From an uncultured Clostridia bacterium (GTDB lineage: Bacteria; Bacillota; Clostridia; Christensenellales; Borkfalkiaceae), in NCBI GenBank assembly GCA_944327465.1, contig CALVHH010000002.1:79493-143492 (forward strand): a stretch of DNA of 64,000 nucleotides, given 5' to 3'. A model generated the notes under the pieces. The model had not been told where the DNA came from. It worked only from the letters and a program-made list of their open reading frames with translations, and made no database searches. Shown piece after piece: positions 1-64,000 of the stretch; the stretch's first letter is position 1; each line of letters opens with the position of its first letter. A program made the position numbers and the translations under genes.

Positions 1-362
1 TTGAGCATTATGGCTTCTCTGTCCATATCCCTGTCGACGGCGGAATCGATAACTTCCTGCACCTTGGCATCGATAGCTTTGTTCTGCGCGGCAAGCGCTT
101 CAAGCTTTGTCTGCACAGACTTGGACTGTGCAGAGATGGCTGCCACCTGCCTGCCGAGCTCGTCGCCCGCCTGCGCTATCTTGCCGACGCTGGCGCCGAC
201 CGAACCCGACTGCTGCGCAAGCTGCGAAGCAACCGCCTGGTTTTGCCTGGCAAGCTGCTCTACCTTTGCATCGAGCGTCCTGTTCTGCTGAGTGAGATTC
301 TCCACCTGCGACAGGAGAAGATCGGCCTTCGTCTGGTTGGAATTATTGTTGTTTACACCCAT
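1..362 (-). CDS. Coiled-coil protein, N-terminal part (runs off left edge)
   Basis: The first 120 residues of a minus-strand protein are visible, starting at ATG 360-362 behind an AGGTG-type SD. The gene continues beyond the left edge. The sequence is almost entirely Gln, Ala, Lys, Val, Ser and Asp in a heptad-like pattern, with no cysteine and no signal peptide. It starts with MGVNNNN, so a disordered Asn-rich tip precedes a long predicted coiled coil. Such proteins resemble phage tail-fibre or scaffold rods and cytoplasmic structural rods, but no family can be assigned. The leader upstream of the SD is repeat family A, as it is for topA. Confidence 0.7.
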   Translation of the reverse strand, partial: MGVNNNNSNQTKADLLLSQVENLTQQNRTLDAKVEQLARQNQAVASQLAQQSGSVGASVGKIAQAGDELGRQVAAISAQSKSVQTKLEALAAQNKAIDAKVQEVIDSAVDRDMDREAIML

Positions 363-380
363 AATACACCTCGGAGTTTG

Positions 381-543
381 ATTGACGCAAGTCTCGCCTT
401 GGGGCGGAAGCGCCCTGCCGCAACATAGGCTCCCTTTAGCAAGGGGAGCTGTCATGCGGAAAGAAATGAAGCATGACTGAAGGGTTTGCCCCACAGAAAT
501 GCGGTTGAAGCTTTAGAATCGCCGCTTTCGGATAATCCTCCCT
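381..543. repeat. Interspersed repeat family A, copy 1
   Basis: About 160 bases that recur at 20912-21064 with the same order of blocks: CGCAAGT, CCTTGGGGCGG, GGCTCCCTTTAGCAA, GGGAGCTG, TGAAGG.TTTGCCC, ACAGAAATGCGGT and CTTTCGGATAAT. Both copies sit directly 5' of a minus-strand gene, within 20 bases of its start codon. The block around GCTCCCTTT...AAAGGGAGC can form a hairpin. Confidence 0.85.
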
Positions 544-575
544 GTCCTATTCGGCTAAGGAGAGCTGTTGGTGCG

Positions 576-665
576 GTCTACCTCCCACCCCCGTCATTTC
601 GACTAAATGAGGCGATGCGCCGAATGCACGGAGAAATCCGACGGTATGACCCGGTCGACGGCGCG
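576..665. repeat. Interspersed repeat family B, degenerate copy
   Basis: Contains GTCATTTCGACTAA, a GAGAAATC block and GGTCGAC, the hallmarks of family B, but with several substitutions. The rest of the gap up to the serC promoter (666-882) is AT-rich and shows no gene. Confidence 0.6.
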
Positions 666-882
666 AACCGAGCGCCGAATGAAAACGGCTACCAAAATTT
701 TGTTAGTGCAATACTATTCCTTTATTAGTTTACAACAAAAAAACGCAAATGTAAATACTTCGCGGCAAAATTTTTTGCCCGATGACAAATTTTTTTTAAA
801 TTTTAAGCCTCAAAATGCCGCGGTTACCCGTTTGATATGCCGCAGTCAACGCTTTTTTGCCGACCGCGCAGGGCAGGCACGG

Positions 883-915
883 GCGCCCGCCGCGGACGCT
901 ATCCGCGGCGGGCGC
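883..915. other. Strong hairpin upstream of serC
   Basis: A 14-bp perfect GC-rich stem (883-896 with 902-915) around a 5-base loop, followed on the plus strand by an A/T-rich stretch. It lies just before the serC promoter and may insulate it. Confidence 0.5.
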
Positions 916-945
916 ATAAAATTTTAATATTTTTATTCAAAACAC

Positions 946-974
946 TTGTATATTTGCGTATAATGATGTATAAT
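946..974 (+). promoter_or_regulatory. serC-serA promoter
   Basis: TTGTAT at 946-951 and TATAAT at 969-974 are separated by 17 bases. This predicts a leader of about 90 bases before serC. Confidence 0.65.
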
Positions 975-1027
975 TATACTAACTTTACCCAAAAGCGGGC
1001 AGTTTTATAAATTATTATGTATAAAAG

Positions 1028-1059
1028 CCGCCGCGGCGCAGGCGTTTGCGCCGCGGCGG
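1028..1059 (+). promoter_or_regulatory. serC leader hairpin
   Basis: A 13-bp perfect stem (1028-1040 with 1047-1059, loop of 6) ends three bases before the GAAGGAGG SD of serC. It leaves the SD free and could stabilise the 5' end or modulate translation. Confidence 0.5.
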
Positions 1060-1072
1060 GCGAAGGAGGACT

Positions 1073-2146
1073 ATGAGAGTTTATAATTTTTCGGCGGGAC
1101 CTTCTACCCTGCCATTGGAAGTGCTTAAAAAGGCGCAGGCAGAATTTTTGGACTTTGCGGGCACGGGCATGTCGGTGACGGAAATTTCGCACCGCGACAA
1201 GGCGTTCGAGCAGGTGGTGCGCGAGGCGGAGAGCCTTACGCGCGAGCTTTTGAACGTACCCGACGACTACGCCGTCATATTTGTTCAGGGCGGGGCTTCG
1301 ACGCAGTTCGCCGCGGTGCCGCTCAACCTTATGCACGGCGGCAAGGCGGACTATATAGTCACGGGCAATTTTGCCAAAAAAGCATGGCAGGAAGGTCAGA
1401 TATACGGCGACGCCGTAAAGATAGGCGATTCTTCAGACAAGGTATACACCTACATACCCGACGTGGATAAGCTCGATTACAGCCCCGACGCCGACTATGT
1501 GCACATAACTTCAAACAACACGATTTTCGGCACGAGGTACGTTAAATTCCCCGAATGCGGCGCACCGCTCGTTGCCGACATGTCGTCGGAGATATTTTCA
1601 CGCGAGATAGACGTTTCGCGCTTCGGCGTAATATATGCGGGCGCACAGAAGAACCTTGCGCCCGCCGGCGTGACGATAGTTATAGCAAAGCGCAGCCTTA
1701 TACAGGAGCCGCTTAAAATTTGCCCCACCATGCTCAAATGGAAGGTGCAGGACGAAAACGGTTCGCTGTACAACACTCCCCCCGCCTTCTCGATATACAT
1801 GGCAGACCTTGTGCTGCGCGACGTAAAGGCAAGGGGCGGCGTAAAGGCGATGAACGAGCTTGCTGAATACAAATCGGGGATGCTGTACGACTTTATAGAC
1901 AATTCAAAGCTGTACAAGAACGACGTACAGCCAAAGTTCCGCTCTATAATGAACGTGCCGTTCGTGACGGGCGACAAGGAGCTGGACGCAAAATTCGTTG
2001 CCGAAGCCAAACAGGCGGGGCTGGTGTCGCTTAAAGGACACAGGCTCGTGGGCGGCATGAGGGCTTCGATATACAACGCCATGCCCGCAGAGGGCGTGCA
2101 GGCGCTGATAGAGTTCATGAAAAAATTTGAAAGGGAGAACGCGTGA
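1073..2146 (+). CDS. serC: Phosphoserine aminotransferase
   Basis: Converts 3-phosphohydroxypyruvate and glutamate to O-phosphoserine, the second step of serine synthesis (a PLP enzyme of class V). The protein is 357 residues, normal for the family. It opens with MRVYNFSAGPSTLP, the family's N-terminal signature, and carries the Gly/Ser phosphate-cup QGGAST and the region around YAGAQKNLAPAG that holds the PLP lysine. ATG 1073 was chosen because GGAGG lies four bases upstream; an earlier in-frame ATG has no SD. serA starts one base after the stop, so the two are co-transcribed and presumably translationally coupled. No serB is visible here. Confidence 0.96.
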   Translation: MRVYNFSAGPSTLPLEVLKKAQAEFLDFAGTGMSVTEISHRDKAFEQVVREAESLTRELLNVPDDYAVIFVQGGASTQFAAVPLNLMHGGKADYIVTGNFAKKAWQEGQIYGDAVKIGDSSDKVYTYIPDVDKLDYSPDADYVHITSNNTIFGTRYVKFPECGAPLVADMSSEIFSREIDVSRFGVIYAGAQKNLAPAGVTIVIAKRSLIQEPLKICPTMLKWKVQDENGSLYNTPPAFSIYMADLVLRDVKARGGVKAMNELAEYKSGMLYDFIDNSKLYKNDVQPKFRSIMNVPFVTGDKELDAKFVAEAKQAGLVSLKGHRLVGGMRASIYNAMPAEGVQALIEFMKKFERENA

Positions 2147-2147
2147 T

Positions 2148-3305
2148 ATGGCAGGCATATTGAAATTGAATTCCATAAGCAAACTTGCCGACCCCGTATT
2201 TGCGGGCTATGAGTACGGCGAGGACGTAAACGACCCCGTCGGAATAATGGTGCGCTCGGCACAGATGGCAGAATATGCGCCCGGCAAAAATCTGCTTGCC
2301 GTGGCAAGGGCGGGCGCGGGCACCAACAACATACCCGTGGCTGAATATGCCAAACAGGGCATAGTTGTATTCAACACGCCGGGCGCCAACGCCAACGCCG
2401 TCAAGGAGCTGGTCATATGCGAGCTGTTTTTGGGCGGCAGAAGGATAACCGACGCCATAGACTGGGTAAAGACGCTCAAGGGCGAGGGCGAAAACGTGGG
2501 CAAGCTGGTCGAAAAGGGCAAGTCCAAATTTGTCGGCTGCGAAATAACGGGCAAGACGCTGGGCGTGATAGGTCTGGGCGCGATAGGCATAATGGTTGCC
2601 AACGCCGCCAAGGCGCTGGGCATGAAGGTGATAGGCTGCGACCCCTTCCTCTCCACCCACAACGCGCTCATGCTCGACCCTTCGGTAGAAGTCGTGGCGG
2701 ACAACGCCGAAATATACAGGCGGGCAGACTTTATAACCGTGCACGTGCCGCTGAACGCACAGACGAAGGGCATGTTCAACGCGCAGACCCTATCTGCATG
2801 CAGGGACGGCGTGGTGATAATAAACAACGCCCGCGGCGAGCTTGCCGACAGCGCGGCGATGACTGACGCGCTCGGGAGCGGCAAGGTGGCAAGGTATATA
2901 ACCGACTTCCCCTGCGACGAGCTGATAGGCGTTAAAAACGCCATATGTGTGCCCCATCTGGGCGCGAGCACGCCCGAAGCCGAGGACAACTGCGCAGTTA
3001 TGGCGGCAAAGCAGCTGGTGGACTACATTGAAAACGGCAATATAACCAACTCCGTAAACTATCCCGCCGTCAGCGCACCCAGGGAGGGAGCTGCGAGAAT
3101 ATGCGTGTGCCACCTGAACAGGGCGAACATGATAGCCGGGCTTTCCGCCGCGATTTCGGCGCGGGGCATAAACATAGCCAACATGACCGACAAGGCAAAG
3201 GGCGACTACGCCTACGGCATAATAGACATAGACGGCGGCGCCGACGGCGACCTCATCAAAGCCATAGAGGCGATAGACGGCGTGATAAGAGTCAGAGCGG
3301 TGTGA
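2148..3305 (+). CDS. serA: D-3-phosphoglycerate dehydrogenase
   Basis: NAD-dependent oxidation of 3-phosphoglycerate, the first step of serine synthesis. It is 385 residues, the short form. The substrate-binding domain encloses a Rossmann domain with GLGAIG, the catalytic Arg in NNARGEL and the catalytic His in VPHLGASTPEAEDN. A C-terminal ACT domain starts near residue 320 (ICVCHLNRANMIAGL) and is the usual site of serine feedback. ATG 2148 was taken because the preceding AAAGGGAG inside serC supplies the SD. The gene lacks the extra allosteric domain of long SerA types. Confidence 0.95.
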   Translation: MAGILKLNSISKLADPVFAGYEYGEDVNDPVGIMVRSAQMAEYAPGKNLLAVARAGAGTNNIPVAEYAKQGIVVFNTPGANANAVKELVICELFLGGRRITDAIDWVKTLKGEGENVGKLVEKGKSKFVGCEITGKTLGVIGLGAIGIMVANAAKALGMKVIGCDPFLSTHNALMLDPSVEVVADNAEIYRRADFITVHVPLNAQTKGMFNAQTLSACRDGVVIINNARGELADSAAMTDALGSGKVARYITDFPCDELIGVKNAICVPHLGASTPEAEDNCAVMAAKQLVDYIENGNITNSVNYPAVSAPREGAARICVCHLNRANMIAGLSAAISARGINIANMTDKAKGDYAYGIIDIDGGADGDLIKAIEAIDGVIRVRAV

Positions 3306-3310
3306 CATTG

Positions 3311-3346
3311 CGCCGCAAAGAGCCCGATATCGGGCTCTTTGCGGCG
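3311..3346 (+). terminator. serA 3' hairpin
   Basis: A perfect 36-base palindrome (18-bp stem, CCCGATATCGGG core) immediately downstream of serA. No U-tract follows, so it may act as an mRNA-stabilising end or a Rho-assisted terminator. Confidence 0.6.
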
Positions 3347-3372
3347 GCAGTCAATTGCCCGCATAAAATTTT

Positions 3373-3421
3373 CCTCCGTGTACATAATTATGGTGATACA
3401 TAATTTCCACGGAGGTTTTTT
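3373..3421 (+). promoter_or_regulatory. Hairpin that hides an SD and resembles a terminator
   Basis: CCTCCGTG (3373-3380) pairs with CACGGAGG (3408-3415), and an inner 7-bp stem AATTATG/CATAATT closes a 6-base loop. The 3' arm contains the GGAGG SD of the 51-residue gene at 3424, and six Ts follow directly, as in an intrinsic terminator. It may terminate serA transcripts, repress the small gene, or both. Confidence 0.65.
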
Positions 3422-3423
3422 AT

Positions 3424-3579
3424 ATGGCAAAAAAGAGAAAAGTGAGAAAGCTGACCGATGAGCAGTACAACGCGTACATCACTTCGCTGAAATACGACGC
3501 GGCGTCGTACAACGCCGACGGCAGCAGGGTAGTGCCCGACGAACTGAAAGAGGAAGGGCACGGGCAGCCGGGCGAATGA
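3424..3579 (+). CDS. Small basic protein of 51 residues
   Basis: ATG 3424 lies eight bases after a perfect GGAGG. The product begins MAKKRKVRKL, a strongly basic N-terminus, followed by an acidic, Tyr-containing middle (TDEQYNAYITSLKYDAASYN) and a hydrophilic end. There is no membrane segment and no cysteine. The charge pattern suggests nucleic-acid or ribosome contact, but no family is recognised. It follows serA and converges on the SpoIVA-like gene. Its SD is inside the hairpin described at 3373-3421, so expression is probably conditional. Confidence 0.65.
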   Translation: MAKKRKVRKLTDEQYNAYITSLKYDAASYNADGSRVVPDELKEEGHGQPGE

Positions 3580-3614
3580 AGGGCGGTGCGCCGCGGGCAG
3601 GAAAGTTTAAGGCG

Positions 3615-4664
3615 TTACAGCAGTATGCAGATGACGCCGCCCTTGCCCTCGTTGACCATGCGCGTAAGCGCACGGCGCAGTTTGGAGCGCGTGTCGTCGC
3701 GCAGCGACACAGCCCTGCCCGACAGACCGTCGCGCACCATTGAGCGCAGCGATTTGCCGAAGAGGTCGGTATCCCACATGCCGTCCTCGTCGCGCTCGAA
3801 GCCGCTTATCATGTCGTCGACCATGCTCTGCGTCTGCGAGGCGGCGCCCATGACGGGGTTGACTTCGCTGCACACTTCGACCTTGACAATATGATAGCTG
3901 GGGGCAGTTGCCCTGAGCTTTACGCCGAGATTGCCGCCCTGCCTCACCACCGAAGGTTTTTCAAGACTGAGCTCTTCAAAGGAGGGCGGCACTATGCCGT
4001 AGCCGTTGATGCGGGCGCACTCCAAAGCGTCCTTTACGCGGTCGTAATTTTTGCGAGCCTGCGCGGCGCTGACTGCAAACGCCATGAGCGAGCTTTCATC
4101 GGTTATTTCCTCGCCCGCGGTTTCGGACAGCATGCCGAAGAAGGCGCCGTCCTTTATCTTTGCCGTGACAGACGCCCTGCCTTCGGCGGGAAAGAGTTCG
4201 ATATCGACGTCGCCGCACCAGTTTGCGCTGTCGGCGAGCATGCCTTCGAGCGCGTTTGAGCACTGCGCAAGGCTTTCGGCGCCCTCGGCGCACGAGCGCA
4301 CCCTTGAGATGAGCTCGGCAACCGCCGAATTGTCGGCGGGGAGCGAGCGCACCCATGCGGGGACGCACACGTCTATGCGAAGCGCGGGAAAGGCGAACAG
4401 CAGCCTGCGCACGAGCGCGGCGGGCTCTTCGTCCTCTTCGGCAGCCACGCAGGGCAGACCGCCGCCGTAGCCGTCGCCGTAATCGATGACGCCGTCGGCG
4501 CCATCGCAGCCGTGCAAGAACACCACATAGTTATTTTCAGTCACCCACTGCGGCAGGGCGGCGTTGAGCAGCTCCACCCTTTGCGCGTCCGACCCCGCGA
4601 CGCCTATATGAGCACTGCCGCCGCAGCGGGCAGAGATATCCGAATACACACTGTCGTTTAACAT
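3615..4664 (-). CDS. SpoIVA-family protein with a collapsed ATPase domain
   Basis: A 349-residue relative of SpoIVA, the ATPase that polymerises into the basement layer of the spore coat. The C-terminal half is clearly family-like: RQGGNLGVKLRA (241-252), APSYHIVKVEV, the LFGKSL..MVRDGL block and the terminal NEGKGGVICILL. The N-terminus also aligns (YSDISARCGGSAHIGVAG), but where the P-loop GxxxxGK(S/T) should be it reads GSDAQRVEL (24-32), with no Lys. About 140 residues of the nucleotide-binding domain are missing compared with the usual ~490. The reading frame is intact. ATG 4664 has GGAGAAG just upstream. It could be a paralogue beside a full SpoIVA elsewhere, or the lineage's only copy. 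Confidence 0.8.
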   Translation of the reverse strand: MLNDSVYSDISARCGGSAHIGVAGSDAQRVELLNAALPQWVTENNYVVFLHGCDGADGVIDYGDGYGGGLPCVAAEEDEEPAALVRRLLFAFPALRIDVCVPAWVRSLPADNSAVAELISRVRSCAEGAESLAQCSNALEGMLADSANWCGDVDIELFPAEGRASVTAKIKDGAFFGMLSETAGEEITDESSLMAFAVSAAQARKNYDRVKDALECARINGYGIVPPSFEELSLEKPSVVRQGGNLGVKLRATAPSYHIVKVEVCSEVNPVMGAASQTQSMVDDMISGFERDEDGMWDTDLFGKSLRSMVRDGLSGRAVSLRDDTRSKLRRALTRMVNEGKGGVICILL

Positions 4665-4735
4665 ACTTCTCCTCCATGAATGCTGTGTATAATAACATAT
4701 TTTGGCGGCGGGGAAATTATGACAGCGCACGGTAA

Positions 4736-4773
4736 GGCTCCGCCCCGCGCCTATCAAGGCGCGGGGCGGAGCC
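4736..4773 (-). terminator. Hairpin after the ATP-grasp gene
   Basis: A 17-bp perfect GC-rich stem (4736-4752 with 4757-4773, loop of 4) between the ATP-grasp stop and the SpoIVA-like gene. There is no U-tract. Confidence 0.55.
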
Positions 4774-4789
4774 GTATTCATAAATGCGT

Positions 4790-5980
4790 TTATTGCCTGC
4801 ACTCGGTGGTGAAGCGATAGAACTCGTCCACCTCCTCTTTGGTCTTTACGTTGACGACGAACATTCTGTCGCCCATCGCGCCCGAGAGCGCCTTTGCAAC
4901 GCGCCGGGCTATCTTTATGCTGCCGGCGTAGCGGGAATATATCTCGTCGTCGGAATGTACGTAGGGCTTGCCGTCGCGCCTGCCGACGAACGCGCAGTAG
5001 AACCTTTCGCCCGTGCCCTTGGATGAGCAGTCGAAAGCTACCATGTCCGCCCATATCTTGTATACGTCGGTGGAGTTGGCGTAGTTCATCATCTCGGGAG
5101 AGATGCCGCCCGAAGGGCGCATGTTGACTTCCAGCGCGACTATTTCGCCCTTTTTGCCTATGTGCTGGTCGCGGTTGAGGCGGAAGAATTCGAAGTGGAC
5201 GAAGCGAGAGCGCACTCCGAACGCCCTGAGCGTGCGCCTGCCCGCTTCGCGGACGTCTTCAAACGGTTGGTCGACTATGTAGAACATGGAGCTGTCGCCC
5301 GTGTTGACGACGTCCATAAGCGAACCGAGCGTGACGTTGCCCGTTTCGAAAATGGGCTCGCCCTTGCTGTTGACTATTGCGTCGTAGGAATTGACGGTGG
5401 CGTCGATATACTCCTCCATTATATACCTTACGGGCAGTTTGGTGGCAAAAAATTGAATGAGGTCGTCGTCGGAGCACAGCCTGTGCGTATCGTTTGCGCC
5501 CACGCCGTTATCGGGCTTGACTATGACGGGATAGCCGACCTCGTCTATGAACTTTTTGCACGCCCTGGGCGAATCGGCAAGGCAGTAGCGCGCCGCCTTT
5601 ATGCCCGCTTCGGCATAGAATGGCTTCATCTGAGACTTTAATTTGACCTTTTTCATGTCGCCGTCCTTGAAGCCCGTCGCTATGTTGAATTCCGTCCTGA
5701 GGTGAGCGTCGCGCTCGAGCCAGTATTCGTTGTTGCTCTCGAGCCAGTCTATCTTGCCGTAGCGGAAGGAGAAAAAGGCGACGGCGCGGAAGACTTCGTC
5801 GTAGTTTGAAAGGTCGGACACCTTATAGTATTCGGTGAGCGAAGCTTTGAGTTCGGGCAGGAGATTGAAGTATTCGCAGTCGCCTATGCCCAGCACGTTG
5901 AAGCCGTTGTCCCTTAAATGGCGGCAGAAGTGCCAGTAGTTTTCGGGAAAATTAGGTGAGATAAAGATAAAGTTTTTCAT
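4790..5980 (-). CDS. ATP-grasp domain ligase
   Basis: A 396-residue cytosolic enzyme of the carbamoyl-phosphate-synthase/BtrJ-like ATP-grasp group. Such enzymes join a carboxylate to an amine or thiol through an acyl phosphate. Visible motifs are the ATP-binding Lys in VIVKPDNGVGAND (about 152-164), the hinge YIMEEYID (186-193) and the metal-binding ALEVNMRPSGG. The N-terminal part (KNFIFISPNFPENY) forms the pre-ATP-grasp domain. Start ATG 5980 has a G-rich but poor SD (GGGGGG, three bases away). The gene is last in an operon with hydrolase, reductase, esterase and glucosidase genes. The substrate cannot be inferred. Confidence 0.8.
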   Translation of the reverse strand: MKNFIFISPNFPENYWHFCRHLRDNGFNVLGIGDCEYFNLLPELKASLTEYYKVSDLSNYDEVFRAVAFFSFRYGKIDWLESNNEYWLERDAHLRTEFNIATGFKDGDMKKVKLKSQMKPFYAEAGIKAARYCLADSPRACKKFIDEVGYPVIVKPDNGVGANDTHRLCSDDDLIQFFATKLPVRYIMEEYIDATVNSYDAIVNSKGEPIFETGNVTLGSLMDVVNTGDSSMFYIVDQPFEDVREAGRRTLRAFGVRSRFVHFEFFRLNRDQHIGKKGEIVALEVNMRPSGGISPEMMNYANSTDVYKIWADMVAFDCSSKGTGERFYCAFVGRRDGKPYVHSDDEIYSRYAGSIKIARRVAKALSGAMGDRMFVVNVKTKEEVDEFYRFTTECRQ

Positions 5981-6030
5981 AAGCCCCCCATGTGAATTGT
6001 TTGGTATTTGGTCAATGCAATATAATTTTT

Positions 6031-6966
6031 TCAGTTTTCGCCGCTTTTGCACAGGCGAAGCATAAAGGAAGAAATGTCCTCCATGACCTGCGGAGCGCAG
6101 AAGTCGTTTAAAATTTCGTGTCGGGCGCCGCTGTAAATTTCGGTTTGAACGTCCCTGACGCCCGCGGCGCACAACTTATCGTAGAGCTTTATTACCCCCT
6201 TGGAGCTGGCGCCGACGGGGTCGTCGCCGCCTGCAACGAGCAGCAGGGGCAGATTTTTGGGCGTAGATTTTATCGTGCGCGAAGAGCACGCCTGCCCGAC
6301 TATGGAAAAGAGCGTGCAGAACCCGCCGCAGGTGAATGTGACGCCGCAGAGCTCATCGGCGATATACGCGTCGACGTTGCCCCTGTCGGCGCTCAGCCAA
6401 TCGTAGGGCGTGCGCCCTTCGAAGGGCTTGTTGTAGCCGCCGAAGGCGAGCTTATCGATAAATGCCGAGCGGTGTTTTTCGCCCCTGAACAGCGCGATGA
6501 CGGATGAGACAAGCTTGCCGAAGCCCGTGAGAAGCGCGGGTTGGAAGCCCGTGCCCATTATTATGGCACCCGCGCACTCGCCGCCGTACAGCGAGATATA
6601 TTTGCGGCAGAAGAAGGAGCCCATGGAGTGACCCATTATAAAGAAGGGCAGCCCCTGCGCCTGCGCACGCACTATGCCTGTGAGGCGGCGGATGTCGGCA
6701 AGCACCGTCTGCGACCCGTCAAGTCCGTCGAAATAGCCAAGGCAGTCGGCTGAGAGCACCGACCTGCCGTGACCGAGGTGGTCTTCGGCGCACACCAGAA
6801 AGCCGCGTGCGGCGAGGTATTCGGCAAAGGGCGCATACCTGAGGGCGTATTCCGCCATGCCGTGGATGATCTGGACGACGGCGCGCACCTGACCGTGCGG
6901 CCGCCATATATAGGCGTGTATTGCAGTCTTTTTATCGGCAGAGGGATAAGTCAGTTCTTCGTACAT
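6031..6966 (-). CDS. Alpha/beta hydrolase, monoacylglycerol-lipase-like
   Basis: A 311-residue serine hydrolase of the S33/lysophospholipase type. The nucleophile elbow is GHSMGS, the oxyanion region HGMAEYALRY and the catalytic His ARHEILND near the C-terminus. An Asp in the GGDDPV loop completes the triad. No signal peptide is present, so it is cytosolic. ATG 6966 was chosen because TGAGGA precedes it; the GTG four codons upstream has no spacing for that SD. It starts eight bases after panE ends, which supports one operon. Acyl esters of glycerol or small lipids are the usual substrates. Confidence 0.85.
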   Translation of the reverse strand: MYEELTYPSADKKTAIHAYIWRPHGQVRAVVQIIHGMAEYALRYAPFAEYLAARGFLVCAEDHLGHGRSVLSADCLGYFDGLDGSQTVLADIRRLTGIVRAQAQGLPFFIMGHSMGSFFCRKYISLYGGECAGAIIMGTGFQPALLTGFGKLVSSVIALFRGEKHRSAFIDKLAFGGYNKPFEGRTPYDWLSADRGNVDAYIADELCGVTFTCGGFCTLFSIVGQACSSRTIKSTPKNLPLLLVAGGDDPVGASSKGVIKLYDKLCAAGVRDVQTEIYSGARHEILNDFCAPQVMEDISSFMLRLCKSGEN

Positions 6967-6974
6967 ACTGTTCC

Positions 6975-8006
6975 TCACAATTCATTTTTCAACAGCCGCC
7001 CGAGCTCGGCGATATTTTCGGGCGAGGGCGCAAGTTCGCCGCATTCAATGCGGGCGGCAACGGCGAGAACGGCTTGGGTGACGGGCACTTTTACGCCCGC
7101 CGCACGGGCATGAGCCGCCACCGCACCCGCAATGGCGTCCATTTCGCTCTTTTTGCCCGCGGCAAGGTCAAAGTACATGCCCGAAACGAGGTTTTTGTGC
7201 TTTTTCATGGCGACGGGTATGAGCGCATACGACAGCGCACGCTTTACCGCGCCCGAATAGTTGAGCCACTTTACGAGGTCGTGGCCCTGTATCTTTGCGG
7301 GCGTCACCCCGCACGCGAGGGCGGTATCTATGCCCTCCTTTAAAAGGCGCTGCGCCGCGGGGCGAGTGTCCCTGCCGGCGGCTATCCTGCCGAACGTAAA
7401 CGAAGTTATTGCCGAAAGGGATGAAAACGCGCTGTTGACTATGAGCTTTGACCAGCGTGCGCCGATGAAATTTTTTTCTGTATACACCCTGCCGGCGCAC
7501 TTTAAAAGGCGGGCGGCAAGGGGGATTTTTTCGCTTTCGCCGTAGGGCGAGCCGAGCGCGAAGCTCATGGCGTCAGGCGAGGACGTGAGCAGCACATATC
7601 CGGGCTGAACGAACGTTGCCCCCCACGACACGGCGCAGCCGAGGGTGTTCTCCCTGCCGACGACCGCCGCGACGGAATCTTCGGGCAGACCGTTCTGCAG
7701 CGTGCAGACGGCGCCGCCGGGGGAAAGAAAATTGCTTATATACCGCACGGTCTGCGCGTTGTCGCGCTGTTTGGTCATAAGAAATACGATGTCGTACCTG
7801 CCGCTCATTGCCGAAGGCGGCAGCGCCTTGACGCGGCAGGCGAACAGCTCGCCGCCGTCGGCGGTGCCTATCCTTGCGCCCGCGGCGTTGAGCGCCGCGA
7901 CGTGGCTTTGGTTGCGGGTGACGAGCTCGATGTCTTCGCCCGCACGCGCCATGAACGCGCCGAGCACGGTGCCCATTGCGCCCGCGCCGTATATGCACGC
8001 CCTCAT
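6975..8006 (-). CDS. 2-dehydropantoate 2-reductase family protein
   Basis: A PanE/ApbA-fold NAD(P)H reductase of 343 residues. In pantothenate synthesis this family reduces ketopantoate to pantoate. The N-terminal Rossmann motif is YGAGAMG; TKQRD and QNGLPED follow, and the C-terminal helical domain carries ARWSKLIVNSAFSS with the catalytic Lys and substrate-binding Asn/Ser. ATG 8006 has GAGGAG seven bases upstream, and the previous gene ends one base before. No panB or panC lies nearby, so the substrate may be another 2-oxo acid; paralogues of this family often have unknown substrates. Confidence 0.8.
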   Translation of the reverse strand: MRACIYGAGAMGTVLGAFMARAGEDIELVTRNQSHVAALNAAGARIGTADGGELFACRVKALPPSAMSGRYDIVFLMTKQRDNAQTVRYISNFLSPGGAVCTLQNGLPEDSVAAVVGRENTLGCAVSWGATFVQPGYVLLTSSPDAMSFALGSPYGESEKIPLAARLLKCAGRVYTEKNFIGARWSKLIVNSAFSSLSAITSFTFGRIAAGRDTRPAAQRLLKEGIDTALACGVTPAKIQGHDLVKWLNYSGAVKRALSYALIPVAMKKHKNLVSGMYFDLAAGKKSEMDAIAGAVAAHARAAGVKVPVTQAVLAVAARIECGELAPSPENIAELGRLLKNEL

Positions 8007-8007
8007 A

Positions 8008-9162
8008 TCAGTACTCCTCATCGCGGATATAGCCGAACGCGAGCTCCGCCATCGCCCTGTATGCGCTTTCGGAGGGGTGCAGATGGTCGCCGCTGTCGTA
8101 GCCCGCGGCGAACGCCGCAGGCTCTTCGGGCGAGCGCAGCGCCCTGTCGAAATCGATGCACCCCGTTATATCGCGCCGCGAGCGCGCCCAGTCATTGAAC
8201 GCGTTGCGCAGCTCCTCGCGAAAGGGGGCATACGTGCGCCAGCCCTTTATGGGCAGCAGCGTGCCTATGTACACCTTGAGCCCGCGGTCGGCGGCAATTT
8301 TGAAGTACTCCTCCACCCCCTCCTCGAGCTGACCTGCCGAGGGCAGATCGCTCATGGGGCGGAAGGGGTTCACGTCGGTGCCGACGGGGTGGATTATGTC
8401 GTTTATCCCCTGCTGTATTATTACGGTATCGGCGCCGCTGACGGTGGATATTTCGCGTTCGAAGCGGTGCCTGCCCGAAAGCCCGTAGCTTTCGTACGTT
8501 ATGCAGCTGTATTCGCGCAGCACGCGCGTGCCGCTTGCGGCGCGGCGCACTATGGCGATGCGGTTGTAGGGGTCGTTCATACACTCCATGGCAAGGTAGT
8601 CCGCCCAGCTCTGCGCGGTTATGCTGTCGCCGTAGAGTATGACTGCGCGGTTTTCGTCCTCGGTGTACAAATCGAGCCCGCAGAAGAAATAGAACGTAGA
8701 AGTGGTGCGCGTGCGCTCCAGCGGCAGCACCTGCGAAAAGGTGCAGTCGCCCACCGAAAAGAAGCCCTTTGAAAGCGGACCGATAGCCACGACGCCCGTG
8801 CGCATGAGCGTGAACGAGCCGAGATATATGCTGACCGCGAGCACGCCCTTGGGCTTGATGCGGAAGTTTATTTCATCCGAAAATATCTCCTCGCCGGCGG
8901 GGATCGTGACGCTCTCTTCTCCGCCGAACGTGACGAGACGGGCGTTGTGAAGGCTTATTTCCCTGTCGCCCATGGCGCGGGCGAGCGTTACGCGGGTGAG
9001 CGTCACCGGTTCGGTGCCGCAGAAATTTGAAAAATGCAGGCGCACCTTCTGTCCGCCGAACGCGCAGGTGACGGGATATCTCAATGTTATATCCTTTGCG
9101 TAAGTTTCAGCCCTGTGTTCGGTTATGGAGGGCGCATTGCCCCAGACGGTCACCCATTTCAT
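8008..9162 (-). CDS. SGNH/GDSL esterase with N-terminal beta domain
   Basis: A 384-residue protein. The N-terminal ~170 residues are a beta-rich domain (repeated VTLTRV, SVTIPAGEE and similar strands). A GDSL-type hydrolase follows: block I LYGDSITAQ with the nucleophile Ser, block III GINDI, and block V DHLHPS with the Asp and His. Family members remove acetyl or other acyl groups from polysaccharides. No signal peptide is seen. Position between a GH3 glucosidase and a reductase suggests a role in degrading imported acylated oligosaccharides or glycosides. Confidence 0.85.
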   Translation of the reverse strand: MKWVTVWGNAPSITEHRAETYAKDITLRYPVTCAFGGQKVRLHFSNFCGTEPVTLTRVTLARAMGDREISLHNARLVTFGGEESVTIPAGEEIFSDEINFRIKPKGVLAVSIYLGSFTLMRTGVVAIGPLSKGFFSVGDCTFSQVLPLERTRTTSTFYFFCGLDLYTEDENRAVILYGDSITAQSWADYLAMECMNDPYNRIAIVRRAASGTRVLREYSCITYESYGLSGRHRFEREISTVSGADTVIIQQGINDIIHPVGTDVNPFRPMSDLPSAGQLEEGVEEYFKIAADRGLKVYIGTLLPIKGWRTYAPFREELRNAFNDWARSRRDITGCIDFDRALRSPEEPAAFAAGYDSGDHLHPSESAYRAMAELAFGYIRDEEY

Positions 9163-9198
9163 ATTTCAAACTCCGTTTTGCGCCGAGTGCGGCGCGTT

Positions 9199-11505
9199 TT
9201 ATCTTTTTTTGAATATCATCTTCTTCAGCCCCCTGAAGAAGCTGCCGTTGCAGGCTTCGAGAAATCCTTCTGCCTGAACTTCGTTGAACTTCATGAACAG
9301 CAAAATAAATCTTATGGGCAGGTGCACCATGGAATGCGCAAGCAGCTCGTCGCGGGAGCGGCCGTACATGCGCGATATCCACGCAAACAGTCTGGCGACC
9401 GTGCCCTTGCAGTATTTGAGGTCGTAAATTTCCGTAAGCATGCCGGCGACAAGCCGACCCTTTTCGGGCTTGCGCTTGGGCTCTTCGGGCGAGAGCCGCG
9501 CCGAAAAGTACTGTGAAAAAGTCAGCTTCTGCCCGTCAAACGCGGGCACTCTGCCGCGGACGACGGTATCGGTGAAAAAGAAGGTGCGGCTGTCGGTGCC
9601 GAGCGCCACAAGATAGCTGCCCTCCTCCTTCCAGCAGCCGGCGGGCATGTCCCACACCCTGAACGTGTAGTCGTCGAAGGGTATGCACACCCTTGCGCTG
9701 TCGCCCGCATCCAGAAACACCTTTTTAAAGCCCTTGAGTTCGGATGGGGAATGTTCGAGTTCGGCCCGCGGCGCCCTGACGTACAGCTGTACCACCGCGG
9801 CGCCGCGGCGGGCGCCGATGTTTTTGACCGTGACGGAGACGCTCTTGCCGTCGCAGACGGCGTCGGTATATTCGAAATCGGTATACGAAAGCCCGTATCC
9901 GAAGGGATATTTTACGGGTATGCCGAGCGGGTTATAGTATTTATACCCTACATATATGCCCTCGGCGTAGTCCATTTTATAGGCATGTTTGTTGTAAATT
10001 TCGTGGCAGGGAACGTCCTCTTCGCGCAGCGGATAGCTTTCGGCAAGCCGCCCCGAAGGATTTACTTCGCCAGTTAGCACGCCTACCACCGCGGCGCCGC
10101 CGCTCTGCCCGGCGAGGTGGGCGTGTATGAGCGCCGCGCACTTGTCGTCCCAACTTGTATCCACCACTCCCCCGCAGGAGAGCACGACGACTATCTTTTT
10201 GCCGAGCGCCGAAAGCTCGTTCAAAAGCGCCGTCTGCACTTGGGGCAGGCATAGATCGGCGCGGTCGGCGCTTTCGAGCTCCATGCCCTCGCCCAGCCCC
10301 ATGCACAGCACTATCGTATCCGCCGACGAGGCGAGCTTTACCGCCTCGCGGGCGAGCGCAGGATCGTGCCTGCCGTCGCGGCGGAAGCCGCGGGCGAAGC
10401 CGACGAGCTCAACTGACGAGCCGAGCATTTCATCGTATATATTGTCAAGAAAAGTGGGATTGACGAGCGAAGAACCCGCGCCCTGATAGCGGGGCGTGCG
10501 GGCAAAGTCGCCTATGAGCGCCACCCTTTCGCCAACAGCGAGGGGCAGGGCGCCTTTTTCGTTTTTGAGCAGCACAAGGCAGTTTTCGGCGCACCTGCGG
10601 GCAAAGCGCGAATGTTCCTGCCAGTCGACGTCCTTTGCGCGGACCATGTGGGCGCGCTCGGAAAATTTGAGCTGCCTTGAGATGGCGATGTCGACGAGGC
10701 GCTCGTCGAGCCTGCCCGAGCGCACCGCCTCCTCCGCCTCCGCCGGCGAAAAATTGCAGCGCGGCATTTCGAGGTCGACACCCGCACGCACGGAAGCCGC
10801 CTTGTCGTAAGTGCCGCCCCAGTCCGATACGACGAGCCCGTCGAAGCCCCATTCGCCGCGCAGTATGTCGTTTACAAGCCGTCTGCTCGAATTGCAGTAG
10901 GTGCCGTTGACCTTGTTGTAAGCCGTCATCACGGCGGCGGGGCGCCCCTCCTTTACGGCTATTTCGAAGCCGGTGAGGTAGGTCTCGCGCAGAGTCTGTT
11001 CGTCGACGCGGCAATCGTAGACCATGCGACCGCGCTCGCGCGAGTTGACGGCATAGTGCTTTATGCACGCAGCCGTGCCGTTGCGCTGAATGCCCTGCAC
11101 ATATGCCGCGGCAAACCGACCCGAAAGATAGGCGTCTTCCGAAAAGTATTCAAAATTCCTGCCGCACTTGGGGCTGCGCTTTATGTTGAGCCCGGGACCG
11201 AGCACCATGTTTACGCCCATAAACGCCGCCTCGGCGCCAAGATATGCGCCCAGCTCTTCGCCCAGTTCGACATCCCAGCTGCTCGCCATGGCTGCAGCCG
11301 TGGGAAAGCACGTTGAAGGGCAGGAAGTGCCTATGCCGAGGTGGTTGGGCATCCTGTCCTGCACCCTGAGCCCGTGCGGACCATCGGAAAGCGTGGCGGA
11401 CTGCATGCCGATATCCGCGCACTCGGCGGACTGCCAGAACGCGGAACCCGTTAAAAGACGACATTTGGTGGATAAATCGAGTTGCTCAATACTTTTTTTA
11501 GGCAT
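9199..11505 (-). CDS. Glycoside hydrolase family 3 (beta-glucosidase type)
   Basis: A 768-residue GH3 enzyme. The N-terminal TIM barrel carries SDGPHGLR (40-47), the KHYAVNSRERGR substrate loop (149-160) and the nucleophile Asp in VVSDWGG (about 228). An alpha/beta sandwich and a C-terminal fibronectin-III-like domain (KNIGARRGAAVVQLYV) follow. The last ~100 residues form an extra helical tail. No signal peptide means cytosolic hydrolysis of imported beta-glycosides. It is the first gene of the operon, 36 bases before the esterase. Confidence 0.92.
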   Translation of the reverse strand: MPKKSIEQLDLSTKCRLLTGSAFWQSAECADIGMQSATLSDGPHGLRVQDRMPNHLGIGTSCPSTCFPTAAAMASSWDVELGEELGAYLGAEAAFMGVNMVLGPGLNIKRSPKCGRNFEYFSEDAYLSGRFAAAYVQGIQRNGTAACIKHYAVNSRERGRMVYDCRVDEQTLRETYLTGFEIAVKEGRPAAVMTAYNKVNGTYCNSSRRLVNDILRGEWGFDGLVVSDWGGTYDKAASVRAGVDLEMPRCNFSPAEAEEAVRSGRLDERLVDIAISRQLKFSERAHMVRAKDVDWQEHSRFARRCAENCLVLLKNEKGALPLAVGERVALIGDFARTPRYQGAGSSLVNPTFLDNIYDEMLGSSVELVGFARGFRRDGRHDPALAREAVKLASSADTIVLCMGLGEGMELESADRADLCLPQVQTALLNELSALGKKIVVVLSCGGVVDTSWDDKCAALIHAHLAGQSGGAAVVGVLTGEVNPSGRLAESYPLREEDVPCHEIYNKHAYKMDYAEGIYVGYKYYNPLGIPVKYPFGYGLSYTDFEYTDAVCDGKSVSVTVKNIGARRGAAVVQLYVRAPRAELEHSPSELKGFKKVFLDAGDSARVCIPFDDYTFRVWDMPAGCWKEEGSYLVALGTDSRTFFFTDTVVRGRVPAFDGQKLTFSQYFSARLSPEEPKRKPEKGRLVAGMLTEIYDLKYCKGTVARLFAWISRMYGRSRDELLAHSMVHLPIRFILLFMKFNEVQAEGFLEACNGSFFRGLKKMIFKKR

Positions 11506-11566
11506 ATTTTTGTTAAAGCGGCGGGGTAAAGCCGTGCTCCGTTCCGCCCGTTTAATCGACTACGAC

Positions 11567-11595
11567 ATTATATCACCTTTTTGCGTCGTTTGCAA
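11567..11595 (-). promoter_or_regulatory. Promoter of the GH3 operon
   Basis: On the minus strand TTGCAA (11590-11595), 17 bases, then TATAAT (11567-11572), about 60 bases before the glucosidase start. Confidence 0.75.
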
Positions 11596-11685
11596 CACAT
11601 TGCACCATAAAAATGGCGCCCCTGCAAGGTTTTGCGCGGCGGCTGTGCACATGAAAATATTTTGGCGGAAAAATTTTAAAAACCC

Positions 11686-11714
11686 TTGACAGAATGCGCG
11701 ATAAATGTTATCAT
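11686..11714 (+). promoter_or_regulatory. Rubrerythrin promoter
   Basis: Consensus TTGACA at 11686-11691, 17-base spacer, TATCAT at 11709-11714. Confidence 0.85.
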
Positions 11715-11724
11715 ATATGTAACA

Positions 11725-11743
11725 ATTAAGATTTAATCTTAAT
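11725..11743 (+). promoter_or_regulatory. Operator-like palindrome at the rubrerythrin start site
   Basis: ATTAAGAT and ATCTTAAT form an 8-bp inverted repeat with a 3-base centre, placed over the expected transcription start. Its AT-rich symmetry and position suit a Fur/PerR-type repressor, which often controls rubrerythrin; the exact regulator is inferred. Confidence 0.5.
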
Positions 11744-11761
11744 AAATAAAGGAGAACCGAT

Positions 11762-12310
11762 ATGGCGGAAAAGAAGAACATTTATGCAGGCACCAAGACG
11801 GAAAAGAACCTTTGGGAAGCTTTTGCAGGCGAAAGCCAGGCGAGGAACAAGTACACCTACTTTGCCTCGGTAGCCAAGAAGGCGGGCTATGAGCAGATAG
11901 CCGAAATATTTTTAAAGACTGCCGACAACGAAAAGGAGCACGCAAAGCTGTGGTTCAAGCACCTGGGCGGCGTGGGCACCGTTGAAGAGAACCTTGCGGC
12001 TGCCGCCGAAGGCGAAAACTTTGAATGGACGGATATGTACGACAGAATGGCTAAAGAGGCCGAAGAAGAGGGATTCACGGCGCTTGCCGCACAGTTCCGC
12101 GGCGTGGCTGCCATTGAAAAGACGCACGAAGAGCGCTACAGGGCGCTGCTTAAAAATGTTGAAACCAAGAGCGTATTCGAAAAGTCGGGCGTTCAGGTGT
12201 GGGAATGCCGCAACTGCGGACACATTGTAGTGGGCACTTCCGCCCCCGCCGTCTGCCCCGTTTGCGCTCATCCCCAGGCTTACTTTGAAGTGAGAAAGGA
12301 AAATTATTAA
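11762..12310 (+). CDS. rbr: Rubrerythrin
   Basis: A 182-residue non-haem iron peroxidase that reduces hydrogen peroxide in anaerobes. The N-terminal four-helix di-iron domain has [11 protein letters not shown] and the second Glu/His cluster [10 protein letters not shown] and [11 protein letters not shown]. The C-terminal rubredoxin-like domain has the Cys4 iron site CRNCG...[18 protein letters not shown] lies upstream, with a strong promoter and an operator-like palindrome. It is monocistronic, ending in a textbook terminator. Confidence 0.95.
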
Positions 12311-12326
12311 TTTTTAAAAGATTTTT

Positions 12327-12368
12327 AACGCGTATTGTGCATAGAAGCACGATACGCGTTATTTTTTG
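12327..12368 (+). terminator. Rubrerythrin terminator
   Basis: A 14-bp stem (12327-12340 with 12347-12360) with loop ATAGAA, followed by ATTTTTTG: a classic intrinsic terminator. Confidence 0.9.
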
Positions 12369-12389
12369 AAATTCTTCCACATCCGCCCT

Positions 12390-12592
12390 GGTCGACTGCA
12401 CCGATAATCCTCCCTTTTGTCGCAGCGCGAATGCGCCGAGATTTCTCCGCGCGCTCGGCTTTCAGCCCCGCTTGGTCGAAACGACAAAAGGGACGGGCTC
12501 TTCGAAACGACAAAAGGGGAAGCGCGGTCGACCTGCCAACACTGTCATTTCGAGCGCAGTCGAGAAATCTAACTATACGGCGCGGTCGACCG
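12390..12592. repeat. Interspersed repeat family B copy
   Basis: Bounded by GGTCGAC on both sides, with an AGATTTCTC arm, TTGGTCGAAACGACAAA and then GTCATTTCGAGCGCAGTCG and GAGAAATCT. The arms are inverted relative to one another, so the whole unit can fold back on itself. It fills the gap between rubrerythrin and glyA. Confidence 0.8.
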
Positions 12593-12637
12593 AAGAGCGG
12601 CTCATATAGAGACCGCCGGCAACTCGGCGCACGCAGA

Positions 12638-12672
12638 AAATGCGGCGGCGAGCCGTGCTCGCCGCCGCATTT
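12638..12672 (-). terminator. glyA terminator hairpin
   Basis: A 16-bp perfect stem with a 3-base loop; on the minus strand it ends in ATTTTC. Confidence 0.7.
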
Positions 12673-12745
12673 AAATTAAAGGAGTTAAATGAAGCATATA
12701 ACGTATATTCAAAAGTTATAAAGCGTCACGCCTGATTGAGGGCGC

Positions 12746-13996
12746 TCAATCGACGCAATCGGCATACAGAGGGAAGTCGGCGCAGAGCTTTGCCACCTCT
12801 GCGGTGACGTATTCGAAGGCGCCCTCCCTCTCCTCTATTACCTTGGTTATGAGCTGCGCAATCTTGCGCGCTTCGGGCTCCTTCATGCCGCGGCTGGTCA
12901 TTGCGGGCGTGCCTAAGCGTATGCCCGAAGTGACGAATGGCTTTTGGGTATCGAAGGGTATGGCGTTTTTGTTGACGGTTATGTGCACTTCGTCGAGCAT
13001 CTTTTCGAGCTCCTTGCCCGTCATGCCCTTGGATGTGAGGTCGAGAAGTATGAGGTGATTGTCCGTACCGCCCGAAACCATGTTCACGCCGAGGGCGGAA
13101 AACTCTTGAGCCATGGCTTTGGCGTTTGCTACTATCTGCTGCTGGTATGCCTTGAACGAGGGCTGAAGCGCTTCCTTGAAGGCGACTGCCTTTGCGGCTA
13201 TTATGTGCATTAAGGGTCCGCCCTGTATTCCGGGGAACACCGCCTTATCTATCGCCTTGCCGTACTCCTCCTTGCACATTATGACGCCGCCGCGGGGACC
13301 GCGGAGAGTCTTGTGCGTGGTCGTGGTCACAAAGTCGGCATAGGGCACGGGCGAAGGATGCAGTCCCGCCGCGACGAGCCCGGCTATGTGGGCTATATCC
13401 ACCATCATATACGCCCCAACCTTGTCGCAGATAGCGCGTATGCGCTCGAAGTCGATCACTCGAGGATAGGCGCTGGCGCCCGAAATTATCATCTTGGGCT
13501 TGCACTCCACGGCTATCCTTTCCATCTCATCGTAGTCGATGGTCTGCGTGTCCCTGTCTACGCCGTATGGCACTATGTTGAAGTACTTGCCCGAAATATT
13601 GACGGGCGAGCCGTGCGAAAGGTGCCCGCCGTGGGCGAGATTCATGCCCATTACCGTGTCGCCGGGAGAGAGCATTGCAAAGAATACTGCAAGGTTTGCG
13701 CTGGCGCCCGAGTGGGGCTGCACGTTGCAGTACTCGCAGCCGAAGAGCTGCTTTACGCGGCTGCGGGCGAGGTCTTCGGCGATATCGACAAACTGACAGC
13801 CGCCGTAGTAGCGATGCCCGGGATAGCCTTCGGCATATTTATTGGTGAGATGGCTGCCCGCCGCAGCCATTACCGCGGGAGAGACAAAGTTTTCGCTGGC
13901 GATGAGCTCTATGTTGCCCTGCTGGCGGGAAAGTTCGAGCTTCAAAGCTTCGGCAATTTCGGGATCGGTGCGTTCGATTAGCGAGATGTCTATCAT
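12746..13996 (-). CDS. glyA: Serine hydroxymethyltransferase
   Basis: A PLP enzyme that interconverts serine and glycine and loads one-carbon units onto tetrahydrofolate. It is 416 residues, typical. The PLP lysine is in [14 protein letters not shown]; other signatures are [13 protein letters not shown] and [14 protein letters not shown] 13996 has GGAG eight bases upstream; a longer start lacks an SD. It is monocistronic, with its own promoter and terminator. With serC-serA in the same window the serine-glycine-C1 route is partly complete. Confidence 0.97.
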
Positions 13997-14028
13997 TAAT
14001 TTTCTCCGTAATTTATATTTATGCAATA

Positions 14029-14057
14029 ATTATAGCACATATTTTGCAAATATACAA
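14029..14057 (-). promoter_or_regulatory. glyA promoter
   Basis: TTGTAT (14052-14057), 17 bases, TATAAT (14029-14034) on the minus strand. The short leader leaves no room for a glycine riboswitch. Confidence 0.6.
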
Positions 14058-14133
14058 TGGTTTGAATATAAATCGATTAAAAAATTTGCGGTGCGCACTG
14101 CCGCACGGCATACTTGGCGCGGGGGCATACGGC

Positions 14134-14180
14134 AAAAAACCGCAGCGGCGGGCGCCTGAAAGGCGCCCGCCGCTGCGGTT
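14134..14180 (-). terminator. hisS-trxA terminator
   Basis: A 20-bp perfect stem (14138-14157 with 14161-14180, 3-base loop) followed on the minus strand by four further Ts after the terminal TT of the stem. Confidence 0.9.
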
Positions 14181-14206
14181 CACATAATTTTAACTTTGCC
14201 TGACTA

Positions 14207-14521
14207 TCAGATATTGCCGTTGAGGAACTCTTCAAACTCGCCCTTGGGCATGAATCCTAAGGACTTTGCGGCAATTTCGCCGTTCTTGAACACGGCGATG
14301 AAGGGTATGGACATAACGCCGTAGCGCACGGCGAGGTCGGCGCACTCATCGACGTCCACCTTTATAAAGACAGCCCTGTCTGCAAATTTTTCGCTCATCT
14401 GCTCGAACACGGGCGCGAGCATTTTGCAGGGACCGCACCACGTGGCAAAGAAGTCGCATACAACGGGCTTTTCGCCCTTGAGCAATTCATCGAAACGTAC
14501 GGAGTTTACTTTTTCAGCCAT
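14207..14521 (-). CDS. trxA: Thioredoxin
   Basis: A 104-residue protein-disulfide reductant with the active site FFATWCGPCKM and the cis-Pro loop MSIPF. The start codon lies inside the last codons of hisS (8-base overlap), so the two are translationally coupled. SD AAAGGAGAA is in the hisS end. Coupling with histidyl-tRNA synthetase is unusual but may simply be operonic. Confidence 0.93.
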   Translation of the reverse strand: MAEKVNSVRFDELLKGEKPVVCDFFATWCGPCKMLAPVFEQMSEKFADRAVFIKVDVDECADLAVRYGVMSIPFIAVFKNGEIAAKSLGFMPKGEFEEFLNGNI

Positions 14522-15779
14522 TGTTTTGTTCTCCTTTTTTTAAATAGTTACAAATTTCGCCGAACGGCAGCTTTACGCTGCTGCCATCGGACATTTTTTT
14601 GAGGTTGACGGCGCCTTCTGCAAGCTCGTTTTCGCCGATGACCGCCACATATCTTGCGCCCAATTTATCGGCGTACTTTAACTGCGCCTTTACCGAGCGC
14701 TCCATTAAGTCGCACTCGGCGGAGATATCCTGCCGCCTGAGCGCGGCGACGAGCGAAAGCGCCCTGGTGCGGCTGGCTTTGTCCATGCCCGCGACGTATA
14801 TATCGGGGACGGGCGCCGCGGGAAACTGCACGCCCGTGTTCTCCATGAGGAGCAGCAGCCTTTCGAGCCCCGCGGCAAAGCCTACGGCGGGAGTTGAAGG
14901 TCCGCCCAGCCCGGCAATGAGACCGTCGTATCTGCCGCCGGCGCACACGGTGCCCTGGGCGCCTATACTGTCCGAAACGAACTCGAATACGGTGCGGGTA
15001 TAGTAGTCCAACCCCCTGACTATGTTGGGGTCGACCACGTATTCGATGCCCGAAGCGGCGAGGAGCTCTTTAACTTTTTGGAAGTGCGCGGCGCAGTCGG
15101 GGCAGAGGTAGTCTAAAATTTTCGGCGCTCCCGCCGTTATCGCCTTGCAGCCCTCCTCCTTGCAGTCGAGCATTCTCAAAGGGTTCTTTTCGAACCTTTC
15201 GCGGCAGGTGGCACACATTTCGCCCAGGCGTGGTCTGAAATATTCCTTGAGCGCAGCGTTATACCCGGCGCGGCAGGCGGGGCAGCCTATAGAATTGAGG
15301 CGAAGCTGTGCACTTATACCCAGCTTTTGCAAAAACGCCGATGCGGCGAATATCGCTTCGACGTCTGCCGAAGGTGCAGGCGAGCCGTATATTTCCACGC
15401 CGAACTGGTGGAATTCACGCAATCTGCCCGCCTGAGGGCGCTCGTAGCGGTAGCAGGGCGTTATATAGTACGACTTCATGGGCAGCGGGCTGGATGCGAG
15501 ACCGTTTTCAATGAACATTCTGGCGACGCCCGCGGTGCCTTCGGGCTTGAGCGTCACCGAACGCCCGCCCTTATCCAAAAATGTGTACATCTCCTTGTTG
15601 ACTATATCGGTGGTGTCGCCCACGCCGCGGGCAAACAGCTCGGTATGCTCGAACACGGGGGTGCGGACTTCGTTTATATTGAACTGCCTTGCCGTTTTTC
15701 TTGCGCAGTCTTCGATAAACTGCCACTTATATGCCTGCGAAGGCAATACGTCTTTTGTTCCCTTGGGTATATTTATCAT
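14514..15779 (-). CDS. hisS: Histidyl-tRNA synthetase
   Basis: A class II synthetase of 421 residues that charges tRNA-His. Motif 2 is YRYERPQAGRLREFHQFG, the histidine-A motif GLDYYTRTVFE is present, and the C-terminal anticodon-binding domain starts near residue 325 (PDIYVAG). An insertion with several CxxC pairs (CPAC, CATC, CPDC) probably binds zinc, as seen in many clostridial HisRS. SD GAGGA precedes ATG 15779. No T-box leader is visible upstream. Confidence 0.96.
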   Translation of the reverse strand: MINIPKGTKDVLPSQAYKWQFIEDCARKTARQFNINEVRTPVFEHTELFARGVGDTTDIVNKEMYTFLDKGGRSVTLKPEGTAGVARMFIENGLASSPLPMKSYYITPCYRYERPQAGRLREFHQFGVEIYGSPAPSADVEAIFAASAFLQKLGISAQLRLNSIGCPACRAGYNAALKEYFRPRLGEMCATCRERFEKNPLRMLDCKEEGCKAITAGAPKILDYLCPDCAAHFQKVKELLAASGIEYVVDPNIVRGLDYYTRTVFEFVSDSIGAQGTVCAGGRYDGLIAGLGGPSTPAVGFAAGLERLLLLMENTGVQFPAAPVPDIYVAGMDKASRTRALSLVAALRRQDISAECDLMERSVKAQLKYADKLGARYVAVIGENELAEGAVNLKKMSDGSSVKLPFGEICNYLKKGEQNNG

Positions 15780-15892
15780 AATATCCTCACAAATTTATGC
15801 GCAGCAACGGCGCAGAAAGTATATACGATTTAAAATTTTTTTCTGTTATCGCTTATGGGCGCAAGCGCAAAATCAATGCGCGGGCACAAAAA

Positions 15893-17227
15893 TCATTCCG
15901 AGGCAAAGCCCGTTACTTTCAGGTGCTTTTTGCCGCCGCACACCTGCATGAGTTTGCCGATGTGTTCATCGACGTACTTTTTGTTGATTTCCACCGTGAC
16001 GAGAGGATAGTCGTTGCCGCCGGCTTCGAACGAAATATCTTCAAGAAGATATTCCATTACCGTGTGCAGGCGGCGGGCGCCGATATCTTCGCTCGTTTCG
16101 TTGAGCTCTTCGGCGACTTCGGCTATGCGCTCGATGGCGTCCTGCTTGAACTGAAGGTCGATGTTGTCTACGCCAAGCAGGGCGGCGTACTGCATGGTTA
16201 TTGCATTGTGCGTCTGCGTCAAAATGTTGACGAAGTCCTGCTTTTTTAAGCTGTTCAGCTCGACGAGCACGGGGAAGCGCCCCAAAAATTCGGGTATCAA
16301 GTCTTCCACCTTTGAAACGTGGAAGGCGCCCGCCGCAATGAACAGAATGTAGTCCGTCTTTACGGGACCGTACTTTGTCATTACGGTGCAGCCCTCTACG
16401 ATGGGCAATATGTCGCGCTGAACGCCCTCACGCGAGACGTCGGGTCCGCCCCCGCGGGAGCCGCCGGCTATTTTGTCTATCTCGTCTATGAAGATTATGC
16501 CGTCGTTTTCGGCGCGGCGAATGGCTTCGGTCTGGACGGAGTCGTTGTCGATGAGCTTATCCGCCTCCTCGGCGATGAGCAGATTTTTGGCTTCGCGCAC
16601 GGTCATGCGCCTCTTCTTTTTGCGGTTCATGCCCAGCGAACCGAAAACCGAGCCCAAATCTATGGCGGCGCCCTGACCGGGCGAAAGTTCGAGAGGCTTG
16701 GGATTATCGGAAACTTCCACCTCTATCATGGTGGCGTCGTACTTGCCCGCGTGGATGTCGTCGACGAGGTTGTTTTCGAACACCTCGCGGGAAAATTCGC
16801 CGCGCTCGTCCTTCTTCATTTCGGCGAGCACCTTGGCTATCCTGCGTTCGGCTATCGCCGTGGCTTTATAGGATACCTCCTGCGTCTTTTCCTCCTTTAC
16901 GAGGCGCATCGCACATTCGGCAAGGTCGCGCACCATGCTCTCAACGTCGCGGCCGACGTAGCCGACTTCGGTGTACTTTGTAGCTTCAACCTTTAAAAAG
17001 GGCGCCTTTACGAGCTTTGCGAGCCTCCTGGCTATCTCAGTCTTGCCGACGCCGGTGGGACCCTTCATTATTATGTTCTTGGGCGTGACTTCCTCCCTGA
17101 GTTCGGGGGAGAGCTGCGCCCTGCGATAGCGGTTGCGAAGGGCTATGGCGACAGCCTTTTTGGCTTCGTCCTGACCTATTATATATTTATTTAATTCGTG
17201 TACCGTCTGTTTGGGTGTGAGATCCAT
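15893..17227 (-). CDS. hslU: HslU-family AAA+ ATPase lacking the HslV-docking tail
   Basis: HslU normally unfolds proteins and feeds them to the HslV peptidase. This 444-residue copy has Walker A GPTGVGKT (56-63), the pore loop GYVG (89-92), Walker B FIDEIDKI and the arginine-rich C-domain. The family ends in a conserved RFIL-type tail that inserts into HslV; here the end is CGGKKHLKVTGFASE, and no other frame restores the usual tail. Only 52 bases separate it from trmFO, where hslV usually lies in this gene order, and no hslV is present. It is therefore intact as an ATPase but probably partnerless, or paired with a divergent protease. Confidence 0.92.
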   Translation of the reverse strand: MDLTPKQTVHELNKYIIGQDEAKKAVAIALRNRYRRAQLSPELREEVTPKNIIMKGPTGVGKTEIARRLAKLVKAPFLKVEATKYTEVGYVGRDVESMVRDLAECAMRLVKEEKTQEVSYKATAIAERRIAKVLAEMKKDERGEFSREVFENNLVDDIHAGKYDATMIEVEVSDNPKPLELSPGQGAAIDLGSVFGSLGMNRKKKRRMTVREAKNLLIAEEADKLIDNDSVQTEAIRRAENDGIIFIDEIDKIAGGSRGGGPDVSREGVQRDILPIVEGCTVMTKYGPVKTDYILFIAAGAFHVSKVEDLIPEFLGRFPVLVELNSLKKQDFVNILTQTHNAITMQYAALLGVDNIDLQFKQDAIERIAEVAEELNETSEDIGARRLHTVMEYLLEDISFEAGGNDYPLVTVEINKKYVDEHIGKLMQVCGGKKHLKVTGFASE

Positions 17228-17279
17228 ACATTCTCCTTGGCGCGCTCCGCAAGCATGCCGCCGCGGCGTGCCGCCATTA

Positions 17280-18578
17280 CTAAATCATCTTTTTGTATTC
17301 TTCTATATAGCCGAGTGCCCGCTCCGCAAGGTAGTTATACCTCTCCTTTTTATCGCGTATGCGCTCTTTGGGAGCTTTGAGTATGCCGAAGTTGGCGTTC
17401 ATCGGGGTAAAGTTTGCGTTGGGCGCACTTATGTGCGCCGAGAGTGCGCCGAGCACGCAGACGTTCTGCGGCACAACGGGCTGTCTGCCGCTCAGTTTGG
17501 CGTGCATGTGTATTGCGGCGAGCAGCCCCGAAGCGGCGCTTTCGACATACCCCTCCACGCCCGTTATCTGCCCCGCGAAGAACAGCTTGGGGTCCGACTT
17601 CAAAGAAAAGTCGGCTTTGAGATGCTGCGGGGAATTGATATATGTGTTGCGGTGCATTACGCCGTAGCGCAGAAAGTTGGCGCTCCTCAGGGCGGGTATG
17701 AGCGAAAACACGCGCTTTTGCTCGCCGAATTTTAAATTGGTCTGACAGCCGACGAGGTTGTAAGCCTGACCTTCGGCGTTCTCCTTTCTGAGTTGCAGAA
17801 CGGCATAGAATTTATTGCCGTTTTCATCCCTCAGCCCCACGGGCTTGAAGGGACCGAAGCGGAGCGTATCCGCGCCGCGGGCAGCCATGACTTCGAGCGG
17901 CATGCAGCCTTCGAATATCTCGCCCCGCTCAAATTCGTGCAAGATGGCGCGCTCTGCGCCGACGAGCTCATTTACGAACAGTTCGTACTCCTCCCTCGTC
18001 AGCGGGCAGTTGATGTAGTCGTCGCCTCCCCTGCCGTAGCGGTCGCCTGCGAATGCGCGGGACATATCAATGCTTTCACGCGAGACTATGGGCGCGGACG
18101 CGTCGTAAAAGTGCAGCCCGCCGCCCAGTTTTGCGGCGATATCGGCAGCCAGCGCGTCGCACGTGAGCGGACCCGTGGCTATGATGCACCATTCGTCGTG
18201 CGGCAGCTTTGTGACCTCGCCGCACGTTACGGTTATGTTTTTGTGGCTGCTGACGGCTTGGGTTATATATTGCGCGAACAGTGAGCGGTCGACCGCGAGC
18301 GCACCGCCGGCGGGGACGCTTGTGGCGTCCGCGGCGGAAATTATGAGCGAGCCCAGCCGCCGCATCTCCTCTTTGAGCAGTCCGCAGGCGTTAGTATAGG
18401 GATCGTTGCCTTTGAGCGAGTTGGAGCAGACCAGCTCGCCCAGCCGCTCATCGGAGTGGGCGGGAGTAAAGCGGGCGGGCTTTATATCGACGAGCCGCAC
18501 TCTATGTCCGCGCCCGGCAAGGGCATACGCCGCTTCACAGCCTGCCAGCCCGCCTCCGACCACCATGATTTCAGTCAT
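17280..18578 (-). CDS. trmFO: Folate-dependent tRNA m5U54 methyltransferase
   Basis: An FAD protein that methylates U54 in the T-loop using methylene-tetrahydrofolate. It has 432 residues. The N-terminal FAD motif is VVGGGLAGCEAA, followed by ELVCSNSLKG with the catalytic-region Cys, and the C-terminal FAGQITGVEGYVESAASGL. ATG 18578 is chosen because GGAG is seven bases away; ATG 18584 would be too close. It overlaps topA by eight bases. The topA-trmFO-hslU order matches Bacillota, except that xerC and hslV are missing. Confidence 0.95.
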   Translation of the reverse strand: MTEIMVVGGGLAGCEAAYALAGRGHRVRLVDIKPARFTPAHSDERLGELVCSNSLKGNDPYTNACGLLKEEMRRLGSLIISAADATSVPAGGALAVDRSLFAQYITQAVSSHKNITVTCGEVTKLPHDEWCIIATGPLTCDALAADIAAKLGGGLHFYDASAPIVSRESIDMSRAFAGDRYGRGGDDYINCPLTREEYELFVNELVGAERAILHEFERGEIFEGCMPLEVMAARGADTLRFGPFKPVGLRDENGNKFYAVLQLRKENAEGQAYNLVGCQTNLKFGEQKRVFSLIPALRSANFLRYGVMHRNTYINSPQHLKADFSLKSDPKLFFAGQITGVEGYVESAASGLLAAIHMHAKLSGRQPVVPQNVCVLGALSAHISAPNANFTPMNANFGILKAPKERIRDKKERYNYLAERALGYIEEYKKMI

Positions 18579-20895
18579 TTTCATTCTCCGCGGGCAGGGC
18601 GGCGGTGTATTTGCAGTTCTTATCGGAACACTTTATCTTATCGCCCTTGCGCACGAGATATTTGCCGCATACGGGGCACTTGTCGCCGGTGGGGATATCC
18701 CAGCTCAAAAATTTGCAGGCGGGATAGCCCGTGCAGCCGTAGTAAATTTTTCCGCCCTTAGAGCGCATCCTGCGCATGGGCTTGCCGCATTCGGGACACT
18801 TGCCCTCGGTGCGCTCGTTCTCCTTGGCGCCGCCTTCGGGCGAGCCGACGGGCTGCTTTGCGCCGCAGGATACGCACTCGGTATACGTGCCGTACTTGCC
18901 GTTTTTAATGAGCAGCGCACCGCCGCACGCGGGGCACTTTTTATCGGAAAGCTTTGCGTCGATGGGGAGTATCGTGGAACATTCGGGATAGTTGGGGCAG
19001 GCGAGGAATTTGCCGTAGCGCCCGCTCTTTACCACCATGTTTGCCCCGCACTTGGGGCAGCGCATTTCGGAAACTTCAGCCTGGCTTTCGCTGACTATAT
19101 TAGAGCACTTGGGATAGTTTGAGCAGGCAAGATACTTGCCGTACTTGCCTATGCGGCGTATCATGGGCGAGCCGCACTTTTCGCACTTTATATCCGTCAT
19201 CTCGTCGCCGTCGCAGGCGGCGGTCTTTAAATGTTCGGAAAATCCCGGGTAGAAATCGGCAATTATCTTGTGCCAGTCCACGCCGCCTTCCTCTATCCTG
19301 TCGAGGTCGGCTTCCATGCGGGCGGTGAAGCCCACGTCCATTATGTCCTTGAAGTAGTGCACAAGCATATCGGTTATCTTGTAAGCCACTTCGGTGGGCA
19401 CCATATACTTGCCGTCCTTGACAACGTATTTGCGCTTGTTGAGCACCGAAATTATTGAGGCGTAGGTAGAAGGTCTGCCTATGCCCTTTTCGTCCATCGT
19501 CTTTACGAGCGAGGCGTCGGTGTACCTGAGCGGAGGACGGGTGAACTTCTGCTCCTTTGAAAGCTCGTTGAGGTTGAGTTCGTCGCCCTCGCTGACGGGG
19601 GGGAGCAATTTTGCGCTCTCCTCCTCGTCGCCCTCGCTGACGGTCTGATATGCCGCGGTGAAACCTGCGAACAGCAGCGATTTGCCGCTCGCCTTGAATG
19701 TATAGCCCGCGCTCTCCGCTTCGACCTGCATGGAATTGTACTTAGCTTCAGCCATCTGCGAGGCGACGAAGCGGTCGTATACGAGCTTATATATGTTGTA
19801 GTGCTTTCTGTCGAGATAATTTTTTACGTCGGCGGGCTTTAAGTTGAGATTGATGGGACGGATCGCCTCGTGCGCGTCCTGGGCGCCCTTTTTGGTGGCG
19901 TATATGTTGGGCTTGGCGGGCACGTAATCTTCGCCGTACGTTGCCGCTATGAACTCCCTTGCCGCCTGCTGCGCTTCGGCAGAGATGCGCGTGGAGTCGG
20001 TACGTATATACGTTATCAGCGCTATATGGTCGCCGCCCACGTCCATGCCCTCGTATAAGTGCTGCGCAACGAGCATGGTCTCGGGCGAGGTCATGCCGAA
20101 CTTGTTGGAAGCGTCCTGCTGGAGCGAGGATGTGGTGAAGGGCGCGGGCGCGTGCGACTTTGTCACGCCGCTCTTGACCTTGGTCACCACGAACGAACCT
20201 GCACGCACCTTGGCTTCGACTTCGTCTGCCTGTTCGCGGGTTATTGACTTGCCGCTCTTTTTGAGCTGATACGTTGCCTTAAAGGGCGCGTATTTGGCGG
20301 GCTTATCCTGCAAAAGCGCCGTGAAGACATAGTATTCTTCGGGCACGAACGCGGCTATTTCGCGCTCCCTGTCCACAATGAGGCGGAGCGCGACCGACTG
20401 AACGCGCCCTGCCGAGAGCCCGCTCTGGATGCGGTTATTCAGAAGGGGCGAAAGCTTGTAGCCCACCAGCCTGTCCAGCACCCTGCGCGCCTGCTGAGCG
20501 TCGACAAGGTTATAATCGATTTTTCGGGGGTGCTTTAGGGCGTTTTCGACGGCTTTGGGAGAAATTTCGTTGAACTCCACCCTGTTTTCGCCGTCCTTAT
20601 CCATGCCGAGCACGGTTTGAAGATGCCAAGATATCGCCTCGCCCTCGCGGTCGGGGTCGGTTGCAAGGTAAACTTTGCCCGCCTTTTTCGCCTCTTCGGT
20701 CAGGCGCTTGATTATGTCCTTTTTACTGGGCGTTATCTCGTAGCGGGGCTCAAAATTTTCGCTGACCTTTACGCCGAGAGTGCGCTCGGGCAGGTCGCGG
20801 ACGTGTCCGCCCGAGGCGTCCACTTTGAATTTGCCCTTGAGATACTTTGAAATTGTCTTTGCCTTTGACGGCGATTCAACGATGATGAGATCCAT
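18571..20895 (-). CDS. topA: DNA topoisomerase I
   Basis: Relaxes negative supercoils. It is 774 residues. The TOPRIM domain opens with LIIVESPSKAKTISKYL, and the active-site Tyr is in LITYIRTDSTR. The C-terminus carries five zinc-binding repeats of the CxxC...CxxxxxC type (for example CEKCGSPM, CPKCGANM, CPACGGAL, CPECGKPM, CPVCGKYL), more than the three of E. coli. ATG 20895 has GGAG upstream; longer in-frame starts run into repeat A and lack family similarity. Confidence 0.97.
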   Translation of the reverse strand: MDLIIVESPSKAKTISKYLKGKFKVDASGGHVRDLPERTLGVKVSENFEPRYEITPSKKDIIKRLTEEAKKAGKVYLATDPDREGEAISWHLQTVLGMDKDGENRVEFNEISPKAVENALKHPRKIDYNLVDAQQARRVLDRLVGYKLSPLLNNRIQSGLSAGRVQSVALRLIVDREREIAAFVPEEYYVFTALLQDKPAKYAPFKATYQLKKSGKSITREQADEVEAKVRAGSFVVTKVKSGVTKSHAPAPFTTSSLQQDASNKFGMTSPETMLVAQHLYEGMDVGGDHIALITYIRTDSTRISAEAQQAAREFIAATYGEDYVPAKPNIYATKKGAQDAHEAIRPINLNLKPADVKNYLDRKHYNIYKLVYDRFVASQMAEAKYNSMQVEAESAGYTFKASGKSLLFAGFTAAYQTVSEGDEEESAKLLPPVSEGDELNLNELSKEQKFTRPPLRYTDASLVKTMDEKGIGRPSTYASIISVLNKRKYVVKDGKYMVPTEVAYKITDMLVHYFKDIMDVGFTARMEADLDRIEEGGVDWHKIIADFYPGFSEHLKTAACDGDEMTDIKCEKCGSPMIRRIGKYGKYLACSNYPKCSNIVSESQAEVSEMRCPKCGANMVVKSGRYGKFLACPNYPECSTILPIDAKLSDKKCPACGGALLIKNGKYGTYTECVSCGAKQPVGSPEGGAKENERTEGKCPECGKPMRRMRSKGGKIYYGCTGYPACKFLSWDIPTGDKCPVCGKYLVRKGDKIKCSDKNCKYTAALPAENEND

Positions 20896-20911
20896 GATAA
20901 AACTCCGTTTT

Positions 20912-21064
20912 ATTAACGCAAGTGTTGCCTTGGGGCGGCTGCCACTTGACGAAATATTGGCTCCCTTTAGCAAAGGGAGCTGCCGAACGCAGTGAGGCTG
21001 AAGGATTTGCCCCCACAGAAATGCGGTCGGATTTTTAGAATTGCTGCTTTCGGATAATCTTACA
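20912..21064. repeat. Interspersed repeat family A, copy 2
   Basis: Matches 381-543 block for block and sits directly upstream of the topA SD. The gap 20896-21470 holds only this, a family B copy and unrecognised sequence (21065-21264) with the same GC-rich style. Confidence 0.85.
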
Positions 21065-21264
21065 TTATCTCTTAAGGGCAAATCCCCCCTTGGCTTGCTG
21101 TCGCAATCCGTCCTTCTCAAACGGCGTAATGACAGCGCCGTTTTCGGTCACCGCTCGCGCTCTCTTTTGCGCTCGCTCACCTCGCACGGCTAAACAGCGG
21201 GTGTCCGCTGTTTAGAGGACTCCGTGCTCGTCCTTTGCTGAATGGGGGCTCGTAAAAGGATTAC

Positions 21265-21412
21265 TCCCCTTTTGTCCGTCGCTGACGCTCCGAGATTTCT
21301 CCGCTCCGCGCTACGCGCTTCGGTCGAAATGACAAAATGGGGAAGTGGTCGACTTACCTCGCCTTGTCATTTCGAGCGCAGTCGAGAAATCTGACTGCAT
21401 GACGCGGTCGAC
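21265..21412. repeat. Interspersed repeat family B copy
   Basis: Contains CTTTTGTCCGTCGCTGACG, AGATTTCTCCGCTCCGCGC, TCGGTCGAAATGACAAA and then GTCATTTCGAGCGCAGTCG. Nearly identical blocks recur at 45618-45814. Confidence 0.85.
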
Positions 21413-21470
21413 GGAGCGCAAAGCGCAATTCGTTTTCTTTCCCTTTTTGCCGCTTCTCTTCGCGCAAATA

Positions 21471-22535
21471 CTATACCGCGGTATAATTGTTGCCGCCGCT
21501 GCGAACGGCGAGCCCCTTTATTTCCAGCGCGGAAAGTATTGTCACCGCCTGAAACACCTTCATACCAACGGCGGCGGCTATGTGCTGTATGTGTGCGCTG
21601 CCGTTTTCGCGAAGGTACGAAATTATCTGCCGTTCTTCCGCCGTAAGGTCGCTGTGCCCCGTTTGGCTTTCCAGCCCGAATGCGGCGAGTATATCTTCGG
21701 CGCCCTGACAGAGCGCGGCGCCGTTTTTGATGAGGGCGTTGCTGCCCTCGCCGGACGTTATGCCTATGGAATGGGGCAGGGCAAAGACCTCCCTGCCGTA
21801 GTCCGCCGCATAGCCGGCAGTGATGAGCGCACCGCTGCGCTTGGGCGCGGAAACTACCAGCACGCCCCTGCACATGCCCGCAATTACGCGGTTGCGCACG
21901 GTGAACATGTATCTTAAAACTGACACGTGCGGCTGCCACTCGGATATGGTCACGCCGCGGTCTTCGACTTCGCGCAGCATGCCCTCTGCCGAAGGCGGCA
22001 TTTTATCGTGCCCGCCCGGAAGGACGCATACCACATTGCCCGAAGGCAGGGCGCCGCGCACGGCTGCGGTATCGGCGCCGTCGGCTATGCCCGTGACGAC
22101 AGTCATATGGCGTGAAACTTCGCCCGAAATGCGCTTACATGCGGCTATGGTCGCCGCGGAAGTGCGGCGCGAACCGACTATGCCAAAACAGTCGCCCTTT
22201 AAAAGCTGCGTGTTTCCCCTGCAATAGAGCACGAGCGGCGGCACGGGGATGTGCCCAAGCAGTCGCGGATAGCACTCGCCGCCCGCTGTCACACATGTGA
22301 TGCCCCGCTCTTCAAGCCCGTCTATAAGGCGGGAGCGATAGTCGCCGTTTGTAAATTTTGCTATCAGTTTATTATATACTCCGCCGCCGAGGCTTTTAAT
22401 CAGCATATCGGCATATTTTGTGTGTTCGGCGTGTTTTTCATCTGCCGCACACAAAAACTGCCGCTTCTGATTGTAGTTGAGCTCTTCGAAGCTGTCGGCG
22501 ACAACGGTATCAGTTTGACTCTTTGTAAGATTCAT
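21471..22535 (-). CDS. dprA: DNA-processing protein A
   Basis: Loads RecA on incoming single-stranded DNA during transformation. It is 354 residues. The Rossmann-like core has GIVGSRRTS, TGIADGADTAA and GALITAGYA, followed by a C-terminal winged helix (ERQIISYLRENGSAHIQ). Its ATG shares a base with the yifB stop (TGATG), so the two are coupled. The yifB/comM-dprA pair is a common competence-linked arrangement. The N-terminal ~60 residues are a divergent helical extension. Confidence 0.94.
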   Translation of the reverse strand: MNLTKSQTDTVVADSFEELNYNQKRQFLCAADEKHAEHTKYADMLIKSLGGGVYNKLIAKFTNGDYRSRLIDGLEERGITCVTAGGECYPRLLGHIPVPPLVLYCRGNTQLLKGDCFGIVGSRRTSAATIAACKRISGEVSRHMTVVTGIADGADTAAVRGALPSGNVVCVLPGGHDKMPPSAEGMLREVEDRGVTISEWQPHVSVLRYMFTVRNRVIAGMCRGVLVVSAPKRSGALITAGYAADYGREVFALPHSIGITSGEGSNALIKNGAALCQGAEDILAAFGLESQTGHSDLTAEERQIISYLRENGSAHIQHIAAAVGMKVFQAVTILSALEIKGLAVRSGGNNYTAV

Positions 22536-24055
22536 CAGTCTTTTGCGTCGTAGCGGCGATAGCTCGTCGCCTCTAAAATGTGTTCGGGCAGGATCTCGGG
22601 CGAGAGGTCGAGGTCGGCTATGGTGCGGGCGACCTTTATTATCCTGGAACGGGCGCGGGCGGACAGCGACAGCCGTTCAAACGCGCCGCGGAGGATGTCC
22701 TCGCACCCCCGCGAAAGGCGGCAGTATTTTTTTATTTCGCCTTCGCCCATGCTTGCATTCGTGCGGGTCGAACCGAAGCGCTCGCGCTGGATGGCGCGGG
22801 CGCGCTCGACGCGCTTTTTAATGTCGGCGCTGCTTTCTCCGCCGCCTTCATCGGCGAGTTCATCGTACTTTACGCCGTCCACTTCCACCTGAAGGTCTAT
22901 TCTGTCCAGCAGGGGACCGGATATCTTTGCGCGGTATCTCCTTATCTGCGCGGGGGTGCAGGTGCACTCCTTGTACGACGAGCCAAGGTTGCCGCACGGG
23001 CAGGGGTTCATGCTGGCACACAGCATGAAATCGGCGGGGAACGTGACCGCGCCGCCCGCACGCGTGACGGTTATCACCCTGTCTTCGAGGGGCTGGCGGA
23101 GCGATTCGAGCGCCTGGCGGGAATATTCGGGCAGTTCGTCCAAAAACAGCACGCCCTTGTGCGCCTTTGAAATTTCGCCCGGGCGTATCTTGGCATTGCC
23201 GCCGCCGCACAGCGACGCCGTGGTTGCGGTGTGGTGGGGAGTGCGGAAGGGGCGGAGCGATATTATGCCCTCGCCGCCCAGCTCGCCCGCCACCGAGTGT
23301 ATCTGCGTCACTTCGAGCGCCTCTTCAAACGTCAGATCGGGCATGATCGTGGGTATGCAGCGCGCAAGCATAGTCTTGCCCGCGCCCGGAGGACCCGATA
23401 AGAGTATGTTGTGCCCGCCGGCAACGGCTATTTCGAGGGCGCGCTTTGCCACCGCCTGACCCTTTACAAGCGACATATCGGTGCCGTAACGGGCGCACTC
23501 AAGGGCGGCGGAAAAGCTTTTGGCAGGCACGGGCTGCAGCTCTTCTTCGCCCGAAATGAACCTGAGCACCTGCGAAAGGCTGTCGACCGCGTAGGCTTCA
23601 ATGCCTTCGATATACGCCGCCTCGTTGGCGTTGGCGCAGGGAATGATAAAGCGGGTAAAGCCCTGCCTTTTTGCCGAAATGAGGACGGGAAGTACGCCCG
23701 ACACTGAACGGACAGAGCCGTCGAGGGCGAGTTCGCCCAGAATGACCGTACCGGAAGTATCCGCCCCGACGAGCTGTCCGCTCGCCTTTATTACGGCGAC
23801 GGCGATGGGCAGGTCGTAGTGGCTGCCTTCCTTTTTTATGTCGGCAGGGGCGAGGTTTACCGTCACCCTGTTGACGGGAAAGTGCAGCCGCGAATTGCGC
23901 ACTGCGGAGTTGACCCTCTCCCTGCTCTCCTTTACCGCGGCGTCGGGCAGCCCGACCACTTCGAACGCAGTCATGCCCTTGTTTATATCCGCTTCGACTT
24001 CTACAGGTACGCCCTCGAGCCCGACGAGCGCAAAACTCATTACCTTTGCAAGCAT
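22535..24055 (-). CDS. yifB: YifB/ComM family Mg-chelatase-like AAA+ ATPase
   Basis: A 506-residue homologue of ComM, a helicase that promotes branch migration during transformation. It has an N-terminal Lon-protease-like fold domain (SFALVGLEGVPVEVEADI), Walker A GPPGAGKT, Walker B GVLFLDELPE and a zinc-like CPCG pair in MNPCPCGNLG. ATG 24055 follows a weak GGGG SD. The gene overlaps dprA. A GC-rich hairpin at 24077-24113 lies in its leader. Confidence 0.94.
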   Translation of the reverse strand: MLAKVMSFALVGLEGVPVEVEADINKGMTAFEVVGLPDAAVKESRERVNSAVRNSRLHFPVNRVTVNLAPADIKKEGSHYDLPIAVAVIKASGQLVGADTSGTVILGELALDGSVRSVSGVLPVLISAKRQGFTRFIIPCANANEAAYIEGIEAYAVDSLSQVLRFISGEEELQPVPAKSFSAALECARYGTDMSLVKGQAVAKRALEIAVAGGHNILLSGPPGAGKTMLARCIPTIMPDLTFEEALEVTQIHSVAGELGGEGIISLRPFRTPHHTATTASLCGGGNAKIRPGEISKAHKGVLFLDELPEYSRQALESLRQPLEDRVITVTRAGGAVTFPADFMLCASMNPCPCGNLGSSYKECTCTPAQIRRYRAKISGPLLDRIDLQVEVDGVKYDELADEGGGESSADIKKRVERARAIQRERFGSTRTNASMGEGEIKKYCRLSRGCEDILRGAFERLSLSARARSRIIKVARTIADLDLSPEILPEHILEATSYRRYDAKD

Positions 24056-24076
24056 TTTATCCCCCGATTTTTTACC

Positions 24077-24113
24077 GCCGCCCGTGCGCGGCGGACTGCC
24101 GCGCACGGGCGGC
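24077..24113 (-). other. Leader hairpin between rplS and yifB
   Basis: A 16-bp stem with a 5-base loop (24077-24092 with 24098-24113), without a U-tract. Confidence 0.5.
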
Positions 24114-24139
24114 AACTATAACCGTAAACACAAAAATTC

Positions 24140-24168
24140 AAAAGCTCCCGCGCATGGCGGGAGCTTTT
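24140..24168 (-). terminator. rplS terminator
   Basis: A 12-bp stem AAAAGCTCCCGC with its complement around a 5-base loop. It ends in a T-run on either strand, just past the rplS stop. Confidence 0.85.
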
Positions 24169-24173
24169 TTAAA

Positions 24174-24518
24174 TTACTTGACTTCCTTTATTTTTGCAGC
24201 CTTGCCGGTGAGACCGCGCAGATAGTAGAGCTTAGCCCTTCTGACCTTGCCCTTCTTTACTACGCTTATCGATGCGATCTTGGGCGAATGCACGGGGAAA
24301 GTCCTTTCGACGCCTACGCCGAAAGAAAGCCTTCTTACCGTGAAGCTCTCCCTGATGCCGCCATGCTTTTTGGCAATGACAACGCCTTCGAAATTCTGGA
24401 TCCTCTCCTTGGTACCTTCAATGACCTTGAAGCCGACCCTGACGGTATCGCCGACGTTGAATGCGGGGATGCTCTCCTTCATGCCTTCCTTTTCGATAGC
24501 TTCTACCAAACCTTTCAT
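24174..24518 (-). CDS. rplS: Ribosomal protein L19
   Basis: A 114-residue large-subunit protein at the subunit interface. The family core [50 protein letters not shown] is intact. ATG 24518 follows a perfect AGGAGG. L19 normally follows trmD directly; here it has its own promoter and terminator and sits three genes further on. Confidence 0.96.
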
Positions 24519-24577
24519 TTTTGACCTCCTGTATGTAAAGCGGGCGCACCCGCCCTGTAAATTTATTGAGCTTTTAT

Positions 24578-24606
24578 ATCTTAACAGACTTAAAAGCAAA
24601 TTGCAA
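24578..24606 (-). promoter_or_regulatory. rplS promoter
   Basis: TTGCAA (24601-24606), 17 bases, TAAGAT (24578-24583) on the minus strand. The leader contains a small GCGGGCGCACCCGC hairpin (24540-24553) that might be an L19 autoregulatory element, which is unproven. Confidence 0.6.
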
Positions 24607-24742
24607 GCTATTTTAAGGGGTGTGTCGCAATTTTCACAAAAGAAAATTTCAGCGCAGCCGCCTACCACTTTTTACACGCCCGCGGCAATAAAACCTGCTA
24701 TACAATATATATAATATATTCCACCGCCGGCGGCGGGGAATA

Positions 24743-25096
24743 TTAAGCCGTGAAGGCGTTTTCGATATGGTTTATGCCGCCTTTGTAAACTTCGATGATA
24801 TCGAAGCGAACGACCACGTCGATCGTCCTGCCCGAAAAATAATAGCGGGCGGCGTTTATGTACCTGCGCCTGCGGTCGCCGCGCACAGCCTCGTTGGGCT
24901 GCCCGAATGCGTCGGAAGTGCGCGTCTTTACCTCGATAAAGGCGAGCACCTGCCCCTTGGACGCAATTATGTCCACTTCTCCGAAGGGCGTTTTAAAGTT
25001 GCGCTCGGCTATTTTATATCCGTTTTTCTTTAAAAACCGCACCGCTCTGCCCTCGCCCGAAAAGCCCAGACGGCGCTTTATGCCGTTTATTGCCAT
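24743..25096 (-). CDS. yraN: YraN family (UPF0102) putative nuclease-fold protein
   Basis: A 117-residue member of a widespread restriction-endonuclease-like family of uncertain role. GEVDII, AFIEVKTR and the basic RRRRYINAA helix are the conserved catalytic-type residues (Asp, Glu-x-Lys). It overlaps rnhB by ten bases, a conserved neighbourhood (rnhB-yraN). Confidence 0.92.
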   Translation of the reverse strand: MAINGIKRRLGFSGEGRAVRFLKKNGYKIAERNFKTPFGEVDIIASKGQVLAFIEVKTRTSDAFGQPNEAVRGDRRRRYINAARYYFSGRTIDVVVRFDIIEVYKGGINHIENAFTA

Positions 25097-25683
25097 TTTT
25101 TTGTAAAGCTCCTGCGGTGTATGGGCGTGAGACCCAGCCTGCGTATGGCGTCGATGTGCGCCGCGGTGCCGTAGCCGGCGTTTTTTTCAAAGCCGTACCC
25201 GGGATATACCGCGGCATATTCCGCCATCAGCGCGTCCCTTTCGACCTTGGCTATGACCGACGCCGCGCCTATGCAATAGCAGCTCGCGTCGCCCTTTATG
25301 ATGCTCTCCTGCGGGACGCAGATATCGAGCGTCATGTTGCCGTCCGTCAGCACAAAGTCGGGCGGGATCTTGAGGCTCTCTACGGCGTTTTTCATGCACA
25401 GCCGCGTAGCCTGAAGTATGTTGATCCGGTCGATCACCTGCGGTTCAACGCGGCATATTGCCCAGGCAATCGCCTTTTGCTTTATCTTTTCGGCGAGCTC
25501 TCTGCGCCGCGACGGCGCAAGCTTTTTGCTGTCGTCCACCCCCTCTATCAAATCGTCCGGGGGCATTATCACGGCGGCGCAGACGACGGGTCCCGCCAGC
25601 GGTCCCCTCCCTACCTCGTCGACGCCGCACACATATTCAAAGCCCTGAGCGTGCAGAGCGTTTTCGCGATAAAGTTTGTCCAT
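25087..25683 (-). CDS. rnhB: Ribonuclease HII
   Basis: Removes ribonucleotides from DNA and RNA primers. It is 198 residues. The catalytic acids are visible in GVDEVGRGPLAGPVV, DDSKKL, LTDGNM and the C-terminal AAHIDAIRRLG region; ASVIAKVERD is also conserved. It begins one base after rbgA ends. Confidence 0.96.
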   Translation of the reverse strand: MDKLYRENALHAQGFEYVCGVDEVGRGPLAGPVVCAAVIMPPDDLIEGVDDSKKLAPSRRRELAEKIKQKAIAWAICRVEPQVIDRINILQATRLCMKNAVESLKIPPDFVLTDGNMTLDICVPQESIIKGDASCYCIGAASVIAKVERDALMAEYAAVYPGYGFEKNAGYGTAAHIDAIRRLGLTPIHRRSFTKKWQ

Positions 25684-25684
25684 T

Positions 25685-26539
25685 TTAAAATTCGATCCCG
25701 TCGCAGTCGCTCAGTTTATCGAGAGTAACGGCGCCCAGCCTGCCCTTGCGGAAGTCATCCAGGACGGCGCGTTCGCCGCGCTCGTAGTCATACTCGCCTC
25801 CGCGCAGTATAAACGCACGGCGGCGGCAGATATCTTCGAGCATTTCAAGGGGCGTACCCGTAGATATGCCGTACCGCTTTTTGAGATTTTCGGGATACTC
25901 TGCCGCCATAAAGTCCAGAAGGGCGAGCGAGACGTCGTCGAGGTCGAGGATGTCGTCGTTGATGCTGCCGGCAAAGGCGAGCCGCAGCGCAAACGTCTGG
26001 TTTTCGAACGCGGGCGGAGTGGTGCCGGGTGTATCCAAAAGCTCGAACCCGTCGCAGCGTATCCACTGCTTGCCGCGGGTGACGCCCGCCTTGTCGCCCG
26101 TGACGGCGCGCTTTTCGCGGGAGAGCAGGTTGATGAGCGTGCTCTTGCCCGTGTTGGGCACGCCGCACACCATGAAGCGGAATATTTTATTGTAGCCCTT
26201 GGCGAGATTTTTTTGCTGCTTATGCGCTATGAGCGAAGCAATTGCCCCCGTAATATCCCGCCGCGAATTGGCATTGACTGCGTTGAGCTTTATGCACGCG
26301 GCGCCGCGCGAGCGGATTAACTTTACAAATTCATCCGTCGCAGCGTCGGCAAGGTCGCACTTGTTCAAAACATATAGTACGGGGCGGGAGGCGAATGTCT
26401 TTTTTAGATTTTTGTTGTACGACGAAACGGGACAGCGGGCGTCGAGCACATATATTATGCCGTCGCACACGCCCACGCTGTCCTCCATCATGCGCATTGC
26501 CTTGGTCATATGACCGGGGAACCATTGAATGTGTTTCAT
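25685..26539 (-). CDS. rbgA: Ribosome biogenesis GTPase A
   Basis: A circularly permuted GTPase needed for late 50S assembly. It is 284 residues. The motif order is permuted: G4 NKCD comes before G1 GVPNTGKST and G3 DTPGTTPP. The N-terminus IQWFPGHMTKA is typical, and a C-terminal RNA-binding domain follows. It heads the rbgA-rnhB-yraN operon. Confidence 0.96.
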   Translation of the reverse strand: MKHIQWFPGHMTKAMRMMEDSVGVCDGIIYVLDARCPVSSYNKNLKKTFASRPVLYVLNKCDLADAATDEFVKLIRSRGAACIKLNAVNANSRRDITGAIASLIAHKQQKNLAKGYNKIFRFMVCGVPNTGKSTLINLLSREKRAVTGDKAGVTRGKQWIRCDGFELLDTPGTTPPAFENQTFALRLAFAGSINDDILDLDDVSLALLDFMAAEYPENLKKRYGISTGTPLEMLEDICRRRAFILRGGEYDYERGERAVLDDFRKGRLGAVTLDKLSDCDGIEF

Positions 26540-26570
26540 AGCAAGTTGTTGCGGTAAAAATTATAAAGAC

Positions 26571-26700
26571 TTGTCATTTCGAGCGCAGTCGAGAAATCTA
26601 ACAGTAAAAATCGGCCGCCCCATTTTGTCGGGCGCATTCGCGCCAAGATTTCTCCGCGTTGGTCGAAATGACAAAAGGAAGAGCTGTCCGAAATGACAAA
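26571..26700. repeat. Interspersed repeat family B copy
   Basis: TTGTCATTTCGAGCGCAGTC, GAGAAATCT, then AGATTTCTCCGCGTTGG and GTCGAAATGACAAAAGG in opposite orientation. It splits trmD from rbgA. Confidence 0.8.
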
Positions 26701-26785
26701 AGAAAGAGCTGTCCGCGCGCCGACATCGTAAAAACGACGCGGCAGATTCGCGGAGCGCGGTGCAGCGTAACGCTGCGCGCGCAGT

Positions 26786-27457
26786 TTATTTGTCCTGCAA
26801 CAGGTCGGGGCGGAGCTTTTTTGTAAGCTTAAGGCTCTCCTCCCTGCGCCACTCGGCAACTTTTTGATGATTGCCCGAAAGCAGCACCTGCGGCACGCTT
26901 TCGCCGCGGAATACGGCGGGACGGGTATACTGGGGGTATTCGAGCATGCCGTCGGCAAAACTTTCGTCCACGAGCGAGCCCTGCGACAGAACGCCGTCCA
27001 CATACCTTGCAACGGCGTCGCACACGACCATTGCGGGCAGTTCGCCGCCCGTGAGAACGTAGTCGCCTATTGAAATTTCCTCGTCTATGAACATGTCGAT
27101 GACGCGCTGGTCGACGCCCTCGTAGTGGCCGCAGAGCAGCAAAATTTCGGGTTTTTCTACGAGCTCGAACACCTTTTGCTGGGTAAACTTTTGCCCCTTG
27201 GGCGACATGTAAATGCGGTGAGCGGTGTGGCGAGGGTCTGCCGCCTCTATCGCCGAGGCTATGGGCTGGGGCATCATCACCATGCCCGCGCCGCCGCCGA
27301 ACGGGTAGTCATCGCACTTGGAGTGTCTGTCTTGGGAGTAGTCGCGGATATTGACTATGTCTATCTGCAGTTTTCCGCTGTCGGCAGCCCTGCCTATAAT
27401 GCTCTCCTTGAGGGGCACGAACATTTCGGGAAAGAGCGTCAGAATGGTTATCTTCAT
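26786..27457 (-). CDS. trmD: tRNA (guanine-N1)-methyltransferase
   Basis: Makes m1G37, which prevents frameshifting. It is 223 residues of the SPOUT knot fold. Conserved features are TLFPEMF, DDYPFGGGAGMV, LLCGHYEGVDQRV and SIGDYVLTGGELPA. It lies 41 bases after rimM. The 3' neighbour is a repeat rather than rplS. Confidence 0.97.
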   Translation of the reverse strand: MKITILTLFPEMFVPLKESIIGRAADSGKLQIDIVNIRDYSQDRHSKCDDYPFGGGAGMVMMPQPIASAIEAADPRHTAHRIYMSPKGQKFTQQKVFELVEKPEILLLCGHYEGVDQRVIDMFIDEEISIGDYVLTGGELPAMVVCDAVARYVDGVLSQGSLVDESFADGMLEYPQYTRPAVFRGESVPQVLLSGNHQKVAEWRREESLKLTKKLRPDLLQDK

Positions 27458-27498
27458 AATTTGACAAGCTGCCCTTAAAACTTTAGGGCATGTATTAT

Positions 27499-28002
27499 TT
27501 AATCGTACAGCGCAACTTCGTCGAAGCGCTTTTTGTTGACGGTCACCCTTTTGGCTTGCACGTCGATATCTTCGATGACGCCTTCGGCGGCGACAAATGT
27601 AACCCTTTTGCCGTTGCCTTCAACTACGTAGATATCCGTCTTTGCGGGCGTTATATCGATGATAGTGCCCATGCTCTTGCCCTTTTCGGTGACGACTTCG
27701 CAGCCCAGCACGTCTACGAGATAGAACGTGTCTTCCGGCAGTTCGGGTGCGTCCTCGCGCAGGGCGACGACTTCTTTGCCGCGCAACAGCTCGGCGGCGT
27801 TTCTGTCGGCTATGCCGCGGAGCGTTAAATACGCGCAGTCGCCCGCGGGGCGGACGGCGAGCACCTTGTATTCGGCGCCGTCAATGAACACCCTGGCAAA
27901 ATTGCATAAGTCTTCGGCGCTGTCGGTAAGAGTTTTTACCTTTATTTCGCCGCGGATGCCCTGGGGCTTAAGTACCGTGGCGATAGTGAGAGTCTTTTCC
28001 AT
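27499..28002 (-). CDS. rimM: 16S rRNA processing protein
   Basis: A 30S maturation factor of 167 residues. The N-terminal beta-barrel has KPQGIRGEIKVK, and the C-terminal PRC-barrel-like domain has FYLVDVLGCEVVT. The start lacks a good SD; a TATAAT lies eight bases before the ATG, but no -35 is visible, so internal initiation is uncertain. A terminator-like hairpin separates it from khpA. Confidence 0.93.
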   Translation of the reverse strand: MEKTLTIATVLKPQGIRGEIKVKTLTDSAEDLCNFARVFIDGAEYKVLAVRPAGDCAYLTLRGIADRNAAELLRGKEVVALREDAPELPEDTFYLVDVLGCEVVTEKGKSMGTIIDITPAKTDIYVVEGNGKRVTFVAAEGVIEDIDVQAKRVTVNKKRFDEVALYD

Positions 28003-28027
28003 AGCTCAATATTATAGCTCCATAAAG

Positions 28028-28053
28028 AAAAAAAGGCCGGACAGCCTTTTTTT
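28028..28053 (-). terminator. Terminator-like hairpin between khpA and rimM
   Basis: A 10-bp stem (seven A-T pairs plus GGC) with a 6-base loop, and a 7-T tract at its 3' end on the minus strand. It probably lowers expression of rimM-trmD relative to rpsP-khpA. Confidence 0.75.
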
Positions 28054-28068
28054 CGCAATGAGTAAAAC

Positions 28069-28308
28069 TTATGCCTTTTTTTCTTCGATTTCGATGACGT
28101 ACTTTTTGCTGTCGCGGGGGGTGGCGCAGCGGACAAGCGTGCGCATTGCCTTGGCAATTTTGCCCTGCTTGCCTATTACCTTGCCCATATCGCTTTCGGC
28201 GAGGAGAACGGTAACTTCGATCGCGTTTTCCTTTTCTTCCACCTTGTACTCTATCTCGTCCTTGTTGTCGGCAAATTGTTCTACGATGTATTTAATGAGT
28301 TCTAACAT
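28069..28308 (-). CDS. khpA: KH-domain RNA-binding protein
   Basis: A 79-residue single-KH protein; homologues form KhpA/KhpB dimers that bind many RNAs and affect cell elongation. The KH loop is GKVIGKQGKIAKAMRTL. SD GGAG lies seven bases from the ATG. Standard neighbour between rpsP and rimM. Confidence 0.93.
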   Translation of the reverse strand: MLELIKYIVEQFADNKDEIEYKVEEKENAIEVTVLLAESDMGKVIGKQGKIAKAMRTLVRCATPRDSKKYVIEIEEKKA

Positions 28309-28358
28309 AAATTTCTCCGCGGCGCGGCATATCGGATAGATGCGCCAATATTAATTTT

Positions 28359-28655
28359 TTACTTCTTCTTTTTCTTGTTGTTGGTCTTGGGAGCGGAAAG
28401 CTTTGCGGGCTGTTCCATTGCGCCCACCTTTACAAGATAGCTCTTTACCGTTTCGGTGGGCTGAACACCCTTGGAGAGCCAATCCTTTGCCTTTTCAACG
28501 TCGATGTTGATTTCTGCGGGGTTCTTTAAGGGGTCTACATAGCCGATTTTATCGATGTATTCGCCCGACTGTGCCTTTCTGGAATCGATAACTACGATCC
28601 TGTAGAAGGGGGACTTCTTGTCGCCCATTCTGGTGAGTCTCATTTTAACTGCCAT
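28359..28655 (-). CDS. rpsP: Ribosomal protein S16
   Basis: A 98-residue small-subunit assembly protein. Conserved start [20 protein letters not shown]; a Lys-rich tail (NNKKKKK) closes the protein. SD AGGAG is upstream. The AT-rich region just above it contains TTG..T and TAAGAT boxes that may serve as a promoter. Confidence 0.96.
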
Positions 28656-28699
28656 TGTTTATCTCCTATGAATATATAAAAATTTTAAATATCTTAATT

Positions 28700-28930
28700 A
28701 ATAAATTAATTCAAAAACAAAAAATTTTTCGCGCCTTTGGCGCATAGCAACACGTTGCAAGCGAAGTCGCGCCTTCGCGCAGCAAGCCCCAATTTGCGCA
28801 TACCTGCGCCTCAGCGGGTGAGGCGGCGCAATTTTATTATCGGGGGCGCTTAGCATTGCGCCGCCGAGGGCAGCGCCCTCAGATAACGGCGAGTTGGTGC
28901 GTTGCCGCCAATGCACAACGAGCGTTAATT
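28700..28930. other. Palindrome-rich intergenic segment between ffh and rpsP
   Basis: Several short hairpins follow one another: GCGCC..GGCGC, GCGCCTTCGCGC, a TGCGCCTCA/TGAGGCGGCGCA stem and GAGGGC.GCCCTC. No reading frame is convincing, and it does not match repeat families A or B. It probably contains the ffh terminator. Confidence 0.45.
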
Positions 28931-28932
28931 TT

Positions 28933-30246
28933 TTACATAAACGGCAATCTTCTTTTGCCGCCCTTGAGCTGTTTTATGAGCTGCTTGGTCTGGTCGAACT
29001 GCTTTAAAAGCTGGTTTATTTCCTGCACGGTCGTGCCCGAGCCGCAAGCTATCCTCTTTTTGCGGGAGGAATTTATTATCGAAGGGTCGTTCCTCTCTTT
29101 GGGGGTCATCGAAAGGATTATCGCCTTGGTACGCTCGAGACGGCTTTCGTCTATATCCCCTTCCTTTATCTTGCCGACAAGACCGGGCATCATGGAGACG
29201 AGCGCCTGCGCGCCGCCCATTCTTTTCATGCTTTCGAACTGCTCAAGATAGTCTTCCAACGTGAAGGCGTTTTCGAGCATCTTCTTTTGCATCTTTTTTG
29301 CCTGCTCTTCGCTGACGGCTTCCTGCGCCTTTTCGATGAGCGTAAGCACGTCGCCCATGCCGAGTATGCGCGAAGCCATGCGGTCGGGATAGAAATATTC
29401 AAGATCGGTCAGTTTTTCGCCGACGCCTATGAACTTTATCGGCTTGCCCGTGACCGCCTTTATCGAAAGGCAGGCGCCGCCGCGAGTGTCGCCGTCGAGC
29501 TTGGTTAAAACTATGCCCGTGACTTCGAGCCGTTCATTGAATGTCTTGGCTACGTTTACCGCCACCTGACCCATCATTGCGTCGACGGTGAGCAGTATTT
29601 CGGATACCTCCACCGCCGCCTTTATGCGCTCGAGCTCCTGCATGAGCTTTTCATCTATTTCCAGCCTGCCGGCGGTATCTATTATGACGGTATCGTAGCC
29701 CATGGAGCGGGCGTATTCCACCGCCTCCTTTGCCGTCTTTACGGGGTCCTGAGTGCCCTTTTGAAAGACTTCCACCCCCGCGTTTTTGCCGACCACCTGC
29801 AGCTGGGTTATAGCCGCCGGACGATATATGTCGCCGGCGACCAGCAGCGGCTTTTTGCCGCCCTTTTTTAAAAGAATGGCGAGCTTGCCGCACAGCGTCG
29901 TTTTGCCGGCGCCCTGCAGACCGCACATCATTATTACCGTGGGCGGCTTGGGCGACACGTTGAGTTTGGCGTTGGCGGGGCCCATCAGCTCGATGAGCTG
30001 TTCGTTGACTATCTTTATTACCTGCTGAGCGGGATTGAGGCTCTTTAAAATCTCCTGACCGACCGCCTTTTCGGACACGTCCGAACAGAACTTTTTGGCG
30101 ACCTGAATGTTGACGTCGGCTTCGAGCAGCGCCACGCGAACTTCGCGCATGGCGGTCTTTATTTCAAGCTCGGTCAGCCTGCCGTGCTTTGTCAGCTTGG
30201 AAAATATATGGTTCAATCTTTCGGATAGAGATGAGAATAATGCCAT
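28933..30246 (-). CDS. ffh: Signal recognition particle protein
   Basis: The SRP54 GTPase that delivers nascent membrane proteins. It is 437 residues. The N-domain is followed by G1 GLQGAGKTT, G3 DTAGR and G4 TKLDGD, and the C-terminal M domain binds 4.5S RNA (GMGDVLTLIEKAQ, SMTPKERNDPSII). ATG 30246 sits inside ylxM (34-base overlap) with AGGGA as SD. The long overlap implies strong coupling. Confidence 0.97.
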   Translation of the reverse strand: MALFSSLSERLNHIFSKLTKHGRLTELEIKTAMREVRVALLEADVNIQVAKKFCSDVSEKAVGQEILKSLNPAQQVIKIVNEQLIELMGPANAKLNVSPKPPTVIMMCGLQGAGKTTLCGKLAILLKKGGKKPLLVAGDIYRPAAITQLQVVGKNAGVEVFQKGTQDPVKTAKEAVEYARSMGYDTVIIDTAGRLEIDEKLMQELERIKAAVEVSEILLTVDAMMGQVAVNVAKTFNERLEVTGIVLTKLDGDTRGGACLSIKAVTGKPIKFIGVGEKLTDLEYFYPDRMASRILGMGDVLTLIEKAQEAVSEEQAKKMQKKMLENAFTLEDYLEQFESMKRMGGAQALVSMMPGLVGKIKEGDIDESRLERTKAIILSMTPKERNDPSIINSSRKKRIACGSGTTVQEINQLLKQFDQTKQLIKQLKGGKRRLPFM

Positions 30247-30629
30247 GGATCGTCCCTGAAAGCTTTTTGTATGTCTTCGGCATAGTCGCCGCCGAGAATG
30301 TCCTTTAATGCGCCGATATCTGCGGCATATTCGGGGTGCAATGCAACAAATTCCTGCGCCCAGCGCGTCGCCTTGGTGAGCACGAAAGACAGCCTTAAAT
30401 CGCATTCGAGCAAAGTTTTTGAATAGTGCAGAGCCTGTTCGAAGCCTTCAAGCTGCTTTTTGCAGCCGGCGAGACATTCCGACACCGCCTGACGGGAGAC
30501 GCCCTTTTGTTCGGCTATCTCCGACACGGTGAGGTCGAGATTGAAATACATATCGGTCATCTCGCGCTGGGTGGGAGTGAGCAGCCCGCCGTAGATATCC
30601 CAAAGGCGCATAAACTCAAGCTTATTCAT
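30213..30629 (-). CDS. ylxM: YlxM family DNA-binding protein
   Basis: A 138-residue helix-turn-helix protein found with ffh throughout Bacillota. The sigma-70-region-4-like HTH spans TPTQREMTDMYFN...LTVSEIAEQKGVSRQAVSECL. In streptococci YlxM modulates Ffh GTPase activity. The C-terminus is longer than usual, about 30 residues of YxxD...WHYSHLYPKD. No SD is visible, and the predicted leader is only about six bases. Confidence 0.92.
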   Translation of the reverse strand: MNKLEFMRLWDIYGGLLTPTQREMTDMYFNLDLTVSEIAEQKGVSRQAVSECLAGCKKQLEGFEQALHYSKTLLECDLRLSFVLTKATRWAQEFVALHPEYAADIGALKDILGGDYAEDIQKAFRDDPWHYSHLYPKD

Positions 30630-30641
30630 ATCGACTTTTAA

Positions 30642-30671
30642 AGTATACTAAAAAGGCGCGGCGTTTGTCAA
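30642..30671 (-). promoter_or_regulatory. ylxM-ffh promoter
   Basis: TTGACA (30666-30671), 18 bases, TATACT (30642-30647) on the minus strand. The start codon follows the -10 box by only 12 bases. Confidence 0.8.
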
Positions 30672-30779
30672 GCATTTTTACTTGACAAAAAATTTTCGAC
30701 GTGGCGGGCGGTCTTTTAATAACATTTAATGTTGTATATTTTAATATAGCCGACTTTTAAAAAGGATAAATAAAAAATA

Positions 30780-30808
30780 TTGACACTATTAACGCGCTAT
30801 GTTAAACT
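30780..30808 (+). promoter_or_regulatory. Promoter of the 77-residue gene
   Basis: TTGACA (30780-30785), 17 bases, TAAACT (30803-30808). A palindrome GATGTAA-AA-TTACATC (30818-30833) lies between the start site and the SD and may be an operator or a leader hairpin. Confidence 0.7.
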
Positions 30809-30845
30809 TATTGCCATGATGTAAAATTACATCGGGAGGATGAGA

Positions 30846-31079
30846 ATGATGCGGAAGGAGATAGACGGCGTTGTATACGACACAGCGCTTGCGACCGTGG
30901 ACAAAAAGTTCACATACGGCGCCTACGGTGCGGACAACGGCTATGAAGAGACGCTGTACATAACGGCGGACGGCGAATACTTTATCTACACGAACGGCGG
31001 AAAGTATTCTAAATATCCCAACGAGGATATCGTGCCGATAGAGCACTGCAGGGTGCGCGACTGGATAATGTCGCACTGA
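30846..31079 (+). CDS. Unknown 77-residue protein
   Basis: ATG 30846 is six bases after GGGAGG; the upstream ATG overlaps the SD. The product is a compact Tyr-rich (about 10 Tyr), acidic protein with alternating hydrophobic strands (DGVVYDTALATV, EETLYITADGEYFIYTNGG), suggesting a small beta sheet. No membrane segment or known motif. It is monocistronic with its own strong promoter and terminator, which supports it being a real gene. Confidence 0.75.
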   Translation: MMRKEIDGVVYDTALATVDKKFTYGAYGADNGYEETLYITADGEYFIYTNGGKYSKYPNEDIVPIEHCRVRDWIMSH

Positions 31080-31126
31080 AGACGGGCGGCTGACGCATTT
31101 GAATGCGTCCGCCGCCCGTCTTTTTA
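31079..31126 (+). terminator. Terminator of the 77-residue gene
   Basis: A 12-bp outer stem (31079-31090 with 31111-31122) enclosing a second 8-bp stem, followed by Ts. Confidence 0.9.
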
Positions 31127-31193
31127 TCTTACGTTTAAAAATGCCGCTGCCGGGTTATATATATTATAAATAAAATAGAGAAGGTGTTAAATT

Positions 31194-31661
31194 ATGACCG
31201 AAGAAAAAAATGATGAAGTTATAGCCGAAGACGAAAATAAATCGGCAAAAAAAGAGGGAAAACTTTCGGGATTTTTTAAAAAGGTCGGGCAGAAGTTTGA
31301 CGACGCGACGTACGATTCGCGCCTGACTTCCGATTTCAACAAAAATCACGTAAAATACCAGGTCTTTACCGGCACGGGCATATTTTCTGCCAATCCCGAA
31401 ATTGCCGTCGAAGAACACCTTGAAGGCGACAGGAAATACGTCACCGCCTTGGGCGGCGATGAGGACGTAATAAAAGCCGGCTGCCTAATAAGAAAAAACA
31501 ACGACAGCGCCGTTTACAATATAGCCGAAGTTGAAAAGACGACGCTGGAAATAGAGTTCGAAGGCAAGGCAAACAAAAAGGACGGGCTGAACATATACAT
31601 CGGCGAGCCCGCAAAAAAGGTCAACGTCATAAAAGTAGGCGACGACTTTTACCTGGCATGA
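31194..31661 (+). CDS. Unknown 155-residue acidic-basic protein
   Basis: ATG 31194 follows GAGAAGG at a long spacing. Residues 1-20 are highly charged (EEKNDEVIAEDENKSAKKEGK), then KLSGFFKKVGQKFDDATYD looks like an amphipathic helix. Residues 45-155 alternate strands (YQVFTGTGIF, GLNIYIGEPAKKVNVIKVGDDFYLA). No signal peptide, no cysteine cluster except a lone Cys. The N-terminal amphipathic segment could attach to membrane or a partner. No family recognised; ends in its own terminator. Confidence 0.7.
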   Translation: MTEEKNDEVIAEDENKSAKKEGKLSGFFKKVGQKFDDATYDSRLTSDFNKNHVKYQVFTGTGIFSANPEIAVEEHLEGDRKYVTALGGDEDVIKAGCLIRKNNDSAVYNIAEVEKTTLEIEFEGKANKKDGLNIYIGEPAKKVNVIKVGDDFYLA

Positions 31662-31684
31662 CGCATAATATTTAAACAGCCTCT

Positions 31685-31721
31685 ATGGCGGCGAAAGCTT
31701 TTGCGCTTTCGCCGCCATGTT
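31685..31721 (+). terminator. Terminator of the 155-residue gene
   Basis: A 14-bp stem (31685-31698 with 31105+600 side at 31705-31718), loop TTTTGC, then GTTTATT. Confidence 0.8.
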
Positions 31722-31766
31722 TATTGCCTCACCCTTAAAAATTTGCCCCCTTAAAGAAACGGTATA

Positions 31767-31792
31767 CCCCGCGGCAGTACATCGCCGCGGGG
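31767..31792 (-). terminator. Possible terminator of the tiny-ORF transcript
   Basis: A 9-bp GC stem CCCCGCGGC/GCCGCGGGG with an 8-base loop, about 35 bases beyond the folded RNA on the minus strand. The U-tract is poor. Confidence 0.5.
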
Positions 31793-31825
31793 TGGAATAT
31801 GCTTAGTATTAAATTTTAATTTCTT

Positions 31826-31991
31826 AGAGGTTTGCCTCGTGAAACGGTTACTGATAAGCCGTTCGGGGTAATGTTCCCTTGCAGTGATGCCTTTGTGCCT
31901 GAAAGGTGAGCCGTGCGCCCATCATAGTGGATTTGCTTACTCGGCATTGCCTACTGCGAAATTAAAACCGTGTTTACGAATTTAAACCTCT
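31826..31991 (-). ncRNA. Large structured RNA domain, unidentified
   Basis: A roughly 166-base fold. AGAGGTTT and AAACCTCT close it; TCGT, AAAC and GGTT pair with AACC, GTTT and ACGA, giving about 20 paired positions with small bulges. An asymmetric internal loop follows (8 bases on the 5' side, about 31 on the 3' side with a possible GGG/CCC hairpin), then a terminal arm starting GCAGT/ACTGC and TGCC/GGCA. The closed stem, central bubble and arm recall 6S RNA, but sequence does not allow that call. Read on the minus strand because a strong promoter at 32335-32362 points this way. No SRP, RNase P or tmRNA signature is present. Confidence 0.6.
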
Positions 31992-32009
31992 GCACATTAA
32001 ATTGTACAT
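31974..32009 (-). CDS. Tiny ORF 4 (11 residues)
   Basis: MYNLMCRGLNS. GGAAGG lies nine bases upstream, and the SD follows directly on the stop codon of tiny ORF 3. Its second half is the 5' strand of the long closing stem of the folded RNA, so a ribosome here would open that stem. Confidence 0.5.
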   Translation of the reverse strand: MYNLMCRGLNS

Positions 32010-32024
32010 CGGACTATACCTTCC

Positions 32025-32063
32025 TTATGATTCGAGTGCCCTTGAAAGTACATTTCTGGTCAT
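32025..32063 (-). CDS. Tiny ORF 3 (12 residues)
   Basis: MTRNVLSRALES. A perfect AGGAGG lies nine bases before the ATG. It aligns codon by codon with tiny ORF 2 (M-x-R-x-V-x-S, shared GTA, TCA and GC- codons), and the upstream 14 bases around AGGAGGTAC are shared, so the two units look like a tandem duplication 83 bases apart. Confidence 0.55.
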   Translation of the reverse strand: MTRNVLSRALES

Positions 32064-32101
32064 TGGTGTGTACCTCCTAAGCATTGAATGGGATCAAGAT
32101 T

Positions 32102-32146
32102 TTATGCGCCTGATCCGGACGCATCTGAAAATACTGCTCTTATCAT
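32102..32146 (-). CDS. Tiny ORF 2 (14 residues)
   Basis: MIRAVFSDASGSGA. AAGGAGG lies nine bases before the ATG. Related to tiny ORF 3. Hydrophilic, no toxin-like membrane segment. Confidence 0.55.
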   Translation of the reverse strand: MIRAVFSDASGSGA

Positions 32147-32251
32147 ATTTGAGTACCTCCTTAGCGTCGAAATTTTGGAGTGAATTTATATATACGGGCG
32201 GTCGCTGAAAGCTATCCGCTCAAATTATAAAACCTTGACCCGCTTTCGCGG

Positions 32252-32266
32252 CTACTTATAAGTCAT
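32252..32266 (-). CDS. Tiny ORF 1 (4 residues)
   Basis: MTYK then TAG, nine bases after GAGG. It is followed by a CCGC-GAAA-GCGG tetraloop hairpin. Too short to judge on its own; it is listed because its SD spacing matches that of the three other units. Confidence 0.35.
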   Translation of the reverse strand: MTYK

Positions 32267-32286
32267 AATAGCTTACCTCTTTATTT

Positions 32287-32303
32287 GTGTTTAGCGCTAA
32301 CAC
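32287..32303 (-). promoter_or_regulatory. LacI-type palindrome in the tiny-ORF leader
   Basis: GTGTTTAGCGCTAACAC, with the perfect core TTAGCGCTAA, about 25-40 bases after the expected start site. The shape resembles operators of LacI-family proteins including CcpA; the binding protein is unknown. Confidence 0.45.
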
Positions 32304-32334
32304 TTTTTGTAAGTTATTTTCTTTTTGTACTTTA

Positions 32335-32362
32335 AGTATACCATATAAATTTTATTTGTCAA
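32335..32362 (-). promoter_or_regulatory. Promoter of the tiny-ORF/structured-RNA transcript
   Basis: TTGACA (32357-32362), 16 bases, TATACT (32335-32340). Very AT-rich flanks. No conventional gene lies downstream on this strand before ylxM. Confidence 0.8.
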
Positions 32363-32394
32363 TACCTTTTTCAAAAATTTTTTAAATTTTTTTT

Positions 32395-32436
32395 CGGTGC
32401 GAAAAGCGCCCGTCCCGGGGGCGATTTTTCGCACCG
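32395..32436. terminator. Hairpin between the tiny-ORF promoter and the nitroreductase promoter
   Basis: An 11-bp stem (CGGTGCGAAAA with its complement) around an inner GC stem. It insulates the two divergent promoters. Confidence 0.5.
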
Positions 32437-32439
32437 CTA

Positions 32440-32468
32440 TTGCATTTTTACCCGAAGCGTGTTATAAT
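32440..32468 (+). promoter_or_regulatory. Nitroreductase promoter
   Basis: TTGCAT (32440-32445), 17 bases, TATAAT (32463-32468). Confidence 0.8.
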
Positions 32469-32496
32469 ATTTTAAAACATGCGGGAGGTATTTTAT

Positions 32497-33018
32497 ATGA
32501 ACGCCACGATAGACGACCTTATAACGCGCAGGAGCATAAAAAAGTACAAACCTGACGCCGTGCCCGAAGAGCTGTTGAACAAAATAACCGAAGCGGGCAC
32601 GTATGCTGCCTGCGGCATGGGCAGGCAGTCGCCCATCATAATCGCCGTGACAGACAGGGCGGTGCGCGACGAGCTTTCGGCAATAAACGCCAAAATAATG
32701 GGCAGAGAGGGCGCCGACCCCTTCTACGGCGCGCCCGCCGTGCTGGTCGTGCTTGCAGACAAGAGCGTGCCCACGCACGTTTACGACGGCTCGCTGGTCA
32801 TGGGCAACCTGATGGCGGCTGCGCACGCGCTGGGGCTGGGAAGCTGCTGGATACACCGCGCAAAGGAGACCTTTGAACTGCCCGAAGGCAGGGCGCTGCT
32901 TGAAAAACTGGGTATAGAGGGCGAATACGAGGGCATAGGCAACTGCATAGTGGGCTATACCGACGAGGAGCGCGAAGCCAAGCCCAGAAAACAAAACTAT
33001 GTATACCGCGTAAAGTAA
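32497..33018 (+). CDS. Nitroreductase family flavoprotein
   Basis: A 173-residue FMN-dependent reductase of the small NfsA/NfsB-like group. Residues ITRRSIKKYKPD near the N-terminus bind the FMN phosphate. ALGLGSCWI and IGNCIVGY form the flavin and dimer interface. ATG 32497 is eight bases after GGGAGG. Substrates could be quinones or nitro compounds; family members vary widely. Monocistronic with strong promoter. Confidence 0.9.
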   Translation: MNATIDDLITRRSIKKYKPDAVPEELLNKITEAGTYAACGMGRQSPIIIAVTDRAVRDELSAINAKIMGREGADPFYGAPAVLVVLADKSVPTHVYDGSLVMGNLMAAAHALGLGSCWIHRAKETFELPEGRALLEKLGIEGEYEGIGNCIVGYTDEEREAKPRKQNYVYRVK

Positions 33019-33031
33019 ACGAATATTTAAA

Positions 33032-33051
33032 GGCGGCGGGCGCCCGCCGCC
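33032..33051. terminator. Palindromic terminator between convergent genes
   Basis: A perfect 20-base GC palindrome (GGCGGCGGGC and its complement) between nitroreductase and the hydroxyacid dehydrogenase. Confidence 0.6.
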
Positions 33052-33075
33052 CCTATTTATGCCGTTTAACGTATT

Positions 33076-34029
33076 TTACTTGTCGTTGACCACGTTTATA
33101 GGATGGCCCTGAATGAAGCACTTTAAATTGTTTGCCACCGCCTGCACCAGCCTTGTGCGCGTCTCCTTTGGTATCCAGGCGATATGCGGAGTGATGACGG
33201 TGTGACGGGCTTTGAAGAGCGGGCAGCCCTTTGCCATGGGCTCTTCGGCAAGCACGTCCAACCCTGCCCCCGCTATCCTTTCGCTGTTGAGCGCCGCGGC
33301 AAGGGCGGCTTCATCCACCAGCCCGCCGCGGGCGGTATTGATGAGTATGGCGCTGCGCTTCATGAGCGACAGCGTGTGCGCGTTGACGAGCTCCTTTGTC
33401 TGCTCCGTGAGCGGACAGTGCAGCGACAGCACGTCGCTGCGGGCAAAAATTTCCTCACGCGTGACGAGCTCGTAAGGGCAGTCGGCGGGCGGAGTGCGGG
33501 TGCACACTATTACGTTCATGCCGAACACCGAAGCTATCTGCGCGGCGCGTCTGCCTATATTGCCGTAGCCGTACACGCCGAATGTCAGCCCGCTGAGTTC
33601 ACGCGTCTGCCAGGGCATATACGAAAAGGACTTGGAACGCTTCCAGTCGCCGTTGGCTACGGACGCCGAATACTTATCGATATTGCCGCACAGGCAGAGC
33701 AGCAGCGCGAACGCATGCTGTGCCACGGCGTTTGTTGAATACCCGGGCACGTTGCACACCGTTATGCCGCGCCTTGTGCATGCTGCTAAATCGACATTGT
33801 TGTAGCCGGTGGCATATGTGCCGACGTATTTCAGCTTGGGGCAGGCTTCGAGCAGAGCTTCATCCACCTGCGCCTTGTTTACGAGCAGCGCCTCGGCGTC
33901 GCGCGCGGCGAGGGCGAGCCCGCCAGGGGTGAGCACGTCGTAGTACAAAACTTCGCCCAGCTCGTCGAGCGGCGAAAAATCGATATCGCCGGCAGAAACC
34001 GTGCACAAATCGACCGAAACTATCTTCAT
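33076..34029 (-). CDS. D-isomer 2-hydroxyacid dehydrogenase (glycerate dehydrogenase type)
   Basis: A 317-residue NAD(P)-dependent enzyme. The Rossmann motif is GVYGYGNIG, the catalytic Arg is in NTARGGLVDEAAL, a Glu in EEPM and the catalytic His in TPHIAWIPKETR. The PHIAW signature and length favour glycerate/hydroxypyruvate reductase over lactate dehydrogenase. ATG 34029 follows GGAGGAA. It starts one base after the 94-residue gene and is probably co-transcribed with it. The pfkB kinase is divergent. Confidence 0.87.
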   Translation of the reverse strand: MKIVSVDLCTVSAGDIDFSPLDELGEVLYYDVLTPGGLALAARDAEALLVNKAQVDEALLEACPKLKYVGTYATGYNNVDLAACTRRGITVCNVPGYSTNAVAQHAFALLLCLCGNIDKYSASVANGDWKRSKSFSYMPWQTRELSGLTFGVYGYGNIGRRAAQIASVFGMNVIVCTRTPPADCPYELVTREEIFARSDVLSLHCPLTEQTKELVNAHTLSLMKRSAILINTARGGLVDEAALAAALNSERIAGAGLDVLAEEPMAKGCPLFKARHTVITPHIAWIPKETRTRLVQAVANNLKCFIQGHPINVVNDK

Positions 34030-34030
34030 T

Positions 34031-34315
34031 TTATTCCTCCTCCAACTCAAACAGAAATTCATCCGAACCTATAGAAGTCTGACGTTCGAACACGGCGCTG
34101 TCGCCCGGACCTTCGAGCACGAAATAGTGCGCCACCGCACCCTCCATCAGCCTGAAACAGAGGGCGTCGCCTATGATATCGTCTATTATGACCCTGAAAA
34201 AGGGCAGGCGGAAGATTTCGTCGAGCTGAAATTCGCCGCGCTGCAGCGCAAGCTTCTGCTCACCGCCGTAATCGGCGTCGTACGCCGAAGAGTTGACTTT
34301 TATTTTGAGTACCAT
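34031..34315 (-). CDS. Unknown 94-residue acidic protein, leaderless
   Basis: Product MVLKIKVNSSAYDADYGG..., acidic with an amphipathic pattern and EEE end. No cysteine cluster, no membrane segment, no recognised family. The ATG has no SD; a -10 box (TATCAT) ends exactly six bases before it, so the transcript probably begins at the ATG. It precedes the hydroxyacid dehydrogenase by one base, suggesting a functional link. Confidence 0.75.
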   Translation of the reverse strand: MVLKIKVNSSAYDADYGGEQKLALQRGEFQLDEIFRLPFFRVIIDDIIGDALCFRLMEGAVAHYFVLEGPGDSAVFERQTSIGSDEFLFELEEE

Positions 34316-34321
34316 AATTAT

Positions 34322-34350
34322 ATGATAGCGCAAAGGCGCAAAAAAATCAA
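34322..34350 (-). promoter_or_regulatory. Leaderless promoter of the 94-residue gene
   Basis: TTGATT (34345-34350), 17 bases, TATCAT (34322-34327); six bases then the ATG. Confidence 0.7.
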
Positions 34351-34370
34351 TATTATTTTTGATTTAACTA

Positions 34371-34399
34371 TGTACAAATGCAAAATATGGTGATATAAT
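34371..34399 (+). promoter_or_regulatory. Sugar-kinase promoter
   Basis: TGTACA (34371-34376), 17 bases, TATAAT (34394-34399). Divergent from the leaderless promoter 20 bases away. Confidence 0.65.
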
Positions 34400-34429
34400 G
34401 TAGTTAAGTAAATATGAAGGGGTAAAATT

Positions 34430-35473
34430 ATGACGAACAAAGACAACATCAAAGATATCAGGTTCATAAGCATGGGCGAATTGCTGTTGCGCCTTTCGCC
34501 CCCCAACAACGAAAAGATACGCAGCGCCAACCAGTTCAACATAACATTCGGCGGCGCCGAAGCCAACATAGCCGTGTCGCTTGCAAACCTCGGCGTGGAC
34601 GCTTCGTACTTTACCGTTGTGCCCGATTCTTCGATAGGCAAGGCAGCCATAAGATACATACGTACCAACGACGTGCACTGCTCGCCCTGCGTATATACCC
34701 ACGGCGACAGAATGGGCATATATTTTTTGGAAGAGGGGTTCGGCGTGAGGGCGAGCAAGGTCACCTACGACAGAAAGGATTCGGCTTTCGCCCGCTTTGA
34801 CTACAAGACGATAGACTGGGAACAGAAGCTGAAGGGCTTTACCTGGCTGCATCTTTCGGGCATAACCCCCGCCCTTTCGCCCAACTGCCGCGAGCTGATG
34901 ATGCTTGCATTGAAGGCGGCAAAGGATCTGGGTCTGACCGTTTCGTTCGACTGCAACTACCGCTCGGCGCTGTGGGGCTGGCAGGAGGCGCGTGACTGCA
35001 TAACCGAATATCTGCCCTATGTAGACGTGCTGTTCGGCATAGAGCCCATAAATCTGCCCGGTCCCGACGGAAAGGACTTAAAAGACGGGCTTTCGATGAA
35101 CCCTTCATACAAGGAGCAGGACAGGATATTCCGCGAGCTTTCAAAGCGGTATAACTTCAAGGCGATAGGCAGGCACGTGCGCTATGTGCACTCGGGCAGC
35201 GAAAACAGCCTGAAGGCGTTCCTGTGGTACGACGGCGAAACGTACGAGAGCCGCACATTCCGCTTCAACATACTCGACCGCGTTGGCGGCGGCGACGCAT
35301 TCGCCAGCGGCATTATATACGCCATGATGAGGCAGTTCTCGCCCGAGGACATAGTCAACTTCGGCGTGGCGTCGTCGGTGATAAAGCACACCATGCACGG
35401 CGACTTCAACATTACCGACGACGAAGAGTCGATAATAAACCTTATGAACATGAACTACGAGATACGCAGATAA
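34430..35473 (+). CDS. kdgK: PfkB family sugar kinase, KDG-kinase-like
   Basis: A 347-residue ribokinase-fold enzyme. The N-terminal glycine pair is FGGAEANIAVSLANLG, and the catalytic base region is DRVGGGDAFASG. Overall pattern (GELLLRLSP, FDCNYRSALW) matches 2-keto-3-deoxygluconate kinases. SD AAGGGG precedes the ATG. KDG phosphorylation would feed hexuronate breakdown, but no kdgA or uronate genes are next to it, so substrate assignment is tentative. Confidence 0.8.
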   Translation: MTNKDNIKDIRFISMGELLLRLSPPNNEKIRSANQFNITFGGAEANIAVSLANLGVDASYFTVVPDSSIGKAAIRYIRTNDVHCSPCVYTHGDRMGIYFLEEGFGVRASKVTYDRKDSAFARFDYKTIDWEQKLKGFTWLHLSGITPALSPNCRELMMLALKAAKDLGLTVSFDCNYRSALWGWQEARDCITEYLPYVDVLFGIEPINLPGPDGKDLKDGLSMNPSYKEQDRIFRELSKRYNFKAIGRHVRYVHSGSENSLKAFLWYDGETYESRTFRFNILDRVGGGDAFASGIIYAMMRQFSPEDIVNFGVASSVIKHTMHGDFNITDDEESIINLMNMNYEIRR

Positions 35474-35487
35474 TTTTGCACATGCAA

Positions 35488-35521
35488 AGGGGCGCCGCCA
35501 TCGTGCGATGGCGGCGCCCCT
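35488..35521 (+). terminator. kdgK terminator
   Basis: A 16-bp perfect stem with a 2-base loop (35488-35503 with 35506-35521), then GATTTTA. Confidence 0.8.
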
Positions 35522-35544
35522 GATTTTATAGGTCATTTCAAAAT

Positions 35545-36927
35545 TTATGACGTGAACCCGTCGTCCTCCATGCCGCGCAGTATGGAGCGGAACCTGAAGA
35601 AAAAGATGGTGCCGCAGATGAGCGCCGCGGTGGAGTCGGCTATGCCTTCGGCGAGGTACACTCCCCCCACCCCCATTGCGAGCGGCAGGATATATGCCAG
35701 CGGAACGAGCAGGATTATCTTTCGCAGTATGGCTATGAACAGGCTGGTCTTTGCCTGGGTCATCGCCACAAATGTCGTCTGGCAGGCGCGCTGTATGCCG
35801 AATACCAGCATGCCCATTACAAAGACGGGCATATACGTCTGCGTCAGCGCGAGCACCGTCTCGTCCTGCGTGAACATGGAGCCGACTATGCGCGGCGCGC
35901 TCATCATAAACACGCCGAGCAGCGAACACCAGCCGAAGCAGACGGCGAGCGTGAAAAAGTAGCCCGTCTTTAAGCGCTGCTTGTGCCTTGCGCCGTAGTT
36001 GAAGGCGAGTATGGGCGTTACGCCCTGCGTGAAGCCGGCTATGGGCGTGGTTATGAGCATCATTGCGCTCTGCAGCACGGTGAGCACCGAAACATAGGTA
36101 TCGCCGCCGATATCCGTCATGTCGCCGTAGTATTTGAGCCTGCCGTTCAGAACAAAGCCTATCACCGATTCGGTTGCGGACATTACGAACGAGGCTATGC
36201 CGAGCGCGGCTATGGAGCCGAGTATCGCAAAGTTGGGCTTCATGCGCCTAAAGCTGAGGCGCAGCGTCATTTTTTTACCGTGCAGCGCAACGAGCACAAA
36301 GCACGCGCTGGCAAACTGGCTTATTACGGTGGCTATCGCCGCGCCGGCGACGCCCATATCGAACGCGAATATGAACAGCGGGTCGAGCGCGATATTGAGC
36401 ACGGCGCCTATGAGCACCGAGAGCATGGCGGTCATGCTCTTGCCCTGCGCCGTCAGAAAGGTGTTCATGCCGGTGGCTATCTGCACGAAGAGCGTGCCGA
36501 TGAGGTAAATTACGAGATAGTCGTAGGCGTAGCCGAAGTTGCTTTCGCCCGCGCCTATCAGGTAGAGCAGCGGCTCGGCAAAGATATAAGCCAGCAGCCC
36601 GAGCGTGACCGAAAAGAACACGAGCATGACAAAGCCGTTGTTGAGGATATCTTTTGCGCGCTCGTTGTCGCCTTCGCCCATTGCCTTGGCGGCGAGCGGG
36701 GCGCCGCCGCCCGAAACGAAGGCGGAAAACGCCGCTATAAGCGTGATTATAGGCGAACAGAGCCCCAGCCCGCCCAGAGCGGCGGCGCCGACATCGGGCA
36801 TGTTGCCTATGTATATTCTGTCGACGATGTTGTACAGCAGATTGACCACCTGCGCCAGCACGCACGGGATGCCCATGCCGAGGCACAGCCGCCATATCCT
36901 GTCCCTGCCCATATCCTGATTCTTCAT
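35545..36927 (-). CDS. MATE family multidrug/Na+ antiporter
   Basis: A 460-residue, 12-helix exporter. MATE hallmarks include PCVLAQVVNLLYNIVDRIYIGNMPDVG in the first helix pair and the repeat-symmetric ALNIALDPLFIFAFDMGVAGAAIATVISQ. Closest to the DinF/MepA-like branch. It is monocistronic. The ATG has only GCAGGT upstream, and a TATAAT ends exactly six bases before it, so it is probably leaderless. Substrates cannot be predicted. Confidence 0.92.
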   Translation of the reverse strand: MKNQDMGRDRIWRLCLGMGIPCVLAQVVNLLYNIVDRIYIGNMPDVGAAALGGLGLCSPIITLIAAFSAFVSGGGAPLAAKAMGEGDNERAKDILNNGFVMLVFFSVTLGLLAYIFAEPLLYLIGAGESNFGYAYDYLVIYLIGTLFVQIATGMNTFLTAQGKSMTAMLSVLIGAVLNIALDPLFIFAFDMGVAGAAIATVISQFASACFVLVALHGKKMTLRLSFRRMKPNFAILGSIAALGIASFVMSATESVIGFVLNGRLKYYGDMTDIGGDTYVSVLTVLQSAMMLITTPIAGFTQGVTPILAFNYGARHKQRLKTGYFFTLAVCFGWCSLLGVFMMSAPRIVGSMFTQDETVLALTQTYMPVFVMGMLVFGIQRACQTTFVAMTQAKTSLFIAILRKIILLVPLAYILPLAMGVGGVYLAEGIADSTAALICGTIFFFRFRSILRGMEDDGFTS

Positions 36928-36933
36928 ACCTGC

Positions 36934-36963
36934 ATTATACTCCCCCGCCCCGCGTTTTGGCAA
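36934..36963 (-). promoter_or_regulatory. MATE promoter (leaderless arrangement)
   Basis: TTGCCA (36958-36963), 18 bases, TATAAT (36934-36939); the ATG follows after six bases. Confidence 0.7.
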
Positions 36964-36996
36964 ACGCAAATTGCCGATTAAGCCTTTTGAGCATAC

Positions 36997-37027
36997 GCCC
37001 CGCGGCGCATATTGCGCGCCGCGGGGC
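36997..37027 (-). terminator. Terminator hairpin of the lipoprotein gene
   Basis: A 12-bp GC stem with a 7-base loop directly after the stop codon at 37049. Confidence 0.6.
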
Positions 37028-37048
37028 AAAACTTTTTATATTCCGTTT

Positions 37049-38305
37049 TCAGCCTGCGACGGACGCGAGATAGTCATCCACCGTGCTGTAGCCATTGCTG
37101 CTCTTTACGAGGTTGTTGCCTATGTCGGCGAGGGCTGCGGCTTCAGCCGAATAGTCTGCCGACATATTCATTTCAAATTCGACGCTCTGTCCGCCGCCTT
37201 CGGCGGAGAGCGCCAGCGATATATCCTCGCCGCACAGAGCGCCGTCATCGTTCAGGCGACAGCGCAGCTTGCAGTCGTTCAGCTCTATGCGTGCCGTCTC
37301 CAGATCGATGACAAAGCTGCCGTCCTCCATGAATACGTATGTCTCCGCGGCGGCATACATAGCCTGTATCTGGCGCATAGTTATAGAGTAATCGCCCGTG
37401 GCGCCCTGTATGCAGTCGATGAATTTTACGTCGCCCATTGCTCCGTCGAGTCCCGCCGCAGCACCGAACTGTTCGTCTTTTAGCAGTGCGCCTATGTATT
37501 CATACAGCCCCTGCCCCTCTTCGGGCTCGGGCAGCAGCTCCGCGCCGCTCGAAGAATTGACGAGCGAAACCAGGTATGCCAGCTGCTCATCGGCTATGTA
37601 CACCGACGAAAGCAAATCGCTGACTATGCCCGAAGAATAAACTTCCGCAAGCGTGGTATCGTCGGTCAGCGACTCGATCAATTGCCCCACGCCCTCGTAC
37701 ATGGCGCCGATGAACGCCACCATGTCTATCGTAAGGCTGTCATCTTCAACCGTGACCGCGCCGTACTTATCCGCCAGCGACACAAACCCCAGCGAAGCAG
37801 CCGCATCGGAGGAGGTCAAAATGCTGCCCAAGACGGAAACCCACGAGGTCGACCCCGTCTGCGAACTTTCCGACCCCGTATCCTGCAAAGGGGCATCCTG
37901 AGGAAGGAATGTGGAAGCCACCTGCAGCACCATGCCCTGCGTATCCACGGGTGAAGCGTATGAAGTATCGGAAGCGAACATAGTGTAGTCGCGTATGAAC
38001 AGATAGCCGTACTCCCTTGAATATCCCGGCTGAGTGTAACCAACCTGCAAGTCGGCGCCGTATTCGGAAAAATCTATCTTGCCGTCCATATCGGCAGTGA
38101 CCGTCTGCACAATGCCTCCCTGCGCGATGTCGACCGAAAAGCCCGCTGAAAAATCCATCGATCTGTACTCCGTCCCGCGGGAAGCTTCCAGAGCTTTTGA
38201 TATCACCTCATCTGCCGAAGGCTGCGCACAGCCCGCCAGCGCAAAGCCGCCCGCCGCAACTGTTGCCGCCGAAATTACGGACAAAATTTTGCATAACTTT
38301 TTCAT
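37049..38305 (-). CDS. Secreted lipoprotein of unknown function
   Basis: A 418-residue protein with a lipoprotein signal peptide: KK, a hydrophobic stretch, then the lipobox LAGC (Cys about 26). The mature part is acidic and mixed alpha/beta, with repeated SSGxE, SLTDDT and YAGxx segments and a C-terminal half rich in strands (YVFMEDGSFVIDLETARIELNDCKLRCRL). Three later cysteines (DCKLRC...LC) could form disulfides. No enzyme motif seen. SD AAGGAG is 10 bases from the ATG. Anchored outside the membrane; function unknown. Confidence 0.8.
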   Translation of the reverse strand: MKKLCKILSVISAATVAAGGFALAGCAQPSADEVISKALEASRGTEYRSMDFSAGFSVDIAQGGIVQTVTADMDGKIDFSEYGADLQVGYTQPGYSREYGYLFIRDYTMFASDTSYASPVDTQGMVLQVASTFLPQDAPLQDTGSESSQTGSTSWVSVLGSILTSSDAAASLGFVSLADKYGAVTVEDDSLTIDMVAFIGAMYEGVGQLIESLTDDTTLAEVYSSGIVSDLLSSVYIADEQLAYLVSLVNSSSGAELLPEPEEGQGLYEYIGALLKDEQFGAAAGLDGAMGDVKFIDCIQGATGDYSITMRQIQAMYAAAETYVFMEDGSFVIDLETARIELNDCKLRCRLNDDGALCGEDISLALSAEGGGQSVEFEMNMSADYSAEAAALADIGNNLVKSSNGYSTVDDYLASVAG

Positions 38306-38337
38306 ATACCATTCTCCTTGAACGATTTTACATACAT

Positions 38338-38366
38338 ATTATATCACACATATGCCGCGTTTGCAA
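38338..38366 (-). promoter_or_regulatory. Lipoprotein promoter
   Basis: TTGCAA (38361-38366), 17 bases, TATAAT (38338-38343). Confidence 0.8.
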
Positions 38367-38505
38367 TAGCCAAATTAAAATTTTGCGCCTCGCTTTAATG
38401 TATTAACTGTATTAATTGTATTATCTGTATTGAATATATACGCCCGAGCGCGGCATACTTATGTGAAGGCGGGCGTAAAAAAAGGGCAAAAATTTAATTT
38501 TAAGT

Positions 38506-38534
38506 ATTGAATATCGCACAAGAATATGGTATAA
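38506..38534 (+). promoter_or_regulatory. HIT-protein promoter
   Basis: TTGAAT (38506-38511), 17 bases, TATAAT (38529-38534). Confidence 0.8.
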
Positions 38535-38567
38535 TATAATGCGTAAAAAATATTAGGGGGATAACGC

Positions 38568-38987
38568 ATGAAAGATACGAACTGCGGATACTGCATGCGC
38601 GGCGAGCTTTTGGAAAAGTTCGGCATATATATCTGCGATTTGAGCGTTTCAACGCTCATACTCTTTAAAGAGCAGTCAAAGCGCGGCAGGTGCATAGTTG
38701 CCTACAAGGATCACGTCAGCGAAATTGTTGACATATCCGAAGAGGACAGAAACGCCTTCTTTGCCGATGTGACGAGGGCAGCCAAAGCCATACACAAGGT
38801 GTTCAAGCCCGACAAGCTGAACTACGGCATGTACGGCGACACGGGCTGCCATTTGCACGTTCACCTTTGCCCCAAGTACAAGGGCGGCGACGAATGGGGC
38901 GGCACGTTCACGATGAATCCCGGTAAGGTTTACCTTACCGACGGCGAATACGCCGAGATGATAGAAAAAATTAAAGCCGCGCTGTAA
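38568..38987 (+). CDS. HIT family protein
   Basis: A 139-residue histidine-triad nucleotide hydrolase or transferase. The triad is CHLHVHLCPKYKG. An N-terminal CGYC may bind zinc with a downstream His, as in Hint-type enzymes. The longer C-terminus (FTMNPGKVYLTDGEYAEMIEKI) is typical of clostridial members. SD GGGGGATAACG leads to the ATG. Possibly co-transcribed with the reductase downstream (73 bases). Confidence 0.9.
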   Translation: MKDTNCGYCMRGELLEKFGIYICDLSVSTLILFKEQSKRGRCIVAYKDHVSEIVDISEEDRNAFFADVTRAAKAIHKVFKPDKLNYGMYGDTGCHLHVHLCPKYKGGDEWGGTFTMNPGKVYLTDGEYAEMIEKIKAAL

Positions 38988-39060
38988 GCGGAAAAAAGTT
39001 TGCAGCCCGAAAGGGCTTATAAAATAAAATCATAATAAATTTTTCGGGGGAGAAATAGTT

Positions 39061-40293
39061 ATGGCACATAATGTTATTGCAGAGGCAAAGCGGTGTTTGA
39101 ACTGCAAAAAGCCTCTGTGCAGGCAGGGCTGCCCGATAAATACGGACATTCCTGGCTTTATTTCGATGTTTTTGAAGGGCGAAATTGAAGCCGCGGGCAA
39201 GATGCTGTTTGAAAACAACCCGCTTTCGGTGGTCTGCTCAATAGTCTGCAACCACGGCAACCAGTGCCAGGGGCACTGCGTGCGCGGGCTCAAGGGCGAA
39301 CCTGTAGAAATTTCGACCATTGAAAATTACATTTCCGAACGCTATCTCGACAGCCTTGTGCTGGACAGGGCGCCTTCGAACGGCATTAAAGTTGCCGTTA
39401 TAGGTTCGGGCCCCGCCGGCATAACGATATCGATAAAGCTTGCGCAGCTGGGCTACGACGTCACCGTGTTTGAAAGCAAAACGGATATAGGCGGCGTTTT
39501 AAGGTACGGCATACCCGACTTCCGCCTGCCGCACGCAATAGTTGACAGGTACAAGCAGATCATGCTGCACCTGGGCATAAAGATAAGGCTCAATGTTACG
39601 ATAGGCAAGGCGTTCGGCGTTGAAGAACTGTTCCGCGACGGGTTCAAGGCGATATCGATAGGCACGGGCGTAACGTGGCCGATAGCGCTGAACATAAAGG
39701 GCGAAACGCTGGGCAACGTGCACTACGGCGTGCACTTTTTGGAGCGGCCCGAAGGCTACGAGCTGGGCAAGAGCATGATAGTTATAGGCGCGGGCAACGT
39801 GGCTATGGACGTGGCGAGGACAGCGCTGCGCCGCGGCGTGCGCGACGTTAAAATAATGGTGCGCTCCGATAGGTACACCGCCAGCGAGGAGGAAAAGGAA
39901 TACGCCGAAATAGAGGGCGCGCAGTTTATATTCAACAAGGCGCCCGTGGAAATTTGCGACGAGGGCGTGTACTTTGCCGATACCGTGTGCGATGAAAACC
40001 ACAAGGTAATATCCATGTCGGATAAGCCTCAACTTTACAAAACCGATACCGTTATGATATGCGTCAGCCAGAGACCTTCGAACCTCATACTCACCACCAC
40101 CAAGGGGCTGGAAGTAAACGAGCGCGGTCTTGCCAAGATAGACCCGCAGACGGGCGAAACTTCGCGCCCCGGCGTGTACGCTTCGGGCGACGTGGTAAAG
40201 GGCGCAAAGACGGTTGTAGAGGCTGTGGAACAGAGCAAGCGCGTGGCATATGCCATGCATGAATATTTGCAGCGCCTGCCCAAGGAGGGCTGA
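39061..40293 (+). CDS. GltD-like NAD(P)H-dependent oxidoreductase
   Basis: A 410-residue flavoprotein with an N-terminal Fe-S domain: CLNCKKPLCRQGCP and CSIVCNHGNQCQGHCVRG give two Cys4 clusters. The FAD Rossmann motif is VIGSGPAGI (about 113-121), and the NAD(P) motif is VIGAGNVAMDVA. It resembles the small subunit of glutamate synthase and the beta subunit of NfnB/SudB-type enzymes. No glutamate synthase large subunit is adjacent, so it probably partners elsewhere or acts as a standalone ferredoxin/NAD(P)H reductase. SD GGGGGAG. Confidence 0.88.
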   Translation: MAHNVIAEAKRCLNCKKPLCRQGCPINTDIPGFISMFLKGEIEAAGKMLFENNPLSVVCSIVCNHGNQCQGHCVRGLKGEPVEISTIENYISERYLDSLVLDRAPSNGIKVAVIGSGPAGITISIKLAQLGYDVTVFESKTDIGGVLRYGIPDFRLPHAIVDRYKQIMLHLGIKIRLNVTIGKAFGVEELFRDGFKAISIGTGVTWPIALNIKGETLGNVHYGVHFLERPEGYELGKSMIVIGAGNVAMDVARTALRRGVRDVKIMVRSDRYTASEEEKEYAEIEGAQFIFNKAPVEICDEGVYFADTVCDENHKVISMSDKPQLYKTDTVMICVSQRPSNLILTTTKGLEVNERGLAKIDPQTGETSRPGVYASGDVVKGAKTVVEAVEQSKRVAYAMHEYLQRLPKEG

Positions 40294-40337
40294 GCGCGCC
40301 TGCAAATACGTTTTGAATAGATTTTTGGTAAAAGCTT

Positions 40338-40367
40338 AAGGCGGCGCCCCATGCGGGGCGCCGCCTT
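40338..40367 (+). terminator. Terminator of the GltD-like gene
   Basis: A 13-bp stem AAGGCGGCGCCCC with its complement and loop ATGC, followed by TG. Confidence 0.7.
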
Positions 40368-40398
40368 TGTACTGTGAATGAATTGCTCATACATCGCC

Positions 40399-40830
40399 TT
40401 TTATCATTCCGACATCCCCTTTTGTCATTTCGACCGAAGCGTAGTTTTCTCCCTAGCACTCGCGCAAAACCGTGGCTTTTGCGCGAAAGAGGAGCGGCAA
40501 CGGAGTGAAGTTGCAAGCCGCGTAAACGCGGCTTGCTTAGAGCGCAGTTTGCCGCGACGAGCGGAGCGGAGAAATCTTGGAGCGTAAGCGACGGACAAAA
40601 GGGTATCGACCGAGCTTTATAGTTAGATTTCTCGACTGCGCTCGAAATGACAGAGTGGAAAGGTCGACCGTACTCCCCCCCTTTTGTCATTTCGACCGGC
40701 GTGGAGAAATCTCGGAGCGTAAGCGACGGACAAAAGGGTATCGACCGAGCCATACTGTTAGATTTCTCGGCTGCGCTCGAAATGACAGGGTGGAAAAGTC
40801 GACCCGACTGCCGCGGCGCATGACAAAATG
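40399..40830. repeat. Interspersed repeat family B, long composite copy
   Basis: Three or more family B arms in tandem. One is a long form (about 40426-40608) with an extra ~110-base insert (CTCGCGCAAAACCGTGG..., CAAGCCGCG/CGCGGCTTG) between its arms. The long form is nearly identical, in opposite orientation, to 49192-49378. The gap 40294-40942 holds nothing else but terminators. Confidence 0.85.
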
Positions 40831-40861
40831 ACAGGGTATTATTATTTGAACCCAAAAAATT

Positions 40862-40887
40862 GCAAGCCGCGGAAAACCGCGGCTTGC
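40862..40887 (-). terminator. Terminator of the beta-helix giant
   Basis: An 11-bp stem GCAAGCCGCGG with loop AAAA/TTTT, followed on the minus strand by AATTTTTT. Confidence 0.9.
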
Positions 40888-40920
40888 CTTGATATTTAAA
40901 CAAATTTTTATTTCGGTCTC

Positions 40921-40987
40921 ATTGTAAGGGTAACCGATGTACCTATGTTTTCGATCGCATTGTAAGGGTAACCGATGTACCTATGTT
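40921..40987. repeat. 38-base tandem duplication at the 3' end of the giant gene
   Basis: A 29-base block (ATTGTAAGGGTAACC...CTATGTT) occurs at 40921 and again at 40959. The unit of 38 is not a multiple of three, so the copy shifts frame and the gene now stops in the spacer (TAG at 40943) as ...TMRSKT instead of an earlier ...TMRPK. Confidence 0.9.
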
Positions 40988-43900
40988 ATTGACAGGGGTA
41001 TCATTGTAGCTTGCACTTTCATTTACGCCGGCTGCATAGCCGTAATGATTATACGTCGTATTGCCAACAGTATAACTTATATGCATAGTCAGCACGTCGC
41101 CTACTTTAACTTGGTTATCCGACGCATCGCCAATCGCCTTACTGTCGCCTGTAAATGTTCCCGCAACTATTGCCACGTTGTTATATGTTTCAGTATTCCA
41201 CCAGTTTCTAACTTCGCTCCAGGGATTTTGGGCTAAGTAAACGCCATAATTGCCTTTGAATGTGCCGCCCATTATAAGCAACCCGTCGTTAACAGAAGCG
41301 CTTTGGCTGTACCGCAGCCCCGCATCAGTACCATTGAACGTACCGCCGGTGATAACTATTGTATGGCTGCTTTGAGTTGCATCATCTATGCACAGCCCGG
41401 CACGCGAAGAGCCTTTAAACGTGCCGCCGGTGATTGTAAGTTTTGCCGAGCCGTTGCCGTACCAGACGCCGTCGCCGTTTGAATTTCTTATACTTTCGAA
41501 TGTACCGGCATTGATAGTTACCGTGGGGGCATCGCCATTTGGTGTAGTTTCTATAACCAAGCCCGCAGCCAATCCTTTTACTGTAATTTTATCATTTGAA
41601 TCACCTTTTTTGCCGAAAGTGACGTTTGCATACTGATAGACGCTGAAGCCAGCCTGACCGCTTACATCGAATGTGCCGCCGTATATGTTTGCTACGGCCG
41701 TAGCCGAATCCGTGCCCATCACGAACGCGCCGCTGCCGTTGCCGCCGAACGTGTCGCCCTCGATCGTGACCGTGCCGCCGTACATTTTAAAGCCGTAGTT
41801 TGCCGCCGCACCTGCGACATCCATACGCGCATTATTTTTCACAGGGTCGGCGCCGCTGAACGAGCCGTCTTGAATGGTAGCCGTGCCGTTGCTTACAAGA
41901 ATGCCGTTGCCAAGTGCAGATTGATAAGTTCCGTTATTAATTGTGAGCTCACCGCCGTTCACCTGCACTGCATGACCGCCCGTTATAGGCACGGGAGCCT
42001 GCCAGTTGCTGTTCCCATGCCCCGCAACGGTGTATTTGCCGGAGGAATATGACGTGCCTTTTGTAGTGATAGATATATCGCCCAGCTGCGGATTTTCGTT
42101 GCCGAGCGTGACGTCGCCGCCCGAAACATACAGTCCGCCGCCGACAGTATTTTTAATTGTGCCGGAGTTGAGCTGCACTACTGTTCCGGCAGCTCCTTCC
42201 ACCCTGACGGCAAAGCTCTTTATTTTAAAGTCGCGGTATTCATAGCCCGAACCAATATTGGCATTATCTCCGCCAGCAACACGAACATCGTCGTTTGCAA
42301 CGCCCGTGTGGGTGACGTTGAGCGTGCCTGAAGCTTTAAGCGAGCCGCCGTTGACGAACACGCCGTTGTAGATGTTGGTTTGTCTTTCAACGTCCTCTAC
42401 GCCCCAGCCATTGCCGTTTATGCCCGAAGTTATATCAACTGTGACATCTTCTGCCGCAGTTAAGCTGCCCTGATATACATATATGGCGGTGCCGTTGGGG
42501 GTGTTTATTTTAACATTTCCGCTGTTGAAGTTGAGCTTGCCGCGGATGACTATGCCAAGGCAGTCGGAAGTGAGCGTTACGCCGTCCTTGCCCGCCGCAG
42601 CAAAGTTGACCTCGCCCGCGGTTGCGTATATAGAGGCGTTGTCGAGGTCGGCACCCTGGCTTTTATTTATTGTGCTTGTATACTTGCTGCCGCTTATATT
42701 TATAGTGCCGCCGGCAGAGTATATGCCCGTGGATTTCGTTGCCGCGGAGAGGTCTACCGTAAATTCGGCAGTGTCGTCAGTTTTTGTAAGATTGTTATTG
42801 TCATTTAACTGATAGCCCAGACCTATCGTGCCGCCGGCTATGTTCTGCTCGGCGCCGTTATATATGCCGTTGGAATTTTCGGCGCCGCCCTTGAAAGTTA
42901 TGTTTGTGGTTGCGGATATGGCGACCGTGCCGCCGACATTGTGAATGGCGTTGGAATTTTCTGCTCTGCCGGTATAACTTATGGTAGTTGCGCCGCCGAT
43001 ATCCACCACGCTGTCCGCACCCGTGGCATGTATGCCGTAGGCAGCGGTGCTTGTGCCTTCAGCCGTAATATTTACGCTGTTATTGAAAGTGAGCGTGCCC
43101 TGCGAGGCAGCAATGCCGTAGGAATCATTTATACCGTGTGACATGTTGACAGTAGTTACGCCGTTGAACGTGGCAGAAGATGCTTCGCCCGAAACGCTTA
43201 TGCCGCGCATGGAAGAGCCCGTAAGGGTGAACTCTGCAGGCTTTGCGCCACTTTGCGCACCGAGCACGACCGCGCCGCCCACGGAATAGATGCCGCCCAT
43301 TCCGCTGCCGTCGAGCACAAAAGTTGCCTCGCCCAAAAGGTTTACTGCGCCGCCCTGCGCAAAAATGCCGCTCATCGTTTTGCCATAGGCGTTGAGGGTG
43401 AATGTGGAACTGTTTGAGCCGATATTTACGGTTGCAGCCGCACCGCCGGCAGTGCCCGTGGCAATACCCGTAATATTTGTTGCGCCCTTTTCGATTTGAC
43501 TTCCGAGATTGAAAGTTGCCGAAGTGCCCGCCACATTTGCCGTGCAGATGTTTACATTGCCGCCGTTGGCGTGGATGCCCTGCAGATAGCTGCCGTCCAA
43601 ATTGAAAGTTGCAATGGTTTCGCCAATAGTTCCTATATTTATACTGCCGCCGTTTGAATAAATTGCGCGGGAATAGGGCGCACCGGAAGCCGTCGGGTCA
43701 GAGCCTGAGTATACGTTATCGGAATCTATTGTAAATGTAACTTCACCGCCGGCTGTGCCATTGGCAATGTTCACGTTGCCGCCCGTGGAATATATGCCCT
43801 GCAGCTCGGTGCCGGAAAGCGTGAAAGTTGCACTACCGCCGCCGCCCGCAATATATACGTTGCCGCCTGCGGAGAATATGCCGTAGGAGTTAGAACTACC

Positions 43901-45544
43901 CTCTGCAAGGGTTATGTTTGCGGTGACTTCGCCGCTGCTTTGACTGCCTATTATAACGGGCTGCGAAGTTCCGTCCGTTTCGCCCGAATATATGCCTACA
44001 TTTTTGTCACCCTTAAGGGTGATAGTGCAATTTTTATTTGCGGTGACTGCGCCTGCGCCGTCTGATTCTATGCCCGCGCAGCCGGAGCCTTCGACAGATA
44101 TTTCAAGAGAGTTGTTTACGGTGACACCGCCGCCGGAAACATTTATTGCCGAACCGTTTGCAAACCAACCGTCAGCAGAGTCTGTGGCGTCTTTTTCTAT
44201 TATGGCTTTGCCGACTTCGAGCATGCCGCCCGAAACGCGGATGGTATCGCCATCTTGAGAATAAAACGTGCCCTGCGTTATGTTCAGATATTCGTTGTTG
44301 CCGCTGCCGGTGTAGGCGCACCGTATGCCGACGCCGTTGCCGAAGGCATTGAACTGACCCTGCGTTACAGCCATGTAGCCGCCCGTGGCGTTTACGCAGT
44401 AAGTGTACTCTTCGCCGAAGTACGAATAGTAATAGCCGGCACGGGCGTAAAGGTTGCCGCTTGCCATGTTGATCGCGGCATAGCTGTTATTTTTGTCGGC
44501 GCTGCCCTTTACGTTGTTGTACACATACACGGTTACGAGAATATCGTTGTCATGTGTTCTACCGTCACCTTCATAACCTGCATATGCAAAGTAAGAATCT
44601 ACAGACTCCTGAGTATCTCCAAGCTCGCCGCCCTCCACATAGTACTGATAGTAGTATTCGGCGCTGCCCGAAGCCGCAGTGTCTGTGAACTGCATGTTTT
44701 CCGATTCAAAGGTGTAGTAAAGGTAGGTATCGTCGGTGATGACGGCGGTGCCATCGTAGCTTCCTATCGACACTCCGCTGCCTTTATCAAAATACATATT
44801 GCCGTTGACGGCAATGTTGGTGTTCGTAGCATCTGCTTTCTTGGGCGTGATTATGGGGAGCGAGGCGGAGTTTGGCCCTTCATATGCTCCGCTGCCGCTT
44901 TTTGGTCTTGTAAAGAGCTGCACTGATTTGATGTCGTCTTCGGTATCAAACCCGCCGCCCGAACGCGCCGACCAGGCGCTGCCTTCCGCCACGGCGTATT
45001 CATCGTAATTGCTGTCAGTTTCAACTTCAACGCGGCTGCCCTTATTATCACGTTTGCCCGAGCGGGGTCCGCTTTCGAATATGCCCGCCGCGGCGGTGAG
45101 CGTGCCGCCCGAAACTTTTAAAACCGAGCCGACGGGATTATACAGGCTGCCCGTCTTTTCGGCAGAGGTATCTATTATGGTAAGGTTTATGCCGTCTTTA
45201 ACGTCAAGAAGGGGTTCGCGGTTGTTGCGCTGAATTTCGTGGCCGTTGAGGTCTATCGTAAGGTCGCTGACGACGCCGCTCATGCCGCCCGAAATTATCA
45301 GGGGGTTATCGAGCTCCTCGCCGAGCTGAATGTTGCTATAGCCGTTTTCGATTGCCTGGAAGAAGTCATCTATGGTGTTTATTATTATTGCATCGCCCAG
45401 GATATATTCTATATCGCCCTTGTAGTCGTTATCGGAAGCCTTTTCCGAAGTGTATCTGCCAAACGTGAGGGAAGCCGTTATTGTTGTAAGCACAAAAAGG
45501 CACAAAAGAACATAGCATAAAATTCTTTTTGTTGCGGCTTTCAT
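40943..45544 (-). CDS. Giant secreted beta-helix surface protein
   Basis: A 1533-residue exported protein. The N-terminus (KRILCYVLLCLFVLTTITASLTFGRYTSE) is a SipW-type signal peptide with the FGRYT cut-region shared with its neighbours. From about residue 80 onwards there are dozens of 20-25-residue strands of the form GGxVNI...ATFNLxGSxLxGIxxxGG, typical of a right-handed parallel beta-helix (pectate-lyase/adhesin fold). No LPXTG sorting signal or SLH domain is seen. SD AAGGAGG. Probably a rod-like surface protein or biofilm matrix adhesin processed by the adjacent SipW-like peptidase. Confidence 0.88.
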   Translation of the reverse strand: MKAATKRILCYVLLCLFVLTTITASLTFGRYTSEKASDNDYKGDIEYILGDAIIINTIDDFFQAIENGYSNIQLGEELDNPLIISGGMSGVVSDLTIDLNGHEIQRNNREPLLDVKDGINLTIIDTSAEKTGSLYNPVGSVLKVSGGTLTAAAGIFESGPRSGKRDNKGSRVEVETDSNYDEYAVAEGSAWSARSGGGFDTEDDIKSVQLFTRPKSGSGAYEGPNSASLPIITPKKADATNTNIAVNGNMYFDKGSGVSIGSYDGTAVITDDTYLYYTFESENMQFTDTAASGSAEYYYQYYVEGGELGDTQESVDSYFAYAGYEGDGRTHDNDILVTVYVYNNVKGSADKNNSYAAINMASGNLYARAGYYYSYFGEEYTYCVNATGGYMAVTQGQFNAFGNGVGIRCAYTGSGNNEYLNITQGTFYSQDGDTIRVSGGMLEVGKAIIEKDATDSADGWFANGSAINVSGGGVTVNNSLEISVEGSGCAGIESDGAGAVTANKNCTITLKGDKNVGIYSGETDGTSQPVIIGSQSSGEVTANITLAEGSSNSYGIFSAGGNVYIAGGGGSATFTLSGTELQGIYSTGGNVNIANGTAGGEVTFTIDSDNVYSGSDPTASGAPYSRAIYSNGGSINIGTIGETIATFNLDGSYLQGIHANGGNVNICTANVAGTSATFNLGSQIEKGATNITGIATGTAGGAAATVNIGSNSSTFTLNAYGKTMSGIFAQGGAVNLLGEATFVLDGSGMGGIYSVGGAVVLGAQSGAKPAEFTLTGSSMRGISVSGEASSATFNGVTTVNMSHGINDSYGIAASQGTLTFNNSVNITAEGTSTAAYGIHATGADSVVDIGGATTISYTGRAENSNAIHNVGGTVAISATTNITFKGGAENSNGIYNGAEQNIAGGTIGLGYQLNDNNNLTKTDDTAEFTVDLSAATKSTGIYSAGGTINISGSKYTSTINKSQGADLDNASIYATAGEVNFAAAGKDGVTLTSDCLGIVIRGKLNFNSGNVKINTPNGTAIYVYQGSLTAAEDVTVDITSGINGNGWGVEDVERQTNIYNGVFVNGGSLKASGTLNVTHTGVANDDVRVAGGDNANIGSGYEYRDFKIKSFAVRVEGAAGTVVQLNSGTIKNTVGGGLYVSGGDVTLGNENPQLGDISITTKGTSYSSGKYTVAGHGNSNWQAPVPITGGHAVQVNGGELTINNGTYQSALGNGILVSNGTATIQDGSFSGADPVKNNARMDVAGAAANYGFKMYGGTVTIEGDTFGGNGSGAFVMGTDSATAVANIYGGTFDVSGQAGFSVYQYANVTFGKKGDSNDKITVKGLAAGLVIETTPNGDAPTVTINAGTFESIRNSNGDGVWYGNGSAKLTITGGTFKGSSRAGLCIDDATQSSHTIVITGGTFNGTDAGLRYSQSASVNDGLLIMGGTFKGNYGVYLAQNPWSEVRNWWNTETYNNVAIVAGTFTGDSKAIGDASDNQVKVGDVLTMHISYTVGNTTYNHYGYAAGVNESASYNDTPVNNIGTSVTLTMRSKT

Positions 45545-45617
45545 AAATATTTTACCTCCTTGTTGGCGTTTGTTTTTTGGTTTTATCGGTAGAGCGCAAG
45601 CCGACTTGCACACCCCC

Positions 45618-45814
45618 TGTCATTTCGAGCGCAGTCGAGAAATCTAACTGTATTGCTCGGTCGACTTGCACACGCTGTCATTTCGAGCGTAGTCGAGAAA
45701 TCTAACCGCAAAGCCCGGTCGATTCCCTTTTGTCCGTCGCTGACGCTCCGAGATTTCTCCGCTCCGCGCTGCGCGCTCCGGTCGAAATGACAAAGGGGGG
45801 AAAGTCCGGTCGAC
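45618..45814. repeat. Interspersed repeat family B copy inside the fibre cluster
   Basis: Two GTCATTTCGAGC...GAGAAATCTAAC arms, each ending near GGTCGA, followed by CTTTTGTCCGTCGCTGACG and an AGATTTCTCCGC...TCGAAATGACAAA arm. Confidence 0.88.
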
Positions 45815-45821
45815 AACGCGC

Positions 45822-47258
45822 CTACGGCGTTTCGGAATCCTGCACGAACAGCGCGGTGATATCAAAGTAGTACGAACGGTTGACTGCCGCGGTTATGGGG
45901 GCGGCTGTATCTATGGGGTCGATGGTTATTTTTGAGATATCAATATCCATTCCCCCCGCCGAGTTGATGCAGGTGCCCGTTGGTATACTTTCAAAGGGCA
46001 TACTGCCTTCGAAATACTCGACGCCTTTCATGAGTACGTCGTCGTTCTCCCCCCACTCTATGGGGTGAACGTAGTGGGCGGCGCTTGTTTCGCTGAGCGG
46101 CGCAACGTGGTAGAGCGATACGTTGTATTTACGGTCTTCGGCATATTCGCACTTTACGCGCACGGTGGTGCTTATTGTTGTTCCGTTGTCGTCGGCAGTT
46201 GCCTCCTGCTCGAAGTGGTAGCCGGTTATTTTTACTTCATCTTTGCCGTCTTTAAAGTAGTAGTAACCCTGCGAAGGCGAAGTTATAAGCGTATTCATAT
46301 TTTCGACAAGCTTACCGTTCGCGTCATACACGGGCACTACTTTTTGCTCAGCCTGGTCGGTAATAATATACCACCCGCCGTCACCATCTTTTTGCGGCGC
46401 AGTATTGTACCAATACGCGGTATTATCTATCTCGTCCGTAAGCGTAAAGTATACTACGTGCGTGCTCTCATTCTCTGTTCCGCCTGCATACAGCATGGAA
46501 GGCAGCGTGATATCGAATGTGTAGTAAGTCTCCTCTCTTTGCAAGTCGAGATAGACGGGCGTACTGCTGACGCCGCGGCTGAAACCTACGGAATAATCTA
46601 CCGTGCGCGTCTGGGCGGTGACCGTCATACCCAACCCGCTTTCTTGCCCGCTGACCACCAGCGTGCCGTTATTTTCAAGCGTGCCCGAAACGGTGAGTTG
46701 TTCATCCCACTCGTTTTTCCCTGCTTCGTCGTTGCCGACGGCGTCGTAATCTTTAAAATCTGTTGAAGTTATTATTGTTTGGGTATTATAAGTTTTATAA
46801 GCGCCGTTATCGTCGCAGAACAGTTCGCCCAGCGGTATCTGCGGGGTATAGGTGTTTTGAGTGCCCGCTTCTTGTTCGGTGCTTATCTGAATTGCGAGGT
46901 TATCGGCGAGCTGCGACGACATGTATACGCGCAGATGCGCCTGCACGCCTGTATCGCTTGTTTTGCCGTTGTTGCTGTTTTTCATGGTGACGCGCACGGT
47001 GTGCGCGGTGCCTGCCGCAATCTGGTCGCCGCTGCCGTCGTTGCCTGCCGTCAGCCAGTAGTCGGAGTTGTTGAAGTTGAGCGACGAGAAGTCTTCAATG
47101 GTATAAGAACAGTCGAAAGCGGCAACGCCTGTAGAGACGTCGCCCGATTGCGTAATAGAATAGCGCGAAAAAGTTACGCCGGTCACAAGTATGCCGACGA
47201 GTATCAGGTAAAACGCATATGTAAATACCGGATATTTTTTACTCGCTTTCCTTTTCAT
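45822..47258 (-). CDS. Exported protein with SipW-type signal (478 residues)
   Basis: N-terminus KKYPVFTYAFYLILVGILVTGVTFSRYSI is a SipW-type signal peptide whose FSRYS parallels FGRYT and MARYT of the other fibre proteins. The mature part is beta-rich and Thr/Asn/Tyr-rich, with TasA-like strands (GVAAFDCSYTIEDFSSLNF; HTVRVTMKNSNNGKTSDTG). There is no C-terminal anchor. It overlaps the SipW-like peptidase by 20 bases, so enzyme and cargo are co-translated. Possibly a fibre subunit or accessory protein like TapA. SD AGGAAG. Confidence 0.8.
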   Translation of the reverse strand: MKRKASKKYPVFTYAFYLILVGILVTGVTFSRYSITQSGDVSTGVAAFDCSYTIEDFSSLNFNNSDYWLTAGNDGSGDQIAAGTAHTVRVTMKNSNNGKTSDTGVQAHLRVYMSSQLADNLAIQISTEQEAGTQNTYTPQIPLGELFCDDNGAYKTYNTQTIITSTDFKDYDAVGNDEAGKNEWDEQLTVSGTLENNGTLVVSGQESGLGMTVTAQTRTVDYSVGFSRGVSSTPVYLDLQREETYYTFDITLPSMLYAGGTENESTHVVYFTLTDEIDNTAYWYNTAPQKDGDGGWYIITDQAEQKVVPVYDANGKLVENMNTLITSPSQGYYYFKDGKDEVKITGYHFEQEATADDNGTTISTTVRVKCEYAEDRKYNVSLYHVAPLSETSAAHYVHPIEWGENDDVLMKGVEYFEGSMPFESIPTGTCINSAGGMDIDISKITIDPIDTAAPITAAVNRSYYFDITALFVQDSETP

Positions 47259-47823
47259 CGTTCTTCCTGTTTAAAAGTTCGTCTATTATGCCGCCGACCA
47301 GCCATATAAGCACGCCAATGCCGCAGACGATGAGCAGACCGTAGGGCTTTTGCATGAACTCGATAAAGCCGCCAAAGCCGGGTATTACCCCCACCACTTT
47401 GCCTATTATATTTTCAAGCGGCACTGCGTCGGTGACGACGCCTTCGGTTATAGGTCTGCCGTTTTCATCCCGTTCGCCCGTGGTGTCGCCGCGGATATAG
47501 TAGGTTGTGCCCACAATATCCACAACGCGGTGGGTGACGGTAATATTGGCAGAAGCATCGTAAAAAGTGACCACATCGCCGATTTCGTAGCTGTCCTGAG
47601 CGTGGATAATTACAAAGTCGCCTATTTCGATATCGTCGTCGCCGCTGTCGTCGTCCATGCTGCCCGTGGGCACTCTGGCGCCGGCGTAGCCGAACACCGT
47701 GGGCATGGGTATGTCGCAGGCATACTTGGCGATGAGCATGTACGCATTGTACACAAGCAACACCGCGCACAGCGCGGCAACAATGCCGATGAGCACTTTT
47801 TTTGCTATATTAAAAGCTTTCAT
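47239..47823 (-). CDS. SipW-like signal peptidase I (first copy)
   Basis: A 194-residue ER-type signal peptidase. An N-terminal membrane helix (VLIGIVAALCAVLLVYNAYMLI) is followed by the catalytic Ser in VPTGSMDDD (Ser55) and the general-base His in VTHRVVD (His98), where ordinary signal peptidases have Lys. A C-terminal helix (YGLLIVCGIGVLIWLVGGII) anchors the end. In Bacillus, SipW cuts TasA and TapA. No SD is visible before ATG 47823. Overlap with the 478-residue cargo gene fits a dedicated pair. Confidence 0.87.
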   Translation of the reverse strand: MKAFNIAKKVLIGIVAALCAVLLVYNAYMLIAKYACDIPMPTVFGYAGARVPTGSMDDDSGDDDIEIGDFVIIHAQDSYEIGDVVTFYDASANITVTHRVVDIVGTTYYIRGDTTGERDENGRPITEGVVTDAVPLENIIGKVVGVIPGFGGFIEFMQKPYGLLIVCGIGVLIWLVGGIIDELLNRKNDEKESE

Positions 47824-47880
47824 GTATTTTGGTTGAAGTATTTAATTGCGCAGCCCTGCAAGCCCGAGCACAAGCCGAAC

Positions 47881-47947
47881 GGTCGACTTGCACACCCCCT
47901 GTCATTTCGAGCGTAGTCGAGAAATCTAACCGCAAAGCCCGGTCGAC
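47881..47947. repeat. Interspersed repeat family B, single arm
   Basis: GGTCGACTTGCACACC, GTCATTTCGAGCGTAGTCG, GAGAAATCTAACCGC and a closing GGTCGAC: one minimal 67-base unit bounded by GGTCGAC. Confidence 0.88.
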
Positions 47948-47956
47948 TTAGCTTCT

Positions 47957-49045
47957 TCAAAATGCGAATTGTTCGGGGGCGATTACGCCGGTGAACTCGA
48001 TATAAAGCGTATATACCGCCTCGTTTTCGCCCGCAATGGTATCCACGGCGTCGTTGTGCCGCCACTCCCACTCGAGCGTGAACAGCGAATCGGAGTTCGC
48101 CTCTATGGTGAGGTCGCCGAGCGATATCTCGTCGGCAGCCACCTTTTGGTCTTCGCCCGCCAGCGCCACGCCGTCGCGGTAGAGCGTGAACGCAAGGTCT
48201 ATGCCGTACTCGTTTTCGCACGAAAAGTCAAGCGAAAATTGCACCGCTTTCGCCGTTTCGTTTGACATTCTGAATACATACCTGCCCTGCATGCCGGGCG
48301 CAATTTTATCGGGTCCGAACAGAGAATTGTTGAACACCTGCAAATTTTCCGTCTGCGACCACTCGTCGCCGTATTCATCGGCAACGAACAGGGTGGGAAT
48401 GTACGGCTCCGCCGAGCGGTTTATATATGATACGCCCACGGCGGTGGATATCGCCGTGATGAGCGCAAGTATAAGCAAAATTATTAATATTATTATGTAC
48501 GGAAAGCGCCGTACCGTGGCAAGGTAGTTATCGGCAAGGTCGAACACGTTGTTGTTGGCGTCCACATAGCCCCTGCGTTCGAGCTGTGCGCTGTCATATA
48601 GGTATATGCCGTCGTCGTCCTTTTTGAACGTGCCCATGTCGACGTCGTTCAAATCGCTCCACTTGCAGCGGCGCACCTTGCCTATCTTGTCGCCGTGCTC
48701 GTTTACCACCTTTGCCCTGCGGGGCAGTCTGGCAAATATCCAGCCCAGCGTGCCCATGTATTCGCCTTCGGCACTCGAAATTGTGTCGTCGGAATTGAGC
48801 CTGCCCTTGCGCACACCTGCCGCGTCGTACAGCCATACTTCGTCGCCATCCTTTTTGAACGTGCCGACGGGTACATCGTTTAAGTCGCGCCACTCGCCGC
48901 GGCGCACCTTGCCCTTGAGATGCCCGTGCTCATTGAGCACAAACGCCTTGCGCCTGAGCTTTACGGGGCGGCTTTCCTTGATTTTGCCTTGGCTGCCTTC
49001 GGGTATTAAGTTGTTATCGTTATAGTTGTTATCCACGATAAGCAC
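47957..49045 (-). CDS. Membrane-anchored protein with cytosolic repeats and an outer TasA-like domain
   Basis: A 362-residue bitopic protein. Two cytosolic repeats, about 34-82 and 111-162, share KVRRxxWxDLNDVxxGTFKKDxDxxxLYD. A Lys/Arg-flanked helix at about 181-207 (IIILIILLILALITAIS) crosses the membrane. The outer domain (about 215-362) has TasA/camelysin-like strands (IAPGMQGRYVFRMSNETAKAVQFSL). GTG 49045 was chosen: a -10 box (TATACA) ends exactly six bases before it, as in the other leaderless genes; GTG 49036 with AGGTG as SD is an alternative. It could sense or anchor the fibre. Confidence 0.78.
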   Translation of the reverse strand: MLIVDNNYNDNNLIPEGSQGKIKESRPVKLRRKAFVLNEHGHLKGKVRRGEWRDLNDVPVGTFKKDGDEVWLYDAAGVRKGRLNSDDTISSAEGEYMGTLGWIFARLPRRAKVVNEHGDKIGKVRRCKWSDLNDVDMGTFKKDDDGIYLYDSAQLERRGYVDANNNVFDLADNYLATVRRFPYIIILIILLILALITAISTAVGVSYINRSAEPYIPTLFVADEYGDEWSQTENLQVFNNSLFGPDKIAPGMQGRYVFRMSNETAKAVQFSLDFSCENEYGIDLAFTLYRDGVALAGEDQKVAADEISLGDLTIEANSDSLFTLEWEWRHNDAVDTIAGENEAVYTLYIEFTGVIAPEQFAF

Positions 49046-49051
49046 CTGATT

Positions 49052-49080
49052 TGTATATGTTTAAAGTGAGGTCCGGTCAA
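49052..49080 (-). promoter_or_regulatory. Leaderless promoter whose -35 box is the edge of a repeat
   Basis: TTGACC (49075-49080), 17 bases, TATACA (49052-49057), six bases, then GTG. The -35 box is the end of a family B unit, where GGTCGAC has become GGTCAA. Confidence 0.6.
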
Positions 49081-49390
49081 TTTGCACGCACTGTCATTTC
49101 GACTAAGCGAGGCTCTCGGTCGACTACGCACCCCTGTCATTTCGAGCGCAGTCGAGAAATCCAACCGCAAAGCCCGGTCGACTTGCACGCCCTTTTGTCC
49201 GTCGCTGACGCTCCGAGATTTCTCCACTCCGCTCGTCGCGGCAAACTGCGCTCTAAGCAAGCCGCGCAAACGCGCCTTGCAACTTCGCTTCGTTGCCGCT
49301 CCTCTTTCGCGCAAAAGCCACGGTTTTGCGCGAGTGCTAGGGAGAAAACTACGCTCCGGTCGAAATGACAAAGGGGGGAAAGCCCGGTCG
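49072..49390. repeat. Interspersed repeat family B, long copy
   Basis: Two ordinary arms and then the long form with the ~110-base insert (49192-49378), inverted relative to 40426-40608. The rest of the gap (49391-49666) is AT-rich with a terminator and no gene. Confidence 0.88.
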
Positions 49391-49563
49391 GTTCATAAAA
49401 GTGACAGAATGTGTCAAAATATACAGAAGTAAAAAAAGTGTATTGAAAAATTAAAAATTAAACGACAAAACAAAAAATAATGTTTATAAAACCTTTCCAC
49501 AGCCGCCACGCCACAAGGCGGCGCGGAAAATAGTTTTATTTATGCGTAAATTTGTTTTAATAA

Positions 49564-49589
49564 GGGGCGCAGCCGCAAAACTGCGCCCC
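49564..49589 (-). terminator. Terminator of the TasA-like gene
   Basis: A 9-bp stem GGGGCGCAG with an 8-base loop; TTATT follows on the minus strand. Confidence 0.65.
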
Positions 49590-49666
49590 ACTTTTACACG
49601 AAACTAAAATTTTATGTAATTTTGCTTTGGCATTTCACCCCAAAAAATTGAGGGTCTTGCTTTTGT

Positions 49667-50338
49667 TTAGGTCTTAGGAAGCTCGGAAGCCTGTACTGCG
49701 GTGTAGGAGAGAGACCAAGAAATTTCAGTTACATATCTTCCAACAAAAGTATCCAGCTTATCGCCATACCAGCCATTGGTTTCAGTCTTATTTGTATCAT
49801 CTGTTTTCCAAATGACTTCTGCATAAATATACCAAGTTGTATTATTGGCAATAGTTTTCATATCTGCAGAACCGCCTTCGCTAATTGTAATTGGATTAGC
49901 GTTTTCTGCACTGTCTTCTGTATTATAATATAACTTAATTTCAAATAAATTTTCAAGCTGTGCTACAGTAGGTGCACCGACAGTAGAAGCTGTTTCTTCA
50001 AATGTCGCTGTACTATTGTACTTCATTTCACCAAGCTCTATTGTGACATTCGCTGTTACATCACTTTTACCATTTGTAACAGTAGCAACAAGTTTTCTAC
50101 CTGTAGAATGAGTCCTATTCCCAGCCGTACCTTCCATATCAGGTGAAAGGTCACCAAATGTAAGCTCAGTTACATTATTAGTTACACTGACATCCCACTT
50201 AGCGACTTGTACTGTAGCCGTACCTGTTCCGGCGCTGGTGTAACGCGCCATTGTGGTGCCCAGGAAACAGCAGCTGATGAGAGTGAGAACAACCAAAGCC
50301 GCGAACAGCTTGGAAGCTATCCTCGTTTTCTGTTTCAT
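49667..50338 (-). CDS. TasA/camelysin-like fibre protein
   Basis: A 223-residue exported protein. The signal peptide (KLFAALVVLTLISCCFLGTTMARYTS) fits the SipW-dependent type; cleavage would fall near MA-RYTS. The mature domain is a predicted beta sandwich, with strands such as GTATVQVAKWDVSV, LVATVTNG and ANVTIELGEM typical of TasA/CalY folds, and it lacks cysteine. Codons are noticeably richer in A/T than those of neighbours, consistent with high expression or recent gain. It has its own promoter, palindromic operator and terminator, as expected for the major fibre subunit. Confidence 0.85.
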   Translation of the reverse strand: MKQKTRIASKLFAALVVLTLISCCFLGTTMARYTSAGTGTATVQVAKWDVSVTNNVTELTFGDLSPDMEGTAGNRTHSTGRKLVATVTNGKSDVTANVTIELGEMKYNSTATFEETASTVGAPTVAQLENLFEIKLYYNTEDSAENANPITISEGGSADMKTIANNTTWYIYAEVIWKTDDTNKTETNGWYGDKLDTFVGRYVTEISWSLSYTAVQASELPKT

Positions 50339-50358
50339 AATATTTTAATCTCCTCTTT

Positions 50359-50387
50359 ATAATATTTTTTATCTTCACAACTGTAAA
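50359..50387 (-). promoter_or_regulatory. Promoter of the TasA-like gene
   Basis: TTTACA (50382-50387), 17 bases, TATTAT (50359-50364). An inverted repeat CAACTGTA-N9-TACAGTTG (50378-50402) overlaps the -35 box and looks like an operator. Confidence 0.75.
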
Positions 50388-50428
50388 TGTGGCGTACAGT
50401 TGCTATTTTTAATAGAAAAAGGCAAAAA

Positions 50429-50470
50429 GCCCGGTCGACTTACACGCCCTGTCATTTCGAGCGCAGTCGT
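50429..50470. repeat. Interspersed repeat family B, truncated arm
   Basis: GGTCGACTTACACG and GTCATTTCGAGCGCAGTCG, cut off before the GAGAAATCT block. Confidence 0.8.
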
Positions 50471-50491
50471 TTTGATGCAACAAGCAGATAT

Positions 50492-51253
50492 TTATTGTGC
50501 TTTTTCATCACTTGCAACATCAGCCGTTTCTTCAACGGGCGGTGCAGCTTCGGCGCAGGACTGCTCGCCGTTTTCGCAGGACTGCGCGGCGCCTTCGCCG
50601 AGCATGGCGCGCAGGCGGGCGATTTCTTCGTCCTTATCGGCAAGGGCTTTGTCGTTTGCAGTCTGTTCGTTCAGCCTGCGGTTATATAAAGTTATGCGTA
50701 TTACGTCGTATGCGATGAACGCCACCACGGGCACGCCTACTACAAAGCCTATTACTACGGGGTTTTGCAGCCAGCCGACTATGTAGCCCACCACAGGAAT
50801 ACAGCTTTGATACTGCCCGACTACGTTAGAAAGGGGCACGGGGTCGGGGTCGTTTGAATCGTTGGCGTCGCCGCGGGTTATAAATGAAACGGGCTCGCCC
50901 GAGGAATTGTAGTTGACTGATATTATGCGGTGGGTGACGTATGTTGCGCCGTCTTGTTCTTCGATGTAGTATGTTACCACGTCGTCGACGGCGAGGGAAA
51001 GTTTTTCCTCATCGGAAAGTATATCCACAAAAATAAGCGAACCCTGGGGGAAACTGTCCTCCCTGTCGCCTTCCATTGAACCCGAAGTTACATTGAGCGG
51101 CGCAACGCCGCCGATATCGGGAGGAACGAGCGAACCGGAACTGCCCTTTGCTATGAGGATTATGTTCATTACGAGTATAGGCAGCAATATGAGCGTGAGC
51201 ACTATCATGACCGCCCAGCCTATTATCCTGCCTATGTTGTGTTTACGCTCCAT
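50492..51253 (-). CDS. SipW-like signal peptidase I (second copy) with long tail
   Basis: A 253-residue ER-type peptidase. The N-terminal helix (IIGWAVMIVLTLILLPILVMNIILI) precedes the catalytic Ser in NVTSGSMEGD (Ser59) and His in YVTHRIISV (His108). A second hydrophobic segment lies at about 165-195. It continues with a hydrophilic, Glu/Ala-rich coiled tail of about 60 residues (EEIARLRAMLGEGAAQS...), absent from the first copy. ATG 51253 follows GGGGAAG. It is the first gene of the cluster after two tandem promoters and next to the TasA-like cargo. Confidence 0.87.
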   Translation of the reverse strand: MERKHNIGRIIGWAVMIVLTLILLPILVMNIILIAKGSSGSLVPPDIGGVAPLNVTSGSMEGDREDSFPQGSLIFVDILSDEEKLSLAVDDVVTYYIEEQDGATYVTHRIISVNYNSSGEPVSFITRGDANDSNDPDPVPLSNVVGQYQSCIPVVGYIVGWLQNPVVIGFVVGVPVVAFIAYDVIRITLYNRRLNEQTANDKALADKDEEIARLRAMLGEGAAQSCENGEQSCAEAAPPVEETADVASDEKAQ

Positions 51254-51359
51254 AAATCTTCCCCGGGGGCGAATTATAAAAGCCAAAAAGCCACGCGGCA
51301 ATTCTTTTTGCCGCATGCCCCCGCCCCAAGTAAATAATAGTTAAGCTTTTACTATCATG

Positions 51360-51388
51360 ATTTTATCACGTTGAGCGCAGGTTGTCAA
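51360..51388 (-). promoter_or_regulatory. Proximal promoter of the fibre cluster
   Basis: TTGACA (51383-51388), 17 bases, TAAAAT (51360-51365), about 100 bases before the peptidase start. Confidence 0.8.
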
Positions 51389-51477
51389 TACATTTGCTTA
51401 GTAAAACTTTCCAAATGCATTAAATTTCATCTATCGCGCATATACGGGGGTGTTTTAAAGCTATTTATAATATTTAT

Positions 51478-51550
51478 TTGACATAATCAAGTATATTTGT
51501 CCTTGTATGTCAATTATATCAATAACAGTTATGTTTGTCAAGTATATAAG
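51478..51550. promoter_or_regulatory. Operator-like repeats and distal promoter of the fibre cluster
   Basis: On the minus strand TTGACA (51536-51541), 17 bases, TATAAT (51513-51518). The same stretch holds the inverted repeat TTGACATA (51478-51485) / TATGTCAA (51506-51513) and direct repeats of TCAAGTATAT (around 51488 and 51539). These lie just upstream of the XRE regulator and are plausible binding sites for it. Confidence 0.65.
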
Positions 51551-51576
51551 TAATTTTTTTGTTGTAAAATGTTTGC

Positions 51577-51915
51577 ATGGCACTGAACAGAATATTGACC
51601 GAACTGAGGAACGAACGGGGGCTGAGCCAAAAGGAACTTGCCGAAGGCATAGGCATAAGCCAATCCGCCATAGCCAAGATAGAGCTGGGAAGGAACGAGG
51701 CGACGGCTTCGACGGTGAGAAAGCTGGCGAAGTTTTTCGGCGTTTCAACAGACTATCTTTTGGAGCTTGAAGACGACTTCGGCGCACGGCAGACTTCGGC
51801 GGCGGCAGACAGCGAGCGAGAACTTTTAAAAAATTTCCGCAAGCTGCCGCCCGAACTGCGCGCTCTTGCCGCCGAAACAATAAGGCTGTGGGCAAAAGAG
51901 CGCGGGGCGAGATAG
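51577..51915 (+). CDS. XRE-family regulator, SinR-like in size and position
   Basis: A 112-residue protein. The N-terminal HTH (ILTELRNERGLSQKELAEGIGISQSAIAKIELGRNEAT) is a classic Xre/Cro domain; the C-terminus (SERELLKNFRKLPPELRALAAETIRLW) is helical and probably oligomerises. It is divergent from the fibre cluster, as sinR is functionally linked to tapA-sipW-tasA in Bacillus. The ATG has no SD, and a TAAAAT ends six bases before it, suggesting leaderless expression. Likely controls the cluster and itself. Confidence 0.82.
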   Translation: MALNRILTELRNERGLSQKELAEGIGISQSAIAKIELGRNEATASTVRKLAKFFGVSTDYLLELEDDFGARQTSAAADSERELLKNFRKLPPELRALAAETIRLWAKERGAR

Positions 51916-51956
51916 CAAAGAGTGTATTTTTTGTGAAATAAGCGCTTTTTTGCGCA

Positions 51957-51992
51957 CCGCATGTTTACATGCGGAAAAATGCGTGATACAAT
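51957..51992 (+). promoter_or_regulatory. XRE 3' hairpin overlapping the mscS promoter
   Basis: CCGCATG/CATGCGG hairpin (51957-51974) ends the XRE transcript. TTTACA (51964-51969) with a 17-base spacer to TACAAT (51987-51992) makes a promoter for mscS inside and after it. Confidence 0.6.
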
Positions 51993-52022
51993 GGCGTTGA
52001 CACAAAAAAAAGGAGGATGACC

Positions 52023-52856
52023 GTGGAAGATTTTATAAACGGGCTGAAGCAGTTTTTTACCGGCTTTTTTTATGACGGCGGGCTTATTATAGCGCGCACC
52101 GTGGCGTTTGCGCTTTTAGGGCTGGTGATCGTAAAGGCGGTGCTTTCGATAGTGCGCCGCTCGGCAATGAAGAGCAAGCTCGACAACGCCGCCGCAACAT
52201 TTGTGATATCTATAATAACCGTTGTTTTGTACCTGGCGCTGGTCATAGTGGTGGCAAGTTCGCTGGGCATATCCACGGCGGGGATAATTGCGGCTTTTTC
52301 GGCAATAGCGCTGGCTATAGCGCTCGCCCTGCAGGACAGCCTGGCAAGCCTTGCAAACGGAGTCATCATAATTTTCACCAAGCCCTTTAAAAAGGGGGAT
52401 ATAATTATGATAAACGGCAAAGAGGGCAAGGTGCAGGATATAAGGCTGTTCAACACAAAGATACTTACGTTCAACAACGAAGAGGTGATAATACCAAACA
52501 GCGACGTGCTTTCGGAAACGCTTGTGAACGAAAGTAACATGCCGCTAAGGCGCGTGGAGCTGCCCTTTTACGTGTGCTATGCGGCGGACGCCGCCAAAGT
52601 GCGCGAACGCATACTTGAAAAGCTGAAGGCGAGCGCAAACGTCATCGATTCGCCGGCGGCATCGGTGGGACTTGACAGCTTTGGCGAGGACACGATAAAG
52701 TGCACCGTATACGCATGGGCGCCTTCCGAGGCGTACTCCGCGGCAAAGAGCGACGTCAAGGCGGCGGTCTATTCCACCGTGCGCGAACTGAGCGCCGAGC
52801 CTTCTTCAAGGCGGGTGCGCGTAGACTTGGGCGACAGGGAGGAGAAAGATGTTTAA
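52023..52856 (+). CDS. mscS: Small-conductance mechanosensitive channel
   Basis: A 277-residue MscS. Two N-terminal helices are followed by the pore helix TM3 (AIALAIALALQDSLASLANGVIII), then the beta domain FKKGDIIMINGKEGKVQDI. It releases solutes on hypo-osmotic shock. GTG 52023 was chosen: GGAGG lies six bases upstream, while ATG 52017 abuts the SD. It overlaps the next gene by eight bases. Confidence 0.92.
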   Translation: MEDFINGLKQFFTGFFYDGGLIIARTVAFALLGLVIVKAVLSIVRRSAMKSKLDNAAATFVISIITVVLYLALVIVVASSLGISTAGIIAAFSAIALAIALALQDSLASLANGVIIIFTKPFKKGDIIMINGKEGKVQDIRLFNTKILTFNNEEVIIPNSDVLSETLVNESNMPLRRVELPFYVCYAADAAKVRERILEKLKASANVIDSPAASVGLDSFGEDTIKCTVYAWAPSEAYSAAKSDVKAAVYSTVRELSAEPSSRRVRVDLGDREEKDV

Positions 52857-53349
52857 CTTTGATATGGCACTGCTCGCGGCGGACGGCACTTCGCCCGATA
52901 TGTGGAACACGATAATACAGTACTGCACGTACGCGGTGATAATTGTGGTGTGCGTGTTCGTGCTGATACTAATGTCAAAAAGAAACAGGCTGCCCAAGCA
53001 CGGCGAGCTCAAAAAGAAGCTCGAAGGGCTGAACGCCGACATTGCGGCGCTGAAAACGCCTTTAAAGCGCGTGAAATTTTACAAGAGCGTTTCGCACGTC
53101 GTATACAAGGCAGACAGGCTGGCATACGTTGCGGCAATGCTTGCCGAAAAGGAAAAATATGCCGACCTGAGCAGGATAGCCGACCTTATTGGCGAAGCGC
53201 GCAACGAGCTTGCGCCCTACAAGTTCGGCAAGCTCGAGCCCGAACAGAGCGAGGGCTTTGACGGCGCCGCACAGAAGGTGGGCGAAGCGATTGCCGTGCT
53301 TGAAACAGTTATAAAGCGCGACGGCGAAATTAAAAAATTGAACGGTTGA
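52849..53349 (+). CDS. Membrane-anchored coiled protein of unknown function
   Basis: A 166-residue protein. One N-terminal transmembrane helix (YAVIIVVCVFVLILM, about 28-42) with a short outer end, then a basic, helical cytosolic domain (ELKKKLEGLNADIAALKTPLKRVKFYKS...) of about 120 residues. It is coupled to mscS by an 8-base overlap. Role unknown; co-expression with a channel suggests a membrane-stress or scaffold function. Confidence 0.75.
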   Translation: MFNFDMALLAADGTSPDMWNTIIQYCTYAVIIVVCVFVLILMSKRNRLPKHGELKKKLEGLNADIAALKTPLKRVKFYKSVSHVVYKADRLAYVAAMLAEKEKYADLSRIADLIGEARNELAPYKFGKLEPEQSEGFDGAAQKVGEAIAVLETVIKRDGEIKKLNG

Positions 53350-53395
53350 ATTGCACAAAACTATTATAAATTATATTTGTAAAACACAGTATAAA

Positions 53396-53438
53396 AAGCG
53401 GCGGCGCGAACCTGATGTTCGCGCCGCCGCTTCTTTTA
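53396..53438. terminator. Shared terminator between convergent genes
   Basis: A 16-bp perfect stem (53396-53411 with 53417-53432, loop of 5) followed by CTTTTAT. Confidence 0.85.
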
Positions 53439-53444
53439 TCGATT

Positions 53445-54305
53445 TTATTCACCGCTGTGGTCGAATATCACCATGTACGCGCCCTTGACGAGTATTTTTA
53501 AATCCAGTCGGAGCGAACGCTTTTGAATGTATTCGAGGTCGAGCCGCACCCAATCGTCAAACGACAGGCTGTTGCGGTTGGGCTGTATCTGCCACAGGCA
53601 CAGCAGCCCGCCCTTTACGTCCAGGCGGTGCATCTGGTAAGGTGTATACTCGCTCACTTCGTTGGGCAGGGGCGGACGGGGACCGACTACCGACATATCG
53701 CCGCGCAAAATGTTTAAAAGCTGCAAGAGCTCATCGAGCGAAGTTTTGCGCAGGAACCTGCCGAAGGGCGTTATGCGGGGGTCGTCCTTTATTTTGAACG
53801 CAGGGGGGTCGGCTTCGTTGAGCCCCGCGGCGATGAGCGCATCCTTCATATCCTCGGCGCCGGGGCACATTGAGCGTATTTTGTAGAATTTGAAGCGTTT
53901 GCCGTCCTTGCCGACGCGCACCGAAGAATATACGGGGCTCTTTTTGACCTTTTCGCCCTTGAGTTTTTTGCGGGGGCGGAGCAGGCAGTCGTACACCCTG
54001 CCGTCGTTTGCGACAAGCCGCTTGGCGTGCTTTGCCGCGGGCGCGTCTGCGTCATCGACGGGGGTTATTACAAGTTCGTATGCCGAATTCTTTGCGTCCT
54101 CAGCCCATTTTATGAACAGCACTATGACTATCAGCCACGACAAAAAAATGAGCAGCAGCCCCGACGAAACTATGTCGAAAGTGCGCTTGACGAAGCGATA
54201 GAAATATTTATTTTTAAGTTTGCCATAAGGCGGAGCGGCTGCGGGAAGCGCGGCGGCATCTGCCGCAGCGACCTCTTCTTCCGCTCCCTTGACGTCATTC
54301 TTCAT
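53445..54305 (-). CDS. Polyprenyl-phosphate glycosyl-1-phosphate transferase
   Basis: A 286-residue bacterial sugar transferase (PssY/WcaJ-type). It starts surface glycan synthesis by placing a sugar phosphate on undecaprenyl phosphate. A Lys-rich N-terminus and a helix (FDIVSSGLLLIFLSWLIVIVLFI) are followed by an insert of about 55 residues, then the catalytic core: FYKIRSM, DELLQLLNILRGDMSVVGPRPPLP and RLDVKGGLLCLWQI. ATG 54305 has GAGGG. No other glycan genes are nearby, so it is isolated. Confidence 0.88.
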   Translation of the reverse strand: MKNDVKGAEEEVAAADAAALPAAAPPYGKLKNKYFYRFVKRTFDIVSSGLLLIFLSWLIVIVLFIKWAEDAKNSAYELVITPVDDADAPAAKHAKRLVANDGRVYDCLLRPRKKLKGEKVKKSPVYSSVRVGKDGKRFKFYKIRSMCPGAEDMKDALIAAGLNEADPPAFKIKDDPRITPFGRFLRKTSLDELLQLLNILRGDMSVVGPRPPLPNEVSEYTPYQMHRLDVKGGLLCLWQIQPNRNSLSFDDWVRLDLEYIQKRSLRLDLKILVKGAYMVIFDHSGE

Positions 54306-54884
54306 TTTTCCCTCTTTTTCGGCGGCAATGCAGCCGCCGGCGTATATCATAATTTTATCATGCGGCGCGTGCGCACCGCAAGCGCATGCGCCCACGAAAC
54401 CGCAGGCACACGGCTGAAAATGTATGCATTATCTGTAAATTTTTGCCGCAAATGCGGCTTGCAGGCAGAACTCTGCCGCCAAAGTCATATACGGTATGCA
54501 TTTTATCACAAATATGTGTTTTTTGTCAAGTTTATTGACGGCGCGTTTGGCAATTATTTTAATTTGCATGCGCGTGCGCAGCCACACGGAAAGCCGCATT
54601 GCGCGGCGCCCGCAGGCGCCGCGCAATGTGGTATGAAGGGAAATATAACGAATGAAAACTCGTGAGTGTGGGCTTATTGATGTGTGCCGCGACGCACGCG
54701 GCAACCTTTATGCATACATTATACAGCAGCGTTTAAACCGAGTATACCGCATATTTAACCGCGCACATATTATTTTTTACGCATATGTGCGGGCGCGGCA
54801 AAAAAACGGGGATGCTAAGTTTAAAAATAATACATGCATGCGCGTTGAAATGTTAAATACGCTGCACCGCCGCACATTTAAGGC
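54306..54884. other. Intergenic region with one promoter and a strong hairpin
   Basis: Minus-strand promoter TTGACA (54524-54529), 18 bases, TAAAAT (54500-54505) serves the transferase with a leader of about 190 bases. A 17-bp stem with a 4-base loop lies at 54594-54631. The rest is low-complexity, rich in GCATGC-like palindromes. A plus-strand frame at 54652-54888 was judged unlikely to be a gene. Confidence 0.55.
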
Positions 54885-56033
54885 TTAAAGAAGCGACTTA
54901 TACAGCGAAATTATATCTTCCTTGGTGGGGTCCTTGGGGTTGCCGGGGCGGCAGGCGTCGTCCATTGCCGACTGCGCGAGGAAATCGATGTCCTCCTCCT
55001 TTACTATGCCCTTGAGGTTTTCGGGTATGCCGACGTCCTTTGAAAGTTTAGCCACCGCGTCGCAGGCGGCATTTCTTGCATCTTCGAGACTCATTTCGTC
55101 CACGCCCTCAACGCCCATTGCTTTGGCTATGTCGCGGTACTTTTCGCCTGTGGCTTCGGCGTTATAGCGCATTACGGTGGGAAGCAGAATGGCGTTTGCC
55201 ACACCGTGAGGGGTATCGTACACCGCGCCCAGAGCGTGAGCCATGGAATGGACTATGCCGAGGCCGACGTTTGAAAAGCCCATGCCCGCAATGTACTGGC
55301 CGAGCGCCATGCCCTCGCGCCCTTCCTTTTCGCCCTTTACCGCCGAGCGGAGCGAGCGGGAGATTATCTCTATCGCCTTTAAGTGGAACATGTCCGTCAT
55401 CTCCCACGCGGCTTTGGTTATGTAGCCCTCGATTGCGTGTGTGAGCGCGTCCATGCCGGTCGCGGCGGTCAGGCCCTTGGGCATAGTGCTCATCATGTCG
55501 CTGTCCACTACGGCGACGACGGGAATGTCGTGAACGTCCACACAGACGAACTTGCGCTTCTTTTCAACGTCGGTTATAACGTAATTTATGGTAACTTCCG
55601 CAGCCGTGCCCGCCGTGGTGGGAACGGCGATTATGGGCACACAAGGCTTCTTGGTGGGAGCCACGCCTTCAAGGCTTCTCACGTCCTCGAACTCGGGGTT
55701 GGCGATTATTATGCCTATCGCCTTGGCGGTGTCCATTGAGGAGCCGCCGCCGATGGCAATTATATAGTCGGCGCCGCTATCCTTGAATGCAGCCACGCCC
55801 GCCTGCACGTTTTCAATCGTGGGGTTGGGCTTTATGTCCGAATAGAGCTCATAGTCGAGCTTATTATCTATTAAGACATTTAAAACCTTGTCCGTGACCT
55901 TGAATTTTACGAGGTCGGGGTCGGAGCAGACGAACGCCTTTTTGAGCCCTCTTCTTTTAACTTCGCCCGGGATCTCCCTTATTGCACCCGCGCCGTGATA
56001 GCTTGTTTCGTTTAAAACTATTCTGTTTGCCAT
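54885..56033 (-). CDS. fucO: Lactaldehyde reductase
   Basis: A 382-residue iron-dependent group III alcohol dehydrogenase that reduces L-lactaldehyde to 1,2-propanediol. Same length as the E. coli enzyme and alike throughout: GGGSSMDTAKAIGI, PTTAGTAAEVTINYV, GMDALTHAIEGY, SNVGLGIVHSMAHALGA and DTPHGVANAILLP, the last segments holding the metal-binding His residues. It closes the rhamnose operon, disposing of the lactaldehyde half of the sugar. Confidence 0.95.
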   Translation of the reverse strand: MANRIVLNETSYHGAGAIREIPGEVKRRGLKKAFVCSDPDLVKFKVTDKVLNVLIDNKLDYELYSDIKPNPTIENVQAGVAAFKDSGADYIIAIGGGSSMDTAKAIGIIIANPEFEDVRSLEGVAPTKKPCVPIIAVPTTAGTAAEVTINYVITDVEKKRKFVCVDVHDIPVVAVVDSDMMSTMPKGLTAATGMDALTHAIEGYITKAAWEMTDMFHLKAIEIISRSLRSAVKGEKEGREGMALGQYIAGMGFSNVGLGIVHSMAHALGAVYDTPHGVANAILLPTVMRYNAEATGEKYRDIAKAMGVEGVDEMSLEDARNAACDAVAKLSKDVGIPENLKGIVKEEDIDFLAQSAMDDACRPGNPKDPTKEDIISLYKSLL

Positions 56034-56049
56034 GTCGATGTTCTCCTTT

Positions 56050-56418
56050 TTAAAGATTTTTGATTATGCAGTCCGCCGTTGAAATATTAGTTGCGATGGG
56101 CACGTCGTACACAACGGCTATGCGCAGCAGCGCGCGGACATCGGGGTCGTGCGGCTGCGCGGTGAGGGGATCGCAGAGGAATATTATGGCGTCTACGCTG
56201 CCTTCGGCCACGTGTGCGCCTATCTGCTGGTCGCCGCCGAGCGGACCCGAAAGATAGCTCTTTACGTTCAGGCCGGTGGCTTCGGCTACGCGGCGCGAAG
56301 TATTGCCCGTGCCGCACAGCTCAAAATTTTTAAGCGCTTCGGCGTTCGCCCGCGCCCATTCTACCATCTGCTGCTTTTTTCCGTCATGCGCTATCAGCGC
56401 TATCCTCTTTTTATTCAT
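56050..56418 (-). CDS. mgsA: Methylglyoxal synthase
   Basis: A 122-residue enzyme that converts dihydroxyacetone phosphate to methylglyoxal plus phosphate. Conserved [29 protein letters not shown] and [14 protein letters not shown] with the catalytic Asp. It overlaps rhaD by four bases (ATGA) and is followed by fucO, so it is part of the rhamnose operon. Its substrate is a product of RhaD, giving a route for the second half of rhamnose. Confidence 0.95.
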
Positions 56419-57251
56419 ATATCCAAAAAATCCTTTCTGTAATTTGTCACTTTGAAGAGTTCCAAAAGTTTTAACATATCCTCGTCCTTAATGGTGTTTA
56501 TGCGCGGCAGGTGTGCGGTGAGCATATAGATTTGCGCCGCCTTTTCGACCGTCTCTATTAAGCCGAAAGTTTCGTCAAGCGTCTTGCCCGCGCCGTATAT
56601 GCCGTGCATCGCCCATACCACAAGGCGGAACTCCTTCATCTTATTTGCCGTAGCTACGCCTATCTCCGTTGTGCCGCACAGCATCCAGGGGAGCACGCCC
56701 ACACCGTCGGGGAATACGACTATGCACTCCGTGCACATCTCCCATAATGTATGCGTAAACTTCTTTTCGTCCAGCTCGTGCACATAGTTCATAGCAAGCG
56801 TGTTGGTGGGGTGAGAGTGCATAACGACGCGGTTTTCGGGATCGACGGAGAGGCGCGCCATATGGCTCATCATGTGCGCGGGGAATTCCGAAGTAGGCCT
56901 TCCGCCGTCCTTAAAGCCCCAAAGAAGCTCGACTTCCTTTCCTTTTTTGCCTATGCGGACAATGCCCAGATTTGTTTCGGGATCGTCCTCGACATTTTTG
57001 AAGTACTTGCCTGTGCCTGTAACGATAAAGATCTTACCTTCCAGAGGGCTTGCGTCGAAGTCGACTTCATTGACGCCCATAAGGGGTATGGTGCGTATTA
57101 CTTTATTTAAATCGAGGTATTCTTTGACTTCCTCTTCCTTTAAAAGGTAGCTTATGTTGCCGCCGTTGCGCTCGTCCCATCCTAGGCGGTACATATTGGA
57201 CGCCGTTTTGCACATTTCGCGCACAAAGGGCGCCGTTAAAATATCTTTCAT
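56415..57251 (-). CDS. rhaD: Rhamnulose-1-phosphate aldolase
   Basis: A 278-residue class II aldolase that splits rhamnulose-1-phosphate into dihydroxyacetone phosphate and L-lactaldehyde. Zinc-binding His residues are in VMHSHPTNT and WAMHGIYG; the phosphate-binding NGGNIS and TGTGKYF are present. Overlaps rhaA and mgsA by four bases each. Confidence 0.95.
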
Positions 57252-58486
57252 CTCTTATTTAAAACCTCGCTTTCGTATTTCTTTATCTCGGTAAGGTAAT
57301 CTTCCTTCAAACCTTCGCGGGAGAGGTACTCCTTCCACACGGCTCCAAAGGGCATGTCCTTCACCTCTTCCTGCGCGACCATGAGTTCGGTAAACGCCGC
57401 ACTATCCTGCAACGAACGCAGTTTTTCGTGGGGTATCAGCAGCGCGTACAACAGAGCCTTTTCCATGGAGCGCTGTCCCGTCACCCATGCCGACAATCTG
57501 TTTATGCTCGCGTCGAAGTAGTCAAGTCCTATCATCACCTTATCTATAGCGTTGTTGCGCACGATTTCCTTAGCTATCTCTTTGAGTTCGTCCTCGAACA
57601 GCACTACGTGGTCGCTGTCCCACCTTACGCCGCGGGTGACATGCAATGCGAGCTTATCGTTAAACGCCAAGAGAGCGGGGATCTTATCCGAAACATATTC
57701 AAGCGGGTGATAGTGTCCGTTGTCCAGAAGGCAGCAGATATCGTTCTTTGCCGCGTAATTTTGGTAGAATTCGTTGCTGCCCACGGTGTAGCTCTCAACT
57801 CCTATGCCGAACACCTTGCTTTCGACGGCTACGACCACCTTGTTTCTATCATACCCGCAGGAGAGTATCTTGTCAAGGCTGTCCTTTAAACGAAGTCTGG
57901 GCGTAAGCCTGTCCGCGGGAACGTCCTTGAAGCCGTCGGGTATCCATATATTTACAAGGCAATGCGAGTTGAATTCGTCCGCGAAGTACTCTGCAATTTT
58001 AAGGCAACAAATGCAGTGGTCCACCCAAAATTTTCTTATATTCTCGTCGGGCGAAGAAAGAGTCAGCCCGTCCTTTATGTTTTTATGGCTGAACATAGTG
58101 GGATTGAAATCTATGCCGTCCAGCCCCAGCTCCCTGGCAAAGTCCACCCACGGGGCGAAATGTTCGGGGCGGTAGGCGTTCCTGTCTACATTTTCGCCGT
58201 TTAAAATTGCATAGCTGGCGTGCAGGTTGAGCCGCTTTTTGCCGGGCATAAGCGAAAACGCCTTTTTTATGTCGGCTTTCAACTCCTCAAAATCCCTCGC
58301 CCTGCCCGGGTAGTTGCCCGTTGTCTGTATGCCGCCCGAAAGAGAGCCGCCGCCGTCCAATCCTATTACGTCGTCCCCCTGCCAGCAGTGAATTGACACG
58401 GGAATATGCTTTAAACATTCTATCGCCGCATCGGTATCTATGCCGATTGCCTTATACTCTTGTTTTGCCAAATCATACATATTCAT
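57248..58486 (-). CDS. rhaA: L-rhamnose isomerase
   Basis: A 412-residue TIM-barrel metal enzyme converting L-rhamnose to L-rhamnulose. Family features are SIHCWQGDDV near the N-terminus, GLDGIDFNPTMFSH, AVESKVFGIG and LLDNGHYHPLEYVSDK, contributing Mn/Zn ligands. GAGG lies nine bases before ATG 58486, which overlaps the rhaB stop by one base. Confidence 0.96.
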   Translation of the reverse strand: MNMYDLAKQEYKAIGIDTDAAIECLKHIPVSIHCWQGDDVIGLDGGGSLSGGIQTTGNYPGRARDFEELKADIKKAFSLMPGKKRLNLHASYAILNGENVDRNAYRPEHFAPWVDFARELGLDGIDFNPTMFSHKNIKDGLTLSSPDENIRKFWVDHCICCLKIAEYFADEFNSHCLVNIWIPDGFKDVPADRLTPRLRLKDSLDKILSCGYDRNKVVVAVESKVFGIGVESYTVGSNEFYQNYAAKNDICCLLDNGHYHPLEYVSDKIPALLAFNDKLALHVTRGVRWDSDHVVLFEDELKEIAKEIVRNNAIDKVMIGLDYFDASINRLSAWVTGQRSMEKALLYALLIPHEKLRSLQDSAAFTELMVAQEEVKDMPFGAVWKEYLSREGLKEDYLTEIKKYESEVLNKR

Positions 58487-59805
58487 TACGCTTTGCCTCT
58501 TTCTATTTGAATCTTTAAATTTCCAATCGCCGTAGCCTCAATGGGCAGTGCGATAACTTTTACTTTACAAAAATCTTTCGTGAGTTTGTTCAGATAATTG
58601 TTTTTTGCGCCGCCGCCCACTATATAGAGCTCTTCGGCTTTAATTCCCGTGTTTTCTTCAAGTTCTTTTATAGCTTGCGCGTAGCTTGCGGCGAGGCTTA
58701 AATAGGCGCACCTGAAGTAGTCGCCCTCTTTCCGCGGTTTTTTCTCTTTATTTGCAAATGCCTCATCAAATACTTCCTTCATGCTCTCGGGCGAGAGGAA
58801 TGCGGGGGCGTTTATGTCGGTAATGCCGTCAAAGCTGCTGTCCTCCGCCTCCCTTACGATTTGGGCGAAATCCTTTTGGGGGCACAGTTCCTCTTTTAGG
58901 CGGTTGACCACCCACATGCCCATGATATTCTTTTGATAGCGCACATAGCCCACGCCGCCCTCGTTCGACCAGTTGCCCGCAAGGCTGCTTTCGTCGGTGT
59001 GGGCAACGGGTGATTTTATGCCGAGGAGCGACCATGTGCCCGAGGAGATATACGGCCGATTGCCGCGCATGGGTATGCCCTCCACCGCGCTTGCCGTGTC
59101 GTGCGAGGCGCACAAAACCACTTCGATCTGTCCGCCGACCTCGGCGGCGACTTCACTCTTTAACTTTCCCACGCTCTCGCCGGGGGCATAGAGTTTACCG
59201 AACATTCCATTCGGCAAGCCGAGCGCCTGTATTATGTCCCAATCCCAATCGCCCGTTTGGGCGTTGACAAGCCCCGTCGTCGTGGCGTTGGTGTACTCCT
59301 TCTTTTTGACGCCCGTCAAAAGATAGTTGAGGTATTCGGGCACCATCAAAAAGTCGGTGGCAGCGGACAATCTTCCCCTCTTTTTATCCTCGTACAGCTG
59401 ATAAATGGTATTGAAGGGCTGAAACTGTATGCCCGTCCTTTTATACAGTTCGTCAAAGGATATGCGGGCATGAACTTCGTCTATTATATCCGCCGTTCGG
59501 TCGTCGCGGTAGGCGGCGCAGGGCAAAACGGCGCTGTCGCCGTTCATTAAAACGTAATCGACTCCCCATGTGTCTATGGCGAGCGACGAGATGCGCGGAT
59601 ACTTTGCAAGGGCGCGCTTTATGCCCTCCTTAACATTGTAAAATAGCGCCTCGGTATTCCAAACGAGGCTGCCGCCGAGCTCCTCCACGCCGTTTTTAAA
59701 GCGATAGACCTCTTCGGTCATAATTTTGCCGCCATCTTCCCGGCCGACGATATGCCGCCCCGAAGACGCGCCTATATCTATTGCAAGACGGTATATTTCA
59801 GCCAT
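58486..59805 (-). CDS. rhaB: Rhamnulokinase
   Basis: A 439-residue FGGY kinase that phosphorylates L-rhamnulose. The N-terminal IDIGASSGR and LAIDTWGVDY, and the C-terminal GGGAKNNYLNKL ATP site, are intact. It is the first gene of the rhaB-rhaA-rhaD-mgsA-fucO operon, read from a promoter 30-60 bases upstream and divergent from an AraC regulator. Confidence 0.95.
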   Translation of the reverse strand: MAEIYRLAIDIGASSGRHIVGREDGGKIMTEEVYRFKNGVEELGGSLVWNTEALFYNVKEGIKRALAKYPRISSLAIDTWGVDYVLMNGDSAVLPCAAYRDDRTADIIDEVHARISFDELYKRTGIQFQPFNTIYQLYEDKKRGRLSAATDFLMVPEYLNYLLTGVKKKEYTNATTTGLVNAQTGDWDWDIIQALGLPNGMFGKLYAPGESVGKLKSEVAAEVGGQIEVVLCASHDTASAVEGIPMRGNRPYISSGTWSLLGIKSPVAHTDESSLAGNWSNEGGVGYVRYQKNIMGMWVVNRLKEELCPQKDFAQIVREAEDSSFDGITDINAPAFLSPESMKEVFDEAFANKEKKPRKEGDYFRCAYLSLAASYAQAIKELEENTGIKAEELYIVGGGAKNNYLNKLTKDFCKVKVIALPIEATAIGNLKIQIERGKA

Positions 59806-59837
59806 GCCGTCACAGCCCCCTTTTGTTCTTTGACAAT

Positions 59838-59865
59838 ATTATATCACACCAAACAAATAAAACAA
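59838..59865 (-). promoter_or_regulatory. Rhamnose operon promoter
   Basis: TTGTTT (59860-59865), 16 bases, TATAAT (59838-59843). The weak -35 box fits activator control. Confidence 0.65.
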
Positions 59866-59896
59866 GGACACTGTTTTGCGAAAATACTGACCGCAT

Positions 59897-59925
59897 TTGA
59901 CATGTTGCGGGCAATATGCTATAAT
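59897..59925 (+). promoter_or_regulatory. Perfect-consensus leaderless promoter of the AraC regulator
   Basis: TTGACA (59897-59902), 17 bases, TATAAT (59920-59925), then GCTTAC and ATG. Transcription should start at the A of the start codon. Confidence 0.85.
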
Positions 59926-59931
59926 GCTTAC

Positions 59932-60906
59932 ATGGACGAAAGAGTTATTGAAAAACTGAGCGAGCTGACCGACGAGGAACGGCAGATAATACGTTCGGGC
60001 AGGATAGAAAAATCGGACTATTCTACGGGCGAAAAATTTATTGTCAACTGGAAAAAACTGATGTCCGACGGCAGGGACATGGCGCTGCGGCCGCACACGC
60101 GCTTTACCGATTTCCCCGAACACAGCCACAACTTTATCGAGTTCATGTACGTGTATTCGGGCTCGATAACCCACCTGATAGGCGGCGAGCGCATAGCGCT
60201 TGAAAGGGGCGACATACTTATACTCAACAGGCATATAAGGCACGCCGTGCTCAGGGCTGACAGGGACGATTTGGGCATAAACTTTATACTTTCCGAAAAT
60301 TTTACCCACAGACTGCACAGCAACATTTTGGGCAACAGGGTAATGTGCGATTTTTTGGAAAACAACTTTAAAGAGACGGGCGAAGGGCAGTACCTGCTGT
60401 TCAGGGCGGGGGATATTTTCCCCGTGCGCAACCTTATGGACAACCTTATATACGCCGCGGCAGACAGGCGCGAAGGCGACGAAGGGCTGATATCGGGGCT
60501 GGTGGAAGTGCTGTTTTCGTACCTGGCGCTCTATCGCGGTGCGCTTGCGGGCGACGGCAGGGCGGATACGCCGCAGACAAAACTCATGCAGGCGGTAAGA
60601 AACTACGTAAAGCGCCGCCCCGAGGGAATGAGCCTTAAATCGCTCGCCGAGGACATGGGCTACACGCAGGCATACCTTTCGCGCAGGATAGCGCAGCTGT
60701 TCGGCAAAAGCTTTAAAGAGCTGGTGCTTGAAGAGCGGCTCAATGAGGCGGCGCGGCTGCTGGGCGACAGCAAACTTTCGGTCGAGGAGATAATACACGC
60801 CGTTGGGTACGAAAATCAGAGCTACTTCCACCGCGAATTCAAAAAAAAGTACGGCTGCTCGCCGGGCAGATACCGTAAATCGGTGCGAAGCGAAAATCAG
60901 ATATAA
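59932..60906 (+). CDS. AraC-family regulator (RhaR/RhaS-like)
   Basis: A 324-residue activator. An N-terminal cupin sensor (FPEHSHNFIEFMYVYSGSITHLI...GDILILNRHIRHAV) is followed by two helix-turn-helix units (LKSLAEDMGYTQAYLSRRIAQLFGKSF and VEEIIHAVGYENQSYFHREFKKKYGCSPGRYR). Start ATG 59932 has no SD and lies six bases after the -10 box. It presumably senses L-rhamnose and drives the divergent rha operon. Confidence 0.9.
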   Translation: MDERVIEKLSELTDEERQIIRSGRIEKSDYSTGEKFIVNWKKLMSDGRDMALRPHTRFTDFPEHSHNFIEFMYVYSGSITHLIGGERIALERGDILILNRHIRHAVLRADRDDLGINFILSENFTHRLHSNILGNRVMCDFLENNFKETGEGQYLLFRAGDIFPVRNLMDNLIYAAADRREGDEGLISGLVEVLFSYLALYRGALAGDGRADTPQTKLMQAVRNYVKRRPEGMSLKSLAEDMGYTQAYLSRRIAQLFGKSFKELVLEERLNEAARLLGDSKLSVEEIIHAVGYENQSYFHREFKKKYGCSPGRYRKSVRSENQI

Positions 60907-60911
60907 AATAC

Positions 60912-60951
60912 GGCGCGGGGCGGACAAAAAATTTTTTGTCCGCCCCGCGCC
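60912..60951. terminator. Bidirectional terminator
   Basis: A perfect 40-base palindrome with a run of A and then T at its centre, between the convergent AraC and galM genes. Confidence 0.85.
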
Positions 60952-60984
60952 TCTATGCAAAAGCCCGAGCGGCGCGCAAAAAGT

Positions 60985-61956
60985 TCAGGCTCTTCTTGTA
61001 AACTTATAGGCTATATAGTGGTTTGCGGCTTCGCCGTTTTCAAGGACGGGGACTTCGAAGCCCTTTAAGTTGACGGCGTTGGGCATAAACTGCGGCTCAA
61101 GGCAGAACCCGTCGCCCGCGCCGTATGCGCCGTGCTTGCCGTGCGCGGCGTGAAGCATGCCGCCCGTGTACAGCTGCATGCAGGGCATATCGGTGTACAC
61201 TTCCATGCTTATGCCCGTCTTTTGCGAACTGACCACCGCCGCGGGCGCACCCGAGGAGAGGATGTAATTGTGGTCGTAGCCGCCCTCGGCGCCGACTGGC
61301 TTGGGCGACCTGAAATCGAAGCGGGTACCGCCCACGTCTGCGCTCTCGCCCGTGGGTATGAGCTCGTCGTCTACGGGAGTGTACTTATCGGCATTGAGGG
61401 TGAGCACGTTGCCGCCGCAGCTGCCCGAACTTTCGCCGTCGAGGTTAAAGTATGCGTGGCAGGTGGGCGCCCAAAGCGTATCCCTGTCGCTGACGGCGGC
61501 GTAGAGTATCCTGAGCTCGCTGCCGACGAGCGAAAAGGTGACGTGCATGGTGAGTTTGCCGGGATAACCCATGTCGCCGTCCTCGCTGACAATTGTCATC
61601 ACCACGCCGTCGGGTATGACCTGCGCGGTGAAAAAGCGCTTATCAAACCCCAAAAATCCGCCGTGGAGATGATTTTTACCCTCGTTGCAGGGCAAAAAAT
61701 ATGGCTTGCCCGCAATTACCGCCCTGCCGCCCGCAATGCGGTTGGCTGTTCTGCCTATGGTGGCGCCCACGTAACAGTCGCTTTCGAAGTAGCCTTCGGG
61801 GCTGTTGAAGCCGAGCGCAATATCGGTGCCGCTAAGGCGTATGGCGTTTATGCGTGCGCCGAGGTCCCACACCTCTACTTCCGTGTCGCCTTCGGAAATC
61901 GTGTATGCGACAACCTGTCTGCCGCCGTATTTTCCTACGTTTTTCTTAGTTACCAT
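60985..61956 (-). CDS. galM: Aldose 1-epimerase
   Basis: A 323-residue mutarotase that interconverts alpha and beta anomers of free sugars. The substrate loop GRTANRI, the catalytic His in NHLHGG and in TCHAYFNL, and the catalytic Glu in FCLEPQFMPNA are conserved. It has its own promoter and lies beside, not in, the rhamnose operon. Confidence 0.94.
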   Translation of the reverse strand: MVTKKNVGKYGGRQVVAYTISEGDTEVEVWDLGARINAIRLSGTDIALGFNSPEGYFESDCYVGATIGRTANRIAGGRAVIAGKPYFLPCNEGKNHLHGGFLGFDKRFFTAQVIPDGVVMTIVSEDGDMGYPGKLTMHVTFSLVGSELRILYAAVSDRDTLWAPTCHAYFNLDGESSGSCGGNVLTLNADKYTPVDDELIPTGESADVGGTRFDFRSPKPVGAEGGYDHNYILSSGAPAAVVSSQKTGISMEVYTDMPCMQLYTGGMLHAAHGKHGAYGAGDGFCLEPQFMPNAVNLKGFEVPVLENGEAANHYIAYKFTRRA

Positions 61957-62051
61957 TGCTTTACTTTGCCTCTGTATATTTTTATGTGCGCGACGGGCGC
62001 ACGGGAATGCACAAATAGCCGCACTGCATGCGATAAAATTATTACGATATA

Positions 62052-62080
62052 ATTATACAACGCGTACATTCATTTTTCAA
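62052..62080 (-). promoter_or_regulatory. galM promoter
   Basis: TTGAAA (62075-62080), 17 bases, TATAAT (62052-62057). Confidence 0.8.
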
Positions 62081-62123
62081 ATGTTACGGTACAAATTAAT
62101 AAATTTTTATCAGCAAATGCAGT

Positions 62124-62193
62124 AAACCGCCCGCTGCCGCATGCGGCAGCGGGCGGTTTGGCTGCGCCCCGCCGCATTGGCGGCGGGGCGCAG
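62124..62193. terminator. Two adjacent GC-rich hairpins
   Basis: A perfect palindrome (62124-62159, ends AAACC/GGTTT) and a second 14-bp stem with loop ATTG (62162-62193). They end the zinc-ribbon gene on the minus strand and insulate galM. Confidence 0.75.
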
Positions 62194-62198
62194 GCTCT

Positions 62199-63620
62199 TT
62201 AATTGACGGCTTGAGCCTGAACAGACGGCGAAATTTTCTTTGCCGCGATATTTCCGCCCACGGTGGCGGCGATCATTGCGAGACCGCAGATGATGACGCC
62301 CACGGGTATGCCCGCGCCCACGGCGAAAGTTGAACCTGCGCGCCCGACGTATATTGAGGACGCCGCTATCATTATTACGCCCGTAGCGACGGCGGCAACG
62401 CCCGATATGAGCATAAACATGCCCGTGCGCTTATCGCTGCCGCTGCCCGGCAGGGCAGCGACTCTGCCGAATGCAAGCGCGGCTGCCGCGCAGAGAACTA
62501 TTAAAACTGCCGCGAATATAAATTCAACGGCAAGACAGCCGTTGTACGCAGCCACCGTTTCGGCGTCGGAGCCGAGCGCGGCTACCTGCGCAAGGAAGGT
62601 GGCTATGCCGTATGTATAGCCCGCGTCCATATCGGGAACGCTGACCGCCGCCGCGCAGCCGCCCGCGAGCCCTATCGCCGCGAAGGCGAATACGGCATAC
62701 AGGCATTTGCTGCCGGCGTTTACGGCAAAGAGCTTTACGTTGCCGCCAATGCCCTGCGAAATTGCCGAAAGCACGCAGGCAGCAAGTATGACTATGCCGC
62801 CCAGCACTATGCCCGCCACAGTGCCGCCGTTTGCCACCATTGCGGTGGAGACGCCCGCCAGCTCTGCCCTTTGCGCCATGCAGACGAGCACGAGCGCCGA
62901 GCCGCCCACATATGCCGCATAAGTTGTGGCGGCGGGGGCAAGCAGACCGCCATCCGCATTGCCTTTAAATATTTTTACCGCACGCACTGCGGTGAACGCA
63001 AATGCCGCCGCGGTGCCGCCTATTGCAACTACGCTGCACACCGTGCCGATGACTGCGCCCATGAGCGCGGCGTTGCCCAAAACGCTTTGGGTATCGAATA
63101 CGGACTTGTACGCGTCGCCGAAGTAGTGAAAAATGCTGTACCCCATGGGGCTGCCGCCCGAAACGCCGCCCACGCCCATGCTGTACGAATTGCCGATGAG
63201 AAAGACGAATATCAGCGATATCAGCGCGCCGACCGCCGAAAGTATGAGCGCTATCTTGCCAATTATGCCGTTTGCCTTTCCGCCCGCTGCCGCAGCATCG
63301 GTTTTGACTTTTGCTTTAATTTGCCTTTGAGCGATGGGAGCGGGCTGCGCCGCGGCTGCGGGCGCACAGACGCGCATTGCAGCCGTAGCCGCAGGCGCGG
63401 CTTCCGCCCCGCCTGCGGCGGGCACAGAACTTTCAAAGCGGGCGGGCATCAGCCAGACGGGCGCGTTGCGGTTTGAACCGCAGTGAATGCAGAACTCGCC
63501 GTCGGCGGGGGTGTACTTTCCGCAGGCGGAGCACAGCGCCGTGCCATCGAGCTTTCTGCCGCACTTTTTACAGAATGTGGCTTCTTGCGGGTTTTCGGTA
63601 CCGCAGTTGAAACATTGCAT
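62199..63620 (-). CDS. Zinc-ribbon membrane protein of unknown function
   Basis: A 473-residue protein. Two N-terminal zinc ribbons (CFNCGTENPQEATFCKKCG and LCSACG...FCIHCG) lie in the cytosol, followed by an Ala/Pro-rich linker (about 60-115). Roughly eight hydrophobic helices then fill residues 115-465, interrupted by short loops rich in Gly. SD GGAGGAA precedes the ATG. Similar zinc-ribbon/multi-helix proteins are common in Clostridia, but none has a firm role. It stands alone between galM and the LRR scar. Confidence 0.82.
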   Translation of the reverse strand: MQCFNCGTENPQEATFCKKCGRKLDGTALCSACGKYTPADGEFCIHCGSNRNAPVWLMPARFESSVPAAGGAEAAPAATAAMRVCAPAAAAQPAPIAQRQIKAKVKTDAAAAGGKANGIIGKIALILSAVGALISLIFVFLIGNSYSMGVGGVSGGSPMGYSIFHYFGDAYKSVFDTQSVLGNAALMGAVIGTVCSVVAIGGTAAAFAFTAVRAVKIFKGNADGGLLAPAATTYAAYVGGSALVLVCMAQRAELAGVSTAMVANGGTVAGIVLGGIVILAACVLSAISQGIGGNVKLFAVNAGSKCLYAVFAFAAIGLAGGCAAAVSVPDMDAGYTYGIATFLAQVAALGSDAETVAAYNGCLAVEFIFAAVLIVLCAAAALAFGRVAALPGSGSDKRTGMFMLISGVAAVATGVIMIAASSIYVGRAGSTFAVGAGIPVGVIICGLAMIAATVGGNIAAKKISPSVQAQAVN

Positions 63621-63644
63621 ATCTTTCCTCCAAATATTTATTTT

Positions 63645-63935
63645 TTATCCCCGATAATTAAAAATTATCTCGGCATTTTCAAGCATTATATTGACTCCTT
63701 CTATTCCAATCTTTTCCCAATCCTCTTTGCTGCCCGCATAGTAGACGGTCTCAAGCGAAGTGCAATCGTCGAACGCCCTATCACCTATATAAGTTACGCT
63801 ATCGGGTATGGTTATGCTTATAAGCGCAGTGCAACCCTCGAACGCAGCGTCACCTATATAAGTCACGCTGTCGGGTATGGTTATACTTGTAAGCGAAGTG
63901 CAATAGGCGGATGCGTATTGTGAACGACAACCCAT
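63645..63935 (-). pseudogene. C-terminal fragment of a BspA-type leucine-rich repeat protein
   Basis: An open frame of 96 codons. Its true LRR part begins at about residue 12: two 23-residue repeats ([21 protein letters not shown] and [21 protein letters not shown]), a third partial one, and a normal BspA-type end ([17 protein letters not shown]). The first 11 residues are not LRR: they are recombinase sequence read out of frame, and stops lie just upstream. The fragment lacks a signal peptide and most repeats, so it is probably a remnant. Confidence 0.75.
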
Positions 63936-64000
63936 TCGCTTTGGTCTTTCTTAAATCTCTTGTGGTTCTTATACGATACGGACGTGGACATTAACTGCGG
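63881..64000 (-). pseudogene. Serine-recombinase fragment fused to LRR sequence
   Basis: In a second frame the edge of the window reads [18 protein letters not shown] and HNTHPPI, the signature of the recombinase domain of large serine recombinases (xxEWxVxENTHEPII). After PPI the frame runs into LRR DNA and stops at 63881. The remainder lies beyond the right edge. This marks the scar of a lost or rearranged mobile element. Confidence 0.7.

Follow-up and report, generated by a model that had tools for sequence, protein, structure and literature searches.

Judged by its relatives, the RNA encoded on the minus strand of the window (the whole 64,000-nucleotide stretch of DNA analysed here) is a real RNA gene, and it very likely forms a kissing-loop homodimer via a palindromic loop in its leader, a feature absent from the initial annotation. 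The RNA seems to pair with its own copies and to load ribosomes at tiny open reading frames (ORFs) placed before its folded parts. It is a structured RNA of most sampled genomes in a large gut genus, yet it is missing from Rfam.

Layout of the RNA gene

The gene comprises a promoter, a leader hairpin, four mini-ORFs each with a Shine-Dalgarno sequence (SD) and AUG, a 166-base fold and a terminator-like hairpin (Table 1), and it sits between a divergent nitroreductase gene and a convergent gene that matches no Pfam family. On the evidence of the homologous sequences, comparison shows promoter, leader hairpin, mini-ORFs, pseudoknotted 3′ domain and terminator-like hairpin to be one conserved unit. 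The strong minus-strand promoter claimed in the initial annotation was borne out by its near-consensus match, and the claim of a stand-alone transcript ending in a large fold gained the support of a family with compensatory pairs, SD-AUG units and steady AUG-to-helix distances. Promoter and leader anchor were located together in 71 of the 73 loci tried. The U tract of the terminator-like hairpin is weak; under the rule applied, 57 of 75 homologues have a perfect stem of at least six pairs 3′ of the tail. A further strong hairpin at 31684-31719 (TATGGCGGCGAAAGC...GCTTTCGCCGCCATG) is terminator-like for the convergent gene at 31194-31661. Elsewhere in the window's own genome (L051, G000:C23:6500-8500), a second similar promoter and transcript start was found, with no such palindromic loop seen; this is possibly another strongly expressed RNA.

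Table 1 Features of the RNA gene, in positions of the window
Feature	Coordinates	Strand	Basis or remark
RNA gene, promoter to terminator-like hairpin	32362..31766	-	
Promoter TTGACA-16-TATACT	32335..32362	-	11/12 consensus match, near-consensus
Leader hairpin GUGUU-AGCGCUA-AACAC	32287..32303	-	covariation, palindrome count
Self-complementary loop hexamer AGCGCU	32298..32293	-	proposed kissing-loop dimer site
ORF1 MTYK (stop)	32252..32266	-	SD GAGG nine bases upstream
Hairpin CCGC-GAAA-GCGG	32240..32251	-	directly after ORF1 stop
Hairpin GCGG...CCGC	32198..32219	-	between ORF1 unit and ORF2; conservation partial
ORF2 MIRAVFSDASGSGA (stop)	32102..32146	-	sequence
ORF3 MTRNVLSRALES (stop)	32025..32063	-	second ORF2-type unit
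ORF4 MYNLMCRGLNS (stop)	31974..32009	-	family's last ORF ("ORF3" in relatives); 3′ half overlaps P1
Structured 3′ domain, 166 bases	31826..31991	-	covariation in 47 homologues
P1	31991-31984/31833-31826	-	
P2	31980-31976/31840-31836	-	
P3	31971-31968/31847-31844	-	
Hairpin P4; also P5, P6	31957-31953/31885-31881 (P4)	-	P6 poor in window
Pseudoknot UUUUAAUUUC (31967-31958) with GAAAUUAAAA (31823-31814)	31814..31967	-	crosses P1-P3
Terminator-like hairpin ACCCCGCGGC...GCCGCGGGGT	31766..31793	-	sequence

The observation that no Rfam family could be recognised was confirmed: searches with Rfam (release 15) gave no match at gathering score in the whole window, nor in 20 loci with homologues, and the best permissive match within 31500-32500 had an E-value of 0.95. 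The library searched presumably includes OLE, ROOL, GOLLD and raiA. An origin from a phage or plasmid was rejected, as no match was found in phage and plasmid collections; a single IMG/VR match to a 19-base motif looks like chance and lies in DNA that looks coding and has no match to Rfam or to the covariance model of the family (R1, below). A divergent 6S RNA or tmRNA was likewise rejected, the matches over cut-off lying on other contigs (6S RNA, G000:C10; tmRNA, G000:C18) and none in the window. No account of such an RNA appeared among the open-access papers listed by literature searches. From human microbiomes, 3161 candidate structured RNAs have been reported (PMC8040213, presumably Fremin and Bhatt).

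Distribution of the family and genomic context

A DNA search of 150 genomes, the window's own included, matched 77: the own genome, 73 of 89 congeneric genomes and 3 of 60 others from the order. The three same-order matches and one within the genus (G032) cover query positions 1-62 only, that is promoter and transcript start, hence 72 of the 89 same-genus genomes were counted by DNA match, with G032 left out. Model R1, built on the 3′ domain, detected copies in three more of the 16 unmatched same-genus genomes and none in G032, which brings the carriers to 75 of 89 (72 by DNA match and three by model). Applied with stricter filters to the taxonomic family, R1 matched 11 of the 13 members of the genus but not one of 108 others, 90 unlisted genomes among these being assumed to lie outside the genus (the listing puts the genus first). 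The R1 search missed G045 and G084. Fourteen of the 89 same-genus genomes show no copy, through assembly gaps or loss, and a second full copy within one genome was not seen. Among 297 genomes of the order, an exact 16-base motif occurred in 7, each of which belongs to the genus; among 391 genomes of the class it occurred in 1, again of this genus.

For the comparisons below, two of 73 loci (G084 and G080) were dropped for want of a full anchor, leaving 71, and four stretches from a pattern search (L113, L137, L149, L154) were added, giving 75 homologues; two of the four seem identical to G022 and G080. The pattern search itself returned 43 stretches, with an estimated seven or so chance matches expected, and two of the stretches (L133 and L151) do not belong to the family by sequence. 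The carriers are named as uncultured Clostridia assemblies, and isolate names such as Lapin and iMGMC suggest the gut of rabbit and mouse.

A gene for a Na+/H+ exchanger lies divergently upstream in 52 of 71 loci, and the downstream genes are varied, a YfbR-like nucleotidase among them. Since the window has the nitroreductase at the exchanger position, no functional link to the exchanger is claimed. From the last AUG to the tail, compact homologues span 125 to 161 nt, while some others reach several hundred bases. These long types (L052, L058, L068 and others; about 13 homologues whose 3′ domain extends over several hundred bases) obtain low scores with R1 (E 0.12 at best), and their membership is based on the DNA match of leader and ends.

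A switching palindrome in the leader loop

The loop of the leader hairpin contains a six-base palindrome in 74 of the 75 homologues, with any register inside the hairpin accepted; when the loop letters were shuffled, a mean of 14.7 and a maximum of 24 of 75 were palindromic (200 repeats). Eleven different hexamers account for these: GGTACC (23), AGCGCT (17), GCGCGC (16), GACGTC (5), GCTAGC (4), GGCGCC (3), GTGCAC (2), and ACGCGT, CGTACG, TGCGCA and ACCGGT (1 each). The sole exception, GCTGGC, is self-complementary once G-U pairs count. The 75 rows represent 28 distinct hairpin windows. A tree was built from the exchanger proteins of 50 genomes, out of 52 that have one; it includes long rows (G056 and G044) and 13 open forks. 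On it, the loop changed state at least 21 times among 11 states, namely ten palindromes and GCTGGC. Near relatives thus tend to share the loop state, as the mean for shuffled states was 30.5 changes.

Columns 16 and 17, the two at the centre, are standard pairing partners in 63 of 64 distinct rows, even though neighbouring bases within a single strand are unable to pair. The outer loop pairs are absent in 14-15 of the 64 rows, mostly those in which the AGCGCT palindrome is shifted by one base. Two of five shuffle measures on the leader were not significant (double-change pairs, 139/500; pair types, 72/500). An intermolecular contact, the mark of homo-oligomeric large RNAs, is supported here by covariation in the form of palindrome switching. 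The same argument has been applied to OLE and GOLLD, with palindromic tetra- and dinucleotides, in section 8 of a paper on these RNAs (PMC12286853, presumably Kretsch et al.).

Fold of the 3′ domain and a crossing pseudoknot

Alignment A1 holds 47 of the 71 anchored homologues, those that are compact with both ends found, and excludes the window. Helices P1-P6 were set by hand on the 3′ domain and then counted: 88.0% of the cells are paired and both sides have changed in 23 of 28 pairs, with a covariation of 0.374 compared with 0.192 after shuffling (0/500 as high) and at most 0.155 when the helices were slid. P2 (78.3% paired) and P6 (75.0%) are the weaker helices. P1, which is AGAGGUUU/AAACCUCU in the window, appears in homologues as GAAAUC/GAUUUC, UAAGACC/GGUCUUA, GGGAAUC/GAUUCCC, GAGACUGAA/UUCAGUCUC and others. 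The window, which was outside the training set, matched R1 with an E-value of 6e-9 among 16 sources and 4e-6 in its whole genome.

Energy folding gave z-scores of -1.32 for the 191-nt 3′ part, with 20 of 200 shuffles at least as stable, and -2.79 for the 567-nt transcript (1 of 100 shuffles), and RNAalifold, applied to 52 compact homologues in a crude alignment, returned scattered helices only. Although energy alone is unremarkable, the covariation and the window's match to R1 indicate that the 166-base fold with its long closing stem (P1, P2 and P3), as drawn in the initial annotation, is right; paired substitutions, one of the checks suggested there, are found in its stems.

The minimum-energy fold instead joins GGUUUUAAUUUC to the 3′ tail. 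By comparison among relatives, this pairing reads as the partner of a pseudoknot, whose strands were read off the sequence in the window and evaluated in the 47 relatives. There, the mean duplex energy was -2.69 with each RNA's own tail and -1.92 with permuted tails, and none of 2000 permutations was as strong. The predicted covarying pseudoknot is an addition to what had been described before.

Mini-ORFs and their distance to the helices

In the window, four start codons follow GAGG or AAGG at exactly nine bases, compared with a mean of 0.05 such sites in dinucleotide shuffles, none of 3000 of which reached four. The regular spacing noted initially therefore stands for the window, but "exactly nine" is no conserved rule, because the spacing from GGAGG in relatives peaks at 8 within a range of 6 to 12; nor is the SD of GGAGG type throughout, SD1 being GAGG and SD4 GGAAGG. 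The proposed duplication of ORF2 and ORF3 fits seven genomes, the window's own among them, that list two or more ORF2-type units (G000, G001, G027, G038, G057, G059 and G079).

The family plan is SD-ORF1 (MKYK-like), SD-ORF2 and SD-last ORF (MYKFTGEI-like), and at least two SD-AUG ORFs are listed in each of the 75 homologues. Unit number varies (G056, G052, G079); the RNA of G056 repeats the ORF1-hairpin unit four times in tandem, with no AUG in the first (L032, G056:C37:52500-55000), and so offers a natural test of the effect of unit number. With a rule restricted to three or four codons, ORF1 was called in 60 of 75 homologues, and it has four codons in 59 of those. No three- or four-codon ORF occupies its position in 13 of 75, which suggests that the ORF1 dock is dispensable. 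The length of ORF2 is 10-19 codons (60 parsed) and that of the last ORF 5-11 codons (61 parsed, one misparse aside).

Distances from these ORFs to the following helices are steady. A four-pair hairpin with several paired stem variants begins 0-1 nt past a stop codon in 65 of 75 homologues, and from the A of the ORF1 AUG to the hairpin there are 15 nt in 56 of 60 scored. The hairpin between the ORF1 unit and ORF2 was found at its position in 51 of 75 by loose criteria. The last AUG lies 17-20 nt from P1 in 60 of 75, and columns 1-28 of A1 are gapless in its 47 rows though the length of the last ORF varies. Among the 15 homologues outside 17-20, ten long types score best at 12 and five have other helices; a helix at 18 is visible in both long types examined (G086 and G030).

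The position of the mini-ORFs is thus kept better than their product, which is what a ribosome dock would look like. We infer that the mini-ORFs are ribosome docks acting in cis, and the reading as a ribosome-recruiting RNA, one of three functions offered in the initial annotation, is supported by the SD-AUG units and the steady AUG-to-helix distances.

RNAs of similar plan in another lineage

The motif search also led to another RNA in an assembly named Oscillospiraceae bacterium (L133:4448-5157, minus strand). One or other of its ends, 5′ or 3′, was matched in 11 of the 25 genomes searched (its own is among them), often in several copies, and ten of twelve stretches (L190-L201) yielded eleven RNAs of this type by pattern; for one of the eleven, the L133 RNA, the end was seen only in separately read sequence. 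These RNAs begin with AGAGAGG, an AUG and a three-codon ORF (MYN, MYK, MYE, MYT or MYR), followed by a part of variable length and a second AGAGAGG-AUG with an eight-codon ORF (MLDIKNHK and the like), the stop of which falls inside a terminator hairpin. Rfam gave nothing on the twelve stretches but tRNAs in three of them. The 19-base motif common to the L133 and window RNAs may be chance or reflect common usage of ribosome-binding sites. UBA945 has a possible stand-alone RNA (L151:2731-3280, minus strand) in which two short ORFs, each with SD and AUG, are accompanied by a terminator-like hairpin; it had no match in 24 other genomes, and the locus also holds a 6S RNA.

Proposed mechanism and alternative explanations

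We favour, as a finely balanced judgement, a dock-and-remodel model: a homodimerising RNA with ribosome docks in cis, in which occupancy would set the state of the RNA. The hairpin after ORF1 starts at about +16 and P1 at about +18 to +19 from the last AUG, and the reach of a ribosome is about +15 to +18. An initiating ribosome on ORF1 or the last ORF would then come to rest directly at the foot of the helix that follows. The folded dimer would be protected and held by initiation or by a ribosome that has paused, whereas elongation through the last ORF would open P1-P3 and free the pseudoknot strand for the 3′ tail. Since no ribosome could traverse the last ORF without opening P1, P2 and P3, the fold would depend on translation. 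The mini-ORF peptides would be by-products, and the dimer could report or hold back ribosomes or 30S subunits as translation slows. That ribosome occupancy decides the state of the RNA is proposed here as the least certain step.

A simpler explanation, which is possible although we lean against it, is that the SD-AUG units merely retain ribosomes or 30S subunits as a shield of the RNA against a 5′ exonuclease, RNase J, and endonucleases, with the dimeric RNA as the working part in an unrelated job. This would agree with the weakly constrained peptides, with SD1 (GAGG) lying in the 5′ region about 50 nt from the inferred start, and with the L133-type family, whose RNAs have one SD-mini-ORF at the start and another immediately ahead of the terminator hairpin. 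A precedent comes from bacilli, in which a strong SD in the 5′ leader (stab-SD) stabilises long untranslated RNA and a start codon is unnecessary (PMC3997798). Shielding alone leaves unexplained the several units, the SD beside the 3′ domain and the steady AUG-helix distances.

Improbable in our judgement is a dual-function or peptide-coding RNA, another of the initial proposals, in which the product would be the small peptides themselves (such as MKYK, M..LYFARTIEEKGR and MYKFTGEI). Synonymous change in ORF1 (13 observed, 8.9 expected; 4/500) and third-position change in ORF2 (68 and 56.5; 5/500) are in excess and speak for coding. The sign of selection on a peptide is weak for ORF1, however, and a synonymous excess is lacking in ORF2 (30 vs 27.8; 171/500) and in the last ORF (16 vs 18.0; 378/500), the latter also showing no third-position excess. 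The variable lengths of ORF2 and the last ORF and the loss of ORF1 in some homologues point the same way, and on this sequence evidence the peptides appear weakly or not constrained.

More improbable still is that the palindrome acts in the DNA, as the operator bound by a dimeric regulator near the promoter, rather than as an RNA dimer site. The near-invariant TGT and ACA arms just downstream of the promoter would suit an operator, but one with conserved arms needs no palindromic centre, and here the variable centre stays self-complementary through 11 sequences, with at least four G/C among the six bases in all 11 hexamer kinds, as an RNA duplex would favour.

Very unlikely is an attenuator or leader of a downstream gene, the remaining initial proposal: the short ORFs and alternative pairings (either P1-P3 or the pairing of pseudoknot strand and tail) recall leader-peptide attenuators, but the unit is closed by a terminator-like hairpin, the nearest downstream gene is convergent in 46 of 69 loci (by crude ORF calls), and no same-strand neighbour family is adjacent throughout that could be the regulated gene.

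Returning to the dimer with ribosome docks, it would be a bolder and rather unlikely step to see in it a new functional kind, a kissing-loop dimer with several start-codon docks forming an RNA-only scaffold that couples, stores or counts ribosomes, with a blueprint shared with the multi-copy family of the second lineage. The shared blueprint in that case is SD-mini-ORF, variable fold, SD-mini-ORF and terminator, invented or kept in another lineage. The palindrome occurs naturally in 11 versions, the compact members measure about 350 nt, and the candidate docks are clear, which should make a link between self-assembly and translation directly testable.

Comparison with known RNAs

Short ORFs in small RNA are found in the dual-function small RNAs VcdRP, SgrS and RNAIII and in the phage bar minigenes. 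In contrast to these, the window family combines weak peptide conservation with several ORFs of 4 to about 20 codons in place of a single small protein. 6S RNA and tmRNA are similar in size to the window RNA and are themselves housekeeping RNAs. In the retroviral dimer-initiation loop and phi29 pRNA, a loop dimerises the RNA by kissing. The window RNA differs from both in being bacterial and chromosomal, and its hexamer switches among many palindromes. Retroviruses and phi29 are also named beside RNA dimers in section 8 of the paper cited above for OLE and GOLLD (PMC12286853).

The stab-SD leaders of bacilli (cryIIIA, ermC) likewise carry a strong SD near the 5′ end with a product that is not needed (PMC3997798). 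Unlike them, the window RNA does not lead into a gene; its several SDs all introduce an AUG and a short ORF, and two of the SD units lie at a steady spacing from a helix.

Few natural RNAs have been seen to form homo-oligomers, and what OLE, ROOL and GOLLD do is still poorly understood (PMC12286853). The window RNA is distinguished from these three by the absence of an Rfam match and of a phage or plasmid match, by a single six-base leader loop and by its SD-AUG mini-ORFs, the word "Shine" being absent from the main text of that paper. Like OLE, GOLLD and ROOL, it is a stand-alone RNA of several hundred bases with an elaborate covarying fold; all three share symmetric kissing loops, supported for OLE and GOLLD by switching palindromes (PMC12286853).
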